DNA of 64,000 bases from Candidatus Desulforudis audaxviator MP104C. Its GTDB lineage: Bacteria; Bacillota; Desulfotomaculia; Desulfotomaculales; Desulforudaceae. The DNA lies in contig NC_010424.1 of assembly GCF_000018425.1 (NCBI RefSeq), forward strand, positions 1 to 64,000. The letters are read 5' to 3'. Within the stretch, counting starts at the first letter, position 1, and each line of letters starts with the position of its first letter. The translations under genes and the position numbers were made by a program. A model generated the notes under the pieces. The model worked only from the letters and a program-made list of their open reading frames with translations, had not been told where the DNA came from and did not search any database. This document shows, piece after piece, positions 1 through 64,000 of this stretch.

Positions 1-42
1 AAATACATTATCTGCAAAACTGAATCCAAACCTTTCACATCT

Positions 43-63
43 TGTGAATATAATTGTGGATAA
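43..63 (-). promoter_or_regulatory. DnaA boxes upstream of dnaA
   Basis: Positions 55-63 read TGTGGATAA, the exact reverse complement of the DnaA box TTATCCACA. Positions 43-51 (TGTGAATAT) are one mismatch from a box on the same strand. They lie just before dnaA, so they probably belong to the upstream half of the origin and/or autoregulate dnaA. The window begins at base 1, so any further boxes upstream are cut off. Confidence 0.7.
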
Positions 64-102
64 TTTTGTGTATTCGCGAAAACTTTTTATCGGGAGGACG
101 CC

Positions 103-1440
103 ATGGTTCCACCGGAAATAATGTCCATTTGGCAGCAGCTGATGCAGGGTCTGGAAAAATCGGTGAATCGGCAGTCCTACGACTACTGGCTCAAACCGTT
201 GCGTCCCGCAGCCTATCACAACAAAACCTTGCTTATTGAGGTTCCCAATCATTTTTCCCGCGATTGGCTACACGAACGGTACGCACCTCTTCTTAAGCAC
301 TCTTTTGAAACCCTGGCCGGACATGAGGTGGCCATCAAGTTTTTGCTGGCACGTGAAGTACCGGAAGTAAAAAAATATCTTTCCAGACCGCTGGACAAGC
401 TTTCCACCGATCTCTCGGCACTCAACCCAAAGTACACCTTTGATTCTTTTGTGGTCGGCAATAGCAACCGATTCGCACATGCCGCTGCGTTCGCGGTCGC
501 GGATACTCCGGTTAAAGCCTACAACCCGCTGTTTTTGTACGGGGGCGTAGGTTTGGGAAAAACTCACCTCATGCATGCCATCGGACATCATATCCTCGGC
601 AACCACAGTCGCTACCGGATTGCCTACGTTACTTCCGAACGCTTCACCAACGACCTGATTAACGCCATTAAAGACGATCAGACCCCACAATTTCGAAGCA
701 AGTACCGCAGTATCGACATTCTACTTATCGACGACATCCAGTTTCTAGCAGGCAAAGAACGTACACAGGAAGAATTCTTCCATACTTTCAACAGCCTTTA
801 TGAGGATGCAAAACAAATTGTGATTTCAAGCGACCGGCCGCCGAAAGAGATTCCCACACTGGAGGAACGGTTGCGGTCACGTTTTGAGTGGGGATTGATT
901 ACCGATATTCAGCCTCCCGACCTGGAAACCCGGATCGCTATTCTGCGCAAGAAACTTCAATCCGAAGAAAACAGCTTGGTGCCCGATGAAACTATTCTTT
1001 ACATTGCCGATCGAATTCAATCGAACATCCGGGAGCTGGAGGGGGCGTTTATCCGGGTCTCCGCTTACGCTTCCCTGAACCGGACCATTGTCTCTCCGGA
1101 AAACGCTGCCGAGATTTTAAAGAACATCCTGCCGCCGCACAAACCCAAGCAGATTACCTGTTCGCTCATTCAGCAAGTGGTGGCCGGCTATTACAAGCTA
1201 CGTCCGGAAGACCTGAAGGCCAAGAAGAGAACGCGAAACGTCGCCTATCCGCGGCAGATCGCCATGTACCTAACCCGTGAATTGACCGATCTCTCTCTCC
1301 CCAAGATCGGGGACGAATTCGGAGGCCGGGATCATACCACCGTCCTTCACGCCTGTGAGAAAATAAACCAGGAAATCCAAGCTGATCCCAGCGTCCAGGA
1401 AATAATCAACGAATTGATCCGGCGTATACAGAAACCATAG
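103..1440 (+). CDS. dnaA: chromosomal replication initiator DnaA
   Basis: DnaA binds DnaA boxes as an ATP-bound oligomer, melts the origin and helps load the replicative helicase. The 445-residue length is normal. Walker A is GGVGLGKTHL near residue 150, Walker B is LLIDDIQF near residue 210, and the DNA-binding signature DHTTVLHACEKI is near residue 415. ATG at 103 follows a GGGAGG ribosome site. DnaA boxes precede the gene and an unwinding-element candidate follows it, before dnaN. This is the standard start of a Firmicute chromosome. Confidence 0.98.
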   Translation: MVPPEIMSIWQQLMQGLEKSVNRQSYDYWLKPLRPAAYHNKTLLIEVPNHFSRDWLHERYAPLLKHSFETLAGHEVAIKFLLAREVPEVKKYLSRPLDKLSTDLSALNPKYTFDSFVVGNSNRFAHAAAFAVADTPVKAYNPLFLYGGVGLGKTHLMHAIGHHILGNHSRYRIAYVTSERFTNDLINAIKDDQTPQFRSKYRSIDILLIDDIQFLAGKERTQEEFFHTFNSLYEDAKQIVISSDRPPKEIPTLEERLRSRFEWGLITDIQPPDLETRIAILRKKLQSEENSLVPDETILYIADRIQSNIRELEGAFIRVSAYASLNRTIVSPENAAEILKNILPPHKPKQITCSLIQQVVAGYYKLRPEDLKAKKRTRNVAYPRQIAMYLTRELTDLSLPKIGDEFGGRDHTTVLHACEKINQEIQADPSVQEIINELIRRIQKP

Positions 1441-1569
1441 ACAGCTTTGTCCACACCGCCGGGCCGGAAGACGGATCAGGGCGAAAATATTTTTGCACAG
1501 AATCACCAGCACCTACTACTAGAGCTACTAGTTGACCTAACATGATGTTTATCCCAACGTCTGGAGGTA
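1441..1569 (+). other. candidate oriC unwinding region with DnaA-trio-like repeats
   Basis: The dnaA-dnaN gap is only about 130 bp. It holds TTGTCCACA at 1447-1455, one mismatch from a DnaA box, and then an A+T-rich run at 1484-1495. Around 1512-1531 there are repeated CTA/TAG triplets (CTACTACTAG and GCTACTAG). Triplets of this kind next to DnaA boxes resemble the DnaA-trio element that DnaA uses to open single strands in Bacillus. The assignment rests on position and pattern and is an inference. Confidence 0.5.
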
Positions 1570-1578
1570 GTGAGACCG

Positions 1579-2748
1579 ATGCAATTCCAGACCACCCGTG
1601 AAAGCCTCCTGGCAGGCATCACCACCGTGATGCGCGCGGTAAACCAAAAAAGTCCAGTAGCCGCCCTCTCGGGGATTCTCTTTGAGGCGGGTGCCGGTGA
1701 AGCCGGTCAACAGGGGGTGTCACTGACCGGCAGCAATATGGACTTGACTATCCGGCGAATAATTCCGGCCGGCGTGACCGTTTCCGGAGCGGTCGTGCTC
1801 CCGGCACGGCAACTGGCGGAAATTGTACGCCGCCTACCTGATGTTCCGGTTTCAATCACGGCCGACCACCAAAAGAACTCCGTGGAACTGACTTACGGGC
1901 GTGCGCGCGCCCTTCTCAACGGATACAGTGCCGCCGAATTCCCGAAGCCGGCCGACCCGCTGACGCGGGTACCCGGAGGCCGACCCGCTGACGCGGGTAC
2001 CCCCCGTCTTGACATCACTGCACCTTCAAAAGTGTTTCACAACCTTTTTCGCCGGGTGATTTACGCGGCCGGCACGGACGATCTGCGCCCCATTTTCACG
2101 GGCGTGTTATTGGAAATCGACGAGGGCGAGATCAGGGCCGTGGCCACCGATACGCACCGGCTGGCCATGCACCGCGTAGACTATGAGGGTGAACCTGAAA
2201 ACCGGAAAATGCAGGTGATTGTCTCGGGACGGGCCCTGGGGGAACTGGTCCGCGTGCTGTCCCAGGCGGAAGAGGAGCAGTTCGAAGTGACCATCGCCGA
2301 AAACTATATTGTTTTCTCGGTTGGCCCGACCCGGATTATCAGCCGTCTGATTGTGGGTACTTACCCCGATTACCGGCAAGTAATCCCAAAGGTTCACCAA
2401 ACCAGGGTTTCGGGCATTGAAGCCCCCTTGCTGCTTCAGACAGTGGAAAGAGCGGCCACCCTGGCTCAAGATGGCTCACCGGTGATAAACCTTCACCTCG
2501 GGCAGGGGCTTCTAGGGGTTACCGCCCAATCGGAGGCGGGCTCAATTCACGAGGAAATTCCCGTGGAACTGGCCGGACAAGAATTGGAGATCAGCTTCAA
2601 TGCCAAGTACCTCGAAGAAGCGCTCCGCTGGTGTGAGAGCACGCAACTGATTCTGGACTTTCACGGGCCCGTGGGCCCGGCCATAATCCGCCCCCTCGGA
2701 GACGGGGATACATACCTGGCATTGGTGCTTCCGGTCCGCCCGTTTTAG
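1579..2748 (+). CDS. dnaN: DNA polymerase III beta subunit (sliding clamp)
   Basis: DnaN forms the ring-shaped clamp that tethers DNA polymerase III to DNA. The family's three-fold layout and the C-terminal LALVLPVRPF ending are present. A GTG at 1570 is in frame but only 2 bp from the GGAGG at 1563-1567. ATG 1579 has an 11-bp gap and is preferred, giving 389 residues. Oddity: near residues 125-142, where domains 1 and 2 join, the coding sequence contains a palindrome-bearing 24-bp repeat twice (1951-2003), giving a Pro/Gly/Arg/Asp-rich stretch. recF follows 12 bp later. Confidence 0.96.
   Translation: MQFQTTRESLLAGITTVMRAVNQKSPVAALSGILFEAGAGEAGQQGVSLTGSNMDLTIRRIIPAGVTVSGAVVLPARQLAEIVRRLPDVPVSITADHQKNSVELTYGRARALLNGYSAAEFPKPADPLTRVPGGRPADAGTPRLDITAPSKVFHNLFRRVIYAAGTDDLRPIFTGVLLEIDEGEIRAVATDTHRLAMHRVDYEGEPENRKMQVIVSGRALGELVRVLSQAEEEQFEVTIAENYIVFSVGPTRIISRLIVGTYPDYRQVIPKVHQTRVSGIEAPLLLQTVERAATLAQDGSPVINLHLGQGLLGVTAQSEAGSIHEEIPVELAGQELEISFNAKYLEEALRWCESTQLILDFHGPVGPAIIRPLGDGDTYLALVLPVRPF
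1951..2003 (+). repeat. two copies of a 24-bp palindromic repeat inside dnaN
   Basis: Positions 1951-1974 and 1980-2003 are identical. Each contains the hairpin ACCCGC-TGAC-GCGGGT (1955-1970 and 1983-1998). The reading frame stays open, but the copies are offset by 29 bp and so are translated in different frames. This suggests an inserted palindromic element tolerated in the loop between clamp domains. A similar hairpin lies at the end of tmk. Confidence 0.8.
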
Positions 2749-2760
2749 GAGGCCGCTTTT

Positions 2761-3843
2761 TTGCGCTTGACTCGCATCAAAGCCGGTAACTTCAGGAATT
2801 TTCAGCACCTGGACGTTCAGCCGGCGGCCGGCCTGAACATTGTCCGGGGAAGGAACGCGCAAGGGAAAACGAACTTCATCGAGGCCGTGTTCTTTGCGCT
2901 GCGTGGGCACTCGTTCCGTTCCTTGCGCGACCGGGAGTTGGTGACCTGGGGCCAGGAAAGTGCGTTTGTGGAGGCCGAACTGGAAGGAAAAGACGGCCGT
3001 ACCAGGGTGCGCGCGGAACTGAACCCGGCGGGCAAGAAAATCGTTTGGGCCGGGGAACCGGTGGGTAAAGCAGAACTGGCGGTCCGGCTGGGGACGGTCC
3101 TCTTTACACCGGACGACCTAAGCCTCATCAAGGGTGGGCCGCGTGAGCGCCGCCGGTTTTTAGACCTCGAACTGGGAATTTTCGTGCCCGGCTATCTAAC
3201 TGCGCTGCAACTATACCGGCGGGCGCTTGAACAGCGGAATCACCTGCTCCGGATGGGTGGTGGGAGAAGATATTCCGAGCTTCTCGATCTGTGGACCGAT
3301 GAGGTCTGCAAGTATGGTATGATGCTGCTGTCCGGGCGCCTGGAGATACTGAAGGAATTCGCCCCGCTGGCGTGTCGGCTTTTCGGTGCATGGGCCGGTG
3401 AAGAACTGGCGGTCCGGTACCGTAGTTCCGTCGGACTGTCCAACGGCGTACGGACGCCGGGAGCTGGTGACCTCCGGGAGACTCTGGCCGCCGTCCGCCA
3501 GGACGAAATCAGGGCCGGGCAGACCCAGGCTGGGCCGCACCTGGACGACCTTGCCTTTATGGTGAACGGAAAGGAAGGCCGGCCCTTTGCTTCCCAGGGT
3601 CAGCAGCGCTCCGTGGTCCTGGCCCTTAAACTGGCTCAGGTGTTCCTGTGGAAGCGCCACACCGGGGAGGCTCCCGTGGTTCTGCTCGACGACCTGTTGT
3701 TTGAATTTGACCGGGAACGCCGTGACAAGGTGTTGGAAACGCTCCAAAACGACGTCCAGGTGTTCATTACCACCGGAGAGCGTGTTTTGAGCGGGAGTCG
3801 TGTTTTTTGCGTCCATTCTGGAAATATTCAGGAGGAGAGTTGA
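2761..3843 (+). CDS. recF: DNA replication and repair protein RecF
   Basis: RecF is an SMC/ABC-type ATPase that acts with RecO and RecR to load RecA at gaps. Walker A is GRNAQGKTNF near residues 30-39. The ABC signature region lies near residue 280 (ASQGQQRSVVLALKLA), followed by Walker B VLLDDLLFEFD. The 360-residue length is typical. The start is TTG at 2761, about 8 bp after the AGGAGG at 2747-2752 that overlaps the dnaN stop. The gene belongs to the dnaN-recF-remB-gyrB group. Confidence 0.96.
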   Translation: MRLTRIKAGNFRNFQHLDVQPAAGLNIVRGRNAQGKTNFIEAVFFALRGHSFRSLRDRELVTWGQESAFVEAELEGKDGRTRVRAELNPAGKKIVWAGEPVGKAELAVRLGTVLFTPDDLSLIKGGPRERRRFLDLELGIFVPGYLTALQLYRRALEQRNHLLRMGGGRRYSELLDLWTDEVCKYGMMLLSGRLEILKEFAPLACRLFGAWAGEELAVRYRSSVGLSNGVRTPGAGDLRETLAAVRQDEIRAGQTQAGPHLDDLAFMVNGKEGRPFASQGQQRSVVLALKLAQVFLWKRHTGEAPVVLLDDLLFEFDRERRDKVLETLQNDVQVFITTGERVLSGSRVFCVHSGNIQEES

Positions 3844-3846
3844 AAA

Positions 3847-4107
3847 ATGTTTTTGCACCTGGGAGCCGACGTGATGATTCCCAAACAAGACATCATCGCC
3901 ATTCTAGACGTATACACGGGTCTGGTGGACCCCACCCGCGATTTCCTGAAGATGGCCCGCAGCCAGGGCCTGGTGGAGACCATCGGCGAGGAGGAAAAGG
4001 TCCGCACCTACGTGATCACCACCGATGCCGTCTACCTGTCGCCGATCTCCTGCGGCACCCTGAAAAAGAGGGCGGGGGTATCGCAGCCGGGGCGCATTGA
4101 CATGTAA
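3847..4107 (+). CDS. remB: RemB/YaaB-family protein (DUF370)
   Basis: An 86-residue protein with the family opening MFLHLGADVMIPKQDIIAILD. In Bacillus subtilis the paralog in this position, between recF and gyrB, is YaaB/RemB, linked to extracellular matrix control. RemA-type proteins are DNA-binding regulators. It starts 4 bp after the recF stop, behind an AGGAGAG ribosome site, so it is translated with recF. A one-mismatch DnaA-box-like TTATCCCCA sits at 4125-4133 in the following gap. Confidence 0.88.
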   Translation: MFLHLGADVMIPKQDIIAILDVYTGLVDPTRDFLKMARSQGLVETIGEEEKVRTYVITTDAVYLSPISCGTLKKRAGVSQPGRIDM

Positions 4108-4182
4108 TTAGTTTACAGGCTGGTTTATCCCCAAACGGTTTTTATGGTAAGGTAAAACAAACAACGGGAGTGTGGCATTTAA

Positions 4183-6688
<2,506 letters not shown>

Positions 6689-6698
6689 AAGGTCGTAG

Positions 6699-6728
6699 TT
6701 ATTCACAGATTTATCCTCCGTATCCACA
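6699..6728 (+). promoter_or_regulatory. DnaA-box pair downstream of pyrE
   Basis: TTATTCACA at 6699-6707 matches the relaxed DnaA box TTWTNCACA exactly. GTATCCACA at 6720-6728 differs at one base. The two are 21 bp apart, two helical turns, on the same strand. The rest of the gap to 7026 shows no gene that I can support. The pair may titrate DnaA or be part of a spread-out origin; this is an inference. Confidence 0.45.
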
Positions 6729-7026
6729 GACCCGAAACGGCCTAAGCCGACCCAAAAACCTGCCGATTGCGACCCTGTTCGTTTACAGAACCAATCTTCC
6801 AGACATGGGCGAAACAGGCAGCCCAGCCAAGCATTGAAGAGAAAGCCTTTATCAGCAGGCGCTGATTACAGGACAGGCCGGGATATCCGGCTTGCCAGGC
6901 CATGGTAATATATTTCCAAAAAATGGCGTTATATTCAATTGCATAGAAGCCCGGTCCGGCCGGCGCGACGGCGCAAGGCGTGAGCGTGATACGGGGACAA
7001 AAACTGGAGGTGGTGAGAGAAGGTTG

Positions 7027-7293
7027 ATGGAAATAAGCCTGAAAAAGCTAAGCGCCTTCCTGGTCCTGGCCTTTGTGGCCGGAATTCTCCTGGAACGCTG
7101 GCTGGCGCTGTCCGAACCCGTAGTCCGGGTGGTAAGCCCGGTGACGTCCTGGTTCGGTCCACCGTTCCTGTGGCTAGTGGCCGGCGTGCTGGCTGGAGTC
7201 GGGGGGATGATGTTCCTGCGGCGCCTGCGGGAGGCGAGCAGCCTGGACGCGGTGCGCGGCTCACGCTTCAAGCGGAATGGGGACCGCTTTTAG
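7027..7293 (+). CDS. small two-helix membrane protein, unknown function
   Basis: An 88-residue protein that I do not recognise. It has two predicted membrane helices, around residues 8-26 (LSAFLVLAFVAGILLE) and 46-66 (FLWLVAGVLAGVGGMMFL), and then a basic, polar tail. TTG at 7024 directly precedes ATG 7027, and both are possible starts behind GGTGGTGAGAGAAGG. Strong third-position GC supports real coding. It sits alone between pyrE and gyrA with a terminator hairpin on its stop codon. Confidence 0.65.
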   Translation: MEISLKKLSAFLVLAFVAGILLERWLALSEPVVRVVSPVTSWFGPPFLWLVAGVLAGVGGMMFLRRLREASSLDAVRGSRFKRNGDRF

Positions 7294-7303
7294 GGCGGTT
7301 TTT
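7283..7303 (+). terminator. short terminator hairpin before gyrA
   Basis: ACCGC (7283-7287) pairs with GCGGT (7295-7299) and is followed by a T run. The hairpin loop contains the stop codon of the small membrane protein. The stem is only 5 bp, so efficiency may be low. Confidence 0.5.
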
Positions 7304-7367
7304 CACGGCAGAGCTAGTCAGGGTTTAGCTCCCGGTTCAGACCGTTCCCGCCCGCCTTCGTTCCAAT

Positions 7368-7395
7368 TTGGGTGCAGGGCGTTTTTTGGTATAAT
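7368..7395 (+). promoter_or_regulatory. sigma-A-type promoter for gyrA
   Basis: TTGGGT (7368-7373) and a perfect TATAAT (7390-7395) are separated by 16 bp. The -10 lies about 55 bp before the gyrA start. Confidence 0.65.
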
Positions 7396-7451
7396 GTAAT
7401 GAATGATAGTAATGGACGGGTCGCCGTAATCTGGATGGGGGAGTGAAGTGT

Positions 7452-9890
<2,439 letters not shown>

Positions 9891-9936
9891 GAAGGGCATG
9901 CTCCGGAGCGTGGACACGCCCGGGCGGGATACCCTG

Positions 9937-9970
9937 GAAACGGCCCTTGCAGCGGGGCCGGTTTTCTTTT
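9937..9970 (+). terminator. rho-independent terminator after gyrA
   Basis: CGGCCC (9941-9946) pairs with GGGCCG (9955-9960). The stem extends through GAAA/TTTTC with one bulge and ends in TTTTCTTTT. Confidence 0.8.
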
Positions 9971-10064
9971 GGGTGCGTTGTTTGGGGCCGCCGGACCTTG
10001 TTTTTCGGACGGCACTGGTATAAGATTAATGGCGAGAAAAGGCAGGCGGAGGCGCAAAGACACC

Positions 10065-10949
10065 ATGGTTGAGAAAGGTACTTGGACTGTCAAAAAGGGC
10101 CTGGCGGAGATGCTCAAGGGGGGCGTCATCATGGACGTCACCACTCCGGAGCAGGCCCGGATTGCCGAGGCGGCCGGAGCATGCGCGGTTATGGCCCTGG
10201 AGCGGGTGCCGGCCGATATCCGGGCAGCCGGCGGCATCGCCCGCATGGCGGACCCCACCGTGATCCAGAGAATCATGGAGGCCGTGACTATTCCGGTCAT
10301 GGCCAAGGTGCGGATCGGTCACTTCGTGGAGGCCCAGATTCTCGAAGCCATGGGCGTAGATTATATCGACGAGAGCGAGGTTCTGACGCCAGCGGACGAG
10401 CAATACCACATCAACAAACATCCCTTCAAAGTGCCTTTTGTTTGCGGCTGCCGTAATCTGGGCGAGGCCTTGCGGCGCATCGCCGAGGGGGCGGCTATGA
10501 TCCGGACCAAAGGTGAGCCCGGGACCGGGAACGTGGTGGAGGCCGTACGGCACATGCGGATGGTGACGGATGAAATCCGCCGGGTGCAGTCGGCGCCACG
10601 GGAGGAGCTGGTGGCCATCGCCCGTGAACTGGGGGCACCGTACGAACTGGTGCTCCAGGTGGCCGAACTGGGTCGGCTCCCGGTGGTCAACTTCGCCGCC
10701 GGCGGGATCGCCACCCCCGCCGACGCCGCCCTGATGATGCAGTTGGGGTGCGACGGGATCTTCGTCGGGTCCGGGATTTTCAAATCATCCAACCCCGAGG
10801 CCCGCGCCCGGGCGATCGTGGCGGCGACCACCCACTACAACGACCCTCAGATCCTGGCCGACATTTCCCGGGACCTGGGCGAGGCCATGAAGGGTCTTGA
10901 AATCAGTACCATTCCGGAGCACGAGCGGATGCAGGAGCGCGGCTGGTAA
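10065..10949 (+). CDS. pdxS: pyridoxal 5'-phosphate synthase subunit PdxS
   Basis: PdxS condenses ribose 5-phosphate, glyceraldehyde 3-phosphate and ammonia into pyridoxal 5'-phosphate. The ammonia comes from the partner PdxT. The TIM-barrel family sequence is plain from the first residues ([17 protein letters not shown]), with the catalytic-lysine region [13 protein letters not shown] near residue 80 and [20 protein letters not shown] near residue 210. Length is 294 residues, the family norm. ATG 10065 follows GGCGGAGG. The stop overlaps the start of pdxT. Confidence 0.97.
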
Positions 10950-11518
10950 TGCTTAAAGTCGGGATTTTGGCGTTGCAGGGCGCCTTCCTGGAACATGCCC
11001 GGGCGGTCGAGGCCTGCGGTGCGCTTCCCGTCGAGATACGAAAACCCGGGCAGTTAGGTGACTGCCGGGCGCTGATCATCCCCGGCGGGGAGTCCACGGC
11101 CATCGGGAAGTTGATGGCGGCCTTCGACCTGTTGGAGCCGGTGCGCCGGTTCGGGGCCGAAGGCCGGCCCGTTTTCGGTACCTGCGCGGGGATGGTGCTG
11201 CTGGCCAAGGACATCGAGGATTCCGAGCAGACCCGCCTGGGGTTGATGGACATCACGGTGCGGCGGAACGCATTTGGCCGCCAGGTGGATAGTTTCGAGG
11301 CCAAGATTCACGTCCCGGTGCTGGGGGATGAACCGGTACGCGGGGTGTTCATCCGGGCCCCGCACGTGACGGCGGTGGGACCGGGAGTGGAGATTCTTGC
11401 CGCTTTTGAGGAGAAGATCATCCTGGTCCGGCAGGACCGGCTCCTGGCCGGGGCTTTTCACCCGGAGTTAACCGCCGATATGAGGCTGCACCGGTATTTT
11501 CTTGATTTTGTGGATTAG
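10949..11518 (+). CDS. pdxT: pyridoxal 5'-phosphate synthase glutaminase PdxT
   Basis: PdxT hydrolyses glutamine and channels ammonia to PdxS. It is a class I glutaminase of 189 residues. GGEST near residue 47 forms the oxyanion region, the nucleophile Cys is in FGTCAGMVLLA near residue 80, and the His-Glu pair is in AFHPELT near residue 170. The start overlaps the last base of the pdxS stop (TAATG), so the two subunits are coupled. Confidence 0.97.
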   Translation: MLKVGILALQGAFLEHARAVEACGALPVEIRKPGQLGDCRALIIPGGESTAIGKLMAAFDLLEPVRRFGAEGRPVFGTCAGMVLLAKDIEDSEQTRLGLMDITVRRNAFGRQVDSFEAKIHVPVLGDEPVRGVFIRAPHVTAVGPGVEILAAFEEKIILVRQDRLLAGAFHPELTADMRLHRYFLDFVD

Positions 11519-11531
11519 CGGCCCTTTTCTC

Positions 11532-11561
11532 TTGACCTGGGGTGACGGACTGTATTAAAAT
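11532..11561 (+). promoter_or_regulatory. promoter of the serine T-box operon
   Basis: TTGACC (11532-11537) and TAAAAT (11556-11561) with an 18-bp spacer lie just upstream of the T-box leader. Confidence 0.65.
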
Positions 11562-11589
11562 TCTGGGCATCATCCCACATTCAAACCCG

Positions 11590-11820
11590 ATGCCGGGGAA
11601 AAGTAACCGTTGACCTGATCACAGAGAGCCGGTGGGTGGTGCAAACCGGCCGGGGAAGCGGCGAATTCCTCCCCGAAGGGGTCCCGTCGACAACGTAGGC
11701 GGGAACGGTGTGCCCGTTACCGCATCCGAGTGGGCCGCGCCGGGTCAGGCGCCGGCCAAGAAGGGTGGCAACGCGGGAGTATCCTCTCGTCCCTTTCACG
11801 AGGGCGGGGGGTTTTCTATT
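11590..11820 (+). promoter_or_regulatory. T-box leader, probably serine-specific
   Basis: The T-box sequence GGGTGGCAACGCGG is at 11763-11776. It is followed by a terminator (CTCGT, loop, ACGAG, G run, T run; about 11785-11818). A stem-I-like part with AGAGAGCC and GGTGGTGCAAACCGG lies at 11621-11650. T-boxes read the charging of one tRNA and open the operon when it is uncharged. The specifier region reads GAATTCC at 11663-11669. TCC (11667-11669) would mean Ser and fits the genes below, but TTC (Phe) overlaps it, so the codon is not settled from sequence. Confidence 0.88.
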
Positions 11821-11896
11821 ATTTTTTATTTTTCATTTGCCCCGGTGAAAAAAGTAAAAAAGTAATAAAGTAATGTTAAAGGGAGAGAGCGAATCA

Positions 11897-13047
11897 ATGT
11901 CAAGGAAACTGCGCCTGATGATCCCGGGCCCCACCCCTATGCCGCCCCAGGTGGCGGAAGCGATGGCCCGGCCGATGGTGGGCCACCGGAGTAAGGGCTT
12001 CGCGGAGTTCACGGCAAAACTGCACGCCAAACTCCAGCAGGTGCTGCAGACCAAGAACGAAGTGCTTATTCTGACCTGTTCCGGGACCGGGGGGTTGGAG
12101 GCGGCCGTGGCCAACACGGTCAACCCCGGCGACAAGGTACTGGCGCTGGTGGCCGGCAAGTTCGGCGAGCGTTTTCGGGACCTGGCCCGGGTGTTCGGTG
12201 CCGAGGTTCTGGAACTGGCTTTCCCCTGGGGGATGCCGGTGGACCTGGAAACGGTGCGGGCTGCCCTGAAGGCCCATCCGGACGTGAAGCTGGTGCTGGC
12301 CACCCAGAACGAGACCTCCACCGGCGTGCTGCACGACATCCGGGGTCTCGGGGAGCTGTGCCGGGACCACGGCGCGGTCCTGGCCGTGGATGCGGTGAGC
12401 GGCCTGGGGGGTGTCGATTTGCCGGCTGACGCTTGGGGCGTGGACATCCTAGTCACGGCGACCCAAAAGGCGCTGATGACCCCGCCCGGTCTGGCCATGA
12501 TCAGCCTCAGCCCGAAGGCGTGGGCGCTGGTGGGCGAGTGCCGGTCGCCGCGGTACTACTTCAGCCTGGAGGCCGCAAAAAAAGCTCATGCCAAGTGGAA
12601 CACGGCCTTTACGCCGGCCGTTTCGCTGTTCTTCGCTCTGGACGCCGCCCTGGACCTGATCCTGGCGGAGGGGCTGGAAGCGGTGTTCGCCCGCCACCGG
12701 CTTTTAGGCACGGCGGCGCGTGAGGGCGTCAAGGCCCTGGGTCTGGAGCTTTTGCCCCCGGAAGAGGCGGCCTCGCCGCTGTTAACGGCGGTGAAGGGTC
12801 CGGAAGGGGTGAAGGTCGACGACCTGCGCAAACTGCTGCTGGATAAATACGGCGTGCTGTTCGCGGGCGGCCAGTCCGAGCTGAAAGGGAAGATCTTCCG
12901 GATCGCCCACATGGGCTACGTGGATCGGGTTGACGTGATCACCGCACTGGGGGCTCTGGAGATGGCCCTTTCCGAGTTGGGCTGCAAAGTCGCGCTGGGC
13001 GGCGGGGTGGCCGCGGCTCAGAAAGTGTTCCTGGGAGGTGTGAAACA

Positions 13048-13051
<4 letters not shown>
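11897..13051 (+). CDS. class V PLP aminotransferase (serine/alanine-type)
   Basis: A 384-residue class V (alanine-glyoxylate/serine-pyruvate type) aminotransferase. PGPTPMPPQV and the GHRSKGF region are at the N terminus, TCSGTGGLEAAV near residue 63, and the PLP lysine lies in VTATQKALMTPPGL near residue 192. Since serA and serS follow under one T-box, it probably serves serine metabolism, most simply as the amino-transfer step on the phosphoserine route or as a serine-pyruvate/glyoxylate aminotransferase. No classical serC or serB is nearby. ATG 11897 has the AAAGGGAGAG site; ATG 11873 has none. It overlaps serA by 4 bp. Confidence 0.9.
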
Positions 13052-15934
<2,883 letters not shown>

Positions 15935-16018
15935 GTTCTGTAAACCGGGCCCTCAACCCCGGCTTCCGGTACCGGAACGGATCCGCGGCGGGGGTTCGGC
16001 GCGCTCGGCTGAATGCCT

Positions 16019-16044
16019 TGACCGGCCCGACAGGGCCGGTTTTA
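16019..16044 (+). terminator. terminator of the serine operon
   Basis: A perfect 8-bp stem ACCGGCCC (16021-16028) and GGGCCGGT (16033-16040), loop GACA, followed by TTTT. Confidence 0.85.
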
Positions 16045-16073
16045 TTGACACTGCCGGCCCGATGTGCTATAGT
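16045..16073 (+). promoter_or_regulatory. promoter for the tRNA cluster
   Basis: TTGACA (16045-16050) and TATAGT (16068-16073) with a 17-bp spacer lie 25 bp before the first tRNA-Ser. Confidence 0.8.
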
Positions 16074-16097
16074 GTTACTTGCCTGTGAGGCAGCCCC

Positions 16098-16188
16098 GGA
16101 GGGGTGTCCGAGCGGTTTAAGGAGGCGGTCTTGAAAACCGTTGAACCCAAGACGGGTTCCGTGGGTTCGAATCCCACCCCCTCCGCCA
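16098..16188 (+). tRNA. tRNA-Ser (TGA)
   Basis: A class II tRNA of 91 nt with encoded CCA. The acceptor GGAGGGG pairs with CCCCTCC. The anticodon loop CTTGAAA gives TGA at 16132-16134, reading UCA and related codons. It has a long variable arm. Confidence 0.96.
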
Positions 16189-16320
16189 TGTCGGAATCGG
16201 GGCGGGGAAGCGGGCCGGCGGAAAGAGATGCGGCGGCCGCCGGGGAGCAGCCGGGCCGGCGCCGGTGGTCAGTCCCCGGAACGCTATATAACCGGCGACT
16301 GAGGACCGGCGGACAGACGC

Positions 16321-16415
16321 GGAGAGATGGCCGAGTAGGCTGAAGGCGCTCGCCTGCTAAGCGAGTAGATGGGTGAATACCTGTCTCGAGGGTTCAAATC
16401 CCTCTCTCTCCGCCA
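16321..16415 (+). tRNA. tRNA-Ser (GCT)
   Basis: A 95-nt class II tRNA with encoded CCA. The acceptor GGAGAGA pairs with TCTCTCC. The anticodon stem CTCGC/GCGAG encloses CTGCTAA, anticodon GCT at 16356-16358 (AGC/AGU codons). Confidence 0.96.
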
Positions 16416-16422
16416 TATAAAT

Positions 16423-16459
16423 AGTGGTCGGTGGTCGGTGGTCAGTGGTCGGTCGTCGG
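16423..16459 (+). repeat. GTGGTCG short tandem repeat
   Basis: Four imperfect copies of a GTGGTCG-like heptamer follow the tRNA-Ser(GCT). Related motifs on the opposite strand (GACCACCGACGACTGACGACC) occur near 16773-16795. They appear to belong to the same family of degenerate repeats that fills the gaps of this tRNA cluster. Confidence 0.6.
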
Positions 16460-16550
16460 AACAGGGGTAGGAATCCGCGGGTTACGCATTCCCGGACACT
16501 TCATTCCCGGACACTTAGGGGTTAGTTGCCGACGGCCAACGACTTAATAT

Positions 16551-16626
16551 GCGCCCGTAGCTCAACGGATAGAGCGTCAGACTACGGATCTGCAGGTTGG
16601 GGGTTCGAATCCCTCCGGGCGCACCA
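16551..16626 (+). tRNA. tRNA-Arg (ACG)
   Basis: A 76-nt tRNA with encoded CCA. The acceptor GCGCCCG pairs with CGGGCGC. The anticodon loop CTACGGA gives ACG at 16584-16586. The A34 is the expected substrate of TadA, whose gene lies 350 bp downstream. The first pair of the anticodon stem looks mismatched (T-C). Confidence 0.95.
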
Positions 16627-16668
16627 TTTTGGAAGTCGGAGGCCGGAAGTCAGAGGTGGGACCGGCGG
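16627..16668 (+). repeat. GTCGGAGGCCGGA-type intergenic repeat, copy 1
   Basis: About 42 bp directly after the tRNA-Arg(ACG), nearly identical to 16882-16923 after the second tRNA-Arg. The core GGAAGTCGGAGGCCGGA also occurs in reverse complement inside the PLP decarboxylase gene near 43027-43043. Confidence 0.8.
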
Positions 16669-16804
16669 AAGGAATGCAGAAATTGCATTCCTCTAGTTTA
16701 TATGAGCCGAATCTCCTTGCCTGACAACCGATGAAGAAGAACCGGTCAATATGCAGATCGTCTCCCTTGCCGACCACCGACGACTGACGACCGGTGACCA
16801 ATAT

Positions 16805-16881
16805 GCGCCCGTAGCTCAGGAGGAAAGAGCAGCGGTTTCCTAAACCGCGTGCCGGGGGTTCGAGTCCCTCCGGGCGCACCA
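16805..16881 (+). tRNA. tRNA-Arg (CCT)
   Basis: A 77-nt tRNA with encoded CCA and the acceptor stem GCGCCCG/CGGGCGC. The anticodon stem GCGGT/ACCGC encloses TTCCTAA, anticodon CCT at 16839-16841 (AGG codon). Its flanks copy those of the other tRNA-Arg, which suggests a local duplication. Confidence 0.95.
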
Positions 16882-16923
16882 TTTTGGAAGTCGGAGGCCG
16901 GAAGTGAGAGGTGGGACCGGCGG
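16882..16923 (+). repeat. GTCGGAGGCCGGA-type intergenic repeat, copy 2
   Basis: The same repeat as at 16627-16668, with one or two changes, again directly attached to the 3' end of a tRNA-Arg gene. Confidence 0.8.
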
Positions 16924-16972
16924 GAGGAAGGCACGGGGCGCATTCAGTAACTAGGCAGGGTTTGATCAGCGG

Positions 16973-17443
16973 GTGAACCATGTGCCGGACCTGGCGGTGC
17001 ACGCCGGGTATATGCGCGAAGCGTTGCGGGAGGCTGAGAAGGCCTACGCCAAGGGTGAGGTTCCGGTCGGCGCCGTTGTGGTGCAGGACGGGACAATCAT
17101 TGGGCGCGGGCACAACCTGCGCGAGGCCGACAATGACGCCTCGGCCCACGCCGAACTCCTGGCGATGCGGCAGGCGGCGCAGGTATCCGGCGACTGGCGC
17201 CTCAGCGGGGCCACAGTCTATGTCACCATGGAGCCCTGCCCGATGTGTGCGGGGGCCCTGGTGCAGTTCCGGGTACGCCGAGTGGTTTACGGGACGGCTG
17301 ATCCCAAGGCCGGCGCGGCCGGTTCGGTGGTCGAACTCCTGCGGGAGCCGCGGTTCAACCACCAGGTGGAGGTCATCCCCGGTGTGCTGGAAGCGGAATG
17401 CCGGGAGATCGTCCAGAGGTTCTTCCGGGCACTGCGCAAGTAA
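16973..17443 (+). CDS. tadA: tRNA-specific adenosine deaminase TadA
   Basis: TadA converts A34 to inosine in tRNA-Arg(ACG) so that it reads CGN codons. The zinc site is complete: HAE with the catalytic Glu in ASAHAELLAMR near residue 61, and PCPMCAGAL near residue 89. The 156-residue length is typical. The start is GTG 16973. Its substrate tRNA-Arg(ACG) is encoded just upstream, and a tRNA-Ser follows within 30 bp. Confidence 0.95.
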   Translation: MNHVPDLAVHAGYMREALREAEKAYAKGEVPVGAVVVQDGTIIGRGHNLREADNDASAHAELLAMRQAAQVSGDWRLSGATVYVTMEPCPMCAGALVQFRVRRVVYGTADPKAGAAGSVVELLREPRFNHQVEVIPGVLEAECREIVQRFFRALRK

Positions 17444-17471
17444 CAACACCAGATCAACAAGTCAACAACGC

Positions 17472-17567
17472 GGAGAGATGGCTGAGTCCGGTTGAAGGCG
17501 CTCGACTCGAAATCGAGTAGGCGGCCGAAAAGCTGCCTCGTGGGTTCGAATCCCACTCTCTCCGCCA
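17472..17567 (+). tRNA. tRNA-Ser (CGA)
   Basis: A 96-nt class II tRNA with encoded CCA. The anticodon stem CTCGA/TCGAG encloses CTCGAAA, anticodon CGA at 17508-17510 (UCG codon). Confidence 0.96.
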
Positions 17568-17648
17568 TTTGTTTTTAGCCAGATGCGAAGTCGTTGTTCC
17601 GGAAATAGCCGCTGAATATTTCAGGTAGGATTCTTTACCATCGTATGG

Positions 17649-20099
17649 TTACCCCGGGACAAAGCGGCCCCGGAAGGGATAAGCAGGACCGGTGATCGTG
17701 ATTCTGGTCCAGGCGCCGTTCGCCGGGTCGGGGGCGAGGGAGTGTGCCTCGTGGAACGAAGACAGTTCCAGGCGACGAATCCGGCGGTTCATCAGGAAAT
17801 GCAGGGTTTCGGGGGGACGGTATGCCGGGGGAACGGCGCCCTCCCTGATCAAGCCGACTTCCACCTCGATGTGGCCTTTTCCGGTCACCGCCTGCACGGG
17901 AAAAGCGAGGAGCGCCTCCCGGTCGAAATACTCCACCACCAGCCCTTGCGCCCGGTCCTCCACGGCGATGACTATTTCGAGGTCGCTCAGAGAATGGTCC
18001 GGGATGAAGGACGGTGGTTCCGGGTACAACGGTACGACCGCGTTTTCCCGGATGAACAGGGGCAGGTCGGTATCTTCCGCGAAGGTCGTTTCATAATCAC
18101 GTCCCCCGGTGCGTTCCCGGCGGGACCACCACGAGTACCATTTCCCGGGGGGGAGATGGCAGGTCCGTATCGGAGCCGGGTCCATCAGCGGGGCGGCAAG
18201 CAGGTAGGGGCCAAGCAAGAACTCGGTTTCGTAATAATCCGGTCTCAGCGTCCCTTCCGACGGTGCATCATAGAAAATCGGTCGCATAACCGGCTGGCCG
18301 GTGCGGGCCGCCTCGAACATGAGGGAGTATAGGTAGGGAACGAGTCGGTAACGCAACTTAATGGCCCGGCGCGCGGTGGCTTCCACGTCCGGACCGAACG
18401 ACCACGGCTCCTGATCCCCGGTACCCTGACAGGTGTGGGTCCGGCAATAGGGATACAGGGCGCCCTGGAGGATCCAGCGCGCATAAAGCTCAGGGGACGG
18501 CGTGCCCCGGAAACCCCCGATGTCCGGTCCCGTGACCGGCTGGCCGGAGAGCCCGAGGTTTAGAATCATGGGGATGCCGGCCCGAAGGTGTTCCCAGGTG
18601 CTGGCGTTGTCCCCCGTCCAGGTGGCGGCGTATTTCTGTCCCCCCAGGTAGGTTGCGCGCGTAATGACGTAGGGGAGCGGGGTGAACCTCAGGAGTCCGT
18701 CGTGGGTGGCCTTGGACATCAGCAGGCCGTAAGCGTTGTGCACCCGCTCGTGGGAGAGGGTCACTGTTTCCGCCACTTTGTGCCTCGCCCCCGGGGGTAA
18801 TGTGCGCCGGAGGTCGAAGGTGGAAGGTTCGTTCATGTCGCACCAGATGCCGTCCACTCCGGACAGTTCCACGAACGCTCTGACCAGATCCCCCCACCAT
18901 TCCCGGACCGCGGGATTGAGGAAATCGGGAAAATGGCAGGGTCCCGGCCAGACCACCCGGGAGATGTTTTTGCCTTTTTTATCGGTCACGAAGGCCCCCC
19001 GGCGGACACCGGTGTCGTAGGCGTGGTACCCCGGCTCGATTTTGATTCCGGGATCGAGGATGGTAACGACCTTGAAACCCTGGCTGTGCAACTTCCGAAT
19101 CAAGTCCCGGTGATCCGCGAAGCCCTCCCCCCAGGTGAAGCACTTGTACCGGTCCATGTAGCCGATATCCAGGTAAATTACGTCGCAAGGGATGTCCCGG
19201 TTTCTGAAACCGGCGGCGATTTCTCGCACGCGCCCGGAAGGCGCGTAACTCCAGCGGCTTTGCTGGTACCCCAAAGCCCACTTGGGCAGGGGAGCCGGCT
19301 TGCCGGTCAGCGACGCCAATTGGCCCATTACTTCCGGGAGGGTCGGTCCCAGTAGGATGAAGTAGTTCAACTCGGTGTCCCGTACAGAGTAGCGCATTTT
19401 TTTGCCGTCGGCGGAGAAATCGAACTGCGCGTAGGCCGGGTTCTCAAAAACCAGTCCGAAAGCCGGTCCATTGACGTACTGGAATACGGCCACGGGCAAA
19501 GACTTGTAAAGCGGGTTATCTCCGATCCGGTAATCAGAATCATCCGTGTTCCACATCACGACCTTCTGCCCGGCTTTGTCCATGGGGGGCGTGTTTTCCC
19601 CCAGGCCGAAAACCCTCACCGCGCCGGCCCGCGGCAGGTGCTGGTTGACGAGGAGCCACCGTCTGGTAGTTTGCGGAGGAAGTACTTCAGCCAGCAGCAA
19701 CTCCGGTCCGATCCGGGTGGAAAGGGTCCCCTCCGTGACGTCAAGCCGTATGCGGGCTTGACAACCGTCAGTCAACCAATAAATGAACTCAAAATCATCG
19801 TCTTCAGTCCTGAACTCCCAGCCCTCCGGTTTTTGCTGTGCCGGGTCGACCGCCCAAGAGCGGTGCTGGGACCAAGCTTCTTCTCCGTATACGCTTTTCA
19901 ACCCGACCCGGAAGACGCCGCGGTTGAAGGGGCCGGCCGTGATCCTGCCGTGGCGGTTCACCAGGACCGCCACGCCGGGCGCCGCGTGTTCGACGCGGTT
20001 CCGGTCGAACCGGAGGCCCTTGCGGGGAGGAATCCTGGTATTCAACCATTTCTGGGTTGCCGAACCGATTTGGAGGAGGAGCCTATCCTTTGAACGCAA
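17649..20099 (-). CDS. glycoside hydrolase family 31 (alpha-glucosidase-like)
   Basis: An 816-residue GH31 enzyme that should release alpha-linked glucose or xylose from oligosaccharide ends. The nucleophile Asp is in IWCDMNEPSTF near residue 417 and the acid/base Asp in TWTGDNASTWEHLR near residue 495. No signal peptide is visible, so it is probably cytoplasmic. TTG at 20099 follows GGAGG at 20106-20110. It is the only gene on this strand here, with no sugar transporter or regulator beside it, so it could act on stored glycogen-type or trehalose-like sugars; the substrate is not known. Confidence 0.93.
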   Translation of the reverse strand: MRSKDRLLLQIGSATQKWLNTRIPPRKGLRFDRNRVEHAAPGVAVLVNRHGRITAGPFNRGVFRVGLKSVYGEEAWSQHRSWAVDPAQQKPEGWEFRTEDDDFEFIYWLTDGCQARIRLDVTEGTLSTRIGPELLLAEVLPPQTTRRWLLVNQHLPRAGAVRVFGLGENTPPMDKAGQKVVMWNTDDSDYRIGDNPLYKSLPVAVFQYVNGPAFGLVFENPAYAQFDFSADGKKMRYSVRDTELNYFILLGPTLPEVMGQLASLTGKPAPLPKWALGYQQSRWSYAPSGRVREIAAGFRNRDIPCDVIYLDIGYMDRYKCFTWGEGFADHRDLIRKLHSQGFKVVTILDPGIKIEPGYHAYDTGVRRGAFVTDKKGKNISRVVWPGPCHFPDFLNPAVREWWGDLVRAFVELSGVDGIWCDMNEPSTFDLRRTLPPGARHKVAETVTLSHERVHNAYGLLMSKATHDGLLRFTPLPYVITRATYLGGQKYAATWTGDNASTWEHLRAGIPMILNLGLSGQPVTGPDIGGFRGTPSPELYARWILQGALYPYCRTHTCQGTGDQEPWSFGPDVEATARRAIKLRYRLVPYLYSLMFEAARTGQPVMRPIFYDAPSEGTLRPDYYETEFLLGPYLLAAPLMDPAPIRTCHLPPGKWYSWWSRRERTGGRDYETTFAEDTDLPLFIRENAVVPLYPEPPSFIPDHSLSDLEIVIAVEDRAQGLVVEYFDREALLAFPVQAVTGKGHIEVEVGLIREGAVPPAYRPPETLHFLMNRRIRRLELSSFHEAHSLAPDPANGAWTRITITGPAYPFRGRFVPG

Positions 20100-20145
20100 G
20101 GTCTCACCTCCAGAAGAAAAGGACTTTCCGGTTTTTGGACTGCAT

Positions 20146-20313
20146 ATGTTTATATTAACTTATGCGGCATCGGCTTTTGTAGCCTTTGTTTACGCCGCCG
20201 TGTTCGGGTACGGGGCCACCGGCCTGGGGGAGGGGACCGGCATCTTCCAGGCCGACAAGTCCCGGGTGGACTATGAAGCAAGGACCAGGACGATCACCAT
20301 CACCAGAATTTAA
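20146..20313 (+). CDS. possible small membrane protein, unknown
   Basis: A 55-residue open frame from ATG 20146, divergent from the GH31 gene. Residues 1-24 form one hydrophobic segment (FILTYAASAFVAFVYAAVFG), followed by a polar tail ending in TITITRI. The middle codons show the G/C third-position bias of local genes, which favours real coding. No clear ribosome site is present, so it may be a relic. I do not recognise it. Confidence 0.35.
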   Translation: MFILTYAASAFVAFVYAAVFGYGATGLGEGTGIFQADKSRVDYEARTRTITITRI

Positions 20314-20592
20314 ATCTATGCCGGCACCTCCACATTTAAAGGTTGCTGCGTTCAATCGGCAAACCGGAGTCGCTCCACCGCGCCTAAAACCCCCTCCCTG
20401 GAGTTGTTTGCAACGGTGTACCCGTTCGCATCCCGATGTTTAGCAGTTTGGACAACTCATCCATATGGTAGCCACCATCGCATGTGGGAACATCTTCCTC
20501 CTCATGAGTATAATATGGCCTACATAGATGTGTGACACTGGGGTGGATTGTACCAGACAACAAAGTATTGAACTTTTCGCCGTGGAATGAGC

Positions 20593-20620
20593 ACACCGAA
20601 GGGCGTCCTTTCATACCATA
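20593..20620 (+). promoter_or_regulatory. sigma-K-like promoter of first Cys-rich gene
   Basis: AC (20593-20594), a 17-bp spacer and CATACCATA (20612-20620) match the mother-cell sigma-K consensus AC-N16/17-CATANNNTA. It lies 50 bp before the start codon. The rest of the 20314-20670 gap shows no other supported feature. Confidence 0.65.
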
Positions 20621-20670
20621 TATCGACATCAAAGGAAACTTTAGCATAATCGGAAGGAGGTATGCAAAAA

Positions 20671-21345
20671 ATGTCCCCCTACAAGAGACAGAATAATGGT
20701 GTCCAGCCCGGCCCGTGCCCGCTGGTCGACGGCGTGCCGCAGTGCCCTCCGCCTACGCAAATCGACATCATCAAGGTGACCAAAGTATTTGAAGAATGCA
20801 TGCACACACAAGTGGAGGAAGTTGAAATCATAGTCGCCATCGCGCCGAGTCCTGAGCTTGTTGCCCAGTGTGTAGGAGTAACCGTGTTGACTTCAAACTG
20901 CCAGGTCCTCAATGGCAACATTGTAAAATTCGAAGCCCAACTGGAGGTTACCACCAGCGTCAACGGAGAGACCGGCACGGGCACCATCGAAATCGAAAAG
21001 TTCTTCTTCATGGAGCGGGCGGCAGAACAAGGGCTGAGCCCCCAGTGTCACATTTATCCCGAGTGCCTGATATGCTTCATCTCGGCTACGGATGTGGAGA
21101 CTGTTACAGTCACCTGCTGCGTGGGCGTGCTGATCTTGCTGAAGCTTGAAGCGGATGTCCAGTTGATGATTCCCAGTTACGGCTATCCGCCCGAACCGGA
21201 AGAATGTGAAGAGGCGGTAGGTCAGTGCCCCCCGCAGTACGACCCGGTTTGGCCGCCCTACCCGGCCCAGAGCAGCAGCAGCAGCAGCAATAACAATCCC
21301 CGGAGTTTGCTCTTTGGACATAAGGGCTGTAAGGGTAAGAAATGA
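20671..21345 (+). CDS. Cys-rich protein, probable spore-surface component (paralog 1)
   Basis: A 224-residue protein with no family I can name with confidence. Order: Pro/Cys start (QPGPCPLVDGVPQCPPPT), a beta-rich body, a Cys cluster CHIYPECLICF then VTCCVGVLILLKLE near residues 125-160, the tail motif SYGYPPEPEECEE, a poly-Ser/Asn linker and a basic end (HKGCKGKK). ATG 20671 is 10 bp from AGGAGG; ATG 20662 is too close. The gene at 21599 is a close paralog, and a third 3' end survives at 34.9 kb. The sigma-K-like promoter and the Cys content suggest a late spore-coat or exosporium protein. The body recalls SPOCS proteins only loosely. Confidence 0.8.
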   Translation: MSPYKRQNNGVQPGPCPLVDGVPQCPPPTQIDIIKVTKVFEECMHTQVEEVEIIVAIAPSPELVAQCVGVTVLTSNCQVLNGNIVKFEAQLEVTTSVNGETGTGTIEIEKFFFMERAAEQGLSPQCHIYPECLICFISATDVETVTVTCCVGVLILLKLEADVQLMIPSYGYPPEPEECEEAVGQCPPQYDPVWPPYPAQSSSSSSNNNPRSLLFGHKGCKGKK

Positions 21346-21407
21346 TTTAGCAGGCAGGCTTGAGCCCGTCTCAGGCCTGCTTTTTCGGTCAAAAGCCGGA
21401 CAAACCC
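21279..21407 (+). repeat. island-flanking direct repeat, copy A
   Basis: About 130 bp covering the last codons of the first Cys-rich gene, its terminator and a short tail. It recurs at 34909-35037 in the same orientation with roughly 94 % identity by eye. The two copies enclose the second Cys-rich gene and the whole sugar-gene island. Confidence 0.9.
21349..21388 (+). terminator. terminator of first Cys-rich gene
   Basis: AGCAGGC near 21349 pairs with GCCTGC near 21377, with a second inner pairing TTGAG/CTCA, followed by TTTTTC. The same terminator is present in copy B of the direct repeat. Confidence 0.75.
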
Positions 21408-21524
21408 GTTAAGCTCTCTCCAGAACGGCGGAAATTACTAGTAACATATTCCCTGAAAAGCCATAACATGGATGAGCGCCCGTGCACTTCAAACCGTCGG
21501 CCGCCCTACCGAGGGAAAACGTGC

Positions 21525-21552
21525 ACACGCACAAGCGCCCTTGCATACCATA
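21525..21552 (+). promoter_or_regulatory. sigma-K-like promoter of second Cys-rich gene
   Basis: AC (21525-21526), 17 bp, CATACCATA (21544-21552). The elements and spacing are the same as before the first paralog, although most of the spacer bases differ. Confidence 0.65.
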
Positions 21553-21598
21553 TATATACATAAACCTAAAATTATACCAGGGGGAGGTTCCCAGTAAA

Positions 21599-22210
21599 AT
21601 GGGTGACAAAAGGCAGAATGATGGTCTCCAGCCTGGTCCGTGCCCGATAGTCAACGGCGAGCCGCAGTGTCCCCCACCAACGGAAATCAACGTGATCAAG
21701 GCAAAGAGAGTATATGAGGAATGCGTGCACACCCAGACGAAGGAGATCGACATTGAGGTTGCCATCGTGCCCGCTCACGAACAGCTGACTGCGGAGTGTG
21801 GGGACGTAACCGTGTTGACTTTGCACTGCCAGAAGCTGGACGGCAATGTCGTGAAAGTCACGGCCGAGCTGGAGGTCACTACCATCGTTAACGAAACGAC
21901 CGGTACGGGGACGATGCAAATCGAAAAGTTATTCTTTATGGAGCGGGCGGGAGAACCAGAACTAAGCCCCCAGTGCCACATCTATCCCGAGTGTTTGCTA
22001 TGCTTCGTTTCGGATGAGGGTGAGAATTTCGTTACAGTCACCTGCTGCGTTGGCGTGTTGTTGCTGCTAAAGCTCGAAGCAGATGTTCAGTTGATGATTC
22101 CCAGCTACGGCTATCCGCCTGAACCAGCCGAGTGTGACGAAGCGGTCGGTCAGTGCCCCGCGGAATACCAACCGACCTGGCCACCCTATCCGTCCCAGAA
22201 CAATGAATAA
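21599..22210 (+). CDS. Cys-rich protein, probable spore-surface component (paralog 2)
   Basis: A 203-residue paralog of the preceding gene, about 60-65 % identical by eye. It has the same QPGPCP start, the same CHIYPECLLCF and VTCCVGVL clusters, and SYGYPPEPAECDEAVGQCP near the C terminus. It lacks the poly-Ser and basic end of paralog 1. ATG 21599 follows GGGGGAGG. It has its own sigma-K-like promoter, so the pair is co-regulated without being one operon. The function is unknown; a disulfide-linked spore-coat role is an inference. Confidence 0.8.
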   Translation: MGDKRQNDGLQPGPCPIVNGEPQCPPPTEINVIKAKRVYEECVHTQTKEIDIEVAIVPAHEQLTAECGDVTVLTLHCQKLDGNVVKVTAELEVTTIVNETTGTGTMQIEKLFFMERAGEPELSPQCHIYPECLLCFVSDEGENFVTVTCCVGVLLLLKLEADVQLMIPSYGYPPEPAECDEAVGQCPAEYQPTWPPYPSQNNE

Positions 22211-22264
22211 TATCAACCGTCATAAGAAACCCGCTGCGGAGTAACTCATCAAGTTCGGGGTATT

Positions 22265-22297
22265 CCGTCCACTTGGACCCCAAAAACAGGTGGACGG
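22265..22297 (+). terminator. possible bidirectional terminator hairpin
   Basis: CCGTCCAC (22265-22272) pairs with GTGGACGG (22290-22297) between convergent genes. The loop is 17 nt and there is no strong T run. Confidence 0.4.
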
Positions 22298-22312
22298 TAT
22301 CACCCGAATAAC

Positions 22313-23461
22313 TCAAAAGACGGTGCTCTTGTGCCACACTTTTTTGGCATTGGCCATTTCTCTTAATCTTTGAACTATCAATCGGGCCGGTTCATCCAAT
22401 AGATCGTAAGGGTTCCAGGTTACTTCCCCCTTGGCACTTTGCAGCAGTTTCACTATGGCTTCCCGGATGAGTCGGCTATGGTAAGGCAGACTTAACACGT
22501 TGGATCCACATTCACGCCCCTGCTGCCGGCGGCCCACGTTGATAAAAGGCAGGTTGAAAAAGGGAGCTTCGATGATCCCACTACTGCTATTACCCACTAG
22601 TAGGTCTACGCGGGATAGTAGAAAAAGATATTCATCGGAGTCTACGGAGGCCAAGAAGGTGCAATTACCCCTCTTGTTGGAGAAGTTAACCAACTTATCT
22701 CTAAACAAATCAGACCCGGCATCGCTGTTTGGTCCGATGATAATAATATTGGCTTCATTAATCCCATCAAGGGCATCCACTACTGAATCGATCTGCTTGG
22801 AGAGTTCCAGTTCTTCCTTGGTGTCAGGATGCATGCATACCAGGATGTTTTTTGTTCCGCTGTTGAGGTGATATTTTTCTGACCAGGCCTTTGCAAGTTC
22901 CGGGTGAAGGTTGCCTGCTCTTTTAATATCGTGTTTCCGCAAAGTGCCCACGGGGACGATTCTCCAAGCTTCTTCGCCCATGCTTATCAGGTTGGCTTTG
23001 GAACGCCGCGTGGAGACAAAGTGAAGATGGGCCAGCTTGGATATGGCGTGCCGTACCGTGTCATCGGCGGAGCCGCTGCATTCTCCCCCATACAGGTGGA
23101 CAATTCCGATGTTCTGGTAATGAGCCGCTACGGCGGCGGCCAGCATTTCACCGCGATCCCCCAGCAGCAGGACAAATTCGGGACAATGGGATGATAATAT
23201 CTCCGCAAAATATAGCACTGCCAGGCCTACGGACTGTGACATTTGGCACGTAGCATCACCCCGGACAAGAATCGAGGGGGCAGCAACTATTTCCAACCCA
23301 TCTTTTTGCACTGCGGTTATGGTGCGGCCGTATTCTTCCACCAGGTGCATTCCCGTTACCACCAGTCGCAGATTGATATCCTCTTCCCGGTTCAACGCCT
23401 GCAGGAGAGGACGATAAATGCCGTAATCCGCCCTGGTTCCAGTAAAGCACAGTATTCGCAT
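22313..23461 (-). CDS. neuC: UDP-sugar 2-epimerase, hydrolysing (NeuC/LegG type)
   Basis: A 382-residue member of the hydrolysing UDP-GlcNAc 2-epimerase family. N-terminal FTGTRADYGIYRPLLQAL, HLYGGECSGSADD near residue 120 and GNSSSGIIEAPFFNLPFINVG near residue 290 are family motifs. NeuC releases ManNAc from UDP-GlcNAc; LegG does the same with UDP-diacetyl-bacillosamine. Because a dehydratase, an aminotransferase and an acetyltransferase lie in the same island, the LegG reaction is more likely. It is 10 bp downstream of neuB in one operon. Confidence 0.92.
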   Translation of the reverse strand: MRILCFTGTRADYGIYRPLLQALNREEDINLRLVVTGMHLVEEYGRTITAVQKDGLEIVAAPSILVRGDATCQMSQSVGLAVLYFAEILSSHCPEFVLLLGDRGEMLAAAVAAHYQNIGIVHLYGGECSGSADDTVRHAISKLAHLHFVSTRRSKANLISMGEEAWRIVPVGTLRKHDIKRAGNLHPELAKAWSEKYHLNSGTKNILVCMHPDTKEELELSKQIDSVVDALDGINEANIIIIGPNSDAGSDLFRDKLVNFSNKRGNCTFLASVDSDEYLFLLSRVDLLVGNSSSGIIEAPFFNLPFINVGRRQQGRECGSNVLSLPYHSRLIREAIVKLLQSAKGEVTWNPYDLLDEPARLIVQRLREMANAKKVWHKSTVF

Positions 23462-23471
23462 GCGGTTTTCC

Positions 23472-24470
23472 CTATTCCAGGTCGTGCCAGTAGAGCGGCT
23501 GACCTTTTGATTTATTGCACTTCAGTTTTCGGTCCAACACTTCGTCCCAGCGATCCGGTTCAATGCCCGTCACGGGCCTGAGCGAAACCAGGTCTTCGAG
23601 AGTCAGGCGATGTCCGGCAGGCAGGTTCTTGGCAAGGTAAAGCGACTTGCGGACTCGTTTCTTGATTCCTGCTTCCCTGACAGTTGCTGTCTTCAATGTC
23701 TTTCCCAGCATCTTCTCAACACGGCGAATTCCCTGCACCATTCTTCTAAACTCCCAGGGTTCAAGAGAGGCCCGGTGGTCCGGCCCTGGGAGATTTCGGT
23801 CCAGGGTCAAATGCTTCTCGATGATTTTGTAGCCGAGTGCCGTAGCAGCAAGCGGCGCTTCCACGCCGGGTGAGTGGTCGGAGTAGCCCACGATCTTGCC
23901 GAAAGCCGGTTTTAGCGTATGAATGACATTAAGGTGCAGGTCTTCGTAGCGGGCGGGATAATCTGTAGTGCAGTGCAGCAGGGCGACAGGCACCCCCGGG
24001 AGTACCGCCAGAGCCCCTTCTATCTCCCTTAAGCCGGACATGCCTGTAGACAAGATTACCGGTTTGCGGAATGAAGCTATGGTTTTCAGCAACGGCAGGT
24101 TGGTAATCTCGCCACTGCCCACTTTGAAGGCGGGCACCCCTATTTGATCCAGAAAACCAGCACTATGATGGTCAAATGGAGAGCAAAGAAAAGTTATCGC
24201 GTCGTGGCAGTACGCTTTTAAACGTTTTAAATCATCCCCTGTAAGCTCCAGCGTGCTCAGAGTCTTTCTCTGGGCAGGGAACCTGCCCGGCGCTAGTAAG
24301 TCTTCGGCCTTAAAAATCTGAAATTTAACCGCATCTGCTCCCGCTTCCCGGGCGGCATCCACCAGCTTTTCCGCCATCGCCGGCGAGCCGTTGTGATTGA
24401 CCCCGGCCTCGGCGATTATATAAACCCGGTCTTGAAGGGAAATTCTTTTATTCTCTATCTTCATGATCAC
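23472..24470 (-). CDS. neuB: nonulosonic acid synthase (NeuB/LegI/SpsE type)
   Basis: It condenses phosphoenolpyruvate with a 6-carbon amino sugar to make a 9-carbon acid. YIIAEAGVNHNGSPAMAEKL at the N terminus opens the TIM barrel, KVGSGEITNLPLLK lies near residue 120, and a C-terminal SAF (antifreeze-like) domain begins near residue 275. GTG 24470 is 10 bp after GGAGG; ATG 24464 is an alternative. The operon neuB-neuC reads away from the dehydratase gene. In Bacillus the homolog SpsE makes a spore-coat polysaccharide precursor. Confidence 0.92.
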   Translation of the reverse strand: MIMKIENKRISLQDRVYIIAEAGVNHNGSPAMAEKLVDAAREAGADAVKFQIFKAEDLLAPGRFPAQRKTLSTLELTGDDLKRLKAYCHDAITFLCSPFDHHSAGFLDQIGVPAFKVGSGEITNLPLLKTIASFRKPVILSTGMSGLREIEGALAVLPGVPVALLHCTTDYPARYEDLHLNVIHTLKPAFGKIVGYSDHSPGVEAPLAATALGYKIIEKHLTLDRNLPGPDHRASLEPWEFRRMVQGIRRVEKMLGKTLKTATVREAGIKKRVRKSLYLAKNLPAGHRLTLEDLVSLRPVTGIEPDRWDEVLDRKLKCNKSKGQPLYWHDLE

Positions 24471-24529
24471 CCTGGTTTCACCTCCGACAATCGTGCAGTA
24501 TATCATACTGAGGCCAAGACCCATGTGTC

Positions 24530-24556
24530 ACACAATCCCAACGTATACATATTTTA
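24530..24556 (+). promoter_or_regulatory. possible sigma-K-like promoter for the sugar operon
   Basis: AC (24530-24531), 16 bp, CATATTTTA (24548-24556). The pattern matches AC-N16/17-CATANNNTA. It lies so close to ATG 24564 that the true start may be further in. One chance match of this short pattern is possible. Confidence 0.4.
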
Positions 24557-24563
24557 ACAGTAT

Positions 24564-25625
24564 ATGCAGAAGATGGTGGTTCAATTGAAAAAAACTGATT
24601 GGTACGACCGCTTTTTTAGTCAGCGCAAAATACTGGTCACCGGTGGCACGGGTTCCATCGGATCGGAACTGGTAAAAAGCCTGTTGCATCATGGCGTTAC
24701 CCGAGTGGTAGTCCTGAGTAAAGACGACAGCAAGCAGTACATGATGAAACAGAGGCTGATCTCCAAGGAAAACATTTCCTTTATCCTGGGAGATGTTAGG
24801 GAATACGAAACTTTGAAGGAAGCGACCAGGGGTATGGACCTGGTTTTTCATACAGCCGCCTTGAAGCAAATCGGCATCTGTGAAGATAATCCCAAGGAAG
24901 CGATACTGACCAATACCATGGGCACTGTCAATATTATTAGAGCGTGCCTGGAGAACAGGGTTCAGAAACTGATTAATATCAGTACCGATAAGGCAGTACA
25001 TCCCACCAGTATCATGGGCGCCACCAAGTTCTTATCGGAGAAGCTGATCCAGGAGGCCTCCCGCAGGCCGGACGTGCAAACCAGATTCTGCTCGATACGC
25101 TTCGGCAATGTCCTTAACTCCAGGGGTTCGGTTATCCCCTTGTGGCTTGAACAGTACCGCTCTGGTCAACCGCTGCAAGTTACTGATTTGGCCATGACCC
25201 GTTTTGCCATGACCATCCCACAGGCGGTTGAGTTAATCAAAGAATCTGCTTTCCTTTGTCAGGGAGGAGAGACATTTATCTTTAAAATGAAAAGCGTGCG
25301 CTTGGGTGACTTGGTGCAAGCCATGAAAGCCGTGCTTTCAGATTGCAACATGAACGGAGCCCAGTTCGTGCTAACCGGACCGCGGCCGGGAGAAAAGAGC
25401 TTTGAACAATTGCTTTTTGCAGACGAAGCAAAACGCTTGTTTGAAAATGAACAGCTATACGTGGTTTTGCCCCATCAGAGCAGCAGTACCCCCCAGGCCC
25501 GCTTTAAACGGGCACGTCACAATGAGTACCGCTCTGATTTGGCTCAAAAATGGAGCGTACCTGAATTAGTGGCCTTACTCCGTCCGGTAATAAAACAGTC
25601 CCTGGGAGATGAAACAAATGGATGA
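24564..25625 (+). CDS. UDP-GlcNAc 4,6-dehydratase family protein (LegB/PseB/CapD type)
   Basis: An extended SDR enzyme of 353 residues. The NAD site is VTGGTGSIGSELVKSLL near residue 25. The active-site region is NISTDKAVHPTSIMGATKFLSE near residue 145, where the usual YxxxK tyrosine is replaced by Met, as in the CapD/FlaA1 class. FGNVLNSRGSVIPLW near 175 is diagnostic. It should make a 4-keto-6-deoxy sugar nucleotide, the first step of legionaminic or pseudaminic acid. The start is uncertain (ATG 24564, ATG 24573 or TTG 24585). It leads the rightward operon. Confidence 0.9.
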   Translation: MQKMVVQLKKTDWYDRFFSQRKILVTGGTGSIGSELVKSLLHHGVTRVVVLSKDDSKQYMMKQRLISKENISFILGDVREYETLKEATRGMDLVFHTAALKQIGICEDNPKEAILTNTMGTVNIIRACLENRVQKLINISTDKAVHPTSIMGATKFLSEKLIQEASRRPDVQTRFCSIRFGNVLNSRGSVIPLWLEQYRSGQPLQVTDLAMTRFAMTIPQAVELIKESAFLCQGGETFIFKMKSVRLGDLVQAMKAVLSDCNMNGAQFVLTGPRPGEKSFEQLLFADEAKRLFENEQLYVVLPHQSSSTPQARFKRARHNEYRSDLAQKWSVPELVALLRPVIKQSLGDETNG

Positions 25626-26319
25626 TTCGCCAAGAGTAATCGCCTTTATCCCCGCCAGAGGCGGGAGTAAGGGCCTTCCCCGCAAGAACATAAGAACTCT
25701 GGCTGGAAAGCCCTTGCTGGCCTGGACGGTGGACCTGGCCCGGAGTATGGCGGCAATCGACCGGGTGGTGGTCTCTACCGATGACCCCGAAATAGCTGAG
25801 GTGTCACGGTCTTATGGTGCAGAGATACTCTGGCGGCCCGGTCATCTGGCGGGAGACGATGCGCTACCCGCCGATGTGGTTAGGGATGCCATTAGGCGGT
25901 TCCGGGAGACAGGGGTAAGGGAGGCCATAATGGTATACCTTCAGCCGACCAGTCCACTGCGGGAAAGAAAAGACATTACGGCTTGCCTGAAGCTACTGCA
26001 CAACGGGTACAACTCGGCGGCGACCTTTACGGAAGCGGCGCTCCATCCTTACCAGGCCTGGCGAATCTCAGGCGGCAAGCCATTCCTCTTTGTAGATGGA
26101 TTCAATCCGTGGCGGATGCGGCAGCGGTTGGAGAAGGCATACCAGTTGAACGGGGCCGTTTACGCTTTCTGGATGAACAGCTTTCCGGGCCGCGGCTTTT
26201 CAATGCTGCCTGAACCCTGCGGTGCGGTGCTCATGCCGAAGGAGCGATCCATAGATATCGACGATATGCTGGATTTTGAGCTTGTTGAAATACTGATCTC
26301 TGGGAGAGCGTCCAAATGA
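25618..26319 (+). CDS. neuA: CMP-nonulosonic acid cytidylyltransferase (NeuA/LegF/SpsF type)
   Basis: It activates the 9-carbon acid with CTP to the CMP-sugar used by transferases. The N-terminal motif IPARGGSKGLPRKNIRTLAG is the cytidylyltransferase signature; YLQPTSPLRERKDI lies near residue 107 and DIDDMLDFELVEI at the C terminus. ATG 25618 has 11-bp spacing to GGGAG; ATG 25609 is too close. It overlaps the dehydratase gene by 8 bp and the next gene by 4 bp, so it is tightly coupled. Confidence 0.92.
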   Translation: MDDSPRVIAFIPARGGSKGLPRKNIRTLAGKPLLAWTVDLARSMAAIDRVVVSTDDPEIAEVSRSYGAEILWRPGHLAGDDALPADVVRDAIRRFRETGVREAIMVYLQPTSPLRERKDITACLKLLHNGYNSAATFTEAALHPYQAWRISGGKPFLFVDGFNPWRMRQRLEKAYQLNGAVYAFWMNSFPGRGFSMLPEPCGAVLMPKERSIDIDDMLDFELVEILISGRASK

Positions 26320-27353
26320 TCACCCCTAAACACAGCCGGAAAACGCGGGTTTGTTCCGGGACTGAGCGCATCAAAAAGCCGGCCGTGATCGCTGTAATCG
26401 GATCGGGGGTGATCGGGCGGCGCCACCTGGAAGCGCTGTCACTGATGGACCGGCCCGTGACCCTGGAAGTAGTTGATCCTTCAGCAGAAGCGCTGCTGAA
26501 AGCAGAGCGGGCGCTCCAAGAAGCGGGTTTACCGCGACGAACCATCACCGTGCGCTACCGCCATAACCTGGAAGGGCTTCCCTCCAAGCTGGACCTGGCC
26601 GTGGTAGCGGTTAAGGCTGATGTGCGCCGCTTGGTGCTGGAGGATCTTTTGGCCAGGGTTACGGTACCGTATCTGGTTTTGGAGAAGATACTCTTTCAGA
26701 AGCTTCCCGATTACGGCCGGATCCGGGAGTTGCTTGGGCGGAACGGGGTAAAGGCCTGGGTCAACTGCCCCTTGCGGGCGATGGCCTTTTTCAAGCTGCT
26801 GCGGCGAAAAACAGAAGGTCTTCCTTTGAATTACTCATTTTGCGCCTCGCACCTGGGCCTGGGATGTAACAGCATCCACCACCTGGATCTGTTTGTTTTC
26901 CTGAGCGGCCGGAATGATATCATCCTGGATGCAAGCTTGCTCGATCAGGAATTAGCTGCGGCCAAACGGCCCGGCTTTGTCGAATTCACCGGCACCCTGA
27001 CTGCGCGGAATGGCAAAGGGGGTACTGTGCGGATTACCTCTTACCGTCGGGGCTCGGCCCCCCCCATGCTCACCATTTTCTGTGAGTCGATACGGTTTAT
27101 CTACCGGCTGAACGAGCAGACGGCATGGGTGGCCGAACCACGGTCGGGCTGGCGCTGGCGCGCTGTGCCTCTGCCTTTTCCCAAGCAGAGCCGGCTTACC
27201 CACCTCGTGGCCAGACAAATCTTGAACGAAGGGGTGTCTGATTTGCCGACCTTTGAAGAGTCAGCACGGCTTCATGTACTTCTCCTGCAGGCTTTGTTAC
27301 CGAAAACCGGCCGGCGGGAATGGGAAGAAGAGGGATTATGCCCGATCACTTGA
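26316..27353 (+). CDS. Gfo/Idh/MocA-type oxidoreductase (first)
   Basis: A 345-residue protein with an N-terminal Rossmann site VIAVIGSGVIGRRHLEAL near residue 26 and a motif VLEKILFQK near residue 122, where the family usually has EKP. The C-terminal half should carry the sugar-binding beta-sheet. Family members reduce or oxidise nucleotide sugars or free sugars. The dinucleotide lysine region is present but unusual (EKI, not EKP), so catalysis should be checked. It probably modifies the sugar made by this operon. Confidence 0.82.
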   Translation: MITPKHSRKTRVCSGTERIKKPAVIAVIGSGVIGRRHLEALSLMDRPVTLEVVDPSAEALLKAERALQEAGLPRRTITVRYRHNLEGLPSKLDLAVVAVKADVRRLVLEDLLARVTVPYLVLEKILFQKLPDYGRIRELLGRNGVKAWVNCPLRAMAFFKLLRRKTEGLPLNYSFCASHLGLGCNSIHHLDLFVFLSGRNDIILDASLLDQELAAAKRPGFVEFTGTLTARNGKGGTVRITSYRRGSAPPMLTIFCESIRFIYRLNEQTAWVAEPRSGWRWRAVPLPFPKQSRLTHLVARQILNEGVSDLPTFEESARLHVLLLQALLPKTGRREWEEEGLCPIT

Positions 27354-27426
27354 CCGGCCGATTCCGCCCGGTGCTGCTGCCTTGTATGTTGTTTTACGGA
27401 AACAGCGCCCTAATTTCACACGGGGA

Positions 27427-28917
27427 GTGATTCCGCTGTACGGGTCTGTGCTACTGAAACCACATCATGTTCTGTGCTACGGATGGACCAAGGAGTTTTT
27501 CGAAGCATTTTCATCATTAAAGTATTCAGGAATTGAGCTGCCGCTCACGTTACTGAGGCACTACCATAAGTATATCGCGCCCTTGGTCGACCGGAACCTG
27601 AGCAATCAGCCTCTGATCAGTCAGTTGCAGAAAAAGCACGGCCTTTACAGTTTCAGGGATGTCCAGAAGGCCCTGGAGCGAAGGCCGACTGTCAGGCTGG
27701 ACCTATCCAGAGACAGTAAAAGGAATATGTTAGCCGTGCATACACGGCAGGCACAGTTTCTTCCTTTTGTTCTGGACCGTTTCCCCAACGCTGATGTACT
27801 GGTTATTCTATGGTCCTCCCGGGAAGAGGTTTTTTTGCCCGACCGTGAACTGCCCCGGTCTTACCGGGTGTTCAAAGTCTTGGATGAGGTATCGAAAGCA
27901 CATCCGGATCCACGCGCGATATTGACTGTGATGACAAAAGCGGACTTGCTCCTGCAAAAGCATACAAAACACATGGTCTTCGGTCAGCCCGTGTTCAAGG
28001 TGTGGCTTCGTAAACTGCTGCTGGTTTCCATCAAGATGGTTCACGTGATGACGCGGATGTTTCTGGAAAACCCGATCAAGGTGATACTGAGTAACGGGGA
28101 GATCGCGAATCCGGGTCTGACCCTCTCCCTTTTGGCGGCTCAGTACAATCTTCCCTTCGTAAACGCGTTGACCAGCCTAATTACAGACCGGAACTTAATT
28201 CCCACCAGAGCCGCCTATTATTGTGTTTGGGGGGAGTATTACCGGGCCTGGTTGGAGAAAAGAGGTATTGAAGCCTCCAAAATCATCTTGACAGGAAACC
28301 TGCGCTTCGAATATGATCGACACCCCAGCAGCTTCAGCAGACAATCCATCCAATCACTGCTGAATTACCCCGAAAACAATCTGGTTTTCATGTACACAAC
28401 TCAACCCTTCTCCGACAAAGTCAAACGCGCTGTGACCCAATGGATTAATCAGGCAGTCACCGACCACCCGGTAACGGTACTCATTAAGCCTCATCCTTAC
28501 GATAAGTTCGATTATGGTCCATTTACCAAAACGGGCCGCATTGTTATAGTGCCGGAGTCGCTCAAGCTGTATGATTTGTTGCCGAACATCGATTTTATCA
28601 TGACCATATCTTCAGACACGGCTATTGAGGCGGCACTTCTGCAAAAGGGTATTATTGTTCTTCAGCCTGAACTACCCTATCATTTTGATCTCAATAATAA
28701 CGATTTTCACTCTTTTCTGACCAGATGCCAGGCCGGCTTTGTTGCTTCTTCACCAAAAAGCTTACGCAACATTTTAGCCGATCTCTGTCGGAGTGAGGAA
28801 ATGCGCAACAATCTACATGCAATGGGGCAAAAATTCCTTAACAATACCATCCGGAATGGCACTTTATCCACGCCGTCTAAAGATATGTATCAATTCATAA
28901 AGACAATACTTAATTAA
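27427..28917 (+). CDS. GT-B-like surface carbohydrate protein, paralog 1
   Basis: About 496 residues, and the first of three tandem relatives (also at 28947 and 31450). The N-terminal half is unfamiliar, with GWTKEFFEAFSSLKYSGIEL near its start. The C-terminal half has VLIKPHPYD, ESLKLYDLLPNIDFIMTIS and SSDTAIEAALLQKGII, the pattern of GT-B transferases of the CDP-glycerol/KpsC type. The paralogs start TTG-TAC-GGG. Here the equivalent codon is CTG 27436, 8 bp after GGGGAG; GTG 27427 overlaps the ribosome site. Lower G+C than the chromosome suggests transfer. A glycosyl- or phosphotransferase role is inferred. Confidence 0.72.
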   Translation: MIPLYGSVLLKPHHVLCYGWTKEFFEAFSSLKYSGIELPLTLLRHYHKYIAPLVDRNLSNQPLISQLQKKHGLYSFRDVQKALERRPTVRLDLSRDSKRNMLAVHTRQAQFLPFVLDRFPNADVLVILWSSREEVFLPDRELPRSYRVFKVLDEVSKAHPDPRAILTVMTKADLLLQKHTKHMVFGQPVFKVWLRKLLLVSIKMVHVMTRMFLENPIKVILSNGEIANPGLTLSLLAAQYNLPFVNALTSLITDRNLIPTRAAYYCVWGEYYRAWLEKRGIEASKIILTGNLRFEYDRHPSSFSRQSIQSLLNYPENNLVFMYTTQPFSDKVKRAVTQWINQAVTDHPVTVLIKPHPYDKFDYGPFTKTGRIVIVPESLKLYDLLPNIDFIMTISSDTAIEAALLQKGIIVLQPELPYHFDLNNNDFHSFLTRCQAGFVASSPKSLRNILADLCRSEEMRNNLHAMGQKFLNNTIRNGTLSTPSKDMYQFIKTILN

Positions 28918-28946
28918 GGTTGTGTTTCCAAAAGAGGTAGATACGG

Positions 28947-30455
28947 TTGTACGGGGAAGATACGCTTAACGCGCATAATCTCCTGCGCTACGGCTGGACC
29001 AAAGAATTCGTGGAAGCTTTTTCTTCACTCAGATATTCGGGATTGGAATTGCCGCTTACCTTGCTTCGGAATTACCACCTGCATATTGCGTCGCTGGTCG
29101 ATCAGAATCTGACCAATCAGCCTCTGATCAGTCAGTTACAGGATACGCACGGTCTTTATTCCGTTCGCGATGCGCAGAAAGCCCTGGAGAGAAGGCCGTC
29201 CGTTGTGCAGGACTTATCGCAAGACAGTGGCAGAAACATGTTAGCAGTTCAATCCAGATTTGTTCGTTTTGTCCTGGATCGCTTTCCCGATGCTAAAGTA
29301 TCGATTATTCTAAGAAATCCGCAGGAAGAAATATTTGTGCGTGATCAGAAAATGCCTCCTTCTTACCGGGTTTTTGATTATGCAAAGGCGTTAAAGGAAG
29401 CGCGTCCGAATCAGCAGGCGGTATCGGCGGTATTAACAGAAGCAAACCTGCTCATACGAAAATATACAAAACACCTGGTTTTCGGCCGACCGGAGTTCCG
29501 GACATGGCTCCGAAAAGCGCTGCTGTTTTCCGTGAAAGCTGTTGGTATGATGAACCGGGTTTTCCTGGAAGAACCGATCCGGGTCATCCTAAGTGAGGCG
29601 GAGCTTGTAAACCCCGATATCACAATGTCTCTTCTCGCGGCACGCTACAACCTTCCCTTCGTAAACGCGCCGCTTGTTCTGAATACGGATCGCAACTTGA
29701 TTCCCACCAGGGCCGCTTATCACTGTGCCTGGGGGGAGAATTACCGCACCTGGTTGGAGAGAAGAGGTATTCCCGCTTCTAGAATAATCTGCACGGGAAA
29801 CTTGCGGTTCGAGTATGACCGGCACCCCAAAAACCTGGACAGAAAGACAATGGCCTCACAACTTGATTTCCCGGAAGACAACTACATTGTTGCCTACACA
29901 ACCCAAAAACTTCCGGAAGAAGTCAATCGTGCTGTGGTTGAATGGATCAAACATGCAATCTCCGGTCAGCCGGTTACCGTGCTAATCAAGCGGCACCCCA
30001 GCGATAAGACGGACTATCATCCATTTACTGGAACGGGTCGGATCATTGAAGTGCCGGAATCAATCAAGTTGTACGATTTACTGGCGAACATCGATTTCAT
30101 TATGACAATATCTTCAAATACGGCTATCGAGGCCGCACTGCTGGGGAAGGGAATAATTGTCGTACAACCGGAGCTGCCCTACCAATATGACCGCCATGAC
30201 AATGAATACCACTCGCATTTGGTCAAAGCGAAGGCAGGCCTTGTCGCTTCATCCCCGGAGCGGTTGCAGAATTGCATTGCCGAGCTTTGCTCCAGCGAAC
30301 GATTGCGTAGGCACGTGCATAAGATGGCGCAAGAATTCTTGTCTAAAACCATCCATAAAAGCACTTTGTCCACTCCATCACAAGACATGTATCGGTTCAT
30401 AAAGACCCTGCTTGAAGAAGACGCCGGCACAGGGGTGTTTACACATGATAGGTAA
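28947..30455 (+). CDS. GT-B-like surface carbohydrate protein, paralog 2
   Basis: A 502-residue paralog, 29 bp after paralog 1. Conserved blocks are RYGWTKEFVEAFSSLRYSG (residues 14-32), NLIPTRAAYHCAWGENY near 260, TGNLRFEYDRHP near 285, VLIKRHPSDK near 345 and SSNTAIEAALLGKGIIVVQPE near 400. In the KPHP motif the first residues are KRHP, a change in a likely donor-binding loop. It starts TTG 28947 behind AGAGGTAG. It overlaps the next gene by 11 bp. Function inferred as for paralog 1. Confidence 0.72.
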   Translation: MYGEDTLNAHNLLRYGWTKEFVEAFSSLRYSGLELPLTLLRNYHLHIASLVDQNLTNQPLISQLQDTHGLYSVRDAQKALERRPSVVQDLSQDSGRNMLAVQSRFVRFVLDRFPDAKVSIILRNPQEEIFVRDQKMPPSYRVFDYAKALKEARPNQQAVSAVLTEANLLIRKYTKHLVFGRPEFRTWLRKALLFSVKAVGMMNRVFLEEPIRVILSEAELVNPDITMSLLAARYNLPFVNAPLVLNTDRNLIPTRAAYHCAWGENYRTWLERRGIPASRIICTGNLRFEYDRHPKNLDRKTMASQLDFPEDNYIVAYTTQKLPEEVNRAVVEWIKHAISGQPVTVLIKRHPSDKTDYHPFTGTGRIIEVPESIKLYDLLANIDFIMTISSNTAIEAALLGKGIIVVQPELPYQYDRHDNEYHSHLVKAKAGLVASSPERLQNCIAELCSSERLRRHVHKMAQEFLSKTIHKSTLSTPSQDMYRFIKTLLEEDAGTGVFTHDR

Positions 30456-31446
30456 GGTCGGAACCAGGAATCACGCCAAGATGGGTGTTTCTAATCCTTC
30501 TCCGGTTTTACTGGTGGGAACCGGGCGCATGGCGGTGGAGTACGCCCGTGTTTTAGCCGCGCTGCAGCAACCCTTTATCGCGGTGGGGAGGGGCGCCGTT
30601 TCAGCGGAACGGTTCTCAGCTCAAACGGGAGAGCCGGCGTACACCGGGGGACTGGAGAGGTGGCTGAATGGAAGGCGGAACGTACCAGGAGAGGCCATTG
30701 TCGCCGTTAACGTGGAGCAACTCGCCCGGGCGGTGGAGCAGCTGCTGCTTCGGGGGGTGAAAAAGGTCCTGGTGGAAAAGCCGGGGGGGCTGCATGCCGG
30801 GGAAATATGCCGCACCAGCAACCTGGCGAGCAGGAGAAAGGCGGCCGTTTTTGTGGCCTACAACCGGCGCTTTTACGCGTCTGTAAAACGGGCCCGGGAG
30901 CTGATAGCCGAGGACGGGGGAGTTCGCTCCTTTTCTTTCGAGTTCACTGAACTAAGCCAGAAGGTGGAGGCATCGAAGAACAGTGCAGCAATAAAAGAAA
31001 ACTGGCTGCTCGCCAACTCCACGCACGTCATCGACCTGGCCTTCCACCTGGGCGGAGCCCCCGCGCGGTTAAACTGTTTTACGGCGGGAAGTACCTCATG
31101 GCACCCGGCAGGGGCGGTCTTCGCCGGTGCCGGTGTCACCTCGAAGGGAGCCCTTTTTACCTGCCGGGCGGACTGGGGCGCACCGGGAAACTGGAGCGTG
31201 GAAATGCTGACCCGAAAAAGGCGGTTGTTTCTGGCTCCCCTGGAAGAGCTCTATGAGCAACGCGAATCCTTGGGTGAAAAGAGAAAAGTGCCCTTGGATG
31301 ACCGGCCTGACCGGGAGTATAAGCCCGGGATTTACCGCATGACCCGGGCCTTCCTGTACGGCAAAGACCTTGGTTTTTTGCCGACAATCCAGGAGCAATG
31401 TTCAAAGGCCGAGGGCCTGTACCTGAGCATATTAAAGGGAGAGTAA
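30445..31446 (+). CDS. Gfo/Idh/MocA-type oxidoreductase (second)
   Basis: About 333 residues. The Rossmann site VLLVGTGRMAVEYARVLAAL is near residue 19, and VLVEKPGGLHAGEI near residue 108 is the classical EKP motif. The active-site His may be in NSTHVIDLAFHLGG near residue 190. It is distant from the first oxidoreductase of this operon. ATG 30445 with AGGGGTG is preferred over TTG 30412. It probably acts on the same glycan precursor pathway; the substrate is unknown. Confidence 0.82.
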   Translation: MIGKVGTRNHAKMGVSNPSPVLLVGTGRMAVEYARVLAALQQPFIAVGRGAVSAERFSAQTGEPAYTGGLERWLNGRRNVPGEAIVAVNVEQLARAVEQLLLRGVKKVLVEKPGGLHAGEICRTSNLASRRKAAVFVAYNRRFYASVKRARELIAEDGGVRSFSFEFTELSQKVEASKNSAAIKENWLLANSTHVIDLAFHLGGAPARLNCFTAGSTSWHPAGAVFAGAGVTSKGALFTCRADWGAPGNWSVEMLTRKRRLFLAPLEELYEQRESLGEKRKVPLDDRPDREYKPGIYRMTRAFLYGKDLGFLPTIQEQCSKAEGLYLSILKGE

Positions 31447-31449
31447 TCA

Positions 31450-32919
31450 TTGTACGGGGACGAGAGACTGAACCCCCACCATGTCCTGCGGTACGCATTG
31501 ACCAAGGAGTTCGTGGAAACCTTTTCTTTTCTAAAATCCTCCGGGATAGAACTCCCACTGACGCTGGTGAGAGACTATCACATGCATATCAGGAGTTTCG
31601 TGGATCAAAACCTTAGTAATTGGAATCTGATCCGGCAGCTCCAGAAGAGACACGGTTTATACACCATCGGGGATGTACAGAGAGTACTGGAAAGAAGGCC
31701 TCCGGTGATTGAGGACCTTTCCCAGGACAGCGCAAGGGATATACTGGTCGCGCAGGTGCAGTACATACCCTTTACTTTAGACCGTTTTCCCCGTTCCAAG
31801 GTGCTGACTATTGCATATTCCACCCGGGATGAGCAAATGGCCGACCGCCATCTCTCAGAGTTTTACCGGGTTTTCAGGGTTAGAAGAGAGATTGAAAACG
31901 CGCAGCCGGACCGGTTGAAGGTGGCGGCGTTACTTAAAAAACTAGACCCGGTACTGTTCCGCCTGCAGCATCACCCGGTTTTCAGCACAACGGAATTCCG
32001 GTTGTGGTTCCGCCGGTTGCTGATCTCTTCCGTGAAACTGGTTCACGTCCTTGACCGGATGATTCTGGACTACCCCGTTAGGGTGATCCTCTGCAACGTG
32101 GAGGCGGTAAACCCGGGAACCACTCTCTCCCTGCTGGCGGCACTGTACAACCTCGATTTCATTAACGCTCCCACTCACGTCATCACGAATCGCAACCTGA
32201 TTCCCACCAGGGCCACATACCACTGTGCCTGGGGGGAATACTACCGGGACTGGCTGGAAAAACGCGGGATTGACCCTGCCCGCATCATTTGTACCGGGAA
32301 CCTGCGTTTCGAGTATGAATTCCACCCCGCCAGCCTGGACAGGAATACTTTGGCGTCTCAGCTTGATTATCCCGCAGAAAATTTCGTGGTTCTATTTACT
32401 TCCCAGCCCTTTTCCCGGGAGGTTAACGAAGAGCTGGCCCGATGGATTGAACAGGCGGTAATCGGTAACCCGGTGACGGTGCTGATCAAACCCCACCCCA
32501 GCGACACTACAAATTACGCCCCTTTTACCAGGACAGGGAGCATTATGGTAGTGCCGGAATGGGCTAAGCTACCGGACCTGTTGCCGAACATAGATTTTTT
32601 AATGACCATATCCTCCAGCACCGCTATTGAAGGAGCGTTGAGGGGGAAAGGGCTGATCGTCCTGCAACCTGCACTCCCATACCATTATGAAACAAACAAC
32701 AATGACATTAACGCCTTCCTGGTCCGTTCCAGAGCGGGTTTTGTGGCTTCTTCACCGCAGCAGTTAGCAAGAATAATCTCCAGGCTGTGTCACAGTGAAC
32801 GCTGGCGCAAAAGGCTGCATATGATGACACAAGCTTTTCTCGAGAAAACCATTCATAAAGGAGTCTACTCAAATCCGTCAGGCGACATATACCAACTCAT
32901 AAAGAACTTGCTTGGGTAA
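31450..32919 (+). CDS. GT-B-like surface carbohydrate protein, paralog 3
   Basis: A 489-residue third copy, separated from paralog 2 by the oxidoreductase. It starts TTG-TAC-GGG behind GGGAGAG. The blocks are the same: RYALTKEFVETFSFLKSSG, NLIPTRATYHCAWGEYY, TGNLRFEYEFHP, VLIKPHPSD and SSSTAIEGALRGKGLIVLQP. The C terminus again ends in a Ser/Thr-Pro-Ser then YQLIKNLL pattern. Three diverged copies suggest three different acceptors or linkages in one polymer. The function is inferred. Confidence 0.72.
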   Translation: MYGDERLNPHHVLRYALTKEFVETFSFLKSSGIELPLTLVRDYHMHIRSFVDQNLSNWNLIRQLQKRHGLYTIGDVQRVLERRPPVIEDLSQDSARDILVAQVQYIPFTLDRFPRSKVLTIAYSTRDEQMADRHLSEFYRVFRVRREIENAQPDRLKVAALLKKLDPVLFRLQHHPVFSTTEFRLWFRRLLISSVKLVHVLDRMILDYPVRVILCNVEAVNPGTTLSLLAALYNLDFINAPTHVITNRNLIPTRATYHCAWGEYYRDWLEKRGIDPARIICTGNLRFEYEFHPASLDRNTLASQLDYPAENFVVLFTSQPFSREVNEELARWIEQAVIGNPVTVLIKPHPSDTTNYAPFTRTGSIMVVPEWAKLPDLLPNIDFLMTISSSTAIEGALRGKGLIVLQPALPYHYETNNNDINAFLVRSRAGFVASSPQQLARIISRLCHSERWRKRLHMMTQAFLEKTIHKGVYSNPSGDIYQLIKNLLG

Positions 32920-32924
32920 GACGG

Positions 32925-33578
32925 GTGCCAGGGGTGCTGGGTGTGATCGGTATCGTTGGAACCGGGGGACACGCCAAGGTGGTTGTCGATATTTTTAATC
33001 GCCGCGGCAGAGGCGGTTTTGTGTTTTTTGACAGCAATCCCCCATCTATAGATAGAAGCTATTTCCATGGTCCAGTGCACTATGATTCCCCGGAAAATCT
33101 CAGTAGTTTTATACATCTGGTGGAAGGATGGCATGTTGCCATCGGCGATCCCGCGCAAAGAAAAAACAAGCTTGAACAGATTATGGGAATGGGGGCAAAA
33201 CTTCTTAGCGCCATACACGACGGCAGCATTATTGCCGATGATGCCATCATTGGAGACGGTACGGCGATTATGGCGGGTGCGGTGATAAATCCCTGCACGA
33301 ACATCGGCCGGGGGTGCATCATAAACACCGCCGCCGGCGTGGACCACGATTGTCAAATCTCGGATTACGTTAATATAGGACCCGGCTGCAGGTTGGCCGG
33401 CGGCGTGCATATCGGCAAGTTGACTAATCTGGGCCTGGGAGCCGTGGTGATCCCCGGGATAAGAATCGGTCGCAACTGTATCATCGGTGCGGGTGCGGCG
33501 GTCATATTCGATATTCCCGATAACAGTGTAGCTGTGGGTGTACCGGCCCGAATCATAAAAACCAAGTCCAACCCGTAA
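32925..33578 (+). CDS. NeuD/PglD/LegH-type sugar acetyltransferase
   Basis: A 217-residue left-handed beta-helix acyltransferase. The N terminus IGIVGTGGHAKVVVDIFNRR binds the sugar nucleotide. Hexapeptide repeats run from about residue 95 to 205 (IGDGTAIMAGAVINP, IGKLTNLGLGAVVIPGIRIG). The catalytic His lies in AAGVDHDCQISDYVNIGPG near residue 140. In a legionaminic pathway it would acetylate the 4-amino group after LegC. GTG 32925 follows paralog 3 by 5 bp. It faces the convergent aminotransferase gene. Confidence 0.88.
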   Translation: MPGVLGVIGIVGTGGHAKVVVDIFNRRGRGGFVFFDSNPPSIDRSYFHGPVHYDSPENLSSFIHLVEGWHVAIGDPAQRKNKLEQIMGMGAKLLSAIHDGSIIADDAIIGDGTAIMAGAVINPCTNIGRGCIINTAAGVDHDCQISDYVNIGPGCRLAGGVHIGKLTNLGLGAVVIPGIRIGRNCIIGAGAAVIFDIPDNSVAVGVPARIIKTKSNP

Positions 33579-33608
33579 CGATACTTGGAACGAGTACCCA
33601 TACCAGTG

Positions 33609-34820
33609 TCAGCCCAGGGTAGCGAATTGCAGCACCTTCTCCACCGCCCGGGCGGTATCGTCCATGTCCGTCTCGGAGAGGGTCGGATGCACCAGGAAAA
33701 CCAGGGAAGTCTCCCCCAGCCCCTTGGCAATCGGCAATGGTTGGGCCGGCTGTAGTCCTTCTTTTTCAAACGCCTTCTCAAGATAAATCTCACTACAGCT
33801 TCCGCTATGGCACGGGATACCCTCGGCCCGTATCGCTTCTATCACCCGGTCCCGGTTCCAGCCGTCCCTTAGGGCTTCAGGGCGTAAGAAAGCATAATAC
33901 TTATAGTAAGCATGACCGATATCTTCCGGGGGCAAGGTAACGCGTAGCGCCGGTAGCTCGGCGAACCGTTCGGTCAGGATGGCGGCGTTCCGCCGCCTTT
34001 TTTCCACCCAGGTGGGCAGTTTATTCAGTTGCACCCGCCCGATAGCCGCCTGCATCTCGGTCAACCGCCAATTGGTGCCAAAAGACTCATGTAGCCAGCG
34101 AAAACCCGGCGGGTGTTCCCGGTGATAGACAGCATCATAGCTCTTGCCGTGATCCTTGTAGCTCCAGGCCCTCTCCCAGACTTCCCGGCGGTTGGTAGTA
34201 AGCATTCCGCCCTCGCCGCCGGTGGTTACGATCTTATCCTGGCAAAAGGAAAAAGCGGCCGCATCCCCAAAAGATCCTGTCGGCCGACCTTTGTACGTTG
34301 CACCATGCGCCTGCGCGCAGTCTTCAATTACGTAGAGCCCCTTCTCCCGAGCCAGTTCCAGGATGGGGTCCATTTCGCACGGCCACCCGGCTAAGTGCAC
34401 CGCGATGATCGCCTTAGTTTGGGGCGTCAGGACTGCGGCTGCAGTCTCGGCGGTAATGTTTTGGCTGACTGGGTCAACGTCGGCCATTACCGGCGTCACC
34501 CCCCGAACAACTGCGCAGCTGGCAGAAGCAATAAATGTCCGACATGGCACAATCACCTCATCGCCCGGCCCGATCCCCAGCGCGTGCAAGGCCAGTTCCA
34601 GAGCTACAGTTCCATTAGCGACGGCTACGGCGTACTCACAACCAGCAAAGTCAGCCCACTCCTGCTCAAACAAGCGCCCCTCCATTCCGGTCCAGTAGTT
34701 TACCCTGCCAGACTTGAGGGGTGCCGAAGCAGCCTGAATTTCGTCGTCCGTAAAAAAGGGCCAGGAGGGGAGAGGTATTGTACGAATAGGTTCTCCCCCG
34801 CTAACAGCCGGTATCGTCAC
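33609..34820 (-). CDS. DegT/DnrJ/EryC1/StrS-type sugar aminotransferase (LegC-like)
   Basis: A 403-residue PLP enzyme that adds an amino group to a keto sugar nucleotide. VANGTVALELALHALGIGPGDEV near residue 68 binds cofactor phosphate; the Schiff-base Lys is in FSFCQDKIVTTGGEGGM near residue 198; NWRLTEMQAAIGRVQL is near residue 275. It would convert the 4-keto product of the dehydratase, completing the path to the diacetamido sugar. GTG 34820 follows GGAGTGG. It reads toward the acetyltransferase gene on the other strand. Confidence 0.9.
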   Translation of the reverse strand: MTIPAVSGGEPIRTIPLPSWPFFTDDEIQAASAPLKSGRVNYWTGMEGRLFEQEWADFAGCEYAVAVANGTVALELALHALGIGPGDEVIVPCRTFIASASCAVVRGVTPVMADVDPVSQNITAETAAAVLTPQTKAIIAVHLAGWPCEMDPILELAREKGLYVIEDCAQAHGATYKGRPTGSFGDAAAFSFCQDKIVTTGGEGGMLTTNRREVWERAWSYKDHGKSYDAVYHREHPPGFRWLHESFGTNWRLTEMQAAIGRVQLNKLPTWVEKRRRNAAILTERFAELPALRVTLPPEDIGHAYYKYYAFLRPEALRDGWNRDRVIEAIRAEGIPCHSGSCSEIYLEKAFEKEGLQPAQPLPIAKGLGETSLVFLVHPTLSETDMDDTARAVEKVLQFATLG

Positions 34821-34908
34821 GATACAACCACTCCAAAACCATCCGGATGGTCGCTACTTTCCACACTTGGCAGTTTTCCGAGTTCAGTGCAGCTGTTTGC
34901 TCAACAAC

Positions 34909-35037
34909 AACAGCAGCAGCAATAACAATCCCCAGAGGTTGCTCTTTGGACATAAGGGCTGTAAGGGTAAGATATGATTCAGCAGGCAGGTTTGAGCCCG
35001 TCTCAGGCCTGCTTTTTCGCTCAAATCCGGGACAAAT
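34909..35037 (+). repeat. island-flanking direct repeat, copy B
   Basis: The second copy of the 130-bp sequence at 21279-21407, in the same orientation, with about 94 % identity by eye. It includes the terminator (about 34982-35019). It marks the far edge of the sugar island, directly before the convergent propeller gene. Confidence 0.9.
34912..34977 (+). pseudogene. 3' remnant of a third Cys-rich gene
   Basis: Twenty-one codons plus a stop read SSSNNNPQRLLFGHKGCKGK-I. This matches the C terminus of the Cys-rich protein at 20671 (SSSNNNPRSLLFGHKGCKGK-K). Upstream of the Ser codons the frame stays open but loses all similarity and has no start. It is the tail of a lost paralog, or of a copied gene, left when the island formed. 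Confidence 0.75.
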
Positions 35038-35051
35038 CCATTGTCTGCAGT

Positions 35052-36725
35052 TTACCGGAAAATTTGTTTCCAGAAGGGCGTGTTCTTCAAGATCTCCGTT
35101 TCCTGCTTAAACATCTTTGAGTTTTGCTCTAGTTCCAGGATGGTTCCCGCCTGTTCATCCAACTGCTGTCTGAACCGCATCTCTTTTTCCCTAAGCTGGT
35201 TGATGGCGTTCTTTTTTTGTTCAAGTTTGCCTTTAAGTTCCGCATTTTCCTCATTGAGGCTTTGCAGCTTGTTTTCCAGCAGTCGCTTATCCTTTTCCAG
35301 TGCCTTTATCTTCCCGTTTGCCTGGCTGATCTTATCCATCAGGGACTTCACCAGGATTTCCAGGGACCCTAATTCCTGAACCTTCTTTTCCAGGTCCGCC
35401 TCCAGGTTTTGAATCTGTTCGTTCTGGTCTAAAATGGTTTCCTTCATCTGGGCATTGGTCAGCCGCGAATCTTCCACCTCGAAGAACAGGCGGCGAAAAC
35501 TCCCGTCTATACGGCGCATGTGTTCGCCAAGTCCTTTTTGGCCGTAGTCCAAGCTCAGGTACTCCAGGCTCGGCAGCATCGGTTCCAGGGGCCGAAGATC
35601 TTGCGTCTCCGGTAGGGCTAGGCTGTACTCATCCGTTTCTCTGCTGTCCTGGAACACGGTGGCGAGGAGGGCCACGGCGGTGCTCCCGGTGTCAAAGGTG
35701 GCCGTGGTATTCAGCCCTTGTCTTTTGTATAGATCCAGAGCCAGAAAATTGGTGCGCAAAAGCTTCTGGTACTGGTCTTTTAACACCGGGTCGTTGAAGG
35801 TGCTCCCGCCGTCAAGGGAGGTGCACTGGTAGATGCCTTCAATCTGCTGCCAGAAAACTACGACCCGGTCTTCCCACACACCGACGGTTGGGGTGTACGC
35901 ATTAACACCGGCTAGAGACAGAAACTGTTCTTTCTGCCACCCGCCGACCATCCAACCCCCTCTGGTTTTACGACGGTAAATGACCCGGTAATTCATGCCG
36001 TCTGACCTGGTCCAGGTCAGGTGCAGTGTGCCTGCTTCATCCGCTACCAAGCAGGGGTACAGATTGCTTCGGTCGGAGTCGGTGATGTGCGTGGGTTCCG
36101 TCCAGCGCCCCGTATCTGCGGGCCGAGCACGGTAAACGAGCTGGTACTTGGATCTGGTGCTGACCTGGTACACCAGGTGGATGGTTCCTTCCCGGTCCAG
36201 GATAACCGCGCCCTGGTTCTGACCGGGGCCGAGGCCGTGGTCGATCACCTCCGGCGGATTCCATTGGCCGTTACCTTTGAAACAGAATTTGACTCTCCAG
36301 ATTTCCTCCAGGGGATTATCCGTGAAATAGGTGATGTGTGGAGTTCCAGAGTTGTCAACCAGGACGTTCTGGTAGGTAATCCTCTCATCTTCGACCCATT
36401 TCCGATCCAGGACGTCGGTTGACGCCTTGTCGCCGTGCCAGCACACGTAAACCAGGTGTCCTCTGTTAAGTTTGCAGGTGATATGAAGTTTCTCGATATC
36501 GCTGATGGTGAAGGAAAAGAAACCGTTATAGTCAGACACCAATTCTATCCAGTCGGTCCAGTGCTGTCCTTTGTCCAGTGAACACCGGCCGAGCAGCTTG
36601 TCTTCCGTACACCGGAGCGACCAGATGCAGTGTTCATTCTTAATGTACAATGCCTCCTGCCCCAGGATCCCCTTGTTACGTGTGACGCGCAAAGCATTGT
36701 ACCTGTACGCAGTTTTCCCTTCCAT
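35052..36725 (-). CDS. sialidase-like beta-propeller with C-terminal coiled coil
   Basis: A 557-residue protein. Residues 1-400 show repeated beta-blade patterns and two Asp boxes, SLDKGQHW (49-56) and SLDGGSTF (303-310), typical of sialidase/BNR propellers. Repeats such as GTPHITYF, GTIHLVYQ and GTLHLTWTR mark blades. Residues about 425-545 are a long Glu/Lys/Gln coiled coil ending in FWKQIFR. There is no signal peptide, which fits assembly from the mother cell onto a spore. It lies next to the nonulosonic-acid island, so it may bind that sugar. An intact sialidase catalytic set is not evident. Binding and location are inferences. Confidence 0.75.
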   Translation of the reverse strand: MEGKTAYRYNALRVTRNKGILGQEALYIKNEHCIWSLRCTEDKLLGRCSLDKGQHWTDWIELVSDYNGFFSFTISDIEKLHITCKLNRGHLVYVCWHGDKASTDVLDRKWVEDERITYQNVLVDNSGTPHITYFTDNPLEEIWRVKFCFKGNGQWNPPEVIDHGLGPGQNQGAVILDREGTIHLVYQVSTRSKYQLVYRARPADTGRWTEPTHITDSDRSNLYPCLVADEAGTLHLTWTRSDGMNYRVIYRRKTRGGWMVGGWQKEQFLSLAGVNAYTPTVGVWEDRVVVFWQQIEGIYQCTSLDGGSTFNDPVLKDQYQKLLRTNFLALDLYKRQGLNTTATFDTGSTAVALLATVFQDSRETDEYSLALPETQDLRPLEPMLPSLEYLSLDYGQKGLGEHMRRIDGSFRRLFFEVEDSRLTNAQMKETILDQNEQIQNLEADLEKKVQELGSLEILVKSLMDKISQANGKIKALEKDKRLLENKLQSLNEENAELKGKLEQKKNAINQLREKEMRFRQQLDEQAGTILELEQNSKMFKQETEILKNTPFWKQIFR

Positions 36726-36838
36726 ACTGGGTTCACCCCTATCCTACTTGATCATATTCTTAGCCTTCCATCATACATATGCACGGGGCGGCCAATCTTC
36801 CACAGCGCACCATACCGATCTGATACGGTGAGGCTGTG

Positions 36839-36849
36839 CAATTAACCAG
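36839..36849 (+). repeat. target-site duplication, left copy
   Basis: CAATTAACCAG occurs here and again at 38420-38430, flanking the insertion sequence. One more base (T) also matches on the right side. Duplications of 8-11 bp are expected after transposition. Confidence 0.75.
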
Positions 36850-36893
36850 TGAGTGTAAGGTTTAAGTAGGAGATGTGAGGTCGGAAATAGAAG

Positions 36894-36954
36894 TGAGACC
36901 TCAAAACGGCTTCCCCTGAGGGGAAGCCCTCCCCGCCAAAGGAGTGAGGTCTCA
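36894..36954 (+). promoter_or_regulatory. RBS-hiding hairpin ahead of the transposase
   Basis: Outer pair TGAGACCTC (36894-36902) and GAGGTCTCA (36946-36954), with an inner perfect 9-bp stem GGCTTCCCC/GGGGAAGCC (36908-36928). In a transcript entering from outside, the fold would cover the A of the ATG start and crowd the AAAGGAG site. This is a common way for insertion sequences to block translation from read-in RNA. Confidence 0.7.
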
Positions 36955-38372
36955 TGTTCAAGATTCGCTTTCTGCTTGAGGTAGTCCTGTTTCTGGCCAA
37001 GGGAATTTTTGAGGTGTTCAGGTCGGTGCGCAATATGGATGAGTTGGAAGAGCGGGTGCAGCGGTTGGTTCAACAGGCAGGCGGCAAAATGCTGGAGGAG
37101 GCGCTGGCACACATTGACCTTGAGTTAAGCGGCAAGCGGGATCCAGCCCTCAAGAACGTGGGACAGCGGTCGCGGACCCTGGTCACCAGCTTCGGTGAGA
37201 TTACGGTTAAGCGCCGACTGTACCGTAACCAGAAGACCGGCGCGTACCGGTTCCTTCTGGACGAAGCCTTGGGAATCCCTGAACGCCAACGGGTGACACC
37301 GCGGATGACCCGTATGATCCTGGAGCTAGGCACGGAGATGCCCTTCAGGCGCGCGGCCCGGGTTATGGGTTTTCTAGTACCGGGGATTCACTGGATGACC
37401 GTCTGGTCTAAGGTTCAGGATGCTGGAGAAAAGGCCGCCCGGGATGCTGAGGCACTACGCGAGGCCGTCTTTGAAGACGGTGTGGTCCCTGAAGGCGGCA
37501 AGGAGGTTCGGGAGTTATCCATTGAAGCCGATGGTGTAGTAATACCCTTGCAGCGGTCGCCCAAGGCGTTTGGTGAGATCAAGCTGTTTATCGGCTACGA
37601 GGGCAGGGAACAAAAGACCCGGAAACTGGTGAACCGTTACACGGTGGCCACCGCCAGGGGCAGCCGGGTGGCTTGGGAAGACACCGGGGCGGCCTTCGGC
37701 CACAAGTGGGACCTTAGCAGGGTAGAGCGGATCCGCATTGGTGGGGACGGCGCCGAGTGGATCAAACAAGGCCTGGAGATGTTCCCCGGGGCGACTTACC
37801 ACCTTGACCCCTTCCACCTGCGCCGGCGTTTAACCGAGGCTTTAAGTTACAGCAGCAACGTCTATGAAACTGTCACCGAAGGGTTAGCCGAGCTAAACCA
37901 AGATGCGGTAGTTTCCGCCTTGGACCAGGCGATTCGGGTCAACCGGGGTGCACGCCGTAACGGGATCATGCGGCTTAAGGAGTATCTCCTGGCTAACTGG
38001 CAAGGTATCGCCGCCTTGCCGGAGGGAGACCGTTTAGGTGCGATCGAGGGCCAGGTCCGTCACACCATCGCCAGGCGAACAAAGCGGATTGGGGCGCGTT
38101 GGAGCCCGGCCGGTGCGGAACGGATGGGACGCCTGTTAGCGGTACGGGCTAATGATGAGCTGGACAGATACGTGGTACACTCGGAACCCCGGTTCGACCT
38201 ACTGAAAAAGGCTGTCGGAGCCGAGGCAATCCAACTGCCCAAACGCTTCGGCAAAGATCCCGAGGCCTGGCTTCAAGCCAACGTGCCCGCCCTTGAAGGA
38301 CCGCACGCCGGAAAACACTGGGTCAAGCACATAGTAAGAGAGATTAGTTCACCGAGGTGGTCTACGGTCTAA
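36954..38372 (+). CDS. ISLre2-family transposase
   Basis: A 472-residue UPF0236/ISLre2-type transposase. Family features are TSFGEITVKRRLYRNQKTG near residue 80, VRELSIEADGVVIPLQ near residue 190 and RIRIGGDGAEWIKQGL near residue 262, with YHLDPFHLRRRL near residue 280. The conserved acidic residues needed for strand transfer appear present. ATG 36954 follows AAAGGAG. The reading frame is intact. Confidence 0.93.
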   Translation: MFKIRFLLEVVLFLAKGIFEVFRSVRNMDELEERVQRLVQQAGGKMLEEALAHIDLELSGKRDPALKNVGQRSRTLVTSFGEITVKRRLYRNQKTGAYRFLLDEALGIPERQRVTPRMTRMILELGTEMPFRRAARVMGFLVPGIHWMTVWSKVQDAGEKAARDAEALREAVFEDGVVPEGGKEVRELSIEADGVVIPLQRSPKAFGEIKLFIGYEGREQKTRKLVNRYTVATARGSRVAWEDTGAAFGHKWDLSRVERIRIGGDGAEWIKQGLEMFPGATYHLDPFHLRRRLTEALSYSSNVYETVTEGLAELNQDAVVSALDQAIRVNRGARRNGIMRLKEYLLANWQGIAALPEGDRLGAIEGQVRHTIARRTKRIGARWSPAGAERMGRLLAVRANDELDRYVVHSEPRFDLLKKAVGAEAIQLPKRFGKDPEAWLQANVPALEGPHAGKHWVKHIVREISSPRWSTV

Positions 38373-38419
38373 TTCAAATTAAATCGGCTGGGAGATCGCC
38401 TACTAAGTCTTGACACGGA

Positions 38420-38430
38420 CAATTAACCAG
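38420..38430 (+). repeat. target-site duplication, right copy
   Basis: CAATTAACCAG, identical to 36839-36849. It lies just 6 bp before the -35 element of the tRNA-Ser(GGA) promoter, so the insertion landed at the edge of, but not in, that promoter. Confidence 0.75.
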
Positions 38431-38436
38431 TTCCGC

Positions 38437-38465
38437 TTGAAAGCGGGATTGATCGGTGGTAAAAT
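38437..38465 (+). promoter_or_regulatory. promoter of tRNA-Ser(GGA)
   Basis: TTGAAA (38437-38442) and TAAAAT (38460-38465) with a 17-bp spacer, about 55 bp before the tRNA. Confidence 0.7.
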
Positions 38466-38520
38466 GTAAATCACGGTTGTCGGCGGGTTTGAGAGTCCAA
38501 AGACGGACCTTTTTTCATCC

Positions 38521-38610
38521 GGAGAGATGGCCGAGCGGATGAAGGCGCACGCCTGGAGAGCGTGTGGGCGGGTAACTGCCTCGTGGGTTCGAATCCCACT
38601 CTCTCCGCCA
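38521..38610 (+). tRNA. tRNA-Ser (GGA)
   Basis: A 90-nt class II tRNA with encoded CCA. The anticodon stem CACGC/GCGTG encloses CTGGAGA, anticodon GGA at 38555-38557 (UCC/UCU codons). It is the fourth tRNA-Ser of this window and the one a TCC T-box specifier would bind. Confidence 0.96.
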
Positions 38611-38626
38611 TAAAAAAGTTAAAAGG

Positions 38627-38904
38627 TTTGGCCGTGCTAGATGGGGAGGTAGCGGTGCCCTGTAACCCGCAATCCGCTATAGCGGGGTTGAATTCCTGTC
38701 CGAGGGCTTGGCTTGTGGGGTCCGGCTGTGATAAGGGGTGTTGACGGTTGGGTCTTGCGCGACGGAGCTTCTCGAACCGTGTCAGATCCTGACGGAAGCA
38801 GCACTAAGGGAAATCCTCCGGGTGCCGCGAGGGTGCCTGACCCGAGCTACCTGCTACAGTAACGCCCGGAAGTCATTGTTCAGAGACAGGTGCACGGCTG
38901 CTTT
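38627..38904 (+). ncRNA. ffs: signal recognition particle RNA, large Gram-positive type
   Basis: About 278 nt. The 5' Alu part GCCGTGCTAGATGGGGAGGT is at 38631-38650, the S-domain hairpin GTCAGATCCTGACGGAAGCA lies near 38780, and the 3' arm GTGCACGGC is near 38890. The 5' GCCGTGC pairs with 3' GCACGGC. The size and Alu domain match the long scRNA of spore-forming Firmicutes. With Ffh it targets nascent membrane proteins. It is next to tRNA-Ser and upstream of dnaX, a familiar arrangement. Confidence 0.94.
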
Positions 38905-38910
38905 GATTAG

Positions 38911-38936
38911 AAGAGGTGGCAAAACCACCTCTTTCC
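38911..38936 (+). terminator. terminator of SRP RNA
   Basis: AAGAGGTGG (38911-38919), loop CAAAA, CCACCTCTT (38925-38933); a perfect 9-bp stem with a short T-rich end. The following gap to 39141 has a possible TATAAT at 38996-39001 for dnaX. Confidence 0.85.
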
Positions 38937-39141
38937 TAATTTGGTGTGGTAACGGTTTGCTCTGGTAGTTGGTGGTTGGTTGCGTCGTTTGAGTGTATAA
39001 TGAGGAGTAGTCCCGCGGATGAAATGGCTTTTGAGGGGCCTTATGGGTGAGCTGCATTGCGCCTGGACGAGGTGCACAACCCGGAACGGCTGAAGTTCTG
39101 AAACTGGAAGACCGGGAAAGAGCTAAACGGGGGGTAACATC

Positions 39142-40485
39142 TTGCCTTACCAGACCCTGTACCGGACTTGGCGGCCGCAGCGTTTCGGGGAGATCGTCGG
39201 CCAGGACCACGTGGTCCGGACGTTGCAGAACGCCGTGCGGGCGGAACGGGTGGCCCACGCCTACCTGTTTTGCGGCCCGCGTGGCACGGGTAAGACCACT
39301 GCGGCGAAGGTGCTGGCCAAGGCCGTGAATTGCACCGAGCGGGACGGCGCCGAGCCCTGCGGGGAGTGTGCTTCCTGCGTATCCATCGGCACCGGGTCGG
39401 CGGTGGACGTGCTCGAGATCGACGCGGCCTCCAACCGGGGAGTGGACGAGGTGCGCGAACTGCGGGAGCGGGTGAAGTTCCACCCGGCGGCCGGGCGCTT
39501 TAAGGTGTACATCATCGACGAGGTTCACATGCTCACTAACGAAGCCTTCAACGCTCTCCTGAAGACCCTGGAGGAGCCGCCGCCGCACGTGATCTTCGTA
39601 CTGGCCACCACCGAGCCGCACAAGGTGCCCCTGACGATCATCTCACGCTGCCAGCGCTTCGATTTCCGGCGCATCGGCCGGCCGGACCTCGTCTCCAGAT
39701 TGGAGGAAGTGGCCGCCCAGGCCGGGCTGGCGGTGGAAAGCGGGGTATTGGCCCTGATCGCCCGGGTGGCGGACGGGAGCCTCCGGGACGCCCTCGGCAT
39801 CCTGGACCAGGCCGCCGCCCTCGGTGGGAACCGGGTCACCCTGGCCGACCTGCACAGCATCTTGGGGACTGTCACCGGGGAAGTGCTGGAGAGGCTGGTG
39901 GGTCACCTGGCCGCCGGGGAAACCGGAGCGGCCCTGCTGGTGCTGCAGGAGGTGGAGGCCCAGGGCAAGGAACTTCGAATCATCGCCCGGGAACTGACCG
40001 ATTACCTGCGCGGCCTGCTCTACGGCGCTTTCGGCGCCGGGGGGGCGACAAGGTCGGATCTGGACCGGGAAAGGCTGATCGAGTTTCTGGCGCTGTTTGC
40101 GCGGGCCGAGCAGGAAATGCGATTTGCCACGCGCCAGATTCTGCCCCTGGAACTGGCGGTGGTCCGCGCCGGCCGATCGCTGTCCGGTGTCGGTGACGGG
40201 CCGCGGTTGCCCGAACCCGAAAAGAACCTGGAACTGGAGCGGGTGTGGGAAGAGGTGCTGGCCGAGTTCCGGCGGCGCAAACCGCCGGTCGCTCCCTGGC
40301 TGGCCCGCGCGGAGCCCGTGGCGGCCGGTTCCCGGAAGCTGGTGTTGAAATTCAGGGACACCCTGGCAAAGGAAAAGGTTGCTTTACCGGAGAACAAGGT
40401 TATACTGGAGAATATTCTAAATCTATTCTACCCCGGTCGCTGGCAGATCATCTGCGTGGTGGATGAGACGCCGCCGAAACGGTAA
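39142..40485 (+). CDS. dnaX: DNA polymerase III gamma/tau subunit
   Basis: DnaX is the clamp-loader ATPase of the replisome. Walker A GPRGTGKTTAAKVLA is near residue 45, the zinc site CGECASC near 74, DEVHMLTNEAFNALLKTLEEPP near 125 and the SRC motif IISRCQRFDF near 168. At 447 residues it is shorter than usual tau proteins (about 550-640), so the C-terminal polymerase-binding part is reduced. The start is TTG 39142. It is followed by ybaB and recR, the classic dnaX-ybaB-recR group. Confidence 0.95.
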   Translation: MPYQTLYRTWRPQRFGEIVGQDHVVRTLQNAVRAERVAHAYLFCGPRGTGKTTAAKVLAKAVNCTERDGAEPCGECASCVSIGTGSAVDVLEIDAASNRGVDEVRELRERVKFHPAAGRFKVYIIDEVHMLTNEAFNALLKTLEEPPPHVIFVLATTEPHKVPLTIISRCQRFDFRRIGRPDLVSRLEEVAAQAGLAVESGVLALIARVADGSLRDALGILDQAAALGGNRVTLADLHSILGTVTGEVLERLVGHLAAGETGAALLVLQEVEAQGKELRIIARELTDYLRGLLYGAFGAGGATRSDLDRERLIEFLALFARAEQEMRFATRQILPLELAVVRAGRSLSGVGDGPRLPEPEKNLELERVWEEVLAEFRRRKPPVAPWLARAEPVAAGSRKLVLKFRDTLAKEKVALPENKVILENILNLFYPGRWQIICVVDETPPKR

Positions 40486-40502
40486 GGAGGGTATTTGCCA
40501 TC

Positions 40503-40811
40503 TTGGGAATCAACAAGATGATGAAACAGGTTCAGGAAATCCAGGCCAAAATGGTCCGGCTGCAGGAGGAACTGGGCGAGCGGACGGTGGAAGCCACGGT
40601 GGGCGGCGGGGCCGTCAAGGTCGTGGCCAACGGCCGGCAGGAGGTCTTAAGTATTGAAATCCTGCCCGAAGCCATCGATCCGGAAGACGTAGAGATGCTC
40701 CAGGACCTGGTGCTGACCGCGGTCAACGAGGCGCTGCGCCAGTCACGGGAGATGGTGGCCGGCGAAATGAGCAAACTGACCGGAGGTCTGAAAATCCCCG
40801 GCATGTTCTAG
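40503..40811 (+). CDS. ybaB: YbaB/EbfC-family nucleoid-associated protein
   Basis: A 102-residue DNA-binding protein that coats or shapes the nucleoid. The N-terminal Met/Gln/Lys-rich helix INKMMKQVQEIQAKMVRLQ and the core VEATVGGGAVKVVANGRQEV are diagnostic. The start is TTG 40503, 12 bp from TAAGGAGG. It sits between dnaX and recR as in most bacteria. Confidence 0.94.
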   Translation: MGINKMMKQVQEIQAKMVRLQEELGERTVEATVGGGAVKVVANGRQEVLSIEILPEAIDPEDVEMLQDLVLTAVNEALRQSREMVAGEMSKLTGGLKIPGMF

Positions 40812-40841
40812 AACAACGGCTGGACAGGGAGCGCGAGAGGT

Positions 40842-41438
40842 TTGCAGTATTCCCGTTCGGTGGGCCGCCTGATCGAGGAACTGGCCAGGCTACCGGGGAT
40901 CGGCCCGAAAACGGCGCAGAGGCTGGCTTTTCACCTGGTCACTGCGCCGCGGGAGGCGGCCGAGAGCTTGAGCCGGGCTATTCTGGAAGCCCGCGACAAA
41001 CTGGTGTTCTGCCGGGTGTGCGCCAACATCGCCGATGAGAACCCGTGCGGCATCTGCCGTGATCAGAACCGTGACCACGGTCTGATCTGCGTGGTTGAAC
41101 GGCCCCGCGACGTCCTGGCCGTCGAAAAGGCGCACGGCTACCGGGGACTCTACCACGTTCTGAACGGCAGCCTGTCGCCGCTGCAGGGCGTGGGCCCCGA
41201 GGAGCTGAACATCGCGGCCCTGGTAACGCGGGTCCGGGAAGGTACCGTCCGGGAAGTGATCGTGGCCACCAACGCCACCGTGGAGGGCGAGGCCACGGCC
41301 CTGTACCTGGCCCGGCTGCTCCGTCCCCTGAACGTCCGGGTTACCCGGCTGGCTTTTGGGCTGCCGGTGGGTTCCGACCTGGAGTATGCCGACGGCCGGA
41401 CTTTGGCCCGGGCCATCGAGGGTCGGCGAGAGGTATAA
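40842..41438 (+). CDS. recR: recombination protein RecR
   Basis: RecR forms a ring with RecO and aids RecA loading at gaps. The 198-residue protein has the helix-hairpin-helix LPGIGPKTAQRLAFHL near residue 20, the zinc finger CRVCANIADENPCGIC near 57-72 and a Toprim domain (CVVERPRDVLAVEK) near residue 85. TTG 40842 follows GAGAGG. It is followed by bofA, as in other spore-formers. Confidence 0.95.
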   Translation: MQYSRSVGRLIEELARLPGIGPKTAQRLAFHLVTAPREAAESLSRAILEARDKLVFCRVCANIADENPCGICRDQNRDHGLICVVERPRDVLAVEKAHGYRGLYHVLNGSLSPLQGVGPEELNIAALVTRVREGTVREVIVATNATVEGEATALYLARLLRPLNVRVTRLAFGLPVGSDLEYADGRTLARAIEGRREV

Positions 41439-41501
41439 TTTGCCTTCCGGGATGCATATGTTTTTGGTAACCATAGAGGGGTATCCCGGGAGGTGCTTGC
41501 G

Positions 41502-41762
41502 GTGGATTGGAAACTGATTCTATTGGGTCTGTTGGGGTTGGCGGGGCTGTACCTGGTGGGATCCTTTTTCGTGACGCCTTTGAAATACCTGTACCGCCTG
41601 TTCGCCTATGCGGCCGTGGGCATCATCCTGCTGGTCATGGTGAACCTGGGCGGATCCTTTTTCGGCTTTCACATCGCTTTCAATCCGTTTACCGTCCTGA
41701 CTGCCGGGCTGCTCCAGGTTCCGGGAGTGATTCTCCTGGTCCTGCTCACGCTGATGATCTGA
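41502..41762 (+). CDS. bofA: BofA-family inhibitor of pro-sigma-K processing
   Basis: An 86-residue membrane protein with two or three hydrophobic segments (LILLGLLGLAGLYLVGSFFV, then LFAYAAVGIILLVMVNLGGS) and the family ending NPFTVLTAGLLQVPGVILLVLL. BofA holds the protease SpoIVFB inactive until the forespore signals, delaying sigma-K. GTG 41502 is 8 bp from GGGAGG; GTG 41493 overlaps that site. Its presence fits the sigma-K-like promoters seen elsewhere in this window. Confidence 0.9.
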   Translation: MDWKLILLGLLGLAGLYLVGSFFVTPLKYLYRLFAYAAVGIILLVMVNLGGSFFGFHIAFNPFTVLTAGLLQVPGVILLVLLTLMI

Positions 41763-41790
41763 AATCTGGGATGAAGGCGTTTGCCGTGCG

Positions 41791-41817
41791 GCCTCTTCAG
41801 GGCGAAGAGGCTTTTTG
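41791..41817 (+). terminator. terminator after bofA
   Basis: GCCTCTTC (41791-41798), a 5-nt loop and GAAGAGGC (41804-41811), then TTTTTGTTT. It ends the dnaX-ybaB-recR-bofA group and argues that the decarboxylase begins further downstream. Confidence 0.85.
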
Positions 41818-41851
41818 TTTGGTGAGCGTAGGCAAAGGGGGGACTTTCGCG

Positions 41852-43309
41852 GTGAACCAGCGCCGGGCACCCCTGTTTGAAGCCCTGAAGCACCACGTGA
41901 CCAGGAACTACACGGGCTTCCACTTTCCGGGACACGGCGGGGGCGCCGGTCTGCCCCGGGTTTTCCCCGCCGGCCGTGAACTCTTCCGGTTTGATTTGAC
42001 TGAACTGCCCGGACTGGACGACCTGCACGCGCCCGCGGGCCCGATCGCCCGGGCCCAGGAGTTGGCGGCGGCTTTATACGGCGCCGACCGCACTTTTTTC
42101 CTGGTGAACGGGAGCACGGCGGGGGTGCAGGCCCTCCTGCTGGCGGCTACGGCCCCCGGGGAAAAGGTGCTCCTGCCCCGGAACGCGCACCGCGCGGTGA
42201 TCGGAGGCCTGGTGCTCTCGGGGGCCGATCCGGTATACGTCACGCCCCCCTTCGACGCCGAATGGGGCTTTTTCCGGCCCCCGCGACCGGCAGACGTCCG
42301 GGCCGCCCTGCAGGCGCATCCCGACCTCCGGGCCGTACTCCTGACCCACCCGGACTACTACGGTCAGGCCGTGGTGGATGCCGAAATGGCCGAAGTGCTG
42401 CGGGAGACCGGAGCTATTTTCCTGGCCGACGAGGCTCACGGGGCGCACCTGCCGTTCCACGCCGCCATGCCGGTGCCGGCTTTGAGGCTCGGTGCGGCGG
42501 CCGCGGCGCAGAGCTTGCACAAACTGGGCGGGGCCCTGACCCAGGCTTCTCTGCTGCATCTGAAAGGGACAGGCCTCTCCCCCGCGCGGGTGAGCCGGGC
42601 GCTGGCGCTGCTCCAGACCTCCAGCCCCTCATACCTGCTGATGGCCTCCCTGGATCTGGCCCGGCGCCAACTGGCCGTCTCCGGAGGGCGGCGGTTCGGG
42701 CGGGCGGTGGACCTTGCCGGCCGCCTGCGCCTGGGGCTCGCGGCGCTGGATGGGGTGGAAGTTTTTGACGCCGGACCGGGCCGGGCCGACCCGACCAAGG
42801 TGATGGTGTCCACCCGCGGCCTGGGTTTGAGCGGGCACCGAGCCGCCGCCGTGCTGCGGGACAAACACTCGGTCCAGGTGGAGGCGGCCGGTTTCGGGCA
42901 CCTCTTGTTCGTGGTCGGGCTCGGGACGCGGGCCCCGGATATTGCCCGGACCCTGGGGGCTTTCCGGGCCCTGGCCCGGGAGCACGCCCCTTCCGACCTC
43001 CGCCGTCAGACCTCCGGCCGCCGACCTCCGGCCTCCGACTTCCATTTATGGCCGGCACCCCCGGCCCCGAAGGTGCTCACCCCGCGGGAGAGCTGGTTTG
43101 CGCCCGCCCGGGCCGTGCCGGTCCGGGAAGCGTCCGGGCTGGTGGCCGCCGAAACGGTCAGCCTGTGCCCACCGGGAATCCCGATCGTGTTTCCGGGTGA
43201 AAGACTCACCCCGGAGGTGTTAGAATATACTTTGGAGATTCGGGCCGGGGGAGTGGCGTTTCAGGCCGCCGACCCGGGCTTGAAAACCATCATGGTGCAC
43301 GACGGGTGA
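41852..43309 (+). CDS. Orn/Lys/Arg decarboxylase-family PLP enzyme
   Basis: A 485-residue type I-fold PLP enzyme of the short Gram-positive class (YaaO/SpeA-like). FHFPGHGGGAGLP is near residue 24, NGSTAGVQALLLAA near 86, DEAHGAHLPFH near 193 and the PLP Lys in QSLHKLGGALTQAS near 222. It should decarboxylate a basic amino acid for polyamines, but the substrate is not decided. GTG 41852 lies after AAAGGGGGG and beyond the bofA terminator. Oddity: residues about 380-398 (DLRRQTSGRRPPASDFH) are encoded by an inserted GTCGGAGGCCGGA-type repeat at the junction to the C-terminal domain. The gene overlaps tmk. Confidence 0.9.
   Translation: MNQRRAPLFEALKHHVTRNYTGFHFPGHGGGAGLPRVFPAGRELFRFDLTELPGLDDLHAPAGPIARAQELAAALYGADRTFFLVNGSTAGVQALLLAATAPGEKVLLPRNAHRAVIGGLVLSGADPVYVTPPFDAEWGFFRPPRPADVRAALQAHPDLRAVLLTHPDYYGQAVVDAEMAEVLRETGAIFLADEAHGAHLPFHAAMPVPALRLGAAAAAQSLHKLGGALTQASLLHLKGTGLSPARVSRALALLQTSSPSYLLMASLDLARRQLAVSGGRRFGRAVDLAGRLRLGLAALDGVEVFDAGPGRADPTKVMVSTRGLGLSGHRAAAVLRDKHSVQVEAAGFGHLLFVVGLGTRAPDIARTLGAFRALAREHAPSDLRRQTSGRRPPASDFHLWPAPPAPKVLTPRESWFAPARAVPVREASGLVAAETVSLCPPGIPIVFPGERLTPEVLEYTLEIRAGGVAFQAADPGLKTIMVHDG
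42991..43043 (-). repeat. GTCGGAGGCCGGA-type repeat inside the decarboxylase gene
   Basis: On the reverse strand this reads GGAAGTCGGAGGCCGGAGGT, then GGCGGCCGGAGGTCTGACGG and a third GGAGGTCGG unit. The core equals the intergenic repeats at 16633 and 16886. It is in frame within the coding sequence. Confidence 0.75.
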
Positions 43310-43980
43310 TGCGGGTGAGCGGGGTTTTTATAGTCTTCGAAGGCATTGATGGTGCAGGGAAGACCACCCAGCTCGCGTATCTGCACGAAGCGCTTTTGAG
43401 CATGCGGAACCACCGGGTGCTGGTGACCCGCGAGCCCGGCGGGACCCGGATCGGCGAGGCCGTGCGGCGGGTGCTGCTGGACACCGGGAACAGCGAGATG
43501 ACCGGAGAAACGGAGGCGCTGCTCTACGCGGCCGCCCGGTCCCAGTTTACGGCCGAGGTGGTGCGACCGGCGCTGGCGCGCGGCGAGATCGTCCTGAGCG
43601 ACCGCTTCCTGGACTCCTCCCTGGCTTACCAGGGTTTCGGACGGGGACTGGAACTGCATAGGCTGCGCCAGGTGAACTTCCTGGCCACCGGTGGTTTGCG
43701 GCCCGACCTGACTGTACTGCTGGACCTTCCGGTGGCGGCGGCCGTGGCCCGGATGGACCCGGACCGGCGGGACCGCCTGGAGCGGGAGGGTGTGGACTTC
43801 TTTGAGCGGGTGCGCCGTGGTTACCTGGAGCTGGCGTCCGCGGATCCCGGGCACTACCTGATAGTAAACGCCGAACGGGAGGCGGGCGTGTGCGCGTCCG
43901 CGATTTGGGCGCGGGTGAGGGCTCTTTTGCAGGACCGACCCACCTTCGGTGGGTGCCCCGGGTTGGACGGGGGGTCTTGA
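43309..43980 (+). CDS. tmk: thymidylate kinase
   Basis: Tmk phosphorylates dTMP to dTDP. The P-loop FEGIDGAGKTTQ is near residue 9, the DR(Y/F) motif appears as SDRFLDSSLAYQG near residue 97, and the LID region is RMDPDRRDRLEREG near residue 147. ATG 43309 overlaps the decarboxylase stop; GTG 43306 and GTG 43315 are alternatives. The last 20 codons are unusual: they run through a perfect hairpin and end in GCPGLDGGS, beyond the normal end of the family. Confidence 0.95.
   Translation: MRVSGVFIVFEGIDGAGKTTQLAYLHEALLSMRNHRVLVTREPGGTRIGEAVRRVLLDTGNSEMTGETEALLYAAARSQFTAEVVRPALARGEIVLSDRFLDSSLAYQGFGRGLELHRLRQVNFLATGGLRPDLTVLLDLPVAAAVARMDPDRRDRLEREGVDFFERVRRGYLELASADPGHYLIVNAEREAGVCASAIWARVRALLQDRPTFGGCPGLDGGS
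43938..43954 (+). repeat. palindrome at the 3' end of tmk
   Basis: ACCCACC-TTC-GGTGGGT, set in CGACCC...GGGTGCCCCG. This context matches the dnaN palindromes (CGACCC...GGGTACCC). It is translated as part of the tmk tail. Confidence 0.6.
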
Positions 43981-45002
43981 GGGAAATGTTGGACGGGATC
44001 ATCGGGCAGGAACTGGCCAAGAGGTATTTTCAAAGAGCGGTTGAGGGCGGCTGCCTGGCACATGCCTACCTGTTTCACGGTCCGGCGGGTGTCGGCAAGA
44101 AAAGCCTGGCCCGGGCGCTCGCCCAAGCCCTGGTCTGCAACACCGCGGAAAACAATTCTTGCGGTCTGTGTCCCGCCTGCCGGATGTTTCTGGCCGGCTC
44201 CCATCCCGACCTTCGGGTTCTGGACGGCGCGGAAAAGTCGATTGGGATCGCCCAGGTGCGGGAGCTGCAGCAGGCTCTCGTTTACCGGCCCTACGGTGCC
44301 CGGCACCTGTGCCTGGTGCAGGAGGCCGAAGGCCTGACCGCGGAAGCGGCCAATGCCCTTTTGAAGACCCTGGAGGAACCGCCGGGGCCGGTGCTGTTTA
44401 TCCTGACCAGTGCCCGGCCCGAACGGCTGCCGCCCACGGTGGTTTCCCGCTGCCTGAAGATCCCCTTCCGGCCGCTGACCAGGGATGAAATCACTTCCGG
44501 ACTGGAGACAATGGGGTTTAAGGGGGACATGGTGCCGCTGGCGGCCCGCCTGGCCGGGGGCAGCCTGGGACGGGCGGCGGAACTGGCCGCCGGCGGGGAC
44601 GGCCTGGACTGGCGGGAAAAGGCGGCGAACATGGCGGAGGAATTTCTTTCCGGGATCGGAACTGCCGAATTGTTTGCCCGGGCCCGGGAACTGGGGGAAC
44701 GGGCTGAAATGCTGGTCCGGACCGAGTACCTGCTCCTGTGGTACCGGGACCTCTTGCTGTGGCGGGAGACCGGTTTCGAGGGATTGCTGATCAATGCGGA
44801 CCGCCTGGAACAGGTCCGGGTGCAGGCGCGTCTGGCGGACGGCCCGGCTCTGGCACGGAGCATCGCTACTATTGAGGATACGAGAAAGAAACTGCTGGCC
44901 AACGTGAACGTACGCCTGGCGGCGGAGGGATTGTGCCTGCGCCTGGCGGGGCTGGCCGAGGAGGACGGATATGACCGGGCAACTGGTTGGAGTACAGTTT
45001 AA
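43977..45002 (+). CDS. holB: DNA polymerase III delta' subunit
   Basis: HolB is the clamp-loader subunit that works with DnaX and HolA. It is a 341-residue protein with FHGPAGVGKKSLARAL near residue 32 (a complete P-loop), a zinc site C-x8-C-x2-C-x2-C (CNTAENNSCGLCPAC) near residues 52-66, and ANALLKTLEEPPGPVLFILTS and VVSRC near 128-165. The start is TTG 43977 or ATG 43986. It follows tmk and overlaps ricT by 32 bp, the usual tmk-holB-yaaT order. Confidence 0.93.
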   Translation: MREMLDGIIGQELAKRYFQRAVEGGCLAHAYLFHGPAGVGKKSLARALAQALVCNTAENNSCGLCPACRMFLAGSHPDLRVLDGAEKSIGIAQVRELQQALVYRPYGARHLCLVQEAEGLTAEAANALLKTLEEPPGPVLFILTSARPERLPPTVVSRCLKIPFRPLTRDEITSGLETMGFKGDMVPLAARLAGGSLGRAAELAAGGDGLDWREKAANMAEEFLSGIGTAELFARARELGERAEMLVRTEYLLLWYRDLLLWRETGFEGLLINADRLEQVRVQARLADGPALARSIATIEDTRKKLLANVNVRLAAEGLCLRLAGLAEEDGYDRATGWSTV

Positions 45003-45783
45003 GAAGACCGGCAAGACGTACTATTTCGACCCCGGCGCCCTGGAACTGGAAAAGGGCGAGGGGGTGATTGTGGAGACGGTGCGGGGACTGGAATACGGTA
45101 CCGTGGTCATCGGGCCCCGTCCCCGGAACGGTGAGGATGGCGAACAACTGCTGAAACCGGTGGTGCGCAAGGCTACCGACGAGGACCTGAAGTGTCTGGC
45201 TGAACTGCAGGAAAAGGAAGCGCGCGCCTTTCGGATCGGGGAGGATAAGATCAAAGCGCACGGCCTGCCGATGAAGCTGGTGGGTGTGGACTACACCTTC
45301 GACTCCAGCAAGGTTATTTTCTACTTTACGGCCGAGGGCCGGGTGGATTTCCGCGAACTGGTCCGGGACCTGGCTTCTGTTTTCCGCACCCGCATCGAAC
45401 TGCGGCAAATCGGAGTGCGCGACGAGGCCAAGATGATCGGCGGGCTCGGCGGCTGCGGCCGGGAACTTTGCTGCGCCACCTGGCTACGCGAGTTCACCCC
45501 GGTCTCGATCAGGATGGCCAAGGAGCAGAACCTCTCGCTGAATCCGACCAAGATCTCGGGCATCTGCGGCCGACTGATGTGCTGCCTGAAGTACGAGAGC
45601 GAAGTGTACGAGAACGCGCGGGGCGCCTACCCCGATGTCGGGGCCCGGGTGGAAACCCCCGCCGGGGAGGGGAAGGTGACCGGAGTGAATATCTTCCGGA
45701 ACACCGTAAGCGTGGAACTTAAGGATTCCAAACACGTTCAGTACTTCCCGCTTAAACAGCTCAAAACCCTTCCCAAGCGCTAG
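44971..45783 (+). CDS. ricT: RicT/YaaT, PSP1-domain protein
   Basis: A 270-residue PSP1 C-terminal-domain protein. Diagnostic stretches are GGLGGCGRELCCATWLREF near residue 152 and KISGICGRLMCCLKYE near residue 192, whose cysteines can bind an iron-sulfur cluster in the RicAFT complex. In Bacillus, RicT with RicA and RicF affects RNA processing by RNase Y and is needed for Spo0A phosphorylation, competence and biofilms. ATG 44971 lies within the holB end. Confidence 0.94.
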   Translation: MTGQLVGVQFKKTGKTYYFDPGALELEKGEGVIVETVRGLEYGTVVIGPRPRNGEDGEQLLKPVVRKATDEDLKCLAELQEKEARAFRIGEDKIKAHGLPMKLVGVDYTFDSSKVIFYFTAEGRVDFRELVRDLASVFRTRIELRQIGVRDEAKMIGGLGGCGRELCCATWLREFTPVSIRMAKEQNLSLNPTKISGICGRLMCCLKYESEVYENARGAYPDVGARVETPAGEGKVTGVNIFRNTVSVELKDSKHVQYFPLKQLKTLPKR

Positions 45784-45921
45784 GTGACTTGTCAAGACAC
45801 CGGCTCGTTTCAAGGTGCCGGTGGCGGACTGCGGCGCTGGTCGGCGTGAAGGCCGGGTGGTGCTTCCGGATCACATTCCCGTGGTGTGGCGCTCGGAATA
45901 CAAGAGGTCGGGGTTATCGGT

Positions 45922-46770
45922 ATGGTGATGAGTGGGGGCATTCTTTATCTCTGCGGGACTCCCATCGGCAATCTGGAGGACATCACCCTGCGCGCGCTCC
46001 GGGTGCTCAAAGAGGCCGACCTGATCGCCGCCGAAGACACCAGGCACACCAGGAAACTCCTCAGCCGCTACGGAATCAAAACGCCGCTGACCAGTTTTCA
46101 CGCCCACAATCGGGCGAGGAAAGCGCCGGAGCTGCTGGAGCGGCTGCGGCAAGGGGCGTCTGTGGCCCTGGTTTCGGACGCCGGCATGCCGGGGATCTCC
46201 GATCCGGGGGCCGAACTGATGGCCCAAGCGGTGCGGGAGGGCTTCCGCGTGGTACCGGTGCCGGGCCCGAGCGCGGCACTCGCCGCCCTGGTTGTTTCCG
46301 GCCTGCGGACGGACCGTTTTGTGTTCGAAGGGTTTCTGCCGCGCCGGGGCCGAAAGCGGGCACTGGAAGGACTACGGGGGGAGCGGCGCACCGTGGTCCT
46401 CTTTGAGGCGCCCACCCGGCTTCTCGCGACTTTGGCCGATATCCTGGACGTGCTGGGGGACCGGAGGGTGGTGGTGGCCCGGGAACTGACGAAGCAGCAT
46501 GAGGAAGTATTCCGGGGCACGGTAGGCGAAGCGCGGGCACATTTCACCGCCCATCCGCCCCGCGGGGAATTCACCCTGGTGCTCGAGGGCGGCGCTGGGG
46601 AACCGGTGTCACTTGCGCCCGAACCGGCGGCCCTGGCGGCTGAAGTCGAGGAATTGCAGGCCGCGGGGTCGACGCGGGGAAAGGCCCTCCGGGAAGTCGC
46701 CCGGCGGCACGGGATGCGCCGGCGGGAGCTTTATGGTCTTGTTTTTGGTGAGGATACGCCCGGAAAGTGA
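45922..46770 (+). CDS. rsmI: 16S rRNA (cytidine1402-2'-O)-methyltransferase RsmI
   Basis: RsmI methylates the ribose of C1402 in the ribosomal decoding centre. It is a SAM-dependent tetrapyrrole-methylase-fold enzyme of 282 residues. LYLCGTPIGNLEDITLRAL is at the N terminus, AEDTRHTRKLLSRYGI near residue 36, VSDAGMPGISDPG near 80 and VPGPSA near 112. ATG 45922 follows GAGGTCGGGG. The gene lies downstream of ricT, as in many Firmicutes. Confidence 0.95.
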   Translation: MVMSGGILYLCGTPIGNLEDITLRALRVLKEADLIAAEDTRHTRKLLSRYGIKTPLTSFHAHNRARKAPELLERLRQGASVALVSDAGMPGISDPGAELMAQAVREGFRVVPVPGPSAALAALVVSGLRTDRFVFEGFLPRRGRKRALEGLRGERRTVVLFEAPTRLLATLADILDVLGDRRVVVARELTKQHEEVFRGTVGEARAHFTAHPPRGEFTLVLEGGAGEPVSLAPEPAALAAEVEELQAAGSTRGKALREVARRHGMRRRELYGLVFGEDTPGK

Positions 46771-46774
46771 GTGA

Positions 46775-46795
46775 GAGGCCGCTTCTTGTGGCCTC
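46775..46795 (+). terminator. hairpin between convergent rsmI and abrB
   Basis: GAGGCC (46775-46780) pairs with GGCCTC (46790-46795). There is no T run on the rsmI side. Confidence 0.35.
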
Positions 46796-46819
46796 CCACA
46801 CCATATTCAGCTATCCCGC

Positions 46820-47074
46820 CTACATGGCGTGGGCTTTTTGGAACATCTCGGCGGCACAGTGGCGGCAAACCAGCTTTCCGCGGTAGTGCTGGACGTCACC
46901 CGCATTGCCACAGAAGACACACGCCGGCTCGTACTTTTTGAGAATGATTTTCTCATTGTCTACGTAGATTTCCAGCGCGTCCTTCTCCTCGATTCCGAGT
47001 GTCCTGCGGAGTTCGATCGGGATGACCACCCGACCCAGCTCGTCCACCTTGCGCACAATCCCTGTTGACTTCAA
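46820..47074 (-). CDS. abrB: AbrB-family transition-state regulator
   Basis: An 84-residue DNA-binding protein. Residues 1-50 form the swapped-hairpin domain (GIVRKVDELGRVVIPIELRR). The C-terminal part has two CxxC pairs (CVFCGNAGD and VCRHC), a putative zinc site typical of AbrB/Abh. AbrB represses post-exponential and early sporulation genes. It reads divergently from metG, the common arrangement. A+T-rich DNA at 47095-47200 may include self-regulatory sites. Confidence 0.93.
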   Translation of the reverse strand: MKSTGIVRKVDELGRVVIPIELRRTLGIEEKDALEIYVDNEKIILKKYEPACVFCGNAGDVQHYRGKLVCRHCAAEMFQKAHAM

Positions 47075-47222
47075 AACGTCCCCTCCCTCTCAACTAGTTT
47101 TCTTTCGACAGAAAGAAACAAAATTACGCAAGTAAATGGTACCAAGCATTCCATTAAAAGTCAACAGTTATTTTCTAAAAAAACTACAAAAAGTTCTGGC
47201 CGGTGGTGGAAGATAGGAAAAC

Positions 47223-47251
47223 TTGACAATAATACAACCGGGGGATAAAAT
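47223..47251 (+). promoter_or_regulatory. sigma-A promoter of metG
   Basis: TTGACA (47223-47228), 17 bp, TAAAAT (47246-47251), a near-consensus promoter. It lies 31 bp before the chosen metG start and rules out the in-frame TTG at 47223 as a start codon. Confidence 0.8.
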
Positions 47252-47282
47252 TTTCGGTATGATTTGGAAAAGGGAAGTGACC

Positions 47283-48833
47283 TTGATCTTGGGTAAACCG
47301 CCTTTTTACATCACCACGCCCATCTACTACCCGAGTGATAATCTGCATATCGGGCACGCCTACACGACGGTGGCCGCGGACACCGTGGCCCGGTTCAAGC
47401 GGCTGACCGGTTACGATGTGTACTTCTTGACCGGCTCGGATGAACACGGGCAAAAGATCGAGCGCACGGCGGCGGCCCGGGGTAAAAACCCCCAGGAATA
47501 CGTCGACGAGATCGTGGCCGGTTTCAAGCGCCTCTGGTCCCGGCTGGAAATCGACTACTCGGACTTCATCCGGACCACCGAGGACCGGCACAAGCGGGTG
47601 GTGACGGACATTTTCCGCCGCCTGCACGAACAGGGCGACATCTACAAGTCGTCCTACGAGGGACTGTACTGCACCCCTTGTGAAGCCTTCTGGACCGATC
47701 GCCAGGTCGTGGAGGGAAACTGTCCCGACTGCGGGCGTCCGGTCGAGCTGGTGGCCGAGGAGAGTTACTTCTTCCGGCAGTCCCGCTACGCGGAACGTCT
47801 GCTTGCCCACATCGATCGGAACCCTGATTTCATCCAACCCGTTTCGCGACGGAATGAAGTGGTGAGCTTCATTAAAATGGGTCTGGAGGACCTGTGCGTT
47901 TCCAGGACCACCTTCAACTGGGGCATTCCGGTGCCGTTCGACCCCCGGCACGTGATTTACGTCTGGGTGGACGCGCTGACGAACTACATTTCGGCCTTGA
48001 ACTACGGGGCCGAAGACGACTCGCTGTACCGGCGGTACTGGCCGGTGGACGTACACCTGGTGGGCAAGGACATCGTTCGTTTCCACTGCATCATCTGGCC
48101 GATCATCCTCATGGCGGCCGGAATTCCGCTACCGAAACGGGTGGTCGGGCATGGGTGGCTCATGCTGGAAAGCGGGAAGATGTCGAAGTCCAAGGGCAAC
48201 GTCGTCGACCCGTTCGTGCTCATCGACAGGTACGGCGTGGACGCGATCCGGTACTACCTGCTCCGGGAGATGCTCTTCGGCGCCGACGGTTATTACTCCG
48301 AAGACAACCTGATCCGGCGCATCAACGTGGACCTGGCGAACGACCTGGGCAACCTTCTCAGCCGGACCACGGCGATGATTGACAAGTACCTGGACGGGGA
48401 AATCCAGGCCCCCGGTCCGGCCGACGACCCGCTGGACAGGGAGTTGATCGACCTGGCCCTGATCACCCCCGGCGAGGTGGCCGGGCTGGTGAACGAACTC
48501 GACCTGTCAGCCGCCCTCGGGGCGATCATGAAACTGGTCGGGCGGGCGAACAAGTACATCGAGGAAACCGCGCCCTGGACCCTGGCCAAAGACCCCGCAA
48601 AGAAACAGCGTCTGGCCGGCGTAATGTACAACCTGGCCGAGTCCTACCGGATCGCCACCGTCCTGCTGTCCCCCTTCATGCCCGGTTTCCCAGCCCGGGT
48701 GTGGCCGCAGCTGGGCATCGCCGGCCGTCCCGAGCTGCACACCTGGGAATCGCTCACTTGGGGCCGGTTGCCGGCGGGCACGCGCATTGCGCGCGGGGCG
48801 CCGCTTTTCCCACGTGTCGAGGTTCCGAAATAG
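47283..48833 (+). CDS. metG: methionyl-tRNA synthetase
   Basis: MetG charges tRNA-Met for initiation and elongation. It is a class I enzyme of 516 residues. HIGH is NLHIGHAYTTV near residue 19; the knuckle has CTPCEAFW and NCPDCGRP (CxxC pairs) near 125-145; KMSKSKGNVVDP lies near residue 298. The C-terminal EMAP-like tRNA-binding domain found in many Firmicutes is absent, so this is a short form. TTG 47283 follows AGGGAAG. tatD follows directly. Confidence 0.95.
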   Translation: MILGKPPFYITTPIYYPSDNLHIGHAYTTVAADTVARFKRLTGYDVYFLTGSDEHGQKIERTAAARGKNPQEYVDEIVAGFKRLWSRLEIDYSDFIRTTEDRHKRVVTDIFRRLHEQGDIYKSSYEGLYCTPCEAFWTDRQVVEGNCPDCGRPVELVAEESYFFRQSRYAERLLAHIDRNPDFIQPVSRRNEVVSFIKMGLEDLCVSRTTFNWGIPVPFDPRHVIYVWVDALTNYISALNYGAEDDSLYRRYWPVDVHLVGKDIVRFHCIIWPIILMAAGIPLPKRVVGHGWLMLESGKMSKSKGNVVDPFVLIDRYGVDAIRYYLLREMLFGADGYYSEDNLIRRINVDLANDLGNLLSRTTAMIDKYLDGEIQAPGPADDPLDRELIDLALITPGEVAGLVNELDLSAALGAIMKLVGRANKYIEETAPWTLAKDPAKKQRLAGVMYNLAESYRIATVLLSPFMPGFPARVWPQLGIAGRPELHTWESLTWGRLPAGTRIARGAPLFPRVEVPK

Positions 48834-48834
48834 C

Positions 48835-49620
48835 ATGTTCCTGGTTGATACCCACGCCCACCTGGACCACGACCGCTTCGCCGCGGACCGAGACGCCGTT
48901 CTGGTCCGGGCAAGGAACGCGGGGGTAGGTTTGATTATCACCGTGGCGAGCGATCTGGCTTCTGCCCGGGCGGCTATGGACCTGGCCGAAAAAAACGCGT
49001 CGGTGTTTGCAGCGGTGGGGGTGCACCCGCACGACGCCGCCGGGGCCGGGCCGGGTTATCTGGATGAGTTGCGCAGGCTGGCCCTGCACCCCCGGGTGGT
49101 GGCGATCGGCGAGATCGGGCTTGACTACCATTACGATTTTTCCCCCCGGCCGGTGCAGCGGGAAGTGATGGCGGCCCAACTGGAATTGGCCGGGGAATTA
49201 AACCTGCCGGTAATCGTGCACAGCCGGGAGGCCTTTGAAGACACCTATGCACTGCTGCGGGGCGGTCGGTGGCCGCGGGCGGTGATGCACTGTTTTGGCG
49301 GGGACTGGGCCGCGGCCCGGGCCTTTCTGGACCTGGGCTGCTACATCTCCCTGGCCGGGGTGATCACCTTCAAGGGGGCGGAAGCCCTGTGCGAGGTGGC
49401 TGAAAAGGTGCCGGAGGACCGCCTGCTCCTGGAGACCGATGCCCCCTACCTGGCGCCGGTGCCCCGGCGGGGCCGCCGGAACGAGCCGGCCTACCTGCAC
49501 CACACCGCCGAGTATGTCGCCGGTTTGCGGGGCCTGACCCTGGAGCGGTTGGCCACGATTACGACGGCCAACGCGTGCGCCTTCTTCAACCTGCCTGTGC
49601 GTGAAAGTCAAAGAAGGTAA
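48835..49620 (+). CDS. tatD: TatD-family metal-dependent hydrolase
   Basis: A 261-residue TIM-barrel hydrolase of the TatD DNase family. Metal ligands are in DTHAHLDH near residue 5, GEIGLDYHYD near 91, the VHSREAF region near 128 and ETDAPYLAP near 201. Members act as 3'-5' exonucleases or deacylases. ATG 48835 begins 1 bp after the metG stop. metG-tatD-yabE-ksgA order is conserved in spore-forming Firmicutes. Confidence 0.93.
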   Translation: MFLVDTHAHLDHDRFAADRDAVLVRARNAGVGLIITVASDLASARAAMDLAEKNASVFAAVGVHPHDAAGAGPGYLDELRRLALHPRVVAIGEIGLDYHYDFSPRPVQREVMAAQLELAGELNLPVIVHSREAFEDTYALLRGGRWPRAVMHCFGGDWAAARAFLDLGCYISLAGVITFKGAEALCEVAEKVPEDRLLLETDAPYLAPVPRRGRRNEPAYLHHTAEYVAGLRGLTLERLATITTANACAFFNLPVRESQRR

Positions 49621-49641
49621 AAAGGGGCCTGGCCCCTTTTT
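49619..49641 (+). terminator. terminator after tatD
   Basis: AAAAAGGGGCC and GGCCCCTTTTT form a perfect stem with a one-base centre and a T run. It works in either direction on paper. Confidence 0.85.
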
Positions 49642-49660
49642 CGGGGAGGGGTGAGTTTCT

Positions 49661-50191
49661 ATGGGTGACAACCGGGGTTTGGTGCTCGTCTTCACCGGGG
49701 ACGGCAAGGGCAAGACGACCGCAGCTCTGGGTCTGGCGCTGCGGGCGTGGGGGCAGGGTATGCGGGTGCTGGTCATCCAGTTCATCAAGGGAAACGTGGA
49801 AACCGGTGAACTGAAAGCGGCCGCCCGACTGGAAGGCCTGGAGATCAGGCCTCTGGGGGCCGGTTTTGTGTACCCGGGCAGAGAAAAGGCGCTTGACCGG
49901 CACCGGGAGGCGGCCGTGAAGGCGCTGAGCGCGGCCCGTGCCGCCCTCGAAGGGCGCGGGCACGAGATGGTGGTGCTGGACGAGATCTTCTGCGCTCTTA
50001 ACCTGGGCCTGGTGATGGTGGACGAGGTGTTGGCGCTGCTGGCCCAAAAGCCTGAGGATGTTCACCTCGTGTTGACCGGGCGAGGCGCGCCGCCCGAAAT
50101 TCTAGCGCGCGCCGACCTGGTGACCGAAATGCGGGAGCTTAAGCACCATTACCGGAACGGGGTGGGGGCGCAGCGGGGGATTGAATACTGA
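49661..50191 (+). CDS. cobO: cob(I)alamin adenosyltransferase, CobO type
   Basis: It transfers adenosyl from ATP to cob(I)alamin or a cobyrinic intermediate to make coenzyme B12. It has 176 residues, with the P-loop FTGDGKGKTTAALGLALRAWG near residue 12 and MVVLDEIFCALNLGLV near residue 105. ATG 49661 follows GGGGAGGGG. It separates tatD from yabE, where Bacillus-type genomes often carry only yabE and rnmV. Confidence 0.94.
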   Translation: MGDNRGLVLVFTGDGKGKTTAALGLALRAWGQGMRVLVIQFIKGNVETGELKAAARLEGLEIRPLGAGFVYPGREKALDRHREAAVKALSAARAALEGRGHEMVVLDEIFCALNLGLVMVDEVLALLAQKPEDVHLVLTGRGAPPEILARADLVTEMRELKHHYRNGVGAQRGIEY

Positions 50192-50322
50192 CCTCCCTGC
50201 GGGGTGTCGCATAATCTGTAGTTGGGACAATTCCGGATACCTCTCTGGTCGTTTCGTTGCCGTTCGTGGAATAATCCGGCAGGAGAACGGTGCCGCCCGT
50301 AGAATTAGCCAGGTGGGTGATA

Positions 50323-51339
50323 ATGGTGGAATGGTATACAGTACCAGCGAGCGAGTATCTTGACAAGCCCAGGCGGTTCTGGGCCGGGAGGCGGTTCCGG
50401 CTCCTGCTGGTCGGGTTGGTGGCGGCCTTATTGCTGGGTTCGGGCTGGTATGCCAGGGCGGGAAAAATTCACGTGACGTTAAACAACAACGGGGAGACAT
50501 CGGTGGTGAAGACTTCAGGCGGCACGGTGGCCGACCTGCTGGCCAGGAAAGGGATCACGGTTGGACTGCAGGATGAGGTCACCCCCTCGCTGGCCACCCC
50601 CCTGTCTGACGGTCTGACAGTCACAGTTCTGCGGGCGGTGCCCGTGTGCGTCCGGGTGGACGGGCGGGAGTGGGAGGTGTTCACGACCGCCCAGAGCGTG
50701 GGCCGGGTGCTTACCGACGCCGGCGTGGAGCTCAACCCGCACGACCTGGTGCTCCCGGGCCGGCGCGCGCCCGTGACCGCGGGGATGGAGGTCCGCGTGG
50801 TACGGGTGACCGTCGCCCTCGACGAGCGGGAAACGACCGTTCCGTTCGCGGTGGAGCGCCGGCCGTCTTACAACATGCTCAAAGGGCAGACCCGGCTGCT
50901 GGTCCAGGGCCGGCCCGGGCTGGTACGGGAGACCTGGCGGGTGACCCGCCACGACGGGCAGGAATTCGAGCGCCGGCTGGAAAAAAGCGAGGTGGTGGCC
51001 AAACCGCAGAACCAGGTCCTGCTGGTGGGGATGCTGACCACCGTCACCCGCGGGGCGCAGGAGTTGCGTTTCCGGGAAATGATCAGAGCCGAGGCCACGG
51101 CCTATACTTACACCGGGCGGAACACGGCGACCGGGCTGGCCCCGGGTCCGGGCACGGTGGCCGTCGACCCCCGGGTGATCCCGCTGGGCAGCCGGCTCTA
51201 TATTGACGGGTACGGTATGGGCCGGGCCATGGACGTGGGCCGAAGCATCAAGGGCAACCGGGTGGACGTGTTTTTCCCGACTCGGCAGGAAGCGGTGCAG
51301 TGGGGGCGCCGCACGGTGGACGTGTTCATTCTCGAGTAG
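50323..51339 (+). CDS. YabE-like cell-wall protein with DUF348, G5 and 3D domains
   Basis: A 338-residue exported protein. A membrane anchor lies near residues 25-45 (RLLLVGLVAALLLGSGWYA). Two DUF348 (ubiquitin-like) repeats follow (HVTLNNNGETSVVKTSGGTV, VCVRVDGREWEVFTTAQSV), then a G5 domain (ETWRVTRHDGQEFERRL) and a C-terminal 3D domain (EATAYTYTGRNTATGLAPG; DVGRSIKGNRVDVFF). The 3D barrel is shared with lytic transglycosylases, so it probably cleaves peptidoglycan during germination or growth. ATG 50323 follows AGGTGGG. It has its own terminator. Confidence 0.92.
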   Translation: MVEWYTVPASEYLDKPRRFWAGRRFRLLLVGLVAALLLGSGWYARAGKIHVTLNNNGETSVVKTSGGTVADLLARKGITVGLQDEVTPSLATPLSDGLTVTVLRAVPVCVRVDGREWEVFTTAQSVGRVLTDAGVELNPHDLVLPGRRAPVTAGMEVRVVRVTVALDERETTVPFAVERRPSYNMLKGQTRLLVQGRPGLVRETWRVTRHDGQEFERRLEKSEVVAKPQNQVLLVGMLTTVTRGAQELRFREMIRAEATAYTYTGRNTATGLAPGPGTVAVDPRVIPLGSRLYIDGYGMGRAMDVGRSIKGNRVDVFFPTRQEAVQWGRRTVDVFILE

Positions 51340-51361
51340 GGCTTTTAAAAGCCCTTTTTTT
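51339..51361 (+). terminator. terminator after the 3D-domain gene
   Basis: GGGCTTTTAAAAGCCC (51339-51354) is a perfect palindrome followed by seven T. Confidence 0.85.
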
Positions 51362-51388
51362 ATGCCCGGGAAAGGGAAAAAATAAGGC

Positions 51389-52288
51389 ATGGACGTGAAC
51401 AGGAACTGGCCGCTGACAAACACCGGTGAGGTACGCCGTCTACTGGCGGAATACGGCTTGAAACCCCGGAAATCCCTGGGGCAAAACTTCCTGGTTGCTG
51501 CCGGGGTGCTGGACAAGATCCTGGAGGCGGCCGAGGTCGAGAAAGACGAGGTCGTTATCGAAATCGGACCCGGCGTGGGTGCGCTCACCCGGCGTCTGGC
51601 GGAAAAGGGGGCGCGGGTGGCGGCGGTCGAAATAGACGGTCGCCTGATTCCACTGTTGAAAGAGGTACTGGGCGACCTGGGGGACCGGGTCCGCCTGATT
51701 AACGCCGATGCCCTCAAGGTGGACTACGGGGCCCTGCTTGCCGAAATGGGGGCCGGCAGTTTCAAGGTCGTGGCCAACCTGCCCTACTACATCACCAGTC
51801 CGTTCGTGGCCGGCTTCCTGGAGGCCGGTTACCGTTTCGAGCGGATGGTACTCATGGTCCAGAAGGAAGTGGCCGATAGGATGACGGCCGCAAACGGAAC
51901 CGAATCTTACGGGGCGCTTTCCGTTCTGGTGGCCTACCATACGGAAGCCGATGTCGTCTGGCGGGTTTCCCGGCACTGCTTCTACCCCCCGCCCGCGGTA
52001 GATTCGGCCGTGGTCCGCCTGATGCGGCGCCCCGCGCCCGCGGTGACAGTGCTCCAACCCGAACTCTTTTTCCGGATCGTGCGTGCCTCCTTCGGCCGGC
52101 GGCGCAAGATGCTGCCCAACGCGCTGGCGGGAGCCGTTCCGGGTCTGGACCGTGAGACCTGGGTCCAAATTATTGAAAGCGCCGGCATTGATCCCCGCGT
52201 CCGGGGGGAAACCCTGACTCCAGATCAGTTCGGGCTGATCGCGGACGCCTGCGTGCGGTTAGGTTACGGAGCTCCTTCTGTGTTATAA
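51389..52288 (+). CDS. ksgA: 16S rRNA (A1518/A1519-N6)-dimethyltransferase
   Basis: KsgA (RsmA) dimethylates two adenines near the 3' end of 16S rRNA, a late 30S assembly check. It has 299 residues; KSLGQNFLV is near residue 28, the SAM motif VIEIGPGVGALTRRLA near 54, NLPYYITSPF near 130 and PPPAVDSAVVRL near 198. ATG 51389. Its last bases carry TTATAATAC twice in tandem (52282-52301), which may hold a -10 element for the next gene. Confidence 0.95.
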   Translation: MDVNRNWPLTNTGEVRRLLAEYGLKPRKSLGQNFLVAAGVLDKILEAAEVEKDEVVIEIGPGVGALTRRLAEKGARVAAVEIDGRLIPLLKEVLGDLGDRVRLINADALKVDYGALLAEMGAGSFKVVANLPYYITSPFVAGFLEAGYRFERMVLMVQKEVADRMTAANGTESYGALSVLVAYHTEADVVWRVSRHCFYPPPAVDSAVVRLMRRPAPAVTVLQPELFFRIVRASFGRRRKMLPNALAGAVPGLDRETWVQIIESAGIDPRVRGETLTPDQFGLIADACVRLGYGAPSVL

Positions 52289-52320
52289 TACGTTATAATA
52301 CAGGCATCATTATCAGGGAA

Positions 52321-52803
52321 GTGAGGTACTTGTACCTGAACAGCCCTACAAAGGGGCAACTGACCTTTGACCAGATGATGAGCGATATGATGCGGTACAT
52401 CACCGGTCTACCCTCTTCGTCCTACAGGATCATTATCGGCACCGATTCCCAGGTGGTGAAGGGCAGCACCCACTTCATCTCGGCCGTGATCGTACACCGT
52501 CTGGGAAAGGGGGCCCGCTACTACTACCGGAAAAAGACGCACCGCAAGATCAAGAGCCTACGCCAGAAGATCTTTTTCGAAACCGCACTCAGCTTGGAAC
52601 TGGGGGGTCTGGTGGCCAAGAAGTTCGCTGAGTTCGGCTGTGAGGACCTGAAGGTCGAAATTCACATCGACGCCGGCACGCATGGCGAAACCAAGGAACT
52701 GATCCGGGAAGTGGTGGGCATGGTCACCGGGAGCGGTTTCCGGGCCCGGATCAAGCCGGACGCTTACGGAGCCTCCTCGGTGGCCGACAGGCATACCAAG
52801 TAA
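52321..52803 (+). CDS. YkuK/DUF458-family RNase H-like protein
   Basis: A 160-residue protein of the YkuK family. IIIGTDSQVVKGSTHFISAVIVHR near residue 38 supplies the first Asp of an RNase H-like fold, VEIHIDAGTHGETKELIREVVG near residue 117 the second, and ADRHTK the C terminus. Its biological role is not established. GTG 52321 or TTG 52330 are possible starts. A strong hairpin without a T run follows at 52829-52861. Confidence 0.85.
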   Translation: MRYLYLNSPTKGQLTFDQMMSDMMRYITGLPSSSYRIIIGTDSQVVKGSTHFISAVIVHRLGKGARYYYRKKTHRKIKSLRQKIFFETALSLELGGLVAKKFAEFGCEDLKVEIHIDAGTHGETKELIREVVGMVTGSGFRARIKPDAYGASSVADRHTK

Positions 52804-52828
52804 CAAGTTCGGCTCAGCTCACGTAGAC

Positions 52829-52861
52829 CCCTGCCGTCGCCGTCAACCGGCGACGGCAGGG
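52829..52861 (+). terminator. strong 14-bp hairpin
   Basis: CCCTGCCGTCGCCG (52829-52842), loop TCAAC, CGGCGACGGCAGGG (52848-52861), a perfect stem between convergent genes. It lacks a T run, so it may instead protect 3' ends. Confidence 0.55.
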
Positions 52862-52936
52862 TGCGGCCCCCGATCAGGACCGCTTTCGTCCGGTGGGACC
52901 GGACGGCCTGCGACCACCCGGTCATGGCCATCCCCC

Positions 52937-53755
52937 TCAGGGATGCCTTCCCGTTTTTCTTCCGATCACTTCGTTTATCACTCTTTCAAGAAGGTCCCAG
53001 CGCCTGGTGTGGTAGTAACCGTCGAAGGTTACCCCATCCCGGCGGCGGGACCTCCTTCTATTGTTCAGGACGCAGAACGCCTCCAGATGGTCGCCGATGA
53101 TGGTTTCGGCGATCAGGCGGGCGTGCTGGGGTCCCCGATCGGGCGAACCCAGTTCGCAATGGGGAATGGAAGCGGCCACTCCGACCGTTAGCCCCTGCCG
53201 GACGGCCCGTACCAGCGCCACCGGCGGCACTCCCAGCTCCCGGAACGGGATGGAGTCCAGCAAACGCCGGGAAACAGCATGCGGTCCGTGCGATGGGGAG
53301 GCAGCGCCCAGGTCGGCCAGCCCCAGGGACCGGTTCAGTTGCTTCCTTAACTCAACCAGTTCCCTGACTACCGGGGTCGCCTGTTCCCAGTCCAGTGTCG
53401 GGTAACAGTCGACCAAGCTCAGGTCCACGCCGTTTGCGGCCGACTGCAGCAGTTTCTCCAGGGCGGGTCGGATATTGCCGGCCATGTCCCCATCCACGAA
53501 CAGAACGACGTCGGCGCCCATATTGTGGGCGTGCAACGCACCCACCGCACGGGGCACATCAATGCCCAGCGGTTCCTCAAAGTATATCGGCTTGATACGA
53601 TCCTTTTGCGGATATGACCCGATGATCTCCCGCGACCCGTCACGGCTGCCGTTCACCACGGGCAGCACCAGATCGAGGGGGAGGGCCTGGATACTGTCAA
53701 GGACGGCATTCAGGCGATCAGCCTCGTTTTGCACGGGTATCACTACGCAAAGCAC
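52937..53755 (-). CDS. family 2-like glycosyltransferase
   Basis: A 272-residue GT-A protein. VVIPVQNEADRLNAVLDSI at the N terminus, NGSRDGSREII near residue 35, and ADVVLFVDGDMAGNIRPAL near residue 80 with a DxD-like DGD metal site. The N-terminal half is clear, but acceptor and product are unknown. No membrane segments are seen. GTG 53755 follows GGAGGGG. It reads divergently from yabG, so a sporulation-linked role is possible but unproved. Confidence 0.85.
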   Translation of the reverse strand: MLCVVIPVQNEADRLNAVLDSIQALPLDLVLPVVNGSRDGSREIIGSYPQKDRIKPIYFEEPLGIDVPRAVGALHAHNMGADVVLFVDGDMAGNIRPALEKLLQSAANGVDLSLVDCYPTLDWEQATPVVRELVELRKQLNRSLGLADLGAASPSHGPHAVSRRLLDSIPFRELGVPPVALVRAVRQGLTVGVAASIPHCELGSPDRGPQHARLIAETIIGDHLEAFCVLNNRRRSRRRDGVTFDGYYHTRRWDLLERVINEVIGRKTGRHP

Positions 53756-53879
53756 CTTTCCACCCCTCCTCTTCTAAATGTGAATATATGGAAGCAAAGG
53801 CGAGCTCGTGCTTGCCGGTCCTCAAACAACGCGGGAACGCATATGATGAATTATTCAATTTAAGGAAGGAATTGGTACC

Positions 53880-54740
53880 GTGAGCGACATCCGAGCGGGC
53901 GACATTGTAGGTCGCAAATCCTACGGTCTCGACCTTTATTTCAAGGTTGTTGAATTGCACACCCGGGACGGGCGGGACTATGCCCACCTGCGAGGGGTGG
54001 ACGTACGGCTCTTTGCGGATGCTCCGGTTTCCGACTTGGAGAAGATCAGTTCGGACAAGGTGGCTGAATACTGGCGGAAAATGCTCACCATCGGTAACGA
54101 GTGCGTGCACCGCTGTTTCGAGCGCCGGGACAAAGAGCACCAGGGTGAATTCATGAACCGGGGAGAAAAGGTGGCCACTTTCGATGTGCCGGGCAAGGTG
54201 CTGCATCTGGACGGGGATCAAGACTACCTTGAACTGTGCGCTGCCACATACCGCCAGTTGAGGGTGCCCTTTAAAGGTTACTTCATTCGTGAATCAAGGC
54301 AGCCGGAGTTGGTGGCCGGCCTGTTGCGGGAGCACAACCCCGACATCCTGGTGTTAACCGGACATGACGCTTTCAAGAAGGGGAGCAAGGATTTCCGGGA
54401 CATCGACAACTACCGTAATTCCAGGTACTTTGTGGAGGCGGTCCGGGTGGCCCGGGAGTACGAAAAGAACCGGGATGACCTCGTGGTTTTTGCCGGGGCA
54501 TGCCAATCGTACTACGAAGCCATTCTGGAGGCCGGGGCCAATTTCGCCAGCGCCCCGGAGAGAGTGTTGATTCATGCTTTCGATCCGGTGTTTGTGGTGG
54601 AAAAGGTGGCCTATACGCCTATGCACAAGGCCATTGTCCTGAAAGAGGTTATCGAATCCACGATCACGCGCTATCCGGGGATCGGAGGGCTGGATACCCA
54701 GGGTAAGTATCGGATGGGCGCCCCGAAATCAGCCTACTAG
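53880..54740 (+). CDS. yabG: sporulation-specific protease YabG
   Basis: A 286-residue YabG-family cysteine-type protease. In Bacillus it is made late under sigma-K and trims spore-coat proteins before cross-linking; in Clostridioides it processes coat and germination proteins. Family blocks are IRAGDIVGRKSYGLDLYF at the start, DILVLTGHDAF near residue 155 (His) and VVFAGACQSYYEAI near residue 203 (Cys). GTG 53880 follows AAGGAAGG. yabG near ksgA is the conserved place. The spore-envelope genes downstream fit it. Confidence 0.94.
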   Translation: MSDIRAGDIVGRKSYGLDLYFKVVELHTRDGRDYAHLRGVDVRLFADAPVSDLEKISSDKVAEYWRKMLTIGNECVHRCFERRDKEHQGEFMNRGEKVATFDVPGKVLHLDGDQDYLELCAATYRQLRVPFKGYFIRESRQPELVAGLLREHNPDILVLTGHDAFKKGSKDFRDIDNYRNSRYFVEAVRVAREYEKNRDDLVVFAGACQSYYEAILEAGANFASAPERVLIHAFDPVFVVEKVAYTPMHKAIVLKEVIESTITRYPGIGGLDTQGKYRMGAPKSAY

Positions 54741-54796
54741 TCAGTCGGAGTATTATGTATGCTGGAAAACATTACATGGCAAGGCAATAATCACTA

Positions 54797-54824
54797 ACAA
54801 CTCCTTCGCCGTCTTCATAGAATA
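54797..54824 (+). promoter_or_regulatory. sigma-K-like promoter of the 131-aa gene
   Basis: AC (54797-54798), 17 bp, CATAGAATA (54816-54824), a full match to AC-N16/17-CATANNNTA. It lies 20 bp before the start codon. Confidence 0.65.
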
Positions 54825-54844
54825 GAGTGTAGAGGAGGGTAGAC

Positions 54845-55240
54845 ATGTACTCGGAAGCAGCTTTAGCGTTAATTAATGGCGTACCGGTAATCGGCGTCCG
54901 TTTCCAAGATCGTAAGCGGGCGCTGACCGAAGTCCGGAACTTGACTAAACAGGTGGCTCGCTGTGTGCGATCAGGCAGCCAGACTATGGTTCGAGTCGGT
55001 TTCAAGGCCGGGGAGGACGGTTGCTTCACTCTGGAGTTGTGTGGCGGCAGCGGGAAGATTACCGTGATTCCCGGGGTCGACGAATTGATGCTCCGGCGGT
55101 TTCAAAAGGCCTACAACGCGAAGAAGATGTTTGTGCTGACTTGTTTTGTGGATGAGGGTGCCGGGGCACCGCAGTCTCTGGTGGTTTCAGACGGTCTGGG
55201 CGTGGTCATCTACAAGCCCTGCAGGGCCTTGCAATTGTGA
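54845..55240 (+). CDS. hypothetical protein, probable late sporulation gene
   Basis: A 131-residue protein that I do not recognise. The sequence looks globular: an N-terminal helix, a basic stretch (RFQDRKRALTEVRNLTKQVARCVRSG) and a beta-rich second half with VLTCFVDEGAGAPQSLVVS. It has four cysteines and no signal peptide. The ribosome site AGGAGGG stands before ATG 54845. The sigma-K-like promoter and position after yabG suggest a spore-envelope or coat-maturation role. Confidence 0.75.
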   Translation: MYSEAALALINGVPVIGVRFQDRKRALTEVRNLTKQVARCVRSGSQTMVRVGFKAGEDGCFTLELCGGSGKITVIPGVDELMLRRFQKAYNAKKMFVLTCFVDEGAGAPQSLVVSDGLGVVIYKPCRALQL

Positions 55241-55278
55241 AATCGGCGACATTGTACCGTAGCCGTTTGAGGGACGGC

Positions 55279-55306
55279 ACATGTTGCACCCTGGTTTCAT
55301 ACCATG
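55279..55306 (+). promoter_or_regulatory. sigma-K-like promoter of the small Cys peptides
   Basis: AC (55279-55280), 17 bp, CATACCATG (55298-55306). The last base departs from CATANNNTA; the rest matches, and the spacing equals the other sites. Confidence 0.55.
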
Positions 55307-55352
55307 GGCTAACCGGATAACGTCGCCGTGCCTTGACAAGGAGGGATGCTGA

Positions 55353-55562
55353 ATGGTGAAAGACGATCTGGACGAAATGGTCAACAGCAAGGAGGTACCG
55401 GAAGCTAGAGACCAGCGGTTTTGGCCGAAGCCACCGATCGATCTCGGTGAGTGTAAGACGCCGTTCAAGGTGATTCTCTTGGTGTTCACCAATTGCCTGG
55501 TGATCAACAACGGTGCCTGTCCCGAATGGGACTTCTGTGACCCGCTCTGCATAAAAAAGTAA
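55353..55562 (+). CDS. small Cys-containing protein, paralog 1 of a pair
   Basis: A 69-residue protein of unknown family. The N-terminal half is acidic and variable. The C-terminal half, PFKVILLVFTNCLVINNGACPEWDFCDP, is conserved with the next gene. It has four to five cysteines in a short hydrophobic then aromatic block. ATG 55353 follows AAGGAGGG. It shares the sigma-K-like promoter. A coat cross-linking or peptide-maturation role is possible; no modifying enzyme lies beside it. Confidence 0.75.
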   Translation: MVKDDLDEMVNSKEVPEARDQRFWPKPPIDLGECKTPFKVILLVFTNCLVINNGACPEWDFCDPLCIKK

Positions 55563-55585
55563 TGGTTCGTAAGGAGGTTAGGACG

Positions 55586-55789
55586 ATGATTGACAAGGAT
55601 CAAATCCGGTCCGTAATGGAGGCTCTCGACGAATCAGATGACCCTGAAGTCCTCCGATCGTGGCTGAAATCAGACTGCAAGGCGCCGCTAAAAGTGATTT
55701 ATCTCGTGTTTGCAAATTGTGTCACGATCAACAACGGTGCCTGCCCCAATTGGGATTTCTGCGACCCCCCGGTAAAGTTCAAGAAGTAA
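55586..55789 (+). CDS. small Cys-containing protein, paralog 2 of a pair
   Basis: A 67-residue paralog. The shared block is PLKVIYLVFANCVTINNGACPNWDFCDP. Upstream is an acidic helix (IDKDQIRSVMEALDESDD). ATG 55586 is 8 bp from AAGGAGG; ATG 55562 would put the ribosome site inside the gene. It starts 23 bp after paralog 1 and ends at a clear terminator, so the two form one transcript. Confidence 0.75.
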   Translation: MIDKDQIRSVMEALDESDDPEVLRSWLKSDCKAPLKVIYLVFANCVTINNGACPNWDFCDPPVKFKK

Positions 55790-55803
55790 CCGCGGTTTGA
55801 ATG

Positions 55804-55830
55804 ACCACCGGTCCACCGGTGGTTATTTGT
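55804..55830 (+). terminator. terminator of the small-peptide pair
   Basis: ACCACCGG (55804-55811), loop TCCA, CCGGTGGT (55816-55823), then TATTTGTTTT. Confidence 0.8.
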
Positions 55831-55898
55831 TTTCGGGCAGGCGCACCTGGGGCGTGACTCTAATAAGATATTCAGGAAAGTCCTGGGAGGGATTGTCC

Positions 55899-56186
55899 AT
55901 GGCACGGCGGGAATGGGAGCTGGGATACAACCAGGGCTATGCAGCGGGCTTTGAAGACGGCTATGAAAAAGGTTACCGCGAGGGTGGCTATCTCGGCTTC
56001 AACAACGGTTTTGCCACCGCCTTAAAGGATAACGGGACGCCTGTTTCCAAACGTGAGCCGGCCCATGCCTTGCTGAAGATGAACCGGGCCGGTATGTTTC
56101 GGATAGTGCTCTCCGGCCCAGCAGCCCAGGAAGCGGTGCGGCAGTTCGAAGCGCTCGGCTTCAAGGTGGAGATTTGCCCCTTCTAA
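55899..56186 (+). CDS. GX3-repeat protein, unknown function
   Basis: A 95-residue protein. Residues about 9-38 carry Gly every four residues with aromatic partners (GYNQGYAAGFEDGYEKGYRE, then GGYLGFNNGF), a GX3 run like that of Yae1-type domains. The second half ends in a beta-alpha-beta pattern (GMFRIVLSGPAAQEAVRQFE). ATG 55899 follows GGGAGGG. It sits among late sporulation candidates. The repeat could form a self-associating helix. I cannot assign a function. Confidence 0.7.
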   Translation: MARREWELGYNQGYAAGFEDGYEKGYREGGYLGFNNGFATALKDNGTPVSKREPAHALLKMNRAGMFRIVLSGPAAQEAVRQFEALGFKVEICPF

Positions 56187-56359
56187 GCCCAAAATGTACC
56201 ATCAAACTCATATTTTGAATATCTGGCTAAAAGTATCTCAAGTTTACCCGATCAACCAAGCACACCAAAGGAGAGCAAAAATAGAGAGATTTGGTGCATT
56301 TGATATTCTGATGTTAAGCTTGGGTGGACAAGTCCAAATCTGGGAAAAGGAGGTCTTTC

Positions 56360-57262
56360 ATGCAGTCTGTGAACAAAAAGCTCGCCGTTGCAGTGGTAGC
56401 CCTGATGTTGTCCGTCGCCCTGTTGATTCCGGCCACCCTGGCCCACGCCAACGCACCTTCTGCGGAAGAAAGCAAGTTGATCACGGGAATAAACCAGGCC
56501 CGCCAGAAGGCGGGGGTTCAGCTTCTAACCAATAGCGCCCGTTTGAACGAGGTGGCCCTGACCCTCCTGACGAACGGAACCAGCGTATCGCTGGCGTTGC
56601 GGGAGCAAGGAATCACCTACCGGTCCGCCTGTACGCTGCGTGTAGGCTCCGGCAACGCGGATCTGGTGGTCCGGGCTTTGACCGGATACAGCTCGTCACA
56701 GGTCTTGCAGCCGCAGTACAATCAGATCGGTGTAGCTATCCGGAATAACACCACGGTGATCGTTCTAATCAACGGGGTTATTGCCGCGCAGCCGGCACCG
56801 CAAACGGCCCCGACTCCGGCACCGCAACCCGCGCCGTCGCCGGCTCCCATGCCGTCACCCGGCCCCTCCGGTTTGATGACCGCGTACGAGATGAAGATAG
56901 TTGAACTGGTGAACGCCGAGCGGGCTAAGCTCGGACTGAGGGCTCTGGCGGTTGACGCCAAGCTGTCGCAAGTGGCCCGATTAAAGTCCGAGGACATGCG
57001 GGACAAGCGCTATTTTGCCCATCAATCTCCCACCTACGGTTCGCCGTTTGACATGATGAGACAGTTCGGAATTACCTACCGCACGGCCGGTGAGAATATC
57101 GCCGCCGGCCAGCGTACCCCGGAAGAAGCCATGCGTGGGTGGATGAACTCCTCCGGGCACCGGGCCAATATCCTGAACCCCAATTTCACTCACATCGGCG
57201 TTGGGCATGTGGTCGGCGGGAGCTACGGCAACTACTGGACGCAGATGTTTATCGGCAGATAG
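56360..57262 (+). CDS. secreted CAP-domain (SCP/YkwD) protein
   Basis: A 300-residue exported protein. The signal peptide is residues 1-30 (LAVAVVALMLSVALLIPATLAHA). A degenerate first CAP-like part follows (INQARQKAGVQLLTNSARLNEVA), then a Pro/Ala linker near residues 137-166 and an intact CAP domain at the C terminus (LVNAERAKLGLRALAVDAKL; HQSPTYGSPFDMM; AGENIAAGQ; SSGHRANILNPNF). Spore-formers have several YkwD-like CAP proteins in spore or cell envelopes; catalysis is not established. ATG 56360 follows AAAGGAGG. Confidence 0.88.
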   Translation: MQSVNKKLAVAVVALMLSVALLIPATLAHANAPSAEESKLITGINQARQKAGVQLLTNSARLNEVALTLLTNGTSVSLALREQGITYRSACTLRVGSGNADLVVRALTGYSSSQVLQPQYNQIGVAIRNNTTVIVLINGVIAAQPAPQTAPTPAPQPAPSPAPMPSPGPSGLMTAYEMKIVELVNAERAKLGLRALAVDAKLSQVARLKSEDMRDKRYFAHQSPTYGSPFDMMRQFGITYRTAGENIAAGQRTPEEAMRGWMNSSGHRANILNPNFTHIGVGHVVGGSYGNYWTQMFIGR

Positions 57263-57344
57263 GGACAGCCTGATGAATAATCCGGTTACCCGGCAATATC
57301 CGGAGGCAGGAGCCATAAGCTGAAAAAACTCCGCATATTGTTTG

Positions 57345-57421
57345 CCGGTTGACTGATCAGCACTCACACTTCCTCCTTTCAGGCCATATATTTTTGGTAG
57401 CAAATGGCGAAAGGAGGAAGT
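57345..57421 (+). promoter_or_regulatory. leader with inverted repeat before SPOCS gene 1
   Basis: CCGGTTGACTGA (57345-57356) is followed by ACTTCCTCCTTTC (57368-57380), inner GCCAT (57384-57388), ATGGC (57405-57409) and GAAAGGAGGAAGT (57409-57421). The outer pair covers the ribosome site GGAGG. A sigma-E/K-like CATATATTT (57385-57393) with AC 17 bp upstream lies in the loop. The same layout occurs before SPOCS gene 2. Read-through RNA would hide the ribosome site; RNA starting in the loop would not. Confidence 0.6.
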
Positions 57422-57425
57422 TTTT

Positions 57426-58871
57426 GTGACCCATAAACTGAAAGTCAAGGTCTTATGCCAGGAAGAAACGGTGCAGCAGGTCATCGGTGAAAAGACCGTC
57501 CAGACGGTGGTGCGCGGCGTGGTCATCATCCCGCAGCCGAAACCGCCGGCCGAGCAGATCCTGGCGGTACGGGCCCAGGTTGAAGAACAGGAAATCGACG
57601 TTATTCCCGACAAGGTTATCGTACAGGGCAAGCTCGTCCTCAACATTACCTTCGTAGCCGATATCAAGACCCAGCCAGTGCACCACGTACGCGGCCAGCT
57701 CGAATTCGCGGAATCTCTCCACATTCCCGGCACCCGGCCGGGCATGGACGTAGTGAAGCAGATCACCATCGAGAAGGTTCGGGGCGAGGTTGATCCCCGT
57801 GATTCCCGCCGGATTGTCGTGACGATGATCCTGCGCATTTTTGTTAAAGTGGTCGAAGTCGAGCCGAAACAGCTGCTGATCGACCTGCTCGGCGCCGAAA
57901 ACCGATTCAAGACGGAACCGGTCAAACTGGATGTCGTCAAGGCGGTCGGGGCGAGGCAGGTGGTGATCAGCGATCAGTTTGACGTTTTGCGGCAGTTCGA
58001 GGGCAAGAAACCCTGCCCCGAGGAAGTGCTTGATGTCATCGCCGACGTTGTGGTCACCAGGAAAGAGGTTATCCTCGAAAAGGTGATCGTGGAGGGTGTC
58101 CTGATCGTCCAGGTCATCTACGTGGCCGACTGGCCCACGCAGCCGGTGCACCACGCCCACTTCGAGATTCCCTTCACGGCGTTTGTCGAGCTAACGGGCG
58201 CCCGCCCCGGGGATATGGTCAGTGTCCAGGTGCAGATCGAGGATGTCACCACCCGAGTCAAGAACGACTGTGAGATCATGATCGCCGCCGTCCTCAACGT
58301 TAAAGCCAGGATCGTTGAGCAGATCAAGAAGAAGCTGGTAGTGCAGATCGACAAGGATCTGCTTAAATGTCTCCTGTTCGAGGACGCAATTCGGCCGGTG
58401 ATCCTGTTCCTGGACCAGATCTTGAACGAGGAAGACATGGTTCAGGTCACCATCCGCGAGGTTGTAAACATTCCGCAGCAGAAGCCGGACGCCCAGAAGA
58501 TCCTGGAAGCTATGGTCACCAACATCGAAGTGACCGAAACTGACGTAATTCCCAACAAGGTGATCGTCCGAGGCGTTGTCACCGTCAAAGTGGTGTACGT
58601 GGCCGACCGGCCCGACCAGCCGGTCCACGCTTTCACGGTTGACATTCCGTTTACCACCTTTGTCGATGTACCCGGCGCCGTGCCCGGTGCGGCGGTGAAC
58701 GTGATGGTCGACGCCGAGTTCGTGCAGGCAGCCATCGAAGACGCCCGCCGCGTCGTGATCAAGCTGGTGCTCAGGGTTACCGTCCGGGTGACCGACATTG
58801 TCCAGAGACAGGTGTTTGAATGCCTGCGGCCCGGCGCCGTGATCGAGTGTCTGCTGCCGCCCAAACCCTAG
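57426..58871 (+). CDS. triple SPOCS (DUF3794) protein
   Basis: A 481-residue protein with three SPOCS/DUF3794 repeats, each about 130-150 residues. Marker phrases are VIPDKVIVQGKLVLNITFVA (repeat 1), EKVIVEGVLIVQVIYVADWPTQPVHHA (repeat 2) and VIPNKVIVRGVVTVKVVYVA (repeat 3). SPOCS domains occur in SipL and related spore morphogenesis proteins that contact SpoIVA at the forespore surface. No LysM is present, unlike the next gene. GTG 57426 is 8 bp from GGAGG. Confidence 0.9.
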   Translation: MTHKLKVKVLCQEETVQQVIGEKTVQTVVRGVVIIPQPKPPAEQILAVRAQVEEQEIDVIPDKVIVQGKLVLNITFVADIKTQPVHHVRGQLEFAESLHIPGTRPGMDVVKQITIEKVRGEVDPRDSRRIVVTMILRIFVKVVEVEPKQLLIDLLGAENRFKTEPVKLDVVKAVGARQVVISDQFDVLRQFEGKKPCPEEVLDVIADVVVTRKEVILEKVIVEGVLIVQVIYVADWPTQPVHHAHFEIPFTAFVELTGARPGDMVSVQVQIEDVTTRVKNDCEIMIAAVLNVKARIVEQIKKKLVVQIDKDLLKCLLFEDAIRPVILFLDQILNEEDMVQVTIREVVNIPQQKPDAQKILEAMVTNIEVTETDVIPNKVIVRGVVTVKVVYVADRPDQPVHAFTVDIPFTTFVDVPGAVPGAAVNVMVDAEFVQAAIEDARRVVIKLVLRVTVRVTDIVQRQVFECLRPGAVIECLLPPKP

Positions 58872-58896
58872 CATTGATATTCGGCATGGTTGTTTT

Positions 58897-58971
58897 CCGG
58901 TTGACTGACCGGCCGCTCACACTTCCTCCTGGGAGGCATATATTGATAACAAATATGCCGAAAGGAGGAAG
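58897..58971 (+). promoter_or_regulatory. leader with inverted repeat before SPOCS gene 2
   Basis: CCGGTTGACTGA (58897-58908), ACTTCCTCCT (58921-58930), inner GGCATA (58935-58940) and TATGCC (58954-58959), then AGGAGGAAGT (58963-58972). CATATATTG (58937-58945) lies inside, with AC 16 bp upstream. Compared with the gene 1 leader, the inner stem differs on both arms in a compensating way, which points to selection for pairing. Confidence 0.6.
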
Positions 58972-58976
58972 TTTTG

Positions 58977-60611
58977 TTGAGTCAACAAGAACTAAAGGTC
59001 CGGATCGTCTGCCAGGAAGAGACCGTACGGCAGGTCATTGGAGAACAGACGGTACAGACCGTGGTCCGCGGCAAGATCACCATTCCCAAGCAGAAGCCGA
59101 AGGCTGAACAAATTCTAGCCGTCCGGGCTCGGGTCGAGGAACAAGAGATGGAAATCATCCCTGACAAGGTCATCGTCCAGGGGAAGATTGTCTTCAACGT
59201 GACCTACGTCGCGGACTTTCCGACCCAGCCGGTGCACCACGTACGCGGCCAGCTCGAATTCGCAGAATCTCTCCATATTCCCGGCACCCGGCCGGGCATG
59301 GACGTGGTAAAGCAGATTACTATCGAGAAAGTCAAGGCCGAGGTGGATCCTAAGGATCCGCAGCAGATCATCGTCACCGTGATTCTCCGCATCTTCGTGA
59401 AAGTAACCGAGGCGGAACCGAAGCAGTTGCTGATCGATCTGCCCGGCGCCGAGCGGAAGTTCGTCCGCGATGAGGTGCGACTGGATATCGTCAAAGCCAT
59501 CGGGCGCAGACAGGTGGTGGTGAGCGACCAGGTCGACATCCAGCAACTGTTCCAGGGCAAGAAACCCTGCCCCAAAGAAGTAATCGACACCATTGCCGAC
59601 ATCACGATCACCAAGAAGGAAATCATTCAGGACAAGGTGATCGTGGAAGGCGTCCTGACCGCGCAGATCATCTACGTAGCCGATTGGCCCACCCAGCCGG
59701 TGCACCACGCCCACGTGGAGATCCCGTTCACTCAGTTTGTCGAAGTGCGCGGAGCCCGCCCCGGGGATATGGTAAACGTTCAGGTGCAGATCGAAGACGT
59801 CGGCGCCCGGGTCAAGCACGAGTGTGAGATTTCAATCACCGCGGTGCTGGCGCTGCAGGCGTTCGTAATGGAGCAGATCAGGAAACAGGTCGTGGTGCGC
59901 ATTGACGACGACCTGCTGGCGTGTCTCCTGGAAGCACAGGCCATCCGGCAGATCACCCTGTTCCTGGACCAGATTCTGAACGAGCAGGACCAGGTTCAGA
60001 TCACCCTACGCGAGATCGTCACTATTCCCCAGCCGAAGCCGGATGCCGAAAAGGTGCTGGAGGCCTTCGTGACCGACGTCACGGTGACCGAGACCGACGT
60101 CATCCCTAACAAGGTAATCGTCCGGGGCGTGGTGACCGTAAAAATCACCTACGTGCGGGATGCGCCGGACCAGCAGGTGCACGCCTTCCAGGCTGAGATC
60201 CCGTTCACCGCCTTCATCGAGGTGCCAGGGGCCCAACCCGGCGCGGCGGTAAATGTAATGGCCGAAGCCGAGTTCGTTTCGGTGGGTCTGGAGGATAAGC
60301 GCCGGATCGTGGTGAAGCTGGTGCTGAAGGTTACCGCGCGGGTGACCGATATCGTGCAGAAGAAGCTGTTTGAATGCCTGCGGCCCGGGGAAGAGATCGT
60401 TTGTCCTACTATACCCCCGGTCGAGCCCAAAGTGCCGGAGAAGAAACCCACACCTACTCCCACTCCCGGCAGGACCTACGTGATTCAGCCCAGAGACACC
60501 TTCTTCAAACTGGCCCAGCGTTTCGGCACGACGGTGCAGGCCATCCAGGCGGTGAACCCGGGAGTGGATCCGAACCGCCTGCAGATCGGTCAGGTCATCA
60601 ACCTGCCCTAG
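58977..60611 (+). CDS. sipL: SipL-like protein: three SPOCS domains and a C-terminal LysM
   Basis: A 544-residue paralog of the previous gene with three SPOCS domains, then a Pro/Thr linker (EKKPTPTPTPGRT) near residue 480 and one LysM (TYVIQPRDTFFKLAQRFGTT ... INLP) at the C terminus. SPOCS plus LysM is the layout of SipL, which binds SpoIVA and drives spore-coat assembly in clostridia. LysM could bind cortex or cell-wall sugar. TTG 58977 with 8-bp spacing matches the gene 1 layout; TTG 58974 is closer. The SipL call is from domain order. Confidence 0.82.
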   Translation: MSQQELKVRIVCQEETVRQVIGEQTVQTVVRGKITIPKQKPKAEQILAVRARVEEQEMEIIPDKVIVQGKIVFNVTYVADFPTQPVHHVRGQLEFAESLHIPGTRPGMDVVKQITIEKVKAEVDPKDPQQIIVTVILRIFVKVTEAEPKQLLIDLPGAERKFVRDEVRLDIVKAIGRRQVVVSDQVDIQQLFQGKKPCPKEVIDTIADITITKKEIIQDKVIVEGVLTAQIIYVADWPTQPVHHAHVEIPFTQFVEVRGARPGDMVNVQVQIEDVGARVKHECEISITAVLALQAFVMEQIRKQVVVRIDDDLLACLLEAQAIRQITLFLDQILNEQDQVQITLREIVTIPQPKPDAEKVLEAFVTDVTVTETDVIPNKVIVRGVVTVKITYVRDAPDQQVHAFQAEIPFTAFIEVPGAQPGAAVNVMAEAEFVSVGLEDKRRIVVKLVLKVTARVTDIVQKKLFECLRPGEEIVCPTIPPVEPKVPEKKPTPTPTPGRTYVIQPRDTFFKLAQRFGTTVQAIQAVNPGVDPNRLQIGQVINLP

Positions 60612-60622
60612 TGATGATATTG

Positions 60623-60653
60623 AAAAGCTGCTTTTCAAAAAGCAGCTTTTTTT
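60623..60653 (+). terminator. bidirectional terminator after SPOCS gene 2
   Basis: AAAAGCTGCTTTT and AAAAAGCAGCTTTT pair over the centre and are followed by seven T. It can also end the convergent gene. Confidence 0.85.
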
Positions 60654-60661
60654 ATGAACTT

Positions 60662-61207
60662 CTACCAGGCCCGATACCGTTTGCCCAGGTTCGGTACCGC
60701 CAACTGACCCTTCACAAACTTCTGCCACCGGGTCACGGCGATGAACACCCCGGTCTCCCGGCCTCCGGCGACTTCCGGGTACACTCCGGCGGTGGCCGCG
60801 ATCACGGTGCCGTTGACGGCCTGGGACAGCTTGAGGGTGAAACCCTCGCTGGTGAGATTGCACCCGAACAGGCTGATGGTGCAGTTCGGGGCGAACACGA
60901 TCCGTCCCTCCGCGACCGCTTTTTCCAGATCGGCGACGTAGGCCGCCTGGGGCGTGTCATTCGGACCGCGGGAATGGTAAAAGCCGGACATGTCGGTCAT
61001 GATCACGCCCCGAGGGTAGGAGTGGCTGAAAATCCGGACGTGGCGGATGGTCCGGTGGGTCCGGGTGAAGGCGGCGAAGATCTCCAACAACTCTTTCCCG
61101 TTGTGGGGTTTGACCACCACGGTCCGGGTCATTCGGGCCCGGTGGTCGAAAGCCGGTTCGTCACCGTACCCCTGGGCGGAAACCGCCAGGTCGACAAAAG
61201 AAGCCAT
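60662..61207 (-). CDS. possible caspase-fold (DUF4347-like) protein
   Basis: A 181-residue protein. HVRIFSHSYPRGVIMTDMSG near residue 67 resembles the His block, and CTISLFGCNLTSEGFTLKLSQ near residue 118 the Cys block, of DUF4347/clan CD-like domains, which read SHG then GCN. A strand-helix pattern lies between. No signal peptide is seen and no partner domain. ATG 61207 follows GGAGGCGATAGAA. Protease activity is an inference from two motifs. The gene downstream of SipL suggests a spore or envelope context. Confidence 0.6.
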   Translation of the reverse strand: MASFVDLAVSAQGYGDEPAFDHRARMTRTVVVKPHNGKELLEIFAAFTRTHRTIRHVRIFSHSYPRGVIMTDMSGFYHSRGPNDTPQAAYVADLEKAVAEGRIVFAPNCTISLFGCNLTSEGFTLKLSQAVNGTVIAATAGVYPEVAGGRETGVFIAVTRWQKFVKGQLAVPNLGKRYRAW

Positions 61208-61260
61208 TTCTATCGCCTCCTTATGCCCGTTGAGTGAAAGGGAGACCCAACAGGGGTTCA

Positions 61261-61575
61261 TCACAGTCTGACGTCCAGCAACCGGAGCACGTTCTGGATC
61301 CGGTTGCACACACTGACCCGGTTTGAGCCCGCGAACAGCAGTCCTAGGGTCCGGTTTTTTTCATTGAGGACCAGGGAGCCGCTGTCCCCGGGCTTGCTCA
61401 TCACCGTAGTTAGAAACTGGTCCTCGAACAAGGCCGAACGGTCGCCGGAAAGCCGCACCATCACGGTGGCGTTTACATATTCGACCTGGCCTTCAGACAA
61501 TGTGCCTATTGCCAGGGTATGTGCGGGGGGTGCCGGTGGTGAATCCCTTCGGTATATCAAGGTCGTGAAGGGCAA
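61261..61575 (-). pseudogene. C-terminal fragment of a trypsin-like protease
   Basis: A 104-residue frame. VMSKPGDSGSLVLNEKNRT contains the GDSGS serine motif of trypsin-fold proteases, and the last residues fit the end of that fold. The His and Asp parts that should precede it are missing; upstream DNA codes for a transporter on the other strand. TTG 61575 is not a convincing start. It is probably the remnant of a gene cut by rearrangement, though a small functional domain cannot be excluded. Confidence 0.55.
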
Positions 61576-61601
61576 ACAATAGGCGCTGGGGGGCGTTGCC
61601 T

Positions 61602-62048
61602 TTGCATTTCAAGCTTGTGCCCATGATTATCGCCGCTACGGCCGGGGTGACCATGGCTTTCCAGGGCGCCATCAACGCGGCACTCGGGAAAATCGTGGGC
61701 CTGTTGGAAGCAACGTTTATCGTCCACCTGGTGGGTCTGGTCTTTGTGAGTGTATTGTTGTTTGTGCTTCAGTTGGGAGGTGGATCACTGCTCAAGGCCG
61801 GGAATGTGCCCTGGTATTTGTACCTGGGGGGCTTACTGGGCGTGGCCATCATCTACGCGGTCGCCCGAAGCATTCCCGAAGTCGGGGTGGCCCCGGCGAC
61901 CACCGCCATCATCGTCGGTCAGATCCTGACCGCGGCCGCGATCGACCACACGGGGCTCTTTGGTCTGAAGCAGCTTTCTTTCACCTGGTACCGCTCTATC
62001 GGGGTTTTCCTGCTGGCGGGGGGGGCCTTTCTGCTGTTAAAAGAGTAA
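61602..62048 (+). CDS. DMT-superfamily membrane protein (DUF606/YdcZ type)
   Basis: A 148-residue protein with about five membrane segments (MIIAATAGVTMAFQGAINAAL; FIVHLVGLVFVSVLLFVLQL; YLYLGGLLGVAIIYAVARSI; TTAIIVGQILTAAAI; IGVFLLAGGAFLLL). Small single-domain DMT proteins of this type are probable exporters that may form dimers; the substrate is unknown. TTG 61602 has better spacing to the G run than TTG 61596. Its end overlaps the convergent ZIP gene. Confidence 0.88.
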   Translation: MHFKLVPMIIAATAGVTMAFQGAINAALGKIVGLLEATFIVHLVGLVFVSVLLFVLQLGGGSLLKAGNVPWYLYLGGLLGVAIIYAVARSIPEVGVAPATTAIIVGQILTAAAIDHTGLFGLKQLSFTWYRSIGVFLLAGGAFLLLKE

Positions 62049-62744
62049 TCCGGCGCACCAGACCAGCGCGGCACCGCTGGCCGTTCCGGTGAGGGCCGGT
62101 TTCCAATCCAGGGAGAAGGCGCGGGGTGTGAGCTCGAACAGCGAAATGTAAAGCATGGCGCCGGCGGCCGAGGCCGACAGGAGACCCAGGGCAAGAGCGC
62201 TGACCTGGACCAGCCCGAACCCGATCAGGGTGCCCAGGGGTGTGACCAGGCTCAAGGCGGTGACCGCCAGGATGATGAATCGCGGGGAGGCTCCTGCGGC
62301 CCGTAAGGGGACAGCGGTGGCCATCCCCTCCGGAATGTTGTGGAGGCCGATGGCCAGGGCCAAAAAGAGGCCGAGGTTGGTGGCGCCGGTAAAACCGGCG
62401 GAAAGGGCCATTCCCTCGGGCAGGTCGTGCAACCCAATGCCCAGGCCGACCAGCAAGCCCGTCTTGAAAAACCCGGACCGTGACGGGCCGACCACGGCGG
62501 CCAGCGTGTTATCCAACAGCGCGAGCACCAGGATCCCGAACAAAACGCCCAGGAACACGGTTTCCGACCGGCCGAATTTCAGGGCGGCGGGTATCAGGTC
62601 CAATACCGTTACTCCCACCATAATTCCGGCGGCCAGACCCAGCACCGCGGCCAGAGTGGGACGGCGCGGCTCACCCAGGGTCAGGACCAGGAGAGCACCC
62701 AGCAGAGTGCAAGCCCCCGCCAGAGCACTTATCCAATAGGCCAT
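62037..62744 (-). CDS. ZIP-family metal transporter
   Basis: A 235-residue membrane protein with about eight helices. The ZIP signature is GIGLHDLPEGMALSAGF near residue 98 and AIGLHNIPEGMATAVPLRAAG near residue 132; the His and Glu of HDLPEG and HNIPEG bind the metal. It should import zinc, iron or manganese. ATG 62744 follows GGGGGCT; TTG 62750 is an alternative. The last 12 bp overlap the DMT gene tail to tail. Confidence 0.9.
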   Translation of the reverse strand: MAYWISALAGACTLLGALLVLTLGEPRRPTLAAVLGLAAGIMVGVTVLDLIPAALKFGRSETVFLGVLFGILVLALLDNTLAAVVGPSRSGFFKTGLLVGLGIGLHDLPEGMALSAGFTGATNLGLFLALAIGLHNIPEGMATAVPLRAAGASPRFIILAVTALSLVTPLGTLIGFGLVQVSALALGLLSASAAGAMLYISLFELTPRAFSLDWKPALTGTASGAALVWCAGLLF

Positions 62745-62862
62745 AGACAAAGCCCCCGATTCCTTTTGAAATACCTACGGGCGAGCAGGAATATTTATGC
62801 GGGCCGTACAATTCATTAGTCAAGCCGCAGGGCGTTTAAGGCTTCAATGGGGGGACTATCCG

Positions 62863-63717
62863 ATGCGTCTCTCGGCCTATGCCAAGATTAACCTGGTACT
62901 GGCCGTGGGCGGCCTTCGTCCCGACGGCTACCACGAAGTGGAGACCGTCCTGCAGCAACTGGAACTGCATGACCGGCTGGAGTTGCGGCAAGCCGAGCAA
63001 TTTACCCTGTACACCGACAGCGCGGAGGTGCCTCATGGCCCCGGGAACCTGGTCTGGGAGGCGGCCGCGCTGTTGCGGGAACGTTTCCGTTGTCCGTTCG
63101 GGGCCGACATCCGGTTGTACAAGTCCATCCCGGTGGCCGCCGGTCTGGGCGGCGGTTCAGCGGATGCCGCCGCCACCCTCGTGGGATTGAACGAACTCTG
63201 GAACCTGAATCTGGATCTTGAGACGTTACTCGGCCTCGCGGCCGAACTCGGTTCCGATGTGCCGTTTTTTCTGGTTGGGCCGACCGCCCTGGCCCGGGGG
63301 CGGGGGGAGATTCTTGCCCCTCTGCCGCCGGCCCCGGAGATGGGGGTGGTGCTGGTCACGCCGGCTTTCGGTGTACGGGCGGCGGAAGCCTACGCTCACT
63401 TTGACCGCCTTCCCGGCGGCGCACCCCCGGATCTGACTCCGGTACTCCGGGCTCTGGCCGAAAAAGACCGGTACGCTGTGGCCCAGGGGCTGTTCAATGG
63501 ATTGGAGGCGGCCGTCTTCGACCTATACCCTGAAGTCCGCGCGTTGAAAAAAGAGCTCGGCAAAGAAGAGGGGGTGCTGGGGGCGTTGGTGTCCGGCAGC
63601 GGCCCGACGGTGTTCGGACTGACCGCGGACGTGGAGCAGGCGGAGGTTGTGGCCGCCAGGCTTCGCTCCCGGGGACTTCCGGCACGGGCGACAAAAACGC
63701 GCGGGCCCTCGAGTTGA
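62863..63717 (+). CDS. ispE: 4-diphosphocytidyl-2-C-methyl-D-erythritol kinase
   Basis: IspE phosphorylates CDP-methylerythritol in the MEP isoprenoid pathway. It is a GHMP kinase of 284 residues. SAYAKINLVLAVGGLRPDGYHEVETV is at the N terminus, the ATP loop PVAAGLGGGSADAAATL near residue 92, GSDVPFFLVGPTALARGRGE near 130 and GALVSGSGPTVFGL near 243. ATG 62863 follows GGGGGGA. IspE next to a GntR-type regulator in this spot is common in spore-formers. Confidence 0.95.
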   Translation: MRLSAYAKINLVLAVGGLRPDGYHEVETVLQQLELHDRLELRQAEQFTLYTDSAEVPHGPGNLVWEAAALLRERFRCPFGADIRLYKSIPVAAGLGGGSADAAATLVGLNELWNLNLDLETLLGLAAELGSDVPFFLVGPTALARGRGEILAPLPPAPEMGVVLVTPAFGVRAAEAYAHFDRLPGGAPPDLTPVLRALAEKDRYAVAQGLFNGLEAAVFDLYPEVRALKKELGKEEGVLGALVSGSGPTVFGLTADVEQAEVVAARLRSRGLPARATKTRGPSS

Positions 63718-63773
63718 GCGGCCATACAATTTGACGTTGCCGGTATCACGGCAGGATCGTTACGAGAGAGAAG

Positions 63774-63790
63774 GCGCCGATAGTCGGCGC
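63774..63790 (+). promoter_or_regulatory. inverted repeat before the GntR gene
   Basis: GCGCCGA (63774-63780), TAG, TCGGCGC (63784-63790) is a perfect 7-bp palindrome 58 bp before the regulator start. It may be an operator for autoregulation or a small hairpin. Confidence 0.4.
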
Positions 63791-63848
63791 TGGGCGGCCC
63801 GGTGTCTTCGGGGTCACGGAGGCGCATATTCTGTATGGGGGTTATAAG

Positions 63849-64000
63849 ATGGAGGAGCAAAGACGCTTGCTTCCGGTGAAGCTCGACTCTTACAAGCCGC
63901 TTAGGGAGATGGTTTTTGAGTCGCTGCGGGAAGCCATCATTCAGGGGCTCTTGAGACCAGGCGAACGGTTGATGGAGCTGCAGTTGGCCGACGAACTGGG
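63849..64000 (+). CDS. GntR-family regulator, N-terminal part only
   Basis: The window ends after 50 codons. YKPLREMVFESLREAIIQGLLRPGERLMELQLADELG is the winged-helix start of a GntR (FadR-type) regulator. ATG 63849 lies 10 bp after a G run. The ligand domain lies outside the window, so the subfamily and signal cannot be told. Confidence 0.85.
   Translation, partial: MEEQRRLLPVKLDSYKPLREMVFESLREAIIQGLLRPGERLMELQLADEL

Follow-up and report, generated by a model that had tools for sequence, protein, structure and literature searches.

INTRODUCTION

In fold-back inhibition of the IS10/IS50 type, transcripts entering from outside hide the ribosome binding site (RBS) of the transposase gene in an inverted repeat, while transcripts from the internal promoter lack the repeat arm. 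In phage T4, the long early RNA of gene e hides the RBS, and a late internal promoter gives rise to a translatable RNA. Among sporulation genes, a large hairpin at Bacillus subtilis sigG (spoIIIG) was proposed to block translation of spoIIG read-through RNA, whereas transcripts of the sigG promoter are unable to form it (Masuda 1988 and Sun 1991, as described in PMC5942855).

Sporulation needs proteins in the right compartment, and many mother-cell genes are located directly behind genes that are read earlier or in the other compartment. Here, we analyzed a window consisting of the first 64 kb of the single-contig genome (2,349,476 bp) of Candidatus Desulforudis audaxviator MP104C, for which the nearest named relative found was Candidatus Desulfopertinax cowenii. 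A first-pass annotation had proposed that the leaders of two paralogous SPOCS genes hide their Shine-Dalgarno (SD) sites in an inverted repeat in RNA read from upstream, and leave them free in RNA from an internal promoter.

RESULTS

Anatomy of the two SPOCS leaders

The SPOCS genes are preceded on the same strand by a ksgA-like gene, yabG (a YabG peptidase by Pfam), and an ORF for a CAP-domain protein (56360 to 57262, plus strand; Pfam CAP, E = 8e-30). The CAP gene, co-directional with SPOCS gene 1, is the upstream neighbor and the putative source of read-through RNA for leader 1; the terminator search found no ordinary terminator between the two genes in the 180 nt before the -35 element. 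The leader of the CAP gene itself (about 56280 to 56359) is conserved across the family (GAGCAAAAATAG..AGATTTG..GGTGGACAAGTCCAAATCTGGGAAAAGGAGG) and is possibly a structured RNA, without an Rfam match. SPOCS gene 1 (57426 to 58871, plus strand, GTG start at 57426) encodes three SipL/SPOCS domains and no LysM domain, while SPOCS gene 2 (58974 to 60611, plus strand) encodes three such domains and a C-terminal LysM domain, the layout of C. difficile SipL (PMC6436350). The start codon of gene 2 is a TTG at 58974, or at 58977 by alignment with relatives.

Both leaders, on the plus strand, place an SD-complementary arm in the spacer of a promoter-like sequence. In leader 1, the -35-like TCACA of sigma-K type (57364 to 57368) is followed by the anti-SD arm ACTTCCTCCTTTC (57368 to 57380; ACTTCCTCCT at 57368 to 57377 plus TTC to 57380), the 5′ side of an inner stem, GCCAT (57383 to 57387), and, in the hairpin loop, the -10-like CATATATT (57385 to 57392). 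The 3′ side of the inner stem, ATGGC (57404 to 57408), leads into the 3′ arm GAAAGGAGGAAGT (57409 to 57421; GAA from 57409 plus AGGAGGAAGT at 57412 to 57421), which contains the SD AAGGAGG (57411 to 57417), and a T-run (57421 to 57425) extends directly from the hairpin up to the GTG. Leader 2 has the same order, with TCACA (58917 to 58921), the anti-SD arm ACTTCCTCCT (58921 to 58930) in the spacer, an inner stem of GGCATA (58935 to 58940, overlapping the -10) and TATGCC (58954 to 58959), CATATATT in the loop (58937 to 58944), the 3′ arm AGGAGGAAGT (58963 to 58972) containing the SD (58962 to 58968), and a T-run (58972 to 58975) at the TTG start. The predicted folds of the core hairpins have energies of -27.6 (leader 1) and -27.4 (leader 2) kcal/mol. 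The first-pass annotation had thus placed the SD-covering repeats correctly, and the exchange of GCCAT/ATGGC for GGCATA/TATGCC, by which it saw pairing kept while the sequence changed, was found exactly where it had been located.

The pairing exceeds what is expected by chance. The SD-complementary arms, 13 nt in leader 1 and 10 nt in leader 2, are among the longest at the 334 SD-led ORF starts surveyed in 464 kb of the genome; one other start has an arm of at least 10 nt (11 nt), at 315 of the 334 no arm reaches 6 nt, and a minus-strand match in this survey was the same palindrome read backwards. When spacers were shuffled with the -35, -10, and SD held fixed, both leaders beat the shuffles (P = 0.002; z = -4.9 and -5.1). 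Moreover, the pattern CACAYTT-N8-16-CATAYATT occurs at only two sites in the genome, both of which are the SPOCS leaders.

In C. difficile, sipL is under the control of sigma-E. The promoter-like elements of the SPOCS leaders, TCACA and CATATATT, lie 15 to 16 nt apart (summary form TCACA ... GCATATATT) and agree with the sigma-K consensus (KCACM/GCATANNNTA in B. subtilis [PMC3416734]; 15- to 17-nt spacer), the full GCATATATTA being present in G048 and G049. The -35 element is ATA for sigma-E and AC for sigma-K (PMC3789822). The -10 in the loop, described at first as sigma-E/K-like, is present in both leaders, and the AC-type -35 (TCACA) fits sigma-K better; the promoters thus appear sigma-K-like, with sigma-K preferred from the -35 and sigma-E a possible alternative. 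As placed from the promoter spacing, transcription would start in the loop.

Further sequence elements were noted around the promoters. A second palindrome (CCGGTTGACTGACCGG-like) lies at 58897 to 58912, and most leaders of the clade have one immediately before the -35, with the variants GCGCCGGTTAACCGGCGC in G043 and ACCGGTCAACCGGT in G048; family f4 has a different dyad, AGACAATATTGTCT, in this place. An activator site and a 3′-end hairpin are candidate roles for this palindrome. A repeat-like insertion (CCCTCACCCTGACCCTCTCCCAGAGGGAGAGGG) separates the SPOCS genes of G047, upstream of the second gene (L040).

Conservation and covariation in one clade

A scan of contigs with the SPOCS protein yielded only 3 close loci, and whole-genome searches were therefore used instead. 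Of the 113 genomes of the order, 111 had SPOCS-gene matches, and the promoter was conserved at the same spacing in nearly all leaders, the -35 being kept as CACA, CACT, or TACT. The spacer paired with the SD better than its shuffles in 18/18 leaders of one clade, which comprises eight family genomes with both paralogs and the single-copy G070 and G073. Among the 67 other leaders of the order, which kept the promoter and its spacing, this pairing was significant in none; the -10 was misassigned in at least seven of these 67 rows (G024, G021, G020, G016, G017, G022, and G094), in which the arm was absent by eye. In the protein tree, a 100/100 branch separates the 18 sequences with the hairpin from the others. 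This grouping, together with the single-copy carriers G070 and G073, suggests that the element predates the duplications, a single origin being the simplest account.

Within the clade, the arms change together. The SD itself is involved in G070, where CCTCC/GGAGG has become CCCCC/GGGGG (U-A to C-G), and the inner stem occurs as CGGCAT/ATGCCG, CAGCAT/ATGCTG, and GCCAT/ATGGC, with G-U forms in G048_1 and G049_1. In an unforced alignment, 84% of cells paired, versus 41 to 56% when the alignment was slid; three pairs carried double changes, a value reached by 6 of 500 shuffles. Covariation within the SPOCS family is modest because of the one shared origin and because the outer stem is constrained on both sides. 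An exact-pattern search of the order (CCTCCTT-N12-42-AAGGAGG) was not clearly above its reversed control, and hence no genome-wide enrichment is claimed from it.

Covariation of homologous leaders had been named at the outset as one way to check the hairpin, and relatives lacking the pairing as evidence against it. The former was borne out in the clade, where pairing is universal and compensating changes reach the SD. Relatives of the latter kind do exist, all of them outside the clade and mostly with an ordinary terminator instead.

Recurrence of the design at spoIIP

A covariance model built from 16 distinct SPOCS leaders recovered the 18 leaders at E values of 2e-12 or better, and a class-level search with it repeated the order set. 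Weaker matches preceded genes for SpoIIP, Amidase_3 (CwlD-like), DpaA, a LysM+BsuPI protein, a Gmad2 lipoprotein, and others; since the model favors pairing, these were treated as leads.

The spoIIP leaders were therefore fetched independently by protein family, giving 47 curated leaders of the order. In 40 of these, the spacer paired with the RBS better than its shuffles (median z = -3.9), although the arms differ by family (CCCCCC/GGGGGG, CCTTCC/GGAAGG, and TTTTCCCC/GGGGAAAA). When the 3′ sides of 12 family representatives were swapped, the native pairing was never reached (0 of 2,000 permutations; summed energy, -278 versus -212 kcal/mol). This result demonstrates strong coevolution of the arms at spoIIP. 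In many spoIIP leaders, the start codon (TTTATG) is paired as well, its partner being the -35 (CATAAA). The spoIIP gene of this genome carries the same design (AATCCCCCCT...AGGGGGGATT); its leader lies at about 2178370 to 2178420 on the minus strand (L241; AATCCCCCCTTTTGCGGCGTACACATCCGGAGAGGGGGGATT), with a CTG at the position of the TTG start in relatives.

The gene upstream of spoIIP in the order encodes a holin-like membrane protein (PF04020), before which forespore-type promoter-like sequences were seen by eye. In Bacillus/Clostridium, gpr lies upstream of spoIIP (PMC3416734), and spoIIP of C. difficile responds to sigma-F and sigma-E (PMC3789822). Outside the order, in a phylum-level sample of 30 spoIIP loci, the SD was buried in upstream sequence in 15 of 19 testable leaders by the minimum-energy fold, significantly in 9 of the 19, and other leaders had a plain terminator; a trade-off between hairpin and terminator was not significant in these 30 loci (14/6/5/5; P = 0.43). 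The literature searched describes no such hairpin at spoIIP or SPOCS genes, an earlier report for spoIIP in Frandsen and Stragier 1995 being possible.

Similar arrangements were observed at other genes. The same anti-SD hairpin stands in front of genes for Gmad2-domain lipoproteins of family f9 with T-rich TTG starts (L162-L165, L168, L173, and L180), and candidate anti-SD arms around a CATA-type -10 were picked up by the pairing-biased model at genes for DpaA (L175), Amidase_3 (L171/L172), and LysM+BsuPI proteins (L167/L176). At L149:8505-8584 (about 2148505 to 2148584), a ferredoxin gene lies behind a Crp/Fnr-like regulator gene. Its leader carries a CRP/FNR-like palindrome, followed by a hairpin in which an anti-SD arm faces the SD as the 3′ arm and the loop holds a -10-like TATTAT. 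Only the nearest relative retains this FNR-type leader, which is present in G047 and absent from G043 and G044.

Exchange of hairpin and terminator

In the 180 nt before the -35, 0 of 18 hairpin leaders versus 47 of 63 non-hairpin leaders have an ordinary intrinsic terminator, a nearly complete contrast, although both groups are related by descent and P values overstate their independence. The eight bases after the SD arm contain on average 5.9 T (range, 4 to 7) in the hairpin group versus 2.9 in the others, and only the former has a T-run that immediately follows the SD arm. Such a run is exceptional for the genome, in which the corresponding stretch at 190 GGAGG-led ORFs has 2.06 T, with only 2 of the 190 starts at 6. 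With this T-run present and other terminators lacking, the hairpin probably replaces the terminator, whose insulating role it seems to have assumed.

These data also give weight to the foremost alternative, namely that the hairpin serves the upstream gene mainly as its intrinsic terminator and overlaps the promoter and RBS of the next gene, the SD pairing being a by-product of the use of the SD as the 3′ arm. A stable stem is followed by a U-run, as in intrinsic terminators, and TTG or GTG starts are absorbed into the T-run in most of the 18 leaders. However, the loop region is long, a simple terminator scan (loop of 3 to 8 nt) does not call the SPOCS hairpin, and the pairing is kept where the T-run is poor (TCTATTT in G046_1 and G047_1; TTGTGTG in G070). 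Furthermore, the spoIIP leaders pair the SD, and many also the start codon, beyond what termination needs. We regard a chiefly terminating role as a serious contender, with an appreciable chance that falls somewhat below even. The favored reading is that the hairpin blocks read-through by occlusion of the SD and, probably, by termination as well.

A dyad whose arms are nearly invariant in the clade and which lies over a promoter could also be the DNA operator of a sporulation regulator (SpoIIID- or GerE-like), a position that would suit a repressor. One arm, however, is always the SD, the arms change together (CCCCC/GGGGG in G070), and the spoIIP leaders keep pairing with unrelated sequences where a fixed binding site predicts a fixed sequence. 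The operator reading was rejected because the arms covary, and we consider it very unlikely.

Predicted behavior of the two RNAs

RNA folding predicted the SD to be entirely paired in read-through RNA (unpaired probability, 0.00) in 18/18 clade leaders, with hairpins of -19 to -31 kcal/mol. In RNA from the gene's own promoter, which would lack the 5′ arm because this arm lies upstream of the -10 and the predicted start a few bases after it, the predicted unpaired probability was 0.17 to 0.77 across the 18 leaders. The median of 0.45 resembles that of relatives without the hairpin (0.44); this RNA, too, is predicted to be less than fully open, the lowest value being 0.17 in G048_2.

Occlusion of the SD by itself would permit the hairpin to act on every transcript, as a thermosensor or a regulated RNA switch. 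This is highly improbable, since the 5′ arm is upstream of the predicted start and RNA from the gene's own promoter would be unable to form the hairpin; also, Rfam gave no family match up to E = 1 between positions 55000 and 61000, and the loop has no conserved sequence beyond the promoter. Least credible of all is that the SD-like pyrimidine tract is an accident or a promoter feature without an RNA role, as might be thought from the conserved spacer length and promoter elements, for the spacer shuffles, the absence of the arm from 67 relatives with the same promoter, the inner-stem compensation, and the independent recurrence at spoIIP all speak against it.

DISCUSSION

The architecture of the SPOCS leaders, its conservation, the covariation of the arms, and the swap with terminators can all be read from the genomes compared. 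We propose, with a probability of roughly 0.75, that each leader forms an insulator hairpin that encloses the mother-cell promoter of its gene, hides the SD, probably terminates transcription, and replaces a terminator. The 5′ arm would fill the -35/-10 spacer, the loop would hold the -10 and the start point, the SD would serve as the 3′ arm, and the T-run would span the gap from SD to start codon. RNA entering from upstream has both arms and would fold, with its SD hidden; we infer that it would thereby be silenced and in many cases end at the T-run as well. Transcripts of the internal promoter would begin in the loop without the 5′ arm and be translatable. The element would thus stand in for the ordinary terminator that relatives have upstream of the same promoter, and SPOCS protein would be kept from synthesis on stray read-through.

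The core of the initial proposal, silent RNA from upstream and free RNA from within, is supported by the comparative evidence (pairing kept in 18/18, compensations, and predicted SD accessibilities of 0.00 versus 0.17 to 0.77), with the amendment that intrinsic termination may be a further, or even the main, role of the hairpin. Its further suggestion, that synthesis is tied to the proper sporulation promoter, suits gene 1 better than gene 2, since the source of RNA entering leader 2 is gene 1, whose promoter is of the same type and which is expected to be active in the same cell and at the same time. The hairpin of leader 2 may set dosage or may simply be inherited.

A promoter spacer doubling as an anti-SD would solve the problem of wrong read-through without extra DNA or a regulator. 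We tentatively extend this to endospore formers, in which the -35/-10 spacer of mother-cell promoters may serve as an insulation code of general use: genes that follow a forespore or vegetative gene (spoIIP and SPOCS/sipL-like genes, with cwlD, dpaA, LysM, and Gmad2 genes as candidates) would evolve an RBS-complementary spacer, such that wrong-compartment read-through is silent without a protein regulator. The chance that this holds is, in our view, just short of even. The idea gives clear, cheap predictions in B. subtilis, and operon-level RNA data would overstate where such genes are translated.

The SPOCS hairpin belongs to a known kind of device, the sigG-type read-through hairpin, and has unusually good support for a case of this kind. 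The hairpin proposed at sigG hides the RBS in RNA initiated upstream and cannot form in RNA from the gene's own sporulation promoter; at the SPOCS genes, the SD is predicted to be paired in upstream-initiated RNA, own-promoter RNA would lack the 5′ arm, and the pairing is under selection (18/18 versus 0/67, the compensations, and the spoIIP swap). sigG, however, is another gene in another compartment, with forespore sigma-F/G. The features of the SPOCS leaders are an arm placed precisely in the -35/-10 spacer, a T-run behind the hairpin, and a presence or absence that can be read across the phylogeny, the sigG layout being known by description. The spoIIP leaders are alike in having the promoter in the loop and the SD as the 3′ arm, and differ in their sigma-E-type promoter (ATA-N16-CATA) and unrelated hairpin sequences. 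Fold-back inhibition in IS10/IS50 follows the same logic in genes of mobile elements, and this genome has a transposase-like gene (L142:5751) of that kind, with its RBS and start codon in a strong inverted repeat, AAGGGAAACC...GGTTTCCCTTATG (L142:5670-5754, about 1305670 to 1305754). T4 gene e shares the logic as well, in the service of phage timing and with unrelated sequence. New here are the clean evidence from evolution, a promoter spacer employed as an anti-SD, and the recurrence at spoIIP, and the device is more widespread than the first-pass annotation suggested.
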